Positions 1-28,070 of a stretch of DNA of 28,070 nt are shown here, one piece after another. The stretch is from the NCBI GenBank assembly GCA_903847195.1, contig CAINCZ010000088.1, positions 1 to 28,070 on the forward strand. The letters are read 5' to 3'. Below the pieces are notes generated by a model. The model did no database searches. It was not told where the DNA came from and saw only the letters and a list, made by a program, of their open reading frames with translations. The translations under genes and the position numbers were made by a program. The first letter of the stretch is position 1; every line of letters begins with the position of its first letter. Origin of the DNA: an uncultured Acidobacteriota bacterium. Its GTDB lineage: Bacteria; Acidobacteriota; Terriglobia; Terriglobales; CAINCZ01.

Positions 1-1084
1 AGGGCACGATGGTCGCCACGGTATAGGGCACCACTGTCAGCACGAAAATGCTGCCCACGTGAAATGCGCTCAGAAACGGCGTCAGCGCAAACTTTGGATA
101 CAACACCGACCACCCCTTCAACGCCGGTTCAAACAGCACGAAGGCGCCGAAGTAGACGTGCACATACGCCGCCAGCACGCCGACGAAGAACGACGTCAGC
201 GACACCGCCGCACCCTCCCAGAACTTCATCAGCAGCACGTCGCCCGTTCCCCACCCGATCGCCTTCAGCACGCCGATTTCGCGCTTCTCCTCCGCGCTGA
301 GTCCCGTTGCCTTGTCCCACGCCAGAATGACGAAGGCCAGCAGCGCCCCGGTCAGCACCACCACCACCATGCCGCCGCGCCAGTCGAAGACCGCGTCGTA
401 GGTGCGCAGCAACTCATCCCGCAGGATCGGCCGCGTGTCCGGCAGATCGTGGGCAATCTTCGCCGCAATGGTCGCAAACTCCTTCTGGTTCCGTACCGAA
501 AGCACAATGTCCGTCGCGGAGTCGGCCGGATAAGCAAACAGCTTGCGGAAGTCGCCCTCGTTCATCAGCACCAGGTCCGAGCTCACCAGCTCTGATTCGC
601 TGGCCATCACCCCTTTTATCTTCAGGTTGACGAACGAACCATCGTGCGCCTTGAACGGCACCTTGCCCTCAAACGATCCCATGGTGCGCGCCACGCCCGC
701 CCCCAGCGCCACCTCGCCCGGGCTCTCTTTCAGGTCGTCGCTCGCGATCACCGTGTAGTTGGCGCCGCTCGTCGGGTCGTAATAGTAGCCCCACAGCCTG
801 GGCTTTACCCGCTGCACGCCGCGGATGCCGCGCAACTTCTCCGCGTAGGCGACCGGGATCAGGTCGTGGCGGCCCGCCATCATCCGCTGCACGATGATCT
901 CCGGCGAATCGCGCAACGCCAGCGCTGCCTCGCGCTTCAGCGACAGCACGAAGAACACCACCGAGGCCACCAGGAACACCACGAAGCTGTATACGATCGT
1001 GAGTGCAAGGTTCTTGCCCTTGCGCCGCAACAGCGACGACAGCGTGAAATCGAGTATGTTGGTTTGACGGTTCAGAAAGCTCAT
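1..1084 (-). CDS. FtsX/MacB-type ABC transporter permease, partial (C-terminus off the left edge)
   Basis: The frame is open from an ATG at 1084 to the left edge (361 codons, no stop). It reads MSFLNRQTNILDFTLSSLLR, then a long hydrophobic segment (about residues 26-48), an extracytoplasmic domain of roughly 190 residues, a second membrane segment (about 245-265), a conserved GVLKAIGWGTGDVLLMKFWE-type coupling loop, and two more membrane segments near the edge. This is the MacB/FtsX/LolC four-helix layout, and the permease is nearly complete. Such permeases pair with an ABC ATPase, probably encoded just outside the window. The ATG lies 21 bases beyond the preceding small gene, with an AGGACGGAG-like ribosome site, so the genes are probably cotranscribed. 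With two NosL-like proteins upstream, a role in metal-centre or lipoprotein handling for a periplasmic enzyme is possible, but this is inference. Confidence 0.85.
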   Translation of the reverse strand, partial: MSFLNRQTNILDFTLSSLLRRKGKNLALTIVYSFVVFLVASVVFFVLSLKREAALALRDSPEIIVQRMMAGRHDLIPVAYAEKLRGIRGVQRVKPRLWGYYYDPTSGANYTVIASDDLKESPGEVALGAGVARTMGSFEGKVPFKAHDGSFVNLKIKGVMASESELVSSDLVLMNEGDFRKLFAYPADSATDIVLSVRNQKEFATIAAKIAHDLPDTRPILRDELLRTYDAVFDWRGGMVVVVLTGALLAFVILAWDKATGLSAEEKREIGVLKAIGWGTGDVLLMKFWEGAAVSLTSFFVGVLAAYVHVYFGAFVLFEPALKGWSVLYPKFALTPFLSAFHVGSIFVLTVVPYTVATIVP

Positions 1085-1105
1085 GCGGTTAGCGGCGCTC
1101 CGTCC

Positions 1106-1414
1106 TTACTGTGCCCCTCTGTGCTTCAAATGCGGCGGTATGCCCAGCACCGATCCCGAAGGAAAATGTTCCAGCGACAAGGGAGAGTCCTGGAAGGCCG
1201 TGTTGAAGTCCGCCATGCTTGGATTTCGCGTGTAGCGCGCGTCGGTGAACAAGCACAGATCCGTCAGCCCGTGGTAGCCTGCCACTCGCGCCCTCGTCTC
1301 CAGCCCCGCCGCATCCGTCCGTTGCCGCCATCCGGCGTGTGCATACATCAACGCCACCAGCACGCAGCACCCCGCGAGAAACAGCAGAAACACCTGCGAC
1401 TTCCTCATGTCCAT
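1106..1414 (-). CDS. small membrane-anchored protein of the nosL/ABC operon, function unknown
   Basis: About 102 residues. An N-terminal hydrophobic helix (VFLLFLAGCCVLVALMYAHA, residues 7-26) is followed by a soluble tail with no motif I recognise (TDLCLFTDARYTRN in the middle). The ATG at 1414 overlaps the TGA of the upstream nosL-like gene by one base (TGATG), which suggests translational coupling; a TTG three bases earlier and an ATG six bases later are alternatives. The permease starts 21 bases after its stop. It is probably periplasmic or anchored in the inner membrane and works with the neighbouring permease. The cysteine pair in the helix and one later cysteine are not an obvious metal site. 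I do not recognise the family. Coding status is supported by coupling on both sides and by the absence of a competing gene in other frames. Confidence 0.7.
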   Translation of the reverse strand: MDMRKSQVFLLFLAGCCVLVALMYAHAGWRQRTDAAGLETRARVAGYHGLTDLCLFTDARYTRNPSMADFNTAFQDSPLSLEHFPSGSVLGIPPHLKHRGAQ

Positions 1415-1884
1415 CAATCCAGGCTCCGGATCAGTTCCGGCAGCACCCGCTCAAACCGCTGCACCGCGCGCCCATTGTGGTCGGCAGCAAACTGCCTGGC
1501 GTCGGCTTCTTTCTCGAACGGGATCAATTCCTTCCCCATCGGCCCAAAGACGTTGCTCCCGTCCACGTAATAGGCTTTCCTGCCGTCCACCAGCTTCAGT
1601 TCGTAATAGTCGGTTACGTAGATCGCATCAATATCGCTCGCCCGCTTCACCGGGTTGTACTTCGCGAAGTTGAAATAGTACTTGAACATGTCCTTCGTGC
1701 CGTCAAAGATCGCATACGATCCGTCCTTGAACACGACCTCGGCGAGAAAATCCGGATACTTCTGCACGAACATCCCGCAGACCGGGCACTTGTCCCGCGC
1801 CTGCGGTTTCACCGGCCCACGCTCCCCGGCGACGACCGGCACGAGCAGCGCCAGCACCACCGTCGCAATCAGCACACGCCTCAT
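1414..1884 (-). CDS. NosL-family protein (first of two in tandem order on the map)
   Basis: 156 residues. It has an N-terminal export signal (residues 1-20, ending VPVVAGE) and then KCPVCGMFV, the NosL family metal-binding motif, with Cys33, Cys36 and Met38. The body carries the usual NosL pattern: FKDGSYAIFDGTKDMFKYY, then YVTDYYELKLVDGRKAYYVD, and GPMGKELIPF toward the end. NosL from nitrous oxide reductase clusters binds Cu(I) and helps copper centre assembly. Members outside nos clusters often sit beside FtsX-type ABC genes, as here, with unknown clients. No lipobox is evident, so it is probably periplasmic and soluble or signal-anchored. A good AAGGAG ribosome site precedes the ATG. No nitrous oxide reductase is visible in the window. 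Confidence 0.85.
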   Translation of the reverse strand: MRRVLIATVVLALLVPVVAGERGPVKPQARDKCPVCGMFVQKYPDFLAEVVFKDGSYAIFDGTKDMFKYYFNFAKYNPVKRASDIDAIYVTDYYELKLVDGRKAYYVDGSNVFGPMGKELIPFEKEADARQFAADHNGRAVQRFERVLPELIRSLD

Positions 1885-1911
1885 CCCCTGCTCCTTGCCC
1901 TTTACTTGCTC

Positions 1912-2472
1912 TTACTGGTGACTGTGCGACGGCATCGGCCCCTGCATGCCCGGCATCGGGCGCTGCCGCATCTTGCGCCGTTCGCGGATCATCTTTGTAT
2001 CCGCATACATGTCCTCATACGTCGCCTTCATCGCGTCGTCGAAGCTGGCCGGCGTCCCGCCGTTTTGCTTGACGAAGGCTTCGGCATCCGCCTTCTTTTC
2101 AAACGCCCACTTCGCCCGCTGCGTCATCACGCCCGGCTTGCTGCCACCGATCACCCAGGTCGCCGACTCGGCGTCAATCAGCTTACCCGTGCCGTAATCG
2201 GCCACCTGGATCGTTTGCGGGTTCTTATCAATCGCCACCGCCAGGTCAACCGCCGCACAGTGCAGACTGCACGCCGCCATCGTGCTGCCGTCCTCATAGC
2301 GAATCAGCACACGGCTGCGCGAAAACTGCTGCCGGTTCATGCCGCAATAGCTGCACGAAGGGTTCGCCTTCACGTCCTCCAGTAAATGCTGCTCCACCAC
2401 CTGCGCCGGCAGGCTCGCCGCCACGCACAGTATCAGCAACAGAATGGAAGCCAGCCCTTTGATCTTCTGCAT
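1912..2472 (-). CDS. second NosL-like protein with extra Cys pair and Met/His-rich tail
   Basis: 186 residues from the ATG at 2472, chosen because a signal peptide starts there (MQKIKGLASILLLILCVAAS, cleavage near LPAQ) and GGAAAGGA precedes it; an in-frame upstream extension to 2640 looks non-coding. The NosL core motif is CSYCGM (Cys40, Cys43, Met45). A second pair, CSLHC (Cys68, Cys72), follows the DGSTMAA segment. Later parts read SATWVIGGSKPGVMTQRAKWAF and a helical stretch with EDMYADTKMI. The last twenty or so residues are rich in Met, Pro and His (PMPGMQGPMPSHSHQ), which suggests soft-metal binding. It is probably periplasmic and the first gene of an operon with the next nosL gene 27 bases downstream. 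It resembles NosL proteins annotated without a known partner. Copper is the likely ligand by family, but this is inference. Confidence 0.82.
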   Translation of the reverse strand: MQKIKGLASILLLILCVAASLPAQVVEQHLLEDVKANPSCSYCGMNRQQFSRSRVLIRYEDGSTMAACSLHCAAVDLAVAIDKNPQTIQVADYGTGKLIDAESATWVIGGSKPGVMTQRAKWAFEKKADAEAFVKQNGGTPASFDDAMKATYEDMYADTKMIRERRKMRQRPMPGMQGPMPSHSHQ

Positions 2473-2811
2473 CAGGAAGTCCTTTCCCCCAAGCATCCTC
2501 GGAGCCGTGCTGGTTGGCACATCAGCGGCACTCTGCTTGCCGGCGGCGCCTTCACGCCTCGGTGGCGGATAGGATAGCAGAGTTCCGCATTCCCGATTAG
2601 ATGGGCTGTGCGCTTCACTTCTTCTGTTTTCGCCTTGCACTATTTTCGGCGAGTTTCAAATTGGGCGTGCTATGTGCACCTAGTTGTGCAGAAGGACCAA
2701 GGCCGGAGCGGAGATTGCCGGTTTGCCTGCGCCCAATTCCCCTTTGGGCCGACGGCCATCAGCGGCCGGCCCCGCTCATCATTGCAAATGTCTGGCGATG
2801 CTTATACGCTA
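2473..2811. other. divergent intergenic region, nosL side
   Basis: No gene is visible here. The nosL operon reads leftward and the DUF5320 cluster rightward, so promoters for both should lie in this stretch. The nosL side is moderately GC-rich and I see no convincing sigma-70 pair for the minus strand. A possible plus-strand -35 (ttgcaa) occurs near 2783, ahead of the dyad at 2821. Confidence 0.5.
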
Positions 2812-2814
2812 ACA

Positions 2815-2844
2815 GTGTAGATAGCATCTATATGCTATACACAT
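2815..2844 (+). promoter_or_regulatory. perfect dyad, candidate PadR operator and promoter of the DUF5320-NifX-PadR cluster
   Basis: The sequence atagcat-ctat-atgctat (2821-2838) is a perfect 7-bp inverted repeat with a 4-bp spacer. It is extended by gtgta on the left (2815-2819) and tacac on the right (2838-2842), which also mirror each other with a one-base offset. It lies 44 bases ahead of the first gene and overlaps TATA-like sequence (tatgctatac), so a bound protein would block transcription. AT-rich dyads of this size are typical PadR targets, and a PadR gene sits in the same cluster. Autoregulation is inferred. Confidence 0.55.
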
Positions 2845-2881
2845 CGTAATAGCAGCGCAACAGACAGGCAGGAGGAACGCT

Positions 2882-3103
2882 ATGCCGAGATTAGATGGAA
2901 CCGGACCGCGCGGCGCGGGGCCGCGCACCGGGCGCAAGCAGGGTTCCTGCCAGCCGAAATCCAGCATTCGCTGCGGTCTCGGTTGGGGCCTTGCTCAACC
3001 CCTGGCGGAGAGGCCGCAGAGGGCGGGATTCTCTGCCAATCGCTCCGCCGTGTCCCTCGCGCAACGCGCTGTAAAGATGTTGAAGAGGATGGGCGGGGAG
3101 TAG
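2882..3103 (+). CDS. DUF5320 family small protein
   Basis: 73 residues. The N-terminus MPRLDGTGPRGAGPRTGRKQ is the hallmark glycine/proline-rich repeat of the DUF5320 family (pattern MPxGDGTGPxGxGPxTGR). The rest is basic, with two cysteines (Cys23, Cys31) and a helical C-terminus (LAQRAVKMLKRMGGE). A strong ribosome site (AGGAGG, 2870-2875) lies seven bases ahead of the ATG. The biochemical role of the family is not known to me; members often neighbour NifX/NafY-like (dinitrogenase iron-molybdenum cofactor family) genes, as here 94 bases downstream. The typical family has a coiled-coil C-terminal part, which is short in this copy. It is the first gene after the dyad and probably heads the transcript. 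Confidence 0.82.
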   Translation: MPRLDGTGPRGAGPRTGRKQGSCQPKSSIRCGLGWGLAQPLAERPQRAGFSANRSAVSLAQRAVKMLKRMGGE

Positions 3104-3197
3104 GCTGCAAGGCCCGTTGAGGGCAGGGTGTAAGAACGAGCGCGACCGTCCGCAGCAATGAATATGCGGCGCCGCCTCGATAAACAGGAGGACATAA

Positions 3198-3590
3198 ATG
3201 AGAGTAGCAGTAGCAACCGATGATGGCACCCATGTTTCCATGCACTTCGGCCGGAGCGCCGGCTTCCTGGTCTTTGACGTCGAAGGCGAGAAGGTCAGTC
3301 ATGTGGAGCTCAGATCGAATAACCATAGCGCGCACGCCCAGGGGCAATGTGACCATGGATCGCACCAGCCTGGCCAGAGCGGACACAGCCACTCGGGCCT
3401 CGTCGGGCTGCTTGAGGGTTGTGAGACGGTACTCTGTGGAGGCATGGGCGCCGGTGCGGCGCAGGCGCTCACCGCCAGCGGAATCCGCCCAGTTATCGTG
3501 CGCACTGCGGGCACTGCGGCAGAGATCGTGAGCCTGTTCGCCCGCGGTGAATTGCCGTCCGCTCCCACCGGCTTCTGCGGATGCTCGTAG
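3198..3590 (+). CDS. NifX/NafY-like protein (dinitrogenase iron-molybdenum cofactor family) with His-rich loop
   Basis: 130 residues. It starts MRVAVATDDGTHVSMHFGRS, the standard opening of the PF02579 domain, then FLVFDVEGEKVSHVELR. The loop at residues 43-66 is rich in histidine, with one cysteine (NHSAHAQGQCDHGSH, then GHSHSG). After it come CETVLCGGMGAGAAQAL and the family end IRPVIVRTAGTAAEIVSLF, closing with CGCS. Proteins of this fold bind FeMo-cofactor precursors in nitrogen fixers. Stand-alone versions in anaerobes and soil bacteria have no proven role but are thought to handle Fe-S or Mo-type clusters. No nif genes are present, so a nitrogenase role is unlikely. The His-rich loop suggests a bound metal. 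AGGAGG (3186-3191) lies six bases ahead of the ATG. Confidence 0.88.
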   Translation: MRVAVATDDGTHVSMHFGRSAGFLVFDVEGEKVSHVELRSNNHSAHAQGQCDHGSHQPGQSGHSHSGLVGLLEGCETVLCGGMGAGAAQALTASGIRPVIVRTAGTAAEIVSLFARGELPSAPTGFCGCS

Positions 3591-3622
3591 GGCGCCTCCG
3601 GGGCACTTAAAAGGAGTCGGAC

Positions 3623-4072
3623 GTGCGCAGAAAACGCTGCCGCCATGAGTGGAACGATCCCTGCACGTGTGCCTTAGGCCACATGTACCGCTTCGTTGAG
3701 CCCGTCATTCTGATGTTGCTCAAGAAGAAGGGACAGTCTTACGGCTACGACCTCAGCAACGAGCTGGAAGATCACGCTATCACCGATGGCCTGATCGAGC
3801 GGGCCGCTCTATACCGCACGCTGAGGGCTCTGGAGTGCAACGGAAACGTTATCTCCCACTGGCAGCTGCCGTCGTTGGGCCGCGCGCGTCGTGTCTATCG
3901 GCTGACGCCGGCGGGCGAGAAACACCTGCAGGACTGGGTCGGCGTGCTGGGCTTTCTCGCCAAGTCAATGGAGCGATTCACCGCAGAGGCGCGTCTTGCC
4001 TTAGCATCCGAACCGGTGGCGCGAGGTCGCGCCATCCCCGCACCTAAGGAGCGACCAGCCTCGGCTGAGTGA
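3623..4072 (+). CDS. PadR family transcriptional regulator with Cys/His N-terminus
   Basis: 149 residues, GTG start preceded by AAGGAG (3611-3616). Residues 1-21 hold C6, H8, C14, C16 and H20 (pattern C-x-H-x5-C-x-C-x3-H). From residue 22 the PadR winged helix follows: FVEPVILMLLKKKGQSYGYDL, the recognition region around IERAALYRTLRALECNGNV, and the wing GRARRVYRLTPAGEKHLQDW. A helical tail for dimerisation ends in a low-complexity basic stretch. PadR proteins are usually repressors of nearby genes. Here the likely target is the dyad at 2821-2838, upstream of the cluster's first gene. The Cys/His segment could bind a metal or Fe-S cluster and make the regulator metal- or redox-responsive, in keeping with the NifX-like neighbour. 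That sensing role is inference. Confidence 0.88.
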   Translation: MRRKRCRHEWNDPCTCALGHMYRFVEPVILMLLKKKGQSYGYDLSNELEDHAITDGLIERAALYRTLRALECNGNVISHWQLPSLGRARRVYRLTPAGEKHLQDWVGVLGFLAKSMERFTAEARLALASEPVARGRAIPAPKERPASAE

Positions 4073-4118
4073 GCCGTTCGGAGCCGAGCCGCGATTCATT
4101 CATCGACGGGAGCACACG

Positions 4119-4535
4119 GTGGACTCACCTGATATTAAGAAATTGCTGGCCCAACCGCAGCCTACCTGCTTCGTTTGCGGCAAGGATAATCCGAAAGGGC
4201 TGCATATCTCATTTTCCCCTGACTCGGATAATCGCATCTCCGCCGGCTGGGTGCCCGACACTGCATGCGAGGGGCTGCAGGGCATCGTTCATGGCGGCAT
4301 TGTCAGCGCGGTTCTGGACGAGGCCATGGCCAAGGCGGTGATCGGCGCCGGGATTCAGGCCCTGACCTGCGATCTTCAAGTGCGCTTTCGGCGGCCGGTC
4401 ATCGCCGGACAATCGCTGGAGATTTCTGGTTGGCTAGTCTCCCGCGACCGGCGCAGAGTCCGCACCGAGGCCACCATCAGCGACTCGGAAGGCGGGGAGC
4501 TGGCGCACGGTTGGGCAACGTTCCTTGCCATATAG
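4119..4535 (+). CDS. PaaI-type hotdog thioesterase
   Basis: 138 residues, GTG start with GGGAG six bases ahead. It begins with CFVCGKDNPKGLHISF (Cys17, Cys20), the usual N-terminal part of this branch, then GLQGIVHGGIVSAVLDEAM (His58-Gly59-Gly60, Asp67-Glu68), which is the hotdog active-site helix, and ends with LTCDLQVRFRRPVIAGQSLEISG and a final strand. The 4HBT/PaaI family hydrolyses acyl-CoA or aryl-CoA thioesters as cytosolic tetramers or dimers. The substrate cannot be read from the sequence. It follows the PadR gene by 46 bases and is probably on the same transcript, though its link to the NifX-like and DUF5320 proteins is unclear. Length is normal for the family. Confidence 0.85.
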   Translation: MDSPDIKKLLAQPQPTCFVCGKDNPKGLHISFSPDSDNRISAGWVPDTACEGLQGIVHGGIVSAVLDEAMAKAVIGAGIQALTCDLQVRFRRPVIAGQSLEISGWLVSRDRRRVRTEATISDSEGGELAHGWATFLAI

Positions 4536-4559
4536 GGCGATGGGGGCCGCGCGAAACGA

Positions 4560-4907
4560 TCAGGTCGGTAAGGCAAACAACATATCGATTGTGCCTGCCC
4601 ACCCTGCAGGATCGTCGGCCCGCAAATTGAAGGTCGCGCCGGCATAGGGTGCATCGTCCCTTCGGAGCAACGCCAGGATCGGAACACCTGGCAAAAGCAG
4701 GCGAACGTCGCTGATCAGCGCCTTCCGCTCATCCCACGATGCCCCGTGGCCTATCACCACCGCGTCTACCTGAGGCATTTTCAAGGCGAGCCGGGTTACG
4801 TCGTCCGAGCCAAGCGCAGATATGACTGCATAGCCTCTTGCCATTAGCACCGCCTCGCGGAGCTCGAGCATGGATAGCGTGTACTCGACCTGCAGCACGG
4901 TTTTCAT
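4560..4907 (-). CDS. pseudo-receiver domain protein (REC fold lacking the phosphoacceptor)
   Basis: 115 residues, the size of one CheY-like receiver. The start MKTVLQVEYTLSMLELREAVLMARGYAVISA matches the first strand and helix of a response regulator. The acidic pair of that first loop is replaced by Glu8-Tyr9, and the segment VDAVVIGHG puts Gly53 where the phosphorylated aspartate would be. The later segment VPILALLRRDD stands where strand 4 and the Thr/Ser region belong. It therefore should not be phosphorylated in the usual way and may act as a protein-interaction module. No output domain is attached. The ribosome site is weak. It converges with the thioesterase gene (24 bases between stops) and lies downstream of the DUF2892 and RND genes on the same strand. 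Confidence 0.75.
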   Translation of the reverse strand: MKTVLQVEYTLSMLELREAVLMARGYAVISALGSDDVTRLALKMPQVDAVVIGHGASWDERKALISDVRLLLPGVPILALLRRDDAPYAGATFNLRADDPAGWAGTIDMLFALPT

Positions 4908-4953
4908 TCATCACCGGAGGAGCGAAACTCCGCGAGCCTGGCCGCAGCGAGGC

Positions 4954-5139
4954 TCAACGCAAGCCGAGTTTGCGGAATATGGTCATCGCCGGACACCAGT
5001 TGGTAAGACCGGATTGCAGTAGGTTCAGTCCGACAAAAGCGGTCAGCAAGTACCAGTAAGGCGAGTGCCAGTGCCCCAATGCAGTTGATGCCAGCACGAA
5101 GATCCCCGCCATCAGCCGCAACGCGCGTTCCACGGTCAT
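4954..5139 (-). CDS. DUF2892/YgaP-type inner membrane protein
   Basis: 61 residues with two hydrophobic helices (about 9-22 and 28-45) and the conserved end TNWCPAMTIFRKLG, with Cys49-Pro50. This is the DUF2892 (YgaP transmembrane) domain without the rhodanese domain found in YgaP itself. A strong AGGAGG lies just ahead of the ATG. Members often sit with RND pumps, thioredoxins and rhodaneses in putative sulfur or thiol stress loci. Here it lies 71 bases downstream of the RND pump gene and is probably part of that operon. The conserved Cys-Pro near the membrane suggests a thiol or persulfide role, which is inference. Confidence 0.85.
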   Translation of the reverse strand: MTVERALRLMAGIFVLASTALGHWHSPYWYLLTAFVGLNLLQSGLTNWCPAMTIFRKLGLR

Positions 5140-5210
5140 AACATCCTCCTAAACAGATATGCCTCGCTGATCGACAAAATGCCGATTCTTATCTGGCGTT
5201 ACACCTGGTT

Positions 5211-8200
5211 CTAGTGAGTTTGCACCGCAGCTGCTGCCGAGGTTTTGGCGGCGCTGCGGCGTTCGCTCATGTAGTACAGGACCGGAACGGCCATGCGCGA
5301 CAGCACTGTCGAAGCCACTTCCCCCGCCATCAGCGATAGCGCCAACCCTTGAAAGATCGGATCGAACAGAATGACCGACGCACCCACCACGACGGCAGCC
5401 GCCGTCAGCAGCATGGGCCGGAAGCGTACGGCTCCGGCATCGATCACCGCCTGCTCGAGCGGCATGCCCTGCTGGCGCCGCAATTCGATGAAATCCACCA
5501 GGATGATCGAATTGCGCACGATGATTCCGGCTCCGGCGATGAAGCCGATCATGGACGTGGCGGTGAAGAAGGCCCCCATCATGGCGTGGGCCGGGAGAAT
5601 GCCCACCAGCGTCAGCGGGATCGGAGCCATGATGACCAGCGGCGTGCGGAATGACCCGAACCAGCCGACCACGAGAACGTAGATGAGTACCAGCACCGCC
5701 GCGAACGCCAGTCCGAGGTCGCGGAAGACTTCGAGCGTAATGTGCCACTCGCCGTCCCACTTCATCGCGTAGTGGTCCGTGCTCTCCGGCTGCTCGGCGT
5801 TATAGAGGGTAACCCCATGCCCGTCAGGTGCGCGCAGCCGGCCGATGGCCTCGTTCATCTTGAAAATGGCATACGCCGGGCTTTCTTCCTGCCCGGCAAC
5901 ATCACCGATCACGTAGGTGACGTCCTGCAGGTTCTTGCGGTAGCGGGTGGGCTCGATGGTGGTCTCGCGCGCCGTGGTGACTTCACCGAGGGAAACCTGC
6001 TTGCCGGTGATGCCCCGCACCTTGAGGTCGGCCAGACGCTCGGCGCCGCTGCGATCGGCGCGGCTCAGCCGCACCAGGATGGGCACATCTTCGCGCGCCG
6101 CCGCCGTGTGCAACAGTCCAGCCTCGGCGCCGCCCAGCGCGATCTGCAGCGTGCGCGTGACCTCGGCGGCGGTGATTCCATGCAGCGCCGCCTTTTCAAG
6201 ATCGACCTGCAGGTCATACTTAGGCTGCGGGTCTTCGACGTACCAGTCGATATCCACCACGCCGGGCGTGGTCTGGAAGATTTGCTTTATTTGGCGGGCC
6301 AGTTCGAGCCGCCCTTCGGGCGTTGGACCGTAGATCTCCGCCACCAGGGTGTCAAGCACAGGTGGCCCGGGCGGCACTTCCGCCACCTTCACCCGTGCGC
6401 CGTATTGCGTGCCAATGCGCACCAGTTCGGGGCGCAGCCGCTTGGCAATGTCGTGGCTCTGCGCGGGACGTTCATCTTTCCCCAGCAGGCTCACCTGGAT
6501 GTCGGCCTGGTTCGGCTGCCGCCGCATATAGTAATGGCGCACTAAACCGTTGAAGTTATATGGACCCGATGTGCCCGCGTAAATTTGCGTGTTGCTGACC
6601 TCGGGCTGCGCGGCAAGATAGCGGCCCATTGCCTGTGCCGCCACCGTCGTCTGCTCGAGCGTAGTCCCGTCCGGCATGTCGACCATCACCTGGAATTCAC
6701 TCTTGTTGTCAAACGGCAGCATCTTCATATGCACCAGTTTGAATGGGACGAGTGCAAACGCCAGGAGCAGCAAAATGACCACGCCGCCGAAGAACATCCA
6801 TCGCGCACCAGCGCGGGAGATCAGCGGCGTCATGATGCGGCGGTATAGTTTGGTGGTCCAGCCTTCAGTTTCATGCTGATGCCCGCCAGCGCCGCCCGCA
6901 TAGTGGCGAAGTAAGCGCAGTGCCGCCCACGGCGAAACCACGAACGCTACCAGCAGCGAGAAGATCATGGCCGCCGAAGCACCGACCGGAATCGGCCGCA
7001 TGTAAGGCCCCATCAGCCCGCGCACAAAGGCCATGGGCAGAATCGCGGCGATCACGGCAAAGGTCGCCAGGATCGTGGGATTGCCGACTTCATCCACGGC
7101 ATCGACAGCGACCTCGGCCAGGGCGCGGCCTCGGTTCTCCGGCAGGCGGAAGTGGCGCACGACGTTCTCGACCACTACGATCGCGTCGTCCACGAGAATG
7201 CCGATCGAAAAGATCAGCGCGAACAGCGTCACCCGGTTCAGCGTGTAGCCAAGCAGATAGAAGATCGTCAGCGTGAGCGCCAGCGTAACCGGAATCGCAA
7301 TGAGCACGACACCGGCCTCGCGGAAGCCGAGAGCCAGGGCGATGAGCAGCGTAACGGAAACCGTCGCGATCAGCAGGTGCTTCAACAACTCGTCGGACTT
7401 TTCTTTCGCCGTCTCGCCGTAGTTGCGCGTTACGCTCACGTGCAAATCATTGGGCAGCAGGTAGCCGCGCAGGCCGTTCACCTTACCCAGCACCTGATTG
7501 GCAATCACCGTGGCATTGGTGCCTTTGCGTTTGGCGACCGTGATGGTGACCGCCGGATGCTCGCCGCCCAGTGTGTTCTTGCTCTGCTGCAAAGAGTGCT
7601 CGGATGCACCGGCCCCGCGTCCGTTGGCGAACTGCACGTAGTTGTCCGGTTCGGAGGGGCCGTCCTCTAACCGTCCGGCCACATCGCCCAGATACACCGG
7701 GCGCCCGTCGCGCAGACCCACGACCACGCGGCGCAGATCGTCCGCCCGCTCGAGGAACAGGCCGGCTTCCACCTGGTACTCCCGGTTCTGGCGGGAGAAG
7801 CTGCCGACGGCTCCGCGTGCGTTGGCCGCCTGCAGGTGCTGCACAATCGTTCCTGGAGTGATGCCATATGCCGCGAGCTTCTGCGTGTCGAGCGTGACGC
7901 GCACCTGGCGCGAGAGCCCACCGATGAGCTTAGTTTCGGCGACGTTATCGATCTGCTTCAGCGAGTTGTCGAGTTCGCCGGCGATGCGGCGCAACTGGTA
8001 GGCATCATAGTTGGATCCCCAGAGCGTGAGCGCGAGGATCGGCACGTCGTCAATCGAACGCAGCTTGATCAGCGGTTGTGACACGCCGGGGGGGATGCGG
8101 TCGAAGTTCGAATAGAGCTTGTTGTAGGTCTTAACTATCGCGTCCTGCTCGTCGGTGCCGACGTAGAAGCGCACCACCACCAGGCTCATGCCGGGATGAG

Positions 8201-8486
8201 AAATCGAGTAGAGATACTCGACTCCCGGCACTTCGCGCAGCAGTTTTTCCATGGGAACCGAGACCCGCTGCTGCACCTCCTGCGCCGAGGCTCCGGGCAT
8301 CTGCACCATGACGTCCAGCATGGGAACCTTGATCTGCGGCTCCTCTTCACGCGGCGTCTGCAAGACGGAAAAGACGCCCAGCAGCAGCGCGGCCACAATG
8401 ATCAGGGGCGTCAGCTTCGACGTAATGAAGGCGTGCGCGATCTTGCCGGCCAGCCTCAGTTTGTAAGATTGATGATCGGTGCTCAT
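5211..8486 (-). CDS. RND efflux pump, inner membrane transporter (AcrB/MdtB-like superfamily)
   Basis: 1091 residues, full length for an RND transporter. There is one N-terminal membrane helix (about 27-45), then the first large periplasmic loop starting [20 protein letters not shown], a six-helix block with [19 protein letters not shown] near residues 430-445, a second periplasmic loop starting around [20 protein letters not shown], and a C-terminal helix block with [20 protein letters not shown]. The Asp-Asp pair in the fourth helix is the proton relay of AcrB-type pumps, so it should be a proton-driven antiporter. The substrate is unknown; no clear CusA-type methionine set could be assigned by eye. 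It sits downstream of the adaptor gene (20 bases) and forms a tripartite set with the adaptor and TolC-like protein. GAGGCGGG precedes the ATG. Confidence 0.93.
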
Positions 8487-8506
8487 GCCCGCCTCGTCCT
8501 GAAATG

Positions 8507-9625
8507 CTATTGAATGCGCTTGCCGCCCAGATCACGCGCGCCAGGGGCCACCACGAGGGTGTCGCCCGGTTGCAGGCCGGAGAGCACCTCGACCCGGTCG
8601 CCTGCTGCGCGTCCCAGGGTCACGTACCGTAACGCCACCGTGCGATCGCTGCCCACTACGTAAATGCCTTGCAATTGCCCGCGCTCCACTACTGCCGTGG
8701 CAGGCACCAGCAGCGATTGCCGCTCGCCATGCACGAAGAACGCGCGCCCAAACAAGCCAGAGTGCAAATCGGAACTTGCCGGCAGCTCAACCTTCACGAC
8801 GAAACTGCGCGACGCAGCATCGGCCGCCGGCACGATTTCGCTGACCTTGCCTTCCAGTTGCCGGTCCAGTGCATCCAGCTTTACGGTGGCGGACTGCCCT
8901 TTGCGAATGAAACGGAGCTTGCTCTCGTCAACCGCGGCTTCCAGCCGGAATCGTCCAGCGCGCTCCACGGTCAGCAGCGGCACGCCCGGAACGGCCATGG
9001 CTCCGGCCTCGATGCGCTTGTCGGTCACCACACCGTCAAACGGAGCACGGATGCGCGTGTACTCGAGCATCGTTCGGGCCTGCGCAAGGGCGGCTTTGGC
9101 TTGTGCCTGGCCGGAGTGCGCCATCTCGCGATGGGCTGCCGAAGCTTGAGCGCGTGCCCGCACCTCATCGAATTCCTGGAGGCTGACCGCCTTCTTATCC
9201 AGCAGCTCCTGATAGCGCTTCAGGGTTGAAGCGCCCAGCATCGAGTCTGCCTCCGCCGCCCTGGCCTCATGGGCCGCGCTCTCCACTGCTGCCTGCGCGC
9301 GGTCCATTGAGGTGCGTGCCTGTGCCTCATCAATTTCGGCCAGCACCTGTCCGCGCTTCACGCGGTCGCCTTCTTGCACGTGGGCCCTCGTGACCGCTCC
9401 CATGATTTGCGCCGAAAGGGGCGCGGTCTCGACGGCGCGCACGGTGCCGACCGCTTCCACCCCGTCGGGCACGGCCACGGCTTTCAGTTCAAGCACCTGC
9501 ACATCGCGCACGACTTCCGGGGCTCGCGCTTCCGCCGCCTCTTTCTGCGCTGTGCACGACGCCAACAGCCCCGCGCCGGCCAGAACCGCCGCAGCCAGAA
9601 ACATGATTTCGCGTTTCGTTTTCAT
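8507..9625 (-). CDS. RND periplasmic adaptor lipoprotein (membrane fusion protein)
   Basis: 372 residues from the ATG at 9625 (GGGAG ahead); a longer in-frame start at 9661 is less likely because it would hide the signal peptide. The lipobox LASC puts the modified cysteine at residue 24. A barrel-sandwich (lipoyl-like) half is followed by a long helical hairpin (rich in Ala and Glu, about 75-170), the second lipoyl half ([20 protein letters not shown]), a beta-barrel domain, and the membrane-proximal end [20 protein letters not shown]. This is the standard adaptor order of the HlyD/AcrA group. It links the inner membrane pump encoded 20 bases downstream with the outer membrane channel encoded 32 bases upstream. 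It is probably anchored to the outer face of the inner membrane. Confidence 0.92.
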
Positions 9626-9657
9626 TTCAATCTCCCTTGGACCGCACGGAGGAATCA

Positions 9658-11088
9658 TCACTGCATCACGACGGCCGACCCCGGGCTCAGCGTTCCGGTG
9701 GCCAAGTCCAGATTCGCCAGGGCGGTCTGATACCCGCAGAGCGTCTGCCAGTATTCGGTCTGGGTGCGACGCCGCGACTCTTCGGCGCGCAACAGCTCGG
9801 TGATGGTGGAAAGGCCGGACTGATACCGTGTCTGGGTGATGCGCAAGCCTTCTTCCGTTTGGGCGACGGCGGCGCGCATGACGGCAATCTGCTGGCGGAG
9901 CGTATCGGCCTCAAACCACGCCTTGCGCACCTCGATCCGCACCTCATCGGCGGCGGCCCGTTGTAAGGCGGCCAGTTTCTCGCCGGTGGCACGGGCCTGT
10001 TGTAGTTGGGCTGACTTATGCCCGCCGGTAAAGAGGTCGAATTGCAGTTCAAGTCCGGCGGTCCAATTATTGCTACCGCCGGATAACATCGAGGCGTTGT
10101 CCTGCTCCCATCCGGCGAAGGCGCTTACGCGTGGTGCCAGGGCAGACTTCGCCATGCGGCGTCCAACTTCCGCTGCCTCCGCTTGCAGCCGCAGTTGCCT
10201 CAAGTCGGGACGCGATTGCAGCGCGCGCTTCTCGACTTCAGCCAGCGCGGGCAAGTCGAAACGACGCTCGGCCGTTTCCTCGGCCAGTTTGAAATTGCGC
10301 TCGTCCGCCAAACCCAGCGCGGTCGTTAACTGCAACCGTGCCAGCGAAGCGGCGTTCCGCGCGCGGACCAACTCCATCTGGCGAGTCGCGTCGTTCACTT
10401 GCGCCGCCAGGTAGTCGGCCTCCACGGCCGTACCACTTTCATATCGTGCCCGGCTCAGCGCCAGCACGGAACCGGCGGTTTGCAACTGTTGCTCCGACAA
10501 CTCCTGCTGGCGAGTCGCCAGGAGCAGGTTGAAATAGGCGGCTAGAACGCGTATTACCGTTTGTTGCCCGGCGCGATCGAGTTGCTGCGCGGCTGCCTGG
10601 GTCATCTTTTCCGCCCGGCGCACATTCAGCCAGTCGGGTGCATTTAATATGCTCCACTGGCCACTGAAGCGGGTGACGAAGCTGCCGATTGGCGTCGGAT
10701 GGTTCAGTCGGTTCAGCGCGAAATCGTTATCCGTGAACCGCCCCTGGCGGAGACGCGTGCCAAACGCGTAAACCGGGTCATTACCGCGTAACGCAGACTC
10801 CGAGAAGACGAGGTGAGGCAACAGTGCTGCTCGCGCCTGTCGTGCGCCGGCGCTGGCGATTTTCTCGTCGGCCTGGGCAGCCTTGCGCAACGGATCACTC
10901 TCCAGCGCGAGTGCGACTGCCTGCTTCAGGCTCAGCGTAGCGGTCTCTGCTACCGCCCGCACCTCGACCTCAGCCTTTACCATACTGGCCAGGCCAGGCC
11001 CAGTACTTGAGGGCATTCCGGTTTGTGCCTGAGACTGCAATCCCAGCCAGCAGACGAGGATAAACACCGTCCAGAATCGGGTTCTCAT
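9658..11088 (-). CDS. TolC-family outer membrane efflux channel
   Basis: 476 residues from the ATG at 11088, chosen because GAGGAG precedes it and the signal peptide starts there (MRTRFWTVFILVCWLGLQSQ). An earlier GTG at 11190 gives a charged, signal-less extension. The mature protein shows the duplicated helical outer membrane efflux repeat: first half around LKQAVALALESDPLRKAAQ and the Ala-rich helices to about residue 250, second half around EKRALQSRPDLRQLRLQAEA and RITQTRYQSGLSTITELLRAEE. The trimer should form the outer membrane barrel and periplasmic tunnel of the pump. It is the first gene of the operon tolC-like, adaptor, RND pump, probably continuing to DUF2892. Length is usual for the family. 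Confidence 0.92.
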   Translation of the reverse strand: MRTRFWTVFILVCWLGLQSQAQTGMPSSTGPGLASMVKAEVEVRAVAETATLSLKQAVALALESDPLRKAAQADEKIASAGARQARAALLPHLVFSESALRGNDPVYAFGTRLRQGRFTDNDFALNRLNHPTPIGSFVTRFSGQWSILNAPDWLNVRRAEKMTQAAAQQLDRAGQQTVIRVLAAYFNLLLATRQQELSEQQLQTAGSVLALSRARYESGTAVEADYLAAQVNDATRQMELVRARNAASLARLQLTTALGLADERNFKLAEETAERRFDLPALAEVEKRALQSRPDLRQLRLQAEAAEVGRRMAKSALAPRVSAFAGWEQDNASMLSGGSNNWTAGLELQFDLFTGGHKSAQLQQARATGEKLAALQRAAADEVRIEVRKAWFEADTLRQQIAVMRAAVAQTEEGLRITQTRYQSGLSTITELLRAEESRRRTQTEYWQTLCGYQTALANLDLATGTLSPGSAVVMQ

Positions 11089-11178
11089 ACGCTCCTCAGT
11101 CCAGAACAACAGTGCCTTAGCCATGACAGCGAGCGCCGGCAGCTCTTTGAGGTCACCCGTCCGTCTATCGCCATCGCT

Positions 11179-11197
11179 ATCATATGACACCTAGGTG
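11179..11197 (-). promoter_or_regulatory. candidate promoter with palindrome upstream of the RND operon
   Basis: On the minus strand a TATGAT -10 hexamer (11179-11184) is preceded within five bases by the perfect palindrome CACCTAGGTG (11188-11197). It is about 90 bases ahead of the TolC-like start. No good -35 is visible 17 bases upstream, which would fit an activated or repressed promoter with the palindrome as a protein site. The palindrome may instead be chance. Confidence 0.3.
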
Positions 11198-11240
11198 CTT
11201 AGTGATTCGTGTATCCGGCAAAGGCCCGATGGGCTGTGCA

Positions 11241-11696
11241 CTATTTAGCTTGCCCTTTTAGCGCGACGCTCGCCTCCGCCAACCACTGCTTCATTACATC
11301 TTGCGTAACGAATCCTGCCTGCTGGAGTTGCAGCCGCCCGCCGGCGAAGACCATGAAGTTCGGAATGCTTTGCACGTTGAATCGCCTGGCCAGTTCCGGT
11401 TGCTTCTCCGTGTCAACCTTCAGCACAACCGCGCGGCCCGCTACCTCGTTGGCGACTTTCTCCAGTTCCGGAGCCACCATGCGGCACGGTCCACACCATG
11501 CCGCCCAGAAGTCCACCAGGATTGGGATCGGCGATTCTGCGACCATACCGTCCAACAGCGCCGCATCAGCCGCCAGTGGCTTATCCACCGGCTGCAGTTC
11601 CGCCTGGCATGAGCCGCATTGGGCCACCTTGTCCAGTCGCGCTAACTCCACCCGGTTGCTTGCTCCACACTGACTGCATACTCGAATCAGGTTCAT
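11241..11696 (-). CDS. trxC: thioredoxin 2 (zinc-ribbon thioredoxin, TrxC type)
   Basis: 151 residues. The N-terminal zinc ribbon has Cys7, Cys10, Cys27 and Cys30 (CSQCG and CGSC), then the thioredoxin fold with active site WCGPC (Cys68, Cys71) and the cis-Pro loop SIPNFMVF near residue 113. This is the TrxC layout: a cytosolic thiol-disulfide reductase using thioredoxin reductase. In E. coli it is induced by oxidative stress. Here it lies 152 bases upstream of the RND operon on the same strand, and a thiol stress link with the DUF2892 gene is plausible. GGAGGG precedes the ATG. I see no OxyR-like site by eye. Confidence 0.92.
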   Translation of the reverse strand: MNLIRVCSQCGASNRVELARLDKVAQCGSCQAELQPVDKPLAADAALLDGMVAESPIPILVDFWAAWCGPCRMVAPELEKVANEVAGRAVVLKVDTEKQPELARRFNVQSIPNFMVFAGGRLQLQQAGFVTQDVMKQWLAEASVALKGQAK

Positions 11697-12030
11697 CTTC
11701 CCTCCACTATGGTCCCGGCGCCGCTTGCGGAGCGGGACCCGGCTTCCCGAGTTCGTTCGGTACGGATAGAACGCTTCTGCGGCACGAGAGTTACAGGAGA
11801 ATCGGAACGATCGTGAAATCGGCGCGACACATTGCCGGGGAACTCGCTTGTAAACGCAGATCGACGGGCGCGCAGGCCTCGATGGGGGCGGCTCCTGCCT
11901 TCAAGAAAAACGCCCCCTGGCACACGGCGAGCCGGCAGGCTCCTCTACCCTCGCCCCCCGAGCAGCGGACAGATCGGGTGCTATCTCAACCGGACCTATC
12001 ATGTGCTAACGACAGGCGCGGAGTTTAAGG
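11697..12030. other. divergent intergenic region between trxC and the TIG-domain gene
   Basis: About 330 bases without a credible gene. Reading frames here are arginine- and proline-rich shadows. Promoters for trxC (leftward) and the TIG-domain gene (rightward) must lie here or just beyond. I find no repeat or RNA element. Confidence 0.5.
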
Positions 12031-12060
12031 TTGACCGCAATCACGCGCTCCTGATAAAAG
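12031..12060 (+). promoter_or_regulatory. candidate sigma-70-type promoter of the TIG-domain gene
   Basis: TTGACC (12031-12036) and TAAAAG (12055-12060) are 18 bases apart and 76 bases ahead of the ATG at 12137. The -35 is a good match and the -10 a modest one. Confidence 0.35.
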
Positions 12061-12136
12061 TCTCACGTCCTCGTAACAGCAGGGATCCGGCCCAAGACGT
12101 TCGCAACCCGATTCAATCTGCGGGAAAGGTGTGAGT

Positions 12137-13546
12137 ATGGTTAAGGCGGGAGGGGCCTCTCTTCACCCGGTCCATCGTCGGCAGCTTATGTTAAGGTGCG
12201 CGTGGCTGCGAGCGGTCAAGATCGTGGTCTGCCTTCTCTGGCTGCTCACGATGGCAGGTGCGCAGCAGCGTGCGGCGCCCGCACCGCCGGGGCAGCGGCC
12301 GCCCATTACGCACGCCGCACAGCCCCCCGCCGCACAGCCCCCCGCACCGACGATTGCATCGGTGCAACCGCCGTCGCTGGCGCAGGGCAGTCCGCAGGTA
12401 CGCATGACGATCACCGGCGCGAACTTCCGCCCGGGAGCGCAGGTGCAGTTGGGCGGGCCGCAGGGTAATCCGAACGTCAGCGTCACGGGAGTAACGGTGC
12501 GCAGCGCGAACGTGATCCTGGCGACGGTCAGCGTCGGTCCGCAAGCGCCAGTTGCGCCGCTGTCGGTGGACGTGCAGAACGGCGACGGCACCTCGACGCG
12601 CACCAATGGCAACACGCGCTCGGTCTTTGTGGTTGCAAGCACTTCGCTGGCGGCGCCGCTTTCGGTGCAGCGGATCGTGGTGACCAGCCCGCGCGACGGC
12701 GCGCTGATTTCGCAGGGGGACGATTATCGCGCAGCCGCGATTCTGTCCGGCACCGGCACGGGCGTGATTTCCGGCGAGTGGCTGTGGGACGGCATGGTCG
12801 CCGAGCAGTTCACGGCGTCGATGGCGGGCGGGCAGCGGGTGACAGTGCGCACGATGAGTTCGCTGCCGACGCTGCAGACGGGGCAGCATACGCTGGCGGT
12901 GCGCATTACCAATCCCGGAACCCTGCAGACGAAGCCGATCCTGCTGGTGGTCAGCGCGGGCAAGTGGCAGGAGCTGACGCTGCTGGCTCCGAGGGCGGCT
13001 ACGCGCTTTCTCTCGGATGCGCCGCCGAAGCTGGTATGGTCGATCGTGCCGGGCGTGAACCAGTACCAAGTGGGCTTCTCGGCCAAGCCATTTTTCACCA
13101 CCATCGCCAAGTGGTACGACGTGAGTGAGCCGAACTGGCAGGTGGACAAAGACGTGTGGGCCAAGCTGCCCCTGGGTGCGGTTTACTGGACGGTGCGTGC
13201 GGTAGATGCCTCGGGCACGCCGCGCAAACCGGCGCCGATGCGCCGCCTGCTGCGCACGATGAAAGACGCGCTGACGGCGGATAGCCGACCCGGCGCGGCA
13301 ACCGTGCTGCGATGGAAGCCGCTGGAAGATGCCTCCGTCTACCGGGTCACCGTCGCCACCGACGGCAACTTCACCAATGTGCTGCGCCGTTACATGACGC
13401 CGAACGCGTCGGTTGATCTGCAGGTGATTCGCGGCAAGCTGGAGCCGGGCAAGACCTACTACTGGCGGGTGGAGGCGCTCTCCAAGGAAGGCCGGGTACT
13501 GATGACCGGGCCGCGGCAGAGCTACAAGGGGCCGCCGGCGGCTTAG
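12137..13546 (+). CDS. exported IPT/TIG-domain protein with two Fn3-like C-terminal domains
   Basis: About 469 residues from the ATG at 12137 (AAAGG ahead); a GTG at 12131 and an ATG at 12188 are alternatives, and the signal peptide core (LRAVKIVVCLLWLLTMAGAQ) is compatible with any of them. A Pro/Ala/Gln-rich linker with a duplicated AAQPP unit follows. An IPT/TIG domain comes next (TIASVQPPSLAQGSPQ, then TITGANFRPGAQVQLGG), then a middle domain of Ig-like strands, and two similar Fn3-like domains (GAVYWTVRAVDASG and KTYYWRVEALSKEG mark the same strand of each). TIG and Fn3 modules are surface or periplasmic binding folds. No enzyme motif is seen. It is monocistronic, and its stop faces the Crp-type gene on the other strand. 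Ligand and role are unknown. Confidence 0.82.
   Translation: MVKAGGASLHPVHRRQLMLRCAWLRAVKIVVCLLWLLTMAGAQQRAAPAPPGQRPPITHAAQPPAAQPPAPTIASVQPPSLAQGSPQVRMTITGANFRPGAQVQLGGPQGNPNVSVTGVTVRSANVILATVSVGPQAPVAPLSVDVQNGDGTSTRTNGNTRSVFVVASTSLAAPLSVQRIVVTSPRDGALISQGDDYRAAAILSGTGTGVISGEWLWDGMVAEQFTASMAGGQRVTVRTMSSLPTLQTGQHTLAVRITNPGTLQTKPILLVVSAGKWQELTLLAPRAATRFLSDAPPKLVWSIVPGVNQYQVGFSAKPFFTTIAKWYDVSEPNWQVDKDVWAKLPLGAVYWTVRAVDASGTPRKPAPMRRLLRTMKDALTADSRPGAATVLRWKPLEDASVYRVTVATDGNFTNVLRRYMTPNASVDLQVIRGKLEPGKTYYWRVEALSKEGRVLMTGPRQSYKGPPAA
12313..12342 (+). repeat. 15-bp tandem duplication inside the TIG-domain gene
   Basis: The unit cgccgcacagccccc occurs twice in direct succession and encodes a doubled AAQPP in the linker after the signal peptide. 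Being a multiple of three, copy changes would keep the frame and alter linker length only. Confidence 0.8.
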
Positions 13547-13558
13547 GCTTGCTGAAAA

Positions 13559-13586
13559 GCAGATCCTTCGCTTCGCTCAGGATGAC
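13559..13586. repeat. REP-like palindrome half-copy 1
   Basis: The stretch agatccttcgcttcgctcag plus gatgac matches the right arm of the full element at 20249-20328 with a few changes. It lies between the converging stops of the TIG-domain and Crp-type genes. Intergenic placement and repeated occurrence argue for a REP-like dispersed element. Confidence 0.6.
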
Positions 13587-13595
13587 CCTCCTGAA

Positions 13596-14315
13596 CTAAG
13601 GGCTGCGCTGGCCGGAATTGAGCAGAGCGGCCAGACGGTCGAGCCGGCAGATGCGCCAGGGCTTGGGCTTGACCCGCAGGATGCCCTGCTGGGTGAGCGA
13701 TGAGAGGATGCGCGCAGCCGTCGCCCGCGTGGTGCGGGCGCAGGTGGCCAGCATCTCCTGCGTCAGGTTGATCCTGAGCTCGATGCCGTCAGTGGCCTTG
13801 AAGCCGAACTGCTGGCCGAGGGCGATCAGGCTCTTGTAGACGCGCTGCTCGACGGTCAGAGAATGAGTCTGCACCAGCTGGGCGTAGTTGGCCACGCCGA
13901 AGCCCAGCTCTTCGGTGAACTTCCAGAGTATTTTCGGATCCGACAGCAGGAAGTGCTTGAGCTGCACCTTGTCGATTTCCAGGCACTGGCATGGCTCAAG
14001 GGTTTCGACGGTGACCGTCTGCACGCCGCGGCCGAACAGGTTCATGAAGCCGAAGAGCTGGCCGGGCTGGATGAGGATGATCAGCATCTGCATGCCGTTT
14101 TCGGTGGTCTTATAGCAGATGGCCGTGCCGCGCAGCATGATGTAAACGAAGCTGCTGGGCATGGCCTCGCGGATGATGATCTCTTTGCGTTTGTAGGCGG
14201 CCACGCGAGAGAACTTCAGGATCTCCGGATGCTGCTCATGCAGCCACCTGGCGCCCGCGGAGACGGGCAGGTCGGAACCGACGGATTGCGGAACGTCTGC
14301 CGCTTCCTTCTTCAT
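13596..14315 (-). CDS. Crp/Fnr family transcriptional regulator
   Basis: 239 residues. An N-terminal cyclic-nucleotide-binding-type beta-barrel (about 35-150) has KRKEIIIREAMPSSFVYIMLRG, then GQLFGFMNLF, and the last strand around TLEPCQCLEIDK. The long dimer helix (about 135-160) is followed by a winged helix at about 165-230 (LTQEMLATCARTTRATAARI, GILRVKPKPWRICR). The usual cAMP-contact Arg-Ser pair of Crp is not seen, and there is no N-terminal Cys cluster as in Fnr, so the effector is unknown. Single cysteines at CQC are not an Fe-S motif. The gene is flanked by a converging gene and a 406-base intergenic region; a GGAAG ribosome site precedes the ATG. Its targets are unknown, and the hyuAB operon upstream on the same strand is only a possible one. 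Confidence 0.9.
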   Translation of the reverse strand: MKKEAADVPQSVGSDLPVSAGARWLHEQHPEILKFSRVAAYKRKEIIIREAMPSSFVYIMLRGTAICYKTTENGMQMLIILIQPGQLFGFMNLFGRGVQTVTVETLEPCQCLEIDKVQLKHFLLSDPKILWKFTEELGFGVANYAQLVQTHSLTVEQRVYKSLIALGQQFGFKATDGIELRINLTQEMLATCARTTRATAARILSSLTQQGILRVKPKPWRICRLDRLAALLNSGQRSP

Positions 14316-14412
14316 GACTTCCAGCCCCAGTTAGGCACGAGAGAATGCGCGGCCTGATGGTAAGGCGTGCGCTGGCGCAGATTCAAGTCTAAAGGAACGG
14401 GGCGCGGGAACA
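14316..14412. other. intergenic, left part of a repeat-rich gap
   Basis: First part of the 406-base gap between the Crp-type start and the hyuB stop. It should hold the leftward Crp-type promoter; I see no clear -10/-35 pair. The rest of the gap holds the repeats and hairpins listed separately. Confidence 0.45.
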
Positions 14413-14441
14413 GCGGATTCCTCGCTGTGCTCGTAATGACA
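14413..14441. repeat. REP-like palindrome half-copy 2
   Basis: The stretch gattcctcgctgtgctcgta plus atgaca is a variant of the right arm of the element at 20249-20328. It is one of three copies, all intergenic. Confidence 0.6.
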
Positions 14442-14492
14442 AGGTGGGAACCGGGGCACCGACGTGACCCCACATCCCCCGGCTGTTCTGTC

Positions 14493-14511
14493 GCCCCCTG
14501 CGGGGGCTTTT
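14493..14511 (+). repeat. hairpin gccccc-tgc-gggggc followed by TTTT
   Basis: A six-base-pair GC stem with a 3-base loop followed by four T on the plus strand. It looks like a terminator, but no plus-strand gene ends nearby (the last stops at 13546), so it is more likely part of a repeat block. Confidence 0.5.
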
Positions 14512-14562
14512 GCGCAACGGCTGGAGTTTTCCCCAGGCTTGCGCCGGGGGCTAGCGTCTGCC

Positions 14563-14577
14563 GCCCGCTTTGCGGGC
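14563..14577. repeat. hairpin gcccgc-ttt-gcgggc
   Basis: A perfect six-base-pair stem with a 3-base loop inside the hairpin-rich gap. No T tract follows on either strand. Confidence 0.5.
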
Positions 14578-14627
14578 TGGACTCTGCGTTGCCTTGCGGC
14601 TGGGTGCCGGGGTGCGACGACCAGCCC

Positions 14628-14653
14628 CACATCTGCCAACGGCGGCAGATGTG
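14628..14653. repeat. hairpin cacatctgcc-n6-ggcagatgtg
   Basis: A perfect 10-base-pair stem with a 6-base loop. From memory, similar cacatctgcc hairpins are dispersed in acidobacterial intergenic DNA; this needs a genome-wide count. It may act in RNA as a processing or stability element downstream of hyuB. Confidence 0.6.
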
Positions 14654-14665
14654 CGGCACCGTGGG

Positions 14666-14698
14666 GAAGAAAATGGCCCTCACGCGAGCGTGAGGGCC
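14666..14698 (-). terminator. rho-independent terminator of the hyuAB operon
   Basis: The perfect stem ggccctcacgc / gcgtgagggcc (14675-14698, 2-base loop) lies 24 bases past the hyuB stop. Read on the minus strand it is followed by ATTTTCTTCC, a usable U-rich tail. Confidence 0.75.
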
Positions 14699-14721
14699 GA
14701 TGAGAACAGACGTGCGACCGA

Positions 14722-16476
14722 TTAATGGCCGGCTGGTGCCTTGGCTTCAGCCCGCATGCGGTTGCGCAGTTCGGTGGTGGCTGCGGCGTCGAGCGTGAAG
14801 TCGTCCTTGAGGACCACGCCGTACTCGCGCCGAGCGGCGCCGCGAGAGACGAATTCCTCGAGCACGTCCCAGCGGACGCGTTCGGGTTCGCGGTCGAGCG
14901 GGTTGCCCCAGCCGCCGCCGCTGCCGGTGCTGACGATGGCCTCAGAATCGGGCGGCACGGGGATGAAGGAGCCGAAGAGCGACTTGAACTCGGGCTCTCC
15001 GGCCTTCTTCAGGAAATAGTTGTGCGAGGTGCCGGGCTTGCCGCCCCACAGGCCCCAGGGCGGGCAGAAGATGCGGCGGAAGGGCTCGAAGTTCCAGCGG
15101 CCCTCGACGAAGTTGCTGACGCGCATGTCGATGCCGAGGCCACCGCGGTACTTGCCGGCGCCGCCGGAATCCTGCCTTAGCTTGCGGTTCTCCACCAGCA
15201 CCGGGCACTTGAGTTCGATGCCCTCGATGGAGCCGTTGCGCACGTCGCCCTGGCAGACGGAGACGGTGCCGCTCTCGCCGTCTTCATACGAGCGTCCGCC
15301 CCAGCCGCCGCCTTCGATGCTCTGCACGACGAAGCGACGGCCGGTCTTCGGGTTGATTCCGAAGAAGACGACGGCGCCGCCGAGCAGTCCGAAGTGGGCA
15401 GCCGGAGCATTGTCGGGCATGGCGGGCGCAAGCGCAGCGACGACGGTGTCCACCACGGTCGGAATGACGCCGCTCCAACCGGACATCGGCGCGGGCCAGC
15501 GGGCCATCATGATGCTGCCCTCAGGGATGATGACCTGGAGCGCGCGGAACGAGCCTTCGTTGACCGGATCGCCGGGGACGGTGAGCGCCTTGTAGGCGAC
15601 ACGAGCGCCGGCCAGCGTGCGCGAGTTGACCGACGCCTTGCGCTCGGGCGAGCAGCCCGAAAGGTCGATGGTCATGTCGCTGCCGCTGATGGTGACCTTG
15701 GCGTGCAGGCGAACCGGCTCGTCGAGCTTGACGCCGTCGTGATCGAGGAAGGCCTCGGCCTCGTAAGTGCCGTCCTGCAGCTGCGAGATCATGTTGCGGC
15801 ACTTGGTCTCGCTCTCGTCGAAGATCCGCTCGATCGCCTTGAGCACGGTGTCTTTGCCGTACTTGTTGAGCAGCTCGTCCACGCGGCGCGCGGCCAGACG
15901 GCAGGCGGCCATCTGCGACTTCATGTCGCCGAGCGAGGACTCGGGGAAGCGGATGTTGTCCTTGATGACCCGGTAGAGGACCTGGTTCAACTCGCCCTCT
16001 TCGTAGATCTTCAGCTGATCGAGCTGGAGGCCTTCGAGCCACGGGTCGGCCACGGCGGCGCCGAAGCCGGTGCTGGAGCCGCCGACATCGATCCAGTGGG
16101 CGCGCACGATGAAGAACATCAGCAGCTCGCCCTTATAGAAGTAGGGCGCGTAGATGGCGACGTTGTTGAGGTGCTGGCCGCCGACGCCCTGATGGTTGGT
16201 GATGACGACGTCGCCGGGCTTGAAGCCGTCGAGGCCGTAGCGCTTGATGCCGTCGGTGATGAGCACGCCGAGATCGGCGACGAAGTGGGAGACGCCGCCG
16301 ACGTTCTGGCAGATCAGCTCGCCCTTGGTGTTGATCAGCGCCGTGCAGAAGTCGCGGACCTCGTAGATCATCATGTTGTACGAGGTGCGCTGCAGGTCGC
16401 TGGCCATCTCGTTGGCGACCGCAGGCATGGCGTTGCGTATGACTTCCAGCGTAACGGTATCGAGTCTCTCGTTCAT
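14722..16476 (-). CDS. hyuB: hydantoinase B/oxoprolinase family subunit (HyuB)
   Basis: 584 residues, the normal length. It opens with LDTVTLEVIRNAMPAVANEM and has the family segments RTSYNMMIYEVRDFCTALI, NHQGVGGQHLNNVAIYAPYF and, near the C-terminus, YRGGLGIDMRVSN and STGSGGGWGNPLDREPERV. HyuA/HyuB-type proteins form a heteromeric ATP-dependent enzyme acting on cyclic amides (N-methylhydantoin, 5-oxoproline) or, in related complexes, carboxylating acetone or acetophenone; the substrate cannot be settled here. The ATG at 16476 overlaps the hyuA stop by one base (TGATG), with GGAGAG ahead, which supports equal production of the two subunits. No third (gamma) subunit as in acetone carboxylase is seen. 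The terminator at 14675 closes the operon. Confidence 0.93.
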   Translation of the reverse strand: MNERLDTVTLEVIRNAMPAVANEMASDLQRTSYNMMIYEVRDFCTALINTKGELICQNVGGVSHFVADLGVLITDGIKRYGLDGFKPGDVVITNHQGVGGQHLNNVAIYAPYFYKGELLMFFIVRAHWIDVGGSSTGFGAAVADPWLEGLQLDQLKIYEEGELNQVLYRVIKDNIRFPESSLGDMKSQMAACRLAARRVDELLNKYGKDTVLKAIERIFDESETKCRNMISQLQDGTYEAEAFLDHDGVKLDEPVRLHAKVTISGSDMTIDLSGCSPERKASVNSRTLAGARVAYKALTVPGDPVNEGSFRALQVIIPEGSIMMARWPAPMSGWSGVIPTVVDTVVAALAPAMPDNAPAAHFGLLGGAVVFFGINPKTGRRFVVQSIEGGGWGGRSYEDGESGTVSVCQGDVRNGSIEGIELKCPVLVENRKLRQDSGGAGKYRGGLGIDMRVSNFVEGRWNFEPFRRIFCPPWGLWGGKPGTSHNYFLKKAGEPEFKSLFGSFIPVPPDSEAIVSTGSGGGWGNPLDREPERVRWDVLEEFVSRGAARREYGVVLKDDFTLDAAATTELRNRMRAEAKAPAGH

Positions 16477-18509
16477 CACTGCTCTCCAACCTGGATGATC
16501 AGCTCACCCGTTTCCATGACGGTGCAGACATCGCCGGCAAACAGCACCGTGGTGGTTCCGTCTTCCTGCACGATCGCCGGTCCGTTGAAGGTGAAGCCGG
16601 CCCGCAAGGCCTCGCGGCGGTAGACGGGGGCGTTCACGGGCTTCGTGCCCTTGAAGTAAACCTCGCGGCTGGTGTGCGGCACATCGGCGGCGGGCGGGGC
16701 CAGGCGCGGGAAGTTCAGCTTGGCGCGCTTGCCGGTGACCGCCAGCCGGGCGTTGATCATCTCGACCGGCTCGCCCGGCGAGTGGTGCGCGTAGCGTTGC
16801 TCGTAGAGTTGATCGAAGTTGGCGCGGATGGTCTTCCAGTCGCCCGAGCGCAGCTGCTCGAGCGTGACCGGCACCTGCATGGTGAACTCCTGCCCGAGGT
16901 AGCGGATGTCGAGATTGATCTCGTGCTGCACGTCTTGCGTCTGCTGCAACGCCGAGCTGGCCTCGGCGACCATCTCCTCATAGACGGCGAGCAGCTTCTT
17001 GAAGTCGAGGCCGCTCAGTTCGCCGTAGTATGTGCGGATGAAGTCGTGGCGCTCGTCGGCCATCAGCATGCCGAGGGCCGAGAACTGCGACGGGAACAGG
17101 GGGATGATCACGGTGGGCACGTGCAGCTCACGCGCGATGGGCAGCACGTGGAGCGGCCCGGCGCCGCCGGAGGCCACCAATGCGAACTCGCGGGGATCGA
17201 ATCCCTTGGCCACCGACACCTCGCGCACAGCCAGCGACATCTTCAGGATGGCGATGTCGAGGATGGCCTGCGAGGCGCTGATGACGTCGAGGCCGAGCGG
17301 GTCGGCGATCTTCTCTTTCACGCCGCGGCGGGCAGCTTCGGCGTCGAGGTCCATCTTGCCGCCGAGGAAATCCCTGGGGTTGAGCCGGCCAAGGACGACG
17401 TTGGCGTCGGTGATGGTAGGCTCGGTGCCGCCGCCCATGTAGCAGATGGGGCCGGGATCGGCACCGGCGCTCTGCGGTCCGACTTTGAGGGCGCCGACTT
17501 CGTCGATCCAGGCAATGCTGCCGCCGCCCGCGCCGACTTCCACCACGTCCACGACCGGCTCCATAACGGGGTGGCCGCTGGCGTAGCCGCCGATGTAGTA
17601 GCCACCGGCGCGGCTCGGTTCGCCGTTCTGGATGAGGCTGGCCTTGGTGGTGGTGCCGCCCATGTCGAAGGCGATGGCGTTGGGATAGCCCAAGGCGCTG
17701 GCGACACGGGCCGAGGCGATGATGCCGCCGACGGGACCGGACTCCATCATGGCCACGGGGCGGTCGGTGGCGACCTCGGCGGTCATGACGCCGCCGTTGG
17801 AGCGCATGATGCGCAGGTTGCCCTTGAAACCGACTTCCTTGAGGCGCGAGTTGAGACGGCGCACGTAGCCGCCGATCTTGGGTCCGATGTAGGCGTTGAC
17901 CACGGTGGTGGACATGCGCTCGAACTCGCGGTACTCGCGCATGATCTCGTGCGAGAGCGACACGTAGGCATTGGGCAGCGCCTTGCGGATGGCTTCGCCC
18001 ATGATCTTCTCGTGCTCCGGATTGGCGTAGGAGTGGAGGAAGCAGACGGCGACGGCTTCGGTGCCCTCGGCGGCGAGGAAGTCGCAGACCTCCTGCACGT
18101 TCTCTGTCCTGAGCGGCTTGTAGACTTCGCCGGTGGCGAGCAGGCGCTCGGAGACTTCGCGCGTCAGGCGGCGCGAGACCAGCGGCCGGTGACGGCGGAA
18201 GAGCAGGTTGTAGGACTCGGGGCGGTTGCCGCGGCCAATGATATAGACGTCGCGGGTGCCCTCGGTCACCACCAGCCCGGTTTTGGCGCCGGTGCGCTCA
18301 ATCAGGGTATTGATGGCTTGCGTCGATCCGTGGATCAACTCGCCCGCCGCCGAGCAGTCCACGCCGCTCTTGTGCAGGCAGTCGATGATGCCCTGCACCA
18401 GATCGGACGGCGTGGTCAGGCTCTTGGATTCCACAAAGGTACCCTTCTGATCGTCGAAGCCCATCAGGTCAGTGAAGGTACCGCCAATGTCGATTGCAAT
18501 CGTAATCAC
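16476..18509 (-). CDS. hyuA: hydantoinase A/oxoprolinase family subunit (HyuA)
   Basis: 677 residues from a GTG at 18509, chosen because the conserved start ITIAIDIGGTFTDLMGF follows directly and GAGGA lies about eight bases ahead; a GTG at 18581 adds 24 residues of no family likeness. The N-terminal nucleotide-binding motif DIGGTFTD is followed by HGSTQAINTLIER, then the second ASKHA-type half with IAFDMGGTTTKASLI and VEVGAGGGSIAWID (about 275-345), and LVASGGAGPLHVLPIARE. These are the ATP-binding signatures of the hydantoinase A family. It pairs with HyuB, coupled by a one-base overlap. The operon is isolated, with no transporter or amidohydrolase beside it, so the substrate is open. Confidence 0.93.
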   Translation of the reverse strand: MITIAIDIGGTFTDLMGFDDQKGTFVESKSLTTPSDLVQGIIDCLHKSGVDCSAAGELIHGSTQAINTLIERTGAKTGLVVTEGTRDVYIIGRGNRPESYNLLFRRHRPLVSRRLTREVSERLLATGEVYKPLRTENVQEVCDFLAAEGTEAVAVCFLHSYANPEHEKIMGEAIRKALPNAYVSLSHEIMREYREFERMSTTVVNAYIGPKIGGYVRRLNSRLKEVGFKGNLRIMRSNGGVMTAEVATDRPVAMMESGPVGGIIASARVASALGYPNAIAFDMGGTTTKASLIQNGEPSRAGGYYIGGYASGHPVMEPVVDVVEVGAGGGSIAWIDEVGALKVGPQSAGADPGPICYMGGGTEPTITDANVVLGRLNPRDFLGGKMDLDAEAARRGVKEKIADPLGLDVISASQAILDIAILKMSLAVREVSVAKGFDPREFALVASGGAGPLHVLPIARELHVPTVIIPLFPSQFSALGMLMADERHDFIRTYYGELSGLDFKKLLAVYEEMVAEASSALQQTQDVQHEINLDIRYLGQEFTMQVPVTLEQLRSGDWKTIRANFDQLYEQRYAHHSPGEPVEMINARLAVTGKRAKLNFPRLAPPAADVPHTSREVYFKGTKPVNAPVYRREALRAGFTFNGPAIVQEDGTTTVLFAGDVCTVMETGELIIQVGEQ

Positions 18510-18908
18510 TCGCTCATCCTCACTTCGTAAAAGCTGCGGCCATGCGCTCCAAGGCGCTGCCGGATCGGGACCGCTTACCACCCTCGCATCAGGCCAGACA
18601 CGCCGACACGTTACTTACAAACGCTATCGAGGCTACGGCCCCACATCATAGGCGAGCCGGGGTCGCGCTTTTGTATCGGCCAACACAATCCGCCGGACAA
18701 TTCCGGCCATCATACCCGAGGTTTGCCGGGCCCGCATCCGAGTTTACGCCGGCGTGGGGAAGAGAGCGGCAGGCAAAGCGGCAAACGGAATGTCAGCCGG
18801 TGAGCCGAACGAGTCCGCACTTGACTTTATCCCCGGAAAAACATGAACTCTCAGAGATAGCCGGGCGGAAACGTGTGTGCGCGGCAGCGCGGAGCCGGGA
18901 GAGCCTGA
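18510..18908. other. divergent intergenic region between hyuA and the pyruvyl transferase gene
   Basis: About 400 bases without a credible gene. On the minus strand a TATGAT (near 18650) could be the hyuA -10. A small inverted repeat gccgga-caat-tccggc occurs at 18692-18707 and could be a regulator site. On the plus strand ttgact near 18822 is a possible -35 without a good -10. Confidence 0.4.
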
Positions 18909-20228
18909 GTGAATACCACGGCGGCATCCACTGAGCGAACCAAAGCAGCGGGGGTGAACGAGAGCGAGCGGGCATCGCCGGCACACGGAGATCGCGCGCT
19001 GCGCTTCCTGCTGGCCGGCAACAGCGCTTACCTCAATCGCGGGTGTGAGGCCATTCTGCGCGGCACGTGCGCCATCCTGCGCCGGAGCTTCGGGCCGCGC
19101 GTGAGCTTTGTTTCGGCGGAGTTTTCCTGGAAGGGACAGGCCCAGGAGGCGGACACGGAATCGGATCCCGCCGTCCGGCACGTACCAATCTCGTACCCGC
19201 GGTACTCGAAGGCCTGGTGGCTCCATCAGTGTGACCGGCGGCTGGGATTGCACACCGAAGGGAAGTATTACTTTGTGCGGCGCGAGGTCGCCGGCATGCA
19301 GGCTTCACTCCAGGTGGGCGGAGACAACTACTCGCTCGATTACGGGCGCCCGCACGGCCATTTCGATCTGGACGACTACTTGCTGGGCAAGGGCCTGCCG
19401 GTCTTCATCTGGGGAGCGTCGGTCGGACCCTTCGACGCCGATCCGGAGTTTGCCCCCGTGGCCAAAGCCCACCTCAACAAGCTGACTGGCATCTTCGTCC
19501 GCGAGACGAGGTCATACGACTACCTGCGGCGATGGGGTTTGACGGCCCCGATCCACCTGGTGGCCGATCCGGCGTTTGCCCTGCGGCCCGAAGCTCCAGC
19601 GGGCGAAGTGCCACTGCTATCGGGACCGGGGCCGGGACCGATCGGGCTTAACTTCAGCAGCCTGATGGCGCGTTACGTGACCGGGGGCAACGTCGAGGCG
19701 TGGACTGACTGGTGCGTCGAGGCGGTGATCCGGATCATGCGGGCGCGGGGAGAGAACATCCTGCTGGTGCCGCATGTCTTTGGGGCGCCGCACGACGATG
19801 AGGTGTTTTTGACGGAGGTGGCCGCGCGGGTGCAACGGAAAACCGGCACGGCGATCCCGGTGACCGGCCATGAGCTTTCGGCGGCGCAGCTCAAGTGGGT
19901 TATTTCGCGCTGCTCGGTCTTTGTCGGCGCCCGGACGCACTCGACTATTGCCGCCTTTTCCAGCCAGGTGCCGACGCTGAGCCTTGCCTACAGCGTCAAG
20001 GCGAAGGGGTTGAACCAGGACATCCTGGGCACGCTCGATTACTGCATTGATCCGAGAGACATGACGCCCGAAACCATCGCTGGCCGGACGTGCCGGCTGG
20101 CGGAGCAGGCACCGGAGGTCCGCGAGCGGCTGGCGGCAACGATTCCTGCGATCGAAAGCCGGGCGTTTTCGGCCGGCGACATCCTGGCGGAGGCGCTGGA
20201 TGCGCGCGAGCGCGGGCGCACACCGTAA
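18909..20228 (+). CDS. polysaccharide pyruvyl transferase family protein
   Basis: 439 residues, GTG start with GGGAGAG ahead. After a polar N-terminus (about 30 residues) the PF04230 fold begins: FLLAGNSAYLNRGCEAILRG, then ASLQVGGDNYSLDYG, PVFIWGASVGPFD and IFVRETRSYDYLRRWG. The second half holds GPIGLNFSSLM, ILLVPHVFGAPHDDEVFL and CSVFVGARTHSTIAAFSSQVPTL in pieces. The family (CsaB, WcaK, AmsJ) transfers pyruvate from phosphoenolpyruvate to sugars of cell wall or exopolysaccharide. GARTHSTIAA is the conserved C-terminal His segment. No glycosyltransferase or polymer export gene lies beside it, so the acceptor is unknown. It seems cytosolic. The gene appears monocistronic, followed by a REP-like element. 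Confidence 0.88.
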   Translation: MNTTAASTERTKAAGVNESERASPAHGDRALRFLLAGNSAYLNRGCEAILRGTCAILRRSFGPRVSFVSAEFSWKGQAQEADTESDPAVRHVPISYPRYSKAWWLHQCDRRLGLHTEGKYYFVRREVAGMQASLQVGGDNYSLDYGRPHGHFDLDDYLLGKGLPVFIWGASVGPFDADPEFAPVAKAHLNKLTGIFVRETRSYDYLRRWGLTAPIHLVADPAFALRPEAPAGEVPLLSGPGPGPIGLNFSSLMARYVTGGNVEAWTDWCVEAVIRIMRARGENILLVPHVFGAPHDDEVFLTEVAARVQRKTGTAIPVTGHELSAAQLKWVISRCSVFVGARTHSTIAAFSSQVPTLSLAYSVKAKGLNQDILGTLDYCIDPRDMTPETIAGRTCRLAEQAPEVRERLAATIPAIESRAFSAGDILAEALDARERGRTP

Positions 20229-20248
20229 CAAGAAATGCTGCCGGTTTT

Positions 20249-20328
20249 GTCATTCCGAACGAGCGCAGCGACTGAGGAAGCCGCTGTTTCCCCGCCGACA
20301 AGCAGATTCCTCGCCGCGCTCGGAATGA
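20249..20328. repeat. REP-like palindromic element, full copy
   Basis: The left arm begins gtcattccgaacgagcgcag and the right arm ends cctcgccgcgctcggaatga. The arms are imperfect reverse complements (about 25 paired positions with small gaps) around a loop of roughly 20 bases. It lies between two plus-strand genes. Half-copies occur at 13559 and 14413. Confidence 0.75.
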
Positions 20329-20489
20329 AAACCTCATGGGTCTGGTGTGGTGCAACTCCCCGGGCCGTGGCAAAATACAGCATCTTCCTTGCGAACGGAA
20401 GAGCGACGGAGATGCGGGGGAATGCCCGCTTCATCCCCGCGGAGCTATCCGGAGCAGCCGGACGGAGCCGCATTCTGTGAGGAAATCCA

Positions 20490-22196
20490 GTGAAAAGATT
20501 GTTGCGCACGAAGACGTTGTTATCCGCAGCCCTGGTTCTGGTGTTGATGAGCGGCTTATACGCCGTGGCACAGACCAGCAGCGACAAGCCCGACCTCCAG
20601 ATGGTCACCAAGATCCGCCAGGAGGGCTTCCGGAATACCAAGGTCATGGAGATCATGGCGGACCTCAACGACAAGTTGGGGCAGAGACTGACGGGGTCAG
20701 CGAACCAGAAGCGGGCCAACGAGTGGGCGCGTGACACGCTGACTTCGTGGGGACTGCAAAACGCGCATGTGGAAGCCTATCCGTTCGGCCGAGGATGGAG
20801 CACGAAGGGCGCGGAAGTCCGCATGACCGCTCCGGACGTTGTGCAGATGTATGTGATTCCCAAGGCGTGGACGCCGGGAACGAACGGCCTGGTCAAGGGA
20901 CAAGTGGTGCACCTGCGTGCGACCACCAAGGAAGATCTGGACAAACTGAAGGGCACGCTGGGCGGCAAGATCGTCCTGCTCGGGGAAGTGCGGGGCATTA
21001 AGCCAGGCACCGAGCCTGCGACCAAGCGGTATAACGAAAAAAGCCTCAGCGAAGTCGGCGTGTACAACATTCCGGGCGAGGGCTTTTCCGATCCGGGCGG
21101 ACGCACGTTCACCCGCGAGGACCTGGTACGGAGGTTCCAGTTCCAGCGCGAGTTGAACAAGTTCCTGACCAGCGAGAAGCCGGCACTCATCATCGAAGGC
21201 AGCCGCGGCGACAACGGATTGATCTTCGTCAGTGGCTCGCAGGCGTGGCGCAAGGGAGAGGCCGAAGGGTCGCCCTGGGTCTATATGGCGGCCGAGCATT
21301 ACAACCGCCTGGCCCGGCTGGCCGATCGCAAGGTTCCGGTGGAAGTGGAAGCGGAAGTGAAGGCTCAGTTTGACGACAGCAACAACGGCGACTCCTGGAA
21401 TACGGTCGCCGAGATTCCGGGCACCGACAAGAAGGACGAAATCGTAATGGTCGGCGCGCACATCGACTCGTGGCATGCCGGAACGGGGGCGACCGATAAC
21501 GGCGCCGGCGTTGGCGTCACGATGGAGGCGATGCGCATTCTGCAAAGCCTGGGCGTGAAACCCCGCCGCACGATTCGCATTGGACTTTGGGGCGGCGAAG
21601 AACAGGGGCTGCTGGGCTCGCGGGCGTATGTGAGCCAGTATTTCGGCAAGCGCCAGGAACCGCCGCGTCCGGCGGGAGCGCCCGACGATCTTCCCAGCTT
21701 CATGCGCGGCGAGCGGGGGACGCTGATCCTGAAGCCGGAGCAAGCCAAGATCTCGGCCTACTTCAACATCGACAATGGCACAGGGAAGCTGCGCGGCATC
21801 TACACGCAGGAGAATTCGGCTGTTTATCCGATCTTCCAGGCGTGGGGCGAACCCTTCCGCGATCTCGACTTCACGACGATCACGAACCGCAATACGGGGG
21901 GAACCGATCACCAGTCGTTTGACGCGGTCGGCATTCCCGGATTCCAGTTCATCCAGGACCCGGTCGAATATATGTCGCGCACCCACCACTCCAACATGGA
22001 TGTCTACGACCGGCTGCAGCGCGAGGACATGATGCAGGCTTCGGTCATTCTTGCGTCGTTCCTGTACAACACCGCCATGCGCGACGAAATGTTGCCGCGC
22101 AAGCCGCTGCCGAAAGATACGCAGATGGAGCAGCCGAAGGCAGAGCCTGCCAAGGACATCAAGCAGCCGGGGAAAGCCGCGAAGAAGAAGCCCTGA
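20490..22196 (+). CDS. exported M28 family zinc aminopeptidase with PA-type insert
   Basis: 568 residues, GTG start with GAGGA ahead. A signal peptide (residues 1-28, ending YAVAQ) is followed by a helical N-terminal segment, a PA-like insert (about 115-300) and the M28 catalytic domain. All zinc ligands are visible: His324 and Asp326 region (GAHIDSWH), Asp336 (ATDNGAG), Glu370-Glu371 (GGEEQGLLG, general base and ligand), Asp428 (NIDNGTG) and His499/500 (RTHHSNMD). This is the two-zinc arrangement of leucyl/glutamate carboxypeptidase-like M28 peptidases; the exact specificity is not readable. The C-terminus is a Lys/Pro-rich tail. It is probably periplasmic or secreted and used in peptide scavenging. 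A strong terminator follows, so it ends its transcript. Confidence 0.92.
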   Translation: MKRLLRTKTLLSAALVLVLMSGLYAVAQTSSDKPDLQMVTKIRQEGFRNTKVMEIMADLNDKLGQRLTGSANQKRANEWARDTLTSWGLQNAHVEAYPFGRGWSTKGAEVRMTAPDVVQMYVIPKAWTPGTNGLVKGQVVHLRATTKEDLDKLKGTLGGKIVLLGEVRGIKPGTEPATKRYNEKSLSEVGVYNIPGEGFSDPGGRTFTREDLVRRFQFQRELNKFLTSEKPALIIEGSRGDNGLIFVSGSQAWRKGEAEGSPWVYMAAEHYNRLARLADRKVPVEVEAEVKAQFDDSNNGDSWNTVAEIPGTDKKDEIVMVGAHIDSWHAGTGATDNGAGVGVTMEAMRILQSLGVKPRRTIRIGLWGGEEQGLLGSRAYVSQYFGKRQEPPRPAGAPDDLPSFMRGERGTLILKPEQAKISAYFNIDNGTGKLRGIYTQENSAVYPIFQAWGEPFRDLDFTTITNRNTGGTDHQSFDAVGIPGFQFIQDPVEYMSRTHHSNMDVYDRLQREDMMQASVILASFLYNTAMRDEMLPRKPLPKDTQMEQPKAEPAKDIKQPGKAAKKKP

Positions 22197-22213
22197 CCAT
22201 ACGGGGGTGCTTC

Positions 22214-22245
22214 GAGGCGAGGCCTTGGCCTCGCCTCTTTCTTTT
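22214..22245 (+). terminator. rho-independent terminator after the M28 peptidase gene
   Basis: The stem gaggcgaggcc-tt-ggcctcgcctc has 11 perfect base pairs and is followed by tttctttt. It lies 18 bases past the stop of the peptidase gene. Confidence 0.9.
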
Positions 22246-22334
22246 GAGTTCGCTTTTGCGTTCGGCTCTTACGCCCGGAGAATGCGGAATCGTGCAGCCG
22301 GGGCCGCGCGGTTCTGGCATATGATGAGGGGGCT

Positions 22335-22982
22335 ATGGACTGGGTTTTGAACGCCGCTGAAGTCAGGGTGCTGGGGTCGCTGGTCGAGAAGGAAGCGACG
22401 ACGCCGGAGTACTATCCGCTTTCTATGAACGCGCTCGTCAACGCGTGCAACCAGAAGTCGAGCCGCGATCCGGTCCTGAGCCTCGATGAAGACGATGTGA
22501 GGCTGGCCTTGCGCAATCTATCGGACAAGGGGCTGGCCGGGGCGGTCAGCAGCGCCGAGAGCCGGGTGCCGAAGTACGAACACCGCTTGCAGGAAGTATT
22601 CAATTTCACCCGGGGCGAGTCGGCGGTGCTCTGTGTGCTGCTGTTGCGCGGAGCGCAGACGCCCGGCGAGTTGCGGGCGCGCACGGAGCGGGCCCACCGG
22701 TTTGAAGAACTCAGCGATGTGCAATCCGCATTGCAGCATCTGATGCAGCGCCAGCCGCCGCTTGCCCAGGTGTTGCCCCGACAGCCGGGCTCCAAAGAGC
22801 CGCGCTACATGCATCTGCTCGCCGGGGCCGTAGCCGTAGCCGACCCTGCACCGCATCCCGTGAGCGCGGCGGTGATCCCGGCCGATCGCATCTCCGTTGT
22901 GCAAGACGCGATGCAGGCACTCGAAGAGCGAGTCGCAGAGTTGGAGCGGCAACTGGCTGAGTTTCGAAAGCTGCTGGAATAA
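22335..22982 (+). CDS. YceH family protein (DUF480)
   Basis: 215 residues, the usual length. It starts with LNAAEVRVLGSLVEKEATTPEYYPLS in pieces, followed by ALVNACNQKSSRDPV, both DUF480 signatures. Two winged-helix domains follow (about 1-85 and 90-165), with KYEHRL and GESAVLCVLLLRGAQTPGELR marking the second. The C-terminal helix (QALEERVAELERQLAEFRKL) is a predicted coiled coil. YceH is widely conserved, and its function is not established; the tandem winged helices suggest nucleic acid or protein binding. AGGGGG lies just ahead of the ATG, with a TATGAT ten bases before the start, which would be very close for a promoter. The gene converges with pyc. Confidence 0.9.
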   Translation: MDWVLNAAEVRVLGSLVEKEATTPEYYPLSMNALVNACNQKSSRDPVLSLDEDDVRLALRNLSDKGLAGAVSSAESRVPKYEHRLQEVFNFTRGESAVLCVLLLRGAQTPGELRARTERAHRFEELSDVQSALQHLMQRQPPLAQVLPRQPGSKEPRYMHLLAGAVAVADPAPHPVSAAVIPADRISVVQDAMQALEERVAELERQLAEFRKLLE

Positions 22983-23010
22983 CCGCGCCACCGATGCCCT
23001 CGCAACGGCG

Positions 23011-23052
23011 GCAACAAAACAGCGGTGCCGGAAGCCCTGTCCGGCACCGCTC
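23011..23052 (-). terminator. terminator hairpin between pyc and yceH
   Basis: The stem agcggtgccgga / tccggcaccgct (23021-23052) has 12 perfect base pairs and a 7-base loop. On the minus strand it is followed by GTTTTGTTGCC, so it serves pyc, whose stop is 17 bases away. On the plus strand the tail is cttacc and weak for yceH. Confidence 0.7.
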
Positions 23053-23068
23053 TTACCGACAGGCCCTG

Positions 23069-26000
23069 CTACTCAATGACGAGCAGCAGGTCTTTGGATT
23101 CGACATGTTGGCCTGACTTCACGAGCACCTGCTTCACCGTTCCGCCCACCGGCGAATAAACGGTGCTTTGCATCTTCATTGCTTCCATCACCAGCAGGCG
23201 GTCTCCCTTTTGGATCTTCTGGTTCAATTCAATCGCTACGATTGACACCACGCCGGGGATGGGTGCGCCGATTTGTCCGGCCTGCGCAGGATCAGCCTTG
23301 GGACGGACGGGGGCTTTCGCGTCCAGCTTGCGATCACGAACGGTAACCTCGCGGGGCTGCCCGTTCAATTCGAAGAAGACAATGCGGGTGCCGTCCGGAT
23401 GCGGGTCACCCACGGTGAGGAACTTGACGACCAGCGCCTTGCCGGATTCGAGTTCGACGTTGACCTCCGAGCCGCACTCCATGCCGTAATAGAACTGCGG
23501 TGTCGGAAGCACGTCGATGTCGCCCCAATTCTGGTGGTTGCGGGCGAACTTTACGAACACATCCGGATACATGAGATAGCTGAGCACTTCATCATGTGAA
23601 GGCTGGCGGCCGATCTTCTTCTTGACCGCAAGCGCGGTTTCAGCGAGGTCAACGGCCGGGAGCTTGGCGCCCGGGCGGCCACGCTGGGGCTTGGCGCCAC
23701 GCAGGATGATCTGCTGGATCTTCTTCGGCCAGCCACCATCGGGCTCGCCCAGCGACCCCATGAACATGTCGATGACCGAGGCCGGAAGCGTAAGGCTGTG
23801 ATCCGGTGTGAGCCGGCAGAACTGCTCGATCGTCATGTCATGGGTGACGAGGAAGATTGCCATGTCGCCCACGACCTTGCTCGACGGCGTGACCTTCACG
23901 ATGTCGCCAAAGGCCATGTTGACCTCGGCATAGGTGCGGGCAATTTCGTGCCAGCGCAGGCCGAGTCCCATGGACTCTGCCTGCTCTATCAGGTTGGTAT
24001 ATTGGCCGCCGGGCATCTCGTGGATGTACACCTCGGCGGTACCGGCCTTGGGACTGGTATCGAACGGCAGATAGTACTCGCGCACCGCCTCCCAGTAGTT
24101 GGCGCAATCATTGAGAGCGTCGAGATCCAATGCCGTATCGCGCTTCGTACGGGTCAGCGCAGCAACCACGGAGTTCAGGTTGGGCTGGCTGGTCTGGCCG
24201 CTCATGGAAGCGATGGCGCCGTCGGCGACATCCACACCGGCATCGGCCGCTTTGAGAATGGAGGCGGCGTTGAGTCCACTGGTGTCATGGGTATGGAAGT
24301 GGACCGGGATCTCAACTTCCTGACGAAGGGTCTTCACCAGCTTCTCGGCGGCATAGGGACGGCACAGGCCAGCCATATCCTTGATGGCGAGCATGTGGGC
24401 GCCCATGCGCTCGAGTTCCTTGGCCATGCGCACGTAGTAGTCGAGCGAATACTTATCGCGCTTGGGATCGAGGATGTCTCCGGTATAGCAGACGGCGGCC
24501 TCGCAAACGGAGTTGGTCTTGCGCACGGCCTGCATGGAAGCCTTCATGTTCGGCAGCCAGTTCAGCGAGTCGAAGATGCGGAAGATGTCGATGCCCTGCG
24601 CGGCAGATTCCTTGATGAACTCGGCCACCACGTTATCGGGATAAGCCGTGTAGCCAACGCCATTGGAAGCGCGCAGCAACATCTGGAAGCAGATATTGGG
24701 AATGGCTTCGCGCAGCTGGCGCAAGCGGGCAAAGGGAGACTCATGCAGGAAGCGCATGGCGACGTCGAAGGTCGCGCCGCCCCACATTTCCACACTGAAG
24801 AGGTTGTGCAGGCGATGCGCCACGAAGTTGGCGATCGCCATCATGTCGTAGGTCCGGACACGGGTGGCCAGCAGCGATTGGTGTGCGTCGCGAAACGTGG
24901 TGTCGGTAAGCAGCAGGCGGCGCTCGGAGCGCGCCCACTCCGCCAATCCCTTGGGACCAAGACGCTGTAATAGCTGCCGGGTTCCGTCCGGAGGAGCGCC
25001 GACAATGCGCGGCGGCACCGGTGCACGGTCCAGCCGCTTCGGAAAAGGCTTGCCGCTGACTGCCGGGTTGCCGTTGACGATCACATCGCCGAGATAGGCC
25101 AGCATGCGCGTCGCGCGATCGCGCTTGGGCGCGAATTGGAAGAGCGACGGAGTCTGCTCGATCCAGCGAGTGATCACCTGGCCGGACCTGAACTCAGCGT
25201 TGTTGACCACGTTCTCATGGAAGGCGATGTTGGTCTTGACGCCGCGGATACGAAACTCGCGCAAGCAGCGGTCCATGCGCTGGCATGCCTGCTCAAAATC
25301 GCTGCCCCAGGTGGTGACCTTCACCAGCAGGGAGTCGTAATAGGGCGTGATAACGGCATTTCCGTATGCGGAACCGCCGTCCAGCCGGACGCCGAATCCG
25401 GCGGGCGAGCGGTAGGTGGAAATCCGGCCGTAATCGGGGACGAAATTGTTGGCCGGATCTTCGGTCGTGATGCGGCATTGCAGCGCGTAACCGTAGAGCG
25501 GAATCTTCTCCTGCGCGGGCAGGTTCATCTCTTCCCCGTGAAGGGAGTGGCCCTGCGCGACCTGGATCTGCGCCCGCACCAGGTCGATGCCGGTCACCAT
25601 CTCGGTGACGGTGTGCTCCACCTGAATGCGCGGGTTGACTTCGATGAAGTACCACTTGCCGGAATCCGCATCGACGAGGAACTCTACGGTGCCCGCGTTG
25701 CGGTACCCCGCAGTGTGGGCGAGCTTGACGGCGGCGGCGTGCAACTCCACGCGAATGGTCGCATCGAGCGCCAGCGCGGGCGCAACCTCAACCACCTTCT
25801 GGTGACGGCGCTGCACCGAGCAGTCGCGTTCGTATAGGTGGAGGACGTGGCCGTGGTGATCCCCTAAAATCTGGACCTCGATGTGGCGGGCGCGCCGGAC
25901 GAAGCGCTCGATGAAAACCGCGTCGTTGCCGAAGGAGGCTGCGGCCTCGCGGCGAGCCTCCTCCAGCTTCCCGGCAAAGTCGGCAGGCTTGTCGACCACC

Positions 26001-26506
26001 CTCATGCCGCGGCCGCCGCCTCCGAACGCAGCCTTGATGATGAGCGGGAAGCCGATTTCAGCGGCAATCCTGGCTGCCTGCTTCGGGTCCTTAACCGGCT
26101 CGGGCGTGCCCGGAACCACCGGGATGCCGGCCTTCTGCGCCAGCCGCCGCGCTGCCGTCTTGTCACCGAGCAGATCGAGCAGCTTCGCGCCGGGGCCGAT
26201 GAAGGCGATCCCGGCACGTTCACAGGCCCGCGCCAGCGCCGGGTTCTCAGAAAGAAAGCCGTAGCCGGGATGGATCGCGTCCACGCCCTTTTCCCGCGCG
26301 AGGGCAACGATGCCGTCGACATCGAGATAGGCCTCAACCGGGCCCTTTCCCGCGCCAATCAGGTAGGCCTCATCGGCCTTGAAGCGATGAAGGGCGAGGC
26401 GATCTTCCTGTGAATAGATCGCTACCGTGCGGAGGCCGAGCTCATTGGCGGCCCGAAGGATGCGTATTGCGATTTCGCTGCGATTTAAGGCAAGAAGTTT
26501 CTTCAT
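23069..26506 (-). CDS. pyc: pyruvate carboxylase, single-chain biotin enzyme
   Basis: 1145 residues from the ATG at 26506, chosen because the family start (KKLLALNRSEIAIRILRAA) follows; an ATG at 26554 adds a 16-residue hydrophobic extension. Domain order: biotin carboxylase with ATP-grasp (1-450, glycine loop AAFGGGGRGMRVV), carboxyltransferase (about 530-810, DTTFRDAHQSLLATR, metal site HFHTHD, carbamylated-lysine segment AIKDMAG), tetramerisation domain, and C-terminal biotinyl domain with EAMKMQS (Lys1111). It carboxylates pyruvate to oxaloacetate with ATP and bicarbonate, which is anaplerotic. The usual N-R-G-E-I-A start reads N-R-S-E-I-A, a small oddity. No biotin ligase or regulator is beside it. 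The ribosome site is weak. It is the last certain native gene before the tRNA scar. Confidence 0.96.
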   Translation of the reverse strand: MKKLLALNRSEIAIRILRAANELGLRTVAIYSQEDRLALHRFKADEAYLIGAGKGPVEAYLDVDGIVALAREKGVDAIHPGYGFLSENPALARACERAGIAFIGPGAKLLDLLGDKTAARRLAQKAGIPVVPGTPEPVKDPKQAARIAAEIGFPLIIKAAFGGGGRGMRVVDKPADFAGKLEEARREAAASFGNDAVFIERFVRRARHIEVQILGDHHGHVLHLYERDCSVQRRHQKVVEVAPALALDATIRVELHAAAVKLAHTAGYRNAGTVEFLVDADSGKWYFIEVNPRIQVEHTVTEMVTGIDLVRAQIQVAQGHSLHGEEMNLPAQEKIPLYGYALQCRITTEDPANNFVPDYGRISTYRSPAGFGVRLDGGSAYGNAVITPYYDSLLVKVTTWGSDFEQACQRMDRCLREFRIRGVKTNIAFHENVVNNAEFRSGQVITRWIEQTPSLFQFAPKRDRATRMLAYLGDVIVNGNPAVSGKPFPKRLDRAPVPPRIVGAPPDGTRQLLQRLGPKGLAEWARSERRLLLTDTTFRDAHQSLLATRVRTYDMMAIANFVAHRLHNLFSVEMWGGATFDVAMRFLHESPFARLRQLREAIPNICFQMLLRASNGVGYTAYPDNVVAEFIKESAAQGIDIFRIFDSLNWLPNMKASMQAVRKTNSVCEAAVCYTGDILDPKRDKYSLDYYVRMAKELERMGAHMLAIKDMAGLCRPYAAEKLVKTLRQEVEIPVHFHTHDTSGLNAASILKAADAGVDVADGAIASMSGQTSQPNLNSVVAALTRTKRDTALDLDALNDCANYWEAVREYYLPFDTSPKAGTAEVYIHEMPGGQYTNLIEQAESMGLGLRWHEIARTYAEVNMAFGDIVKVTPSSKVVGDMAIFLVTHDMTIEQFCRLTPDHSLTLPASVIDMFMGSLGEPDGGWPKKIQQIILRGAKPQRGRPGAKLPAVDLAETALAVKKKIGRQPSHDEVLSYLMYPDVFVKFARNHQNWGDIDVLPTPQFYYGMECGSEVNVELESGKALVVKFLTVGDPHPDGTRIVFFELNGQPREVTVRDRKLDAKAPVRPKADPAQAGQIGAPIPGVVSIVAIELNQKIQKGDRLLVMEAMKMQSTVYSPVGGTVKQVLVKSGQHVESKDLLLVIE

Positions 26507-26763
26507 GGGAATTACCAGACCGGGAGAGGCAATAAGAAACATTAACAAATGCATCTACTAAAGAACAATCCGGCGCAGGGCGCTCTTGACGGGGAACGTG
26601 CAGCCACGGCCAGGTCGGAGATCCTTGGGGAGAGTACGGGGAAGGCCCCTGAATTGGCCCAACAAGCCGACTCCGGCTTGAACGGCACCCAAGTTACAGC
26701 AGAACCGGCAGTCGCCAGAGCCGTCGTGATGCAGTAAACGCCTTGTTTACTGCTATTTGCATT
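26507..26763. other. intergenic region between pyc and the tRNA fragment
   Basis: About 257 bases without a convincing gene. It should hold the leftward pyc promoter. A frame of 62 codons on the plus strand (26549-26737) has no ribosome site or family likeness and ends inside a hairpin, so I take it as chance. Confidence 0.5.
26731..26753. repeat. hairpin gcagtaaac-gcctt-gtttactgc
   Basis: A perfect nine-base-pair stem with a 5-base loop, 10 bases from the CCA end of the tRNA fragment. On the plus strand it is followed by tatttgcattt. It could be the old tRNA terminator or a recombination-linked site; the minus-strand tail is not U-rich. Confidence 0.55.
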
Positions 26764-26808
26764 TGGTGGCGGCGGTAGGACTCGAACCTACGACCTACGG
26801 ATTATGAG
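26764..26808 (-). other. 3' half of a CAT-anticodon tRNA (Met type): putative attachment site scar
   Basis: On the minus strand the segment reads as anticodon loop CTCATAA, 3' anticodon stem TCCGT, variable loop AGGTC, T stem-loop GTAGG-TTCGAGT-CCTAC, acceptor strand CGCCGCC, discriminator A and encoded CCA. The 5' half is absent: the five bases ahead of the loop (ATGCT) cannot pair with TCCGT, and no D arm or GGCGGCG acceptor strand follows. The break is at the anticodon loop, the usual crossover point of one class of tyrosine recombinases. The orientation implies the native chromosome continues to the left (pyc) and the inserted element lies to the right. Elongator Met versus Ile2 (modified CAT) cannot be told from half a tRNA. 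Confidence 0.85.
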
Positions 26809-26834
26809 AGCATTAACAACTAATGTTTGCAATA

Positions 26835-26888
26835 ACTTACAAGAACTCCAAGGACTGCCAAGTTTCTGTAAGTGCTTGTAACTACAAG
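26835..26888. repeat. inverted repeats beside the attachment site
   Basis: acttaca (26835-26841) and tgtaagt (26867-26873) form one inverted pair. cttgta-ac-tacaag (26875-26888) is a second perfect inverted repeat. Both share a ttacaag/cttgtaa core. They sit within 80 bases of the tRNA scar in unusually AT-rich DNA, where recombinase or directionality-factor sites are expected. Confidence 0.55.
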
Positions 26889-26902
26889 AAACGGTTTTGA
26901 AT

Positions 26903-26924
26903 TTCGGGTTGAGATTCGGGTTGA
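26903..26924 (+). repeat. direct repeat ttcgggttga x2
   Basis: Two identical 10-base copies (26903-26912, 26915-26924) repeat every 12 bases. Spacing near one helix turn fits arm-type protein-binding sites, but this is only suggestive. Confidence 0.5.
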
Positions 26925-27185
26925 AAGTAGGGCGCAATTGCGGGTGCGGCGCAAAACTGGAAAGTCGCACTTCACTCCCGAGCCTACCCCCCTGCATCGC
27001 CCCTCCGTTCCGCAGCCTCTCCAGACCCTTTTGCACCAGCCTGCCGTTGATTGTGGGCGGCGTCACGAGCAGCCATAGCCCCCTTTCGCCCGTTGCTGGT
27101 GTCTGATTAATTATGGCGAACAAAAGGCGAAGATGTTAGACTCGCCGGAAGAACTCGCGCAAGTCTTGCACGAGCAGGTCTCCGG
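26925..27185. other. island DNA without a recognised gene
   Basis: Several overlapping short frames exist on both strands, among them a 111-codon minus-strand frame that runs across the tRNA scar (26788-27123). None has a ribosome site, a known motif or consistent codon use. I take this stretch as non-coding or decayed. Confidence 0.45.
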
Positions 27186-27197
27186 ATGCCAGTTTCA

Positions 27198-27377
27198 ATG
27201 GACGAGGGTCGAAAACGAGTGCTGCTGATCGCAGCGAGCATTCTGGCTGCCCGGAGGCTGGCACAGTACGATGGCGGGGCTCGGGTGCCTGCGACGATAA
27301 GCGCGATCGCCGATGCCGTCCGCTGGGCTGAGGAGATCATGGCTGAGATTGATCGGCGGTGGCCGACGGCAAAGTGA
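27198..27377 (+). CDS. small helical protein, function unknown
   Basis: 59 residues from the ATG at 27198 (MDEGRKRVLLIAASILAARR); an ATG at 27186 adds four residues. The sequence is helix-rich, with a balanced mix of charged and hydrophobic residues (AIADAVRWAEEIMAEIDRRW) and looks like real coding DNA, unlike the frames around it. There is no signal peptide; one moderately hydrophobic helix (residues 8-18) is too short for a sure membrane span. No ribosome site is obvious. It lies on the island side of the tRNA scar, about 390 bases from it. I do not recognise a named family. Confidence 0.5.
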   Translation: MDEGRKRVLLIAASILAARRLAQYDGGARVPATISAIADAVRWAEEIMAEIDRRWPTAK

Positions 27378-27703
27378 GGCCCCGCTCTGCCCTATGCCTC
27401 CGGTGACGGCGCTTCGATATGACGACAGCTGTCTATGCGATTGTGGGAGCCTTTTCCGCGTTGGATGCCACGCTGACCGATATGCAAACGTGGAGGCCGC
27501 GCTTCAACGGACATGGGCGGTGTTGCAGGAGTTGGAGAGAGTTGAAGCGCCGAGCAGACCCGAGTTGTCTACCAAGGATCGGAGTACCTGACAGCATCTG
27601 CTTCCACTGCCTCCCCCGACCGAGCACCTGCAGGTTGCTGCTGACTGGCGGATTCCCCCAGTTGGGTGTTGCCACTGGCAGCAGTCGCCAGTACACTTCT
27701 CGA
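27378..27703. other. gap with in-frame open sequence of doubtful coding status
   Basis: The frame of the DUF4007-like sequence stays open upstream to an ATG at 27419, but the translation (many Cys, Arg and Pro) looks non-coding after about 20 codons. A second frame (VEAALQRTWAVLQELERVE, about 27490-27546) looks coding-like for a short stretch. This could be a small frameshifted gene remnant; I see no intact gene. Confidence 0.4.
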
Positions 27704-27936
27704 GTGCTAATTCCTCCGAATGCGATTGTTCCCTCTTTGCAGTTCTCTGGTCACGAGACATTCCCTCTTCGGCAACTCTGGTTGCGCAAGGCGTATGACG
27801 TTCTGACAACGTCTTCAGGGAAAACAAAGGGGGTCTTTGCCGATCAGGACGCGATCGTTCGTTTTGGGGTAGGCAAGAACATGGTAACGGCGATAAAGCA
27901 TTGGTCGCTTGCTACCGAATTCATGCAGGATGACCT
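27704..27936 (+). pseudogene. DUF4007-like protein, N-terminal part only
   Basis: In one frame the sequence reads FSGHETFPLRQLWLRKAYDV, then DQDAIVRFGVGKNMVTAIKHW and SLATEFMQDD. These are the conserved N-terminal motifs of DUF4007 (FSGHETF, then DDAIVRFGVGKNM and a tryptophan). The start is unclear: a GTG at 27704 or a TTG shortly before FSGHETF, neither with a good ribosome site. A normal member is about 300 residues, but likeness stops at about 27936, after some 65 residues, although the frame stays open to the window edge. DUF4007 genes are, as far as I recall, found beside DndC-type PAPS-reductase-like genes in DNA phosphorothioate loci; the exact role is unknown. I call it a remnant or interrupted gene, with an intact divergent gene as the alternative. 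Confidence 0.6.
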
Positions 27937-28070
27937 GCAAGGCGGTTTTCGGTATCCGTCCGAGCAAGGACATTCTGTTGCCGTGCGGCGGGTTGTGTTG
28001 AACTCGAAGCATGAGGAAAGCGAGCGGGCAGTTGAAGGGCAGACGTCGGAGCCGCGTCGAGGCGGAGCGG
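27937..28070 (+). mobile_element. possible left end of an IS66-like insertion sequence, partial
   Basis: The DUF4007 likeness ends where the sequence becomes gcaaggcggttttcggtatc. IS66-family ends usually start with GTAAG-type bases, so gcaagg is a near but imperfect match. A new frame begins 74 bases later (28011) whose first residues resemble IS66 accessory proteins. The right end and target duplication are outside the window, so this stays tentative. Confidence 0.3.
28011..28070 (+). CDS. partial ORF resembling the start of an IS66 TnpA-type accessory protein
   Basis: Twenty codons are present before the edge, reading MRKASGQLKG then RRRSRVEAER. A basic start followed by a helix ending EAER is like the opening of small IS66-family TnpA proteins, which continue with a helix-turn-helix. 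The evidence is short and rests on resemblance. There is no clear ribosome site. If right, it supports an insertion into the DUF4007-like gene. It could also be an unrelated small DNA-binding protein. Confidence 0.3.
   Translation, partial: MRKASGQLKGRRRSRVEAER

Follow-up and report, generated by a model that had tools for sequence, protein, structure and literature searches.

Half of a tRNA gene, standing alone between a housekeeping gene and genes of foreign appearance, raises the question of what cut the gene and what lies on either side of the cut. The window (the whole stretch of 28,070 nucleotides that was analyzed, from an uncultured soil acidobacterium) carries such a half close to its right end. 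With a probability of about 0.85, this fragment marks the border, on the side of the host, of an element (a genomic island or a prophage) integrated in an elongator tRNA-Met gene. The reading rests on the remnant with its cut, its polarity and its identity, on right-hand genes that look foreign and on a parallel in G181, a genome of the same family. The features around the cut are the following:

23069..26506, minus strand: pyc (pyruvate carboxylase), the first chromosomal gene on the presumed native side, with biotin carboxylase, PYC_OADA, HMGL-like and biotinyl domains
26507..26763, no strand: spacer from the pyc start to the tRNA remnant, with a terminator-like hairpin at 26731-26753
26764..26808, minus strand: orphan elongator tRNA-Met(CAT) 3' half of 45 nt, corresponding to the 3' half of intact genes at three viral loci and at genome loci
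26809..27185, no strand: A+T-richer stretch without a recognized gene, with an imperfect inverted repeat (26827-26847/26861-26881)
27186..27377, plus strand: ORF of 63 aa, from an unnamed conserved small-protein family (2170 homologues, no Pfam match)
27743..27979, plus strand: N-terminal part of a DUF4007/SspB-type gene (PF13182, PADLOC SspB)

The Orphan tRNA-Met 3' Half

The 45-mer has a single site in the window (26764-26808, minus strand, 0 mismatches), and none of 100 dinucleotide shuffles contained it with ≤3 mismatches, in agreement with the original prediction of an orphan 3' half of a CAT-anticodon tRNA. Read on the minus strand, it is composed of the anticodon loop CTCATAA (anticodon CAT), the 3' strand of the anticodon stem, a 5-nt variable loop, the T arm with its TTCGAGT loop, the 3' acceptor strand CGCCGCC and, finally, A and CCA. 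It corresponds to the 3' half of the intact tRNA-Met genes in L087-L089 and L180-L182. When compared with the intact tRNA-Met of L088 and G005, only one base matches 5' of C32; hence, the identity begins where the anticodon loop does on its 5' side, at the predicted cut. The matching 5' half is missing, also as predicted: with introns disallowed, ARAGORN reports no tRNA anywhere in the window, a Met 5'-half pattern with ≤3 mismatches has no match in it, and Rfam at the gathering score finds nothing in it. When positions 26764-26840 are folded, no structure appears beyond the T-arm hairpin and a weak hairpin next to it (z -0.94).

The original prediction left the isotype between tRNA-Met and tRNA-Ile2. 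Two other types of CAT genes are present in the family, reading TGCGGGG...CCCCGCAACCA and GGGCCCTT...AGGGCCCACCA; going by general tRNA features, we take them to be the initiator Met and the Ile2-like genes, respectively. Both differ strongly from the fragment in the letters of the acceptor and the stems; hence, the fragment belongs to an elongator tRNA-Met, and the Ile2 option is dropped.

Measured against the features used by Islander, the fragment is terminal and not internal, as it is a 3' half running through the CCA over 45 of 45 nt. It overlaps no conserved coding domain, the overlapping ORF (26788-27123) being without a Pfam match, and its identity block starts in the anticodon loop (the A subsite) with L088 and G005 as references.

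In phage DNA, 377 records match the fragment, 52 of them with a best place of at least 99% identity. The best 20 of these 377, ranked by letters covered times identity, reach 81.6-89.1% and fall in tRNA-Met, tRNA-Lys or unannotated places. Plasmid DNA gave 86 records, the best 20 of which reach 83.3-88.9%, in unannotated places.

The Presumed Chromosomal Side

To the left of the fragment lie 26 kb of chromosomal-looking genes, most of them judged by eye. The nearest one, pyc, has its best identity (83%) with Ca. Sulfopaludibacter (L001), followed by 78-82% with L002-L008 and L031. Judged by pyc, the host belongs to the Acidobacteria and stands close to Solibacter/Sulfopaludibacter.

The comparison covered 80 pyc loci of relatives, many labelled Bryobacterales or Bryobacteraceae, with at most 8 kb on each side and often less. 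A blastn search of positions 26501-28070 against them gave one match at E ≤ 0.01, to a tRNA-Arg; the spacer had no match at this threshold, and tRNA-Met or a similar fragment was present in 0 of the 80. All 12 other left-hand genes tested (12/12) were absent from these loci as well. The gene order around pyc is, hence, not kept, and the absence of tRNA-Met from the 80 loci says little. The spacer (26507..26763) is presumed to be native DNA that once lay 3' of the tRNA gene.

The Right-Hand Side

The GC content of positions 26801-27200, 0.520, is the lowest among 70 intervals compared. The inverted repeat within the A+T-richer stretch has an identity of 76% over 21 nt. This stretch (26809..27185) is presumed to be the arm DNA of the element's attachment site and would function as such.

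The 63-aa protein encoded at 27186..27377, presumably cargo of the island, has 2170 homologues at E ≤ 1e-3 in the protein collection and no match in Pfam. None of 150 family genomes gave a match (0/150); among 396 phylum genomes, the same query matched in one, so that the search was able to find it. In the best 120 of the 2170 homologues, a near-invariant core is visible. The one match among the 396 phylum genomes (L274) lies ~1.2 kb from type I restriction-like ORFs, and a relative in the viral contig L187 lies near cytosine-methyltransferase and Vsr-like ORFs; these neighbors, all assigned by eye, resemble genes of defense systems or phages.

The last gene matches PF13182 (2.1e-23, profile positions 1-77 of 288) and the SspB profile of PADLOC (4.2e-28, positions 1-72 of 282), and it reaches 54-56% in tblastn against SspB-like ORFs of the viral contigs L081-L084. 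DUF4007 is described as a component of Ssp, of type-4 BREX and of another defense system in the part of the literature drawn on here (PMC12839542). As to the completeness of an Ssp or type-4 BREX system, positions 1-77 of 288 of the profile are matched before the window ends. The similarity stops near 27979, ~90 bases before the window end at 28070; the gene may be interrupted at this point or may have diverged. No integrase was recognized in the 1.26 kb to the right of the cut, a view bounded by the end of the window.

The right-hand genes look foreign, and the island probably carries phage-defense genes. Relatives with pyc and the right-hand genes together had been named beforehand as a find against the original prediction; neither the 63-aa protein nor DUF4007 was found at the 80 pyc loci, over the same ≤8 kb, often shorter, on each side.

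tRNA-Met Sites in Related Genomes

The first 41 of the 45 nt, without the final ACCA, were used as an exact probe. This 41-mer is present in the intact tRNA-Met of three viral contigs (L087-L089) and of 2 of the 396 sampled phylum genomes; in one of the latter, G448, it occurs on two contigs, apparently from one locus. Among the 237 genomes of the family sample, no exact copy was found (0/237), and 50 have it with one or two mismatches.

Two settings of tRNA-Met are recognizable in the family. In the first one, the gene mostly ends in CGCCGGC or CGGCGGC and faces parB. In one set of loci (L124, L125, L129, L146 and L149-L179, Bryobacteraceae), it does so over a short distance in 33 of the 35 loci that belong to the family; the full set counts 38, including three from other families, these without parB. 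This arrangement is strongly kept in part of the family. L124 has a CGCCGCC end, yet faces parB. In the second setting, that of the genomes closest to the window, the acceptor end of the gene reads CGCCGCCACCA, as in the fragment, and the gene lies behind hflX. This is the case in 5 of the 5 nearest genomes with the 5' flank in hand (G001, G002 and G005-G007), a count without G003 and without G004, in which the tRNA is cut by the contig end. In the 1.5-kb flanks of further CGCCGCC-type loci, hflX is present in L304-L306, L319 and L330 and was not seen in L303, L307-L310, L312-L314, L316, L328 and L329.

The T stem differs from that of the fragment in every nearest relative inspected. The fragment fits the clade, yet none of the genes inspected is its exact parent. 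As tRNA-Met stands elsewhere in the relatives, it must, if the fragment is an island border, have stood by pyc in the lineage of the window; among the relatives examined, none has tRNA-Met beside pyc.

At the locus L180 (positions 87-283, genome G495), a second copy of the T arm and acceptor end adjoins the 3' end of an intact tRNA-Met and is joined to other DNA, so that part of the tRNA is repeated in tandem every ~117 bases.

The fragment was first read as foreign, from the 0 of 237 exact copies and the 33 of 35 parB-facing loci. This was demoted to an alternative, as the nearest genomes have the CGCCGCC end and the hflX site.

A Parallel in Genome G181

With the T stem left free, the 3' half matches in 120 of the 237 family genomes, two of which (G149 and G181) have more than one copy. 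In G149, both copies are intact tRNA-Met genes near contig ends. G181 contains four matches (L331-L334). The contig of L333 carries hfq, hflX and an intact tRNA-Met and ends 5 bases later. That of L334 begins inside what is apparently the same tRNA and encodes a tyrosine integrase (PF00589, 5.4e-26) with a frame ending in the tRNA. The two others (L331 and L332) are orphan 3' halves, one with 0 and one with 5 bases of identity kept 5' of C32. A second integrase (PF00589, 1.7e-28) has a frame that overlaps L331; from ~1.8 kb beyond the 3' side of L332, there follow a phosphoglycerate-mutase-like gene, enolase and a gene resembling glgC (the last one by eye). The tRNAs cut by a contig end (L317 and L334) were left out of the orphan counts.

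G181 reads as a genome with islands stacked in tRNA-Met, L332 lying toward the chromosome if the contigs follow each other in the order that we propose. By analogy, the position of L332 reads as matching that of the fragment before pyc. The DNA after the L332 orphan resembles the DNA after the L334 tRNA; hence, a piece of another element may separate this orphan from the chromosome, and L332 is not surely a clean border.

tRNA-Met Halves and Integrases in Viral Contigs

A pattern search in viral contigs returned 91 stretches; 80 of them and L089 (81 in total) were classified by ARAGORN. Among the matches listed, 73 of the 81 tRNA-Met-type matches are intact and 8 are orphan 3' halves, of which L226 and L245 are one sequence, leaving seven distinct orphans. 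A PF00589 integrase is found 0.14-0.34 kb from four of them (L183, L202, L216 and L236), always on the 5' side of the orphan. This speaks against an island border in the window, as it is the place where the 1.26 kb in view shows none. For L226, L238 and L242, no integrase was present among the few neighbors scanned; a serine resolvase lies near L238. Several bases of the 5' stem are kept in L202, L216 and L236, and L216 has no CCA.

In the three contigs with the exact 41-mer (L087-L089), a PF00589 integrase lies 3' of the intact tRNA-Met in 3 of 3. In L089, a PF00589 gene is also present on the 5' side of the tRNA, and the 5'-side gene of L087 and L088 has an integrase N-domain at sub-threshold level only. 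In each of the three, the intact tRNA-Met stands between two integrase-like genes that share a strand; the frame of the 3'-side integrase ends inside the tRNA in L087 and L089.

The motif ACTTVCRA was considered as an arm site of the integrase and rejected as post hoc and weak. It occurs 6 times vs. 0.92 expected in 15 border/integrase loci and also 10 times vs. 3.78 expected in 68 mostly intact loci, some of which are the same place twice.

Proposed Integration and Alternatives

A 3' half with its 5' side pointing to the right places the element on the right and the chromosome on the left. The predicted arrangement (native chromosome left, island right) is supported by the polarity, by the point of the cut and by the genes present, all of which agree with it, and G181 offers a parallel. 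We infer the integration event itself, together with the location of the integrase, as follows. A tyrosine integrase would cross over in the anticodon loop of tRNA-Met, and the attachment site of the element would itself contain a copy of the tRNA 3' half. Joined to the host 5' half, this copy would rebuild a working tRNA at the other end, and the original 3' half of the host would be displaced to the far end, as a non-functional remnant beside the chromosome. The DNA from pyc leftward would be chromosome, the element starting at ~26809 and running rightward out of the window. Going by the nearest relatives, its other end would show an intact tRNA-Met with hfq-hflX on its 5' side. The integrase would lie there beside the intact tRNA, by the layout of G181 and L087-L089.

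The best surviving alternative, an improbable one, is a chimeric contig, in which the assembler joined a chromosome end (the tRNA 3' half and the pyc side) to another replicon with the same half. Some contigs of related drafts (G149, G181 and G004) indeed stop at copies of tRNA-Met, so that assemblers have difficulty with repeats of this kind. The stretch shared here would be only ~46 nt; yet, an artificial junction of a host 3' half and an attP arm would look exactly like a true border.

Somewhat less probable still is a copy borne by the element itself, which remained at a secondary site or following a later deletion, with the attB of the genome elsewhere. It would suit the position of pyc away from tRNA-Met in the relatives examined, and an exact 41-mer that is absent from the 237 family genomes yet present in three viral contigs. 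However, such an element would extend toward pyc, i.e., into 26 kb of seemingly chromosomal genes (mostly judged by eye), the genes that look mobile sit on the opposite side, and the acceptor end is that of the nearest relatives' own tRNA-Met.

An intron-containing or split tRNA with its 5' half nearby, which the original prediction had set against itself, can practically be dismissed: only with introns allowed does ARAGORN report a gene, a tRNA-Leu(TAA) at c[26764,27001] with a 157-nt intron, but this call has one mispaired acceptor position and an anticodon unlike that of the 100% tRNA-Met 3' half, intron-containing calls also arise in 8 of 200 mononucleotide shuffles of the flanks that left the fragment intact, and the window contains no Met 5' half for a split gene.

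Read as the border of an element in tRNA-Met, the fragment locates an island end with single-base precision in an uncultured acidobacterium and tells which gene to expect at the opposite end. With G181 added, it points to a stacking of tRNA-Met islands in this family, a help in the search for cargo such as defense genes. A tentative and rather doubtful extension is that unrelated islands with phage-defense genes regularly dock and stack at the elongator tRNA-Met of Solibacter-group Acidobacteria, with the 63-aa protein as a common small component. The insertion is of a common type, here with one end only in view, and no general idea on integration is changed.

Comparison with Known Systems

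Among the literature matches listed, no report of tRNA-Met islands in Acidobacteria was found. The Solibacter usitatus genome is described with sixteen candidate islands and with tRNA genes, tRNA-Met not being named in the sections of the report considered here (PMC3174227).

In tDNA islands, as outlined in the parts of the Islander report drawn on here, a piece borne by the element restores the gene, and the displaced fragment is left at the other end (PMC4383910). Among the 3919 candidates of the same source, a 3' fragment is listed for 3760 islands and an anticodon-centered site for 2083 (PMC4383910). The window resembles the Islander-type islands of the A subsite in its far-end tRNA 3' fragment cut in the anticodon loop; it differs from them in showing one end, without an intact tDNA or an integrase in view (PMC4383910).

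The stacked islands of G181 share with the window the same tRNA gene, the same family and orphan halves with the cut at that loop or close to it, one orphan lying on a contig with housekeeping genes. On the contrary, the neighbor is enolase and not pyc, the T stem is another one and the flanking DNA is unlike, and the G181 contigs are placed in a deduced order.

The dnd islands of E. coli also bring phosphorothioation-type defense genes on islands at tRNA genes (PMC4373003). In the passages cited, the tRNAs are leu, thr and phe and the genes are dnd, where the window has an ssp/DUF4007 gene (PMC4373003).

A tyrosine integrase acting at a host tRNA gene is likewise found in the tRNA-dependent lysogeny of mycobacteriophages (PMC10865867). 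These phages differ, according to the portions of the study used here, in an attP and attB that share ~10 bp and in a tRNA that is not rebuilt, the phage supplying its own (PMC10865867). The window, in comparison, has a long 3' half at the border, as expected for the rebuilding of the gene.
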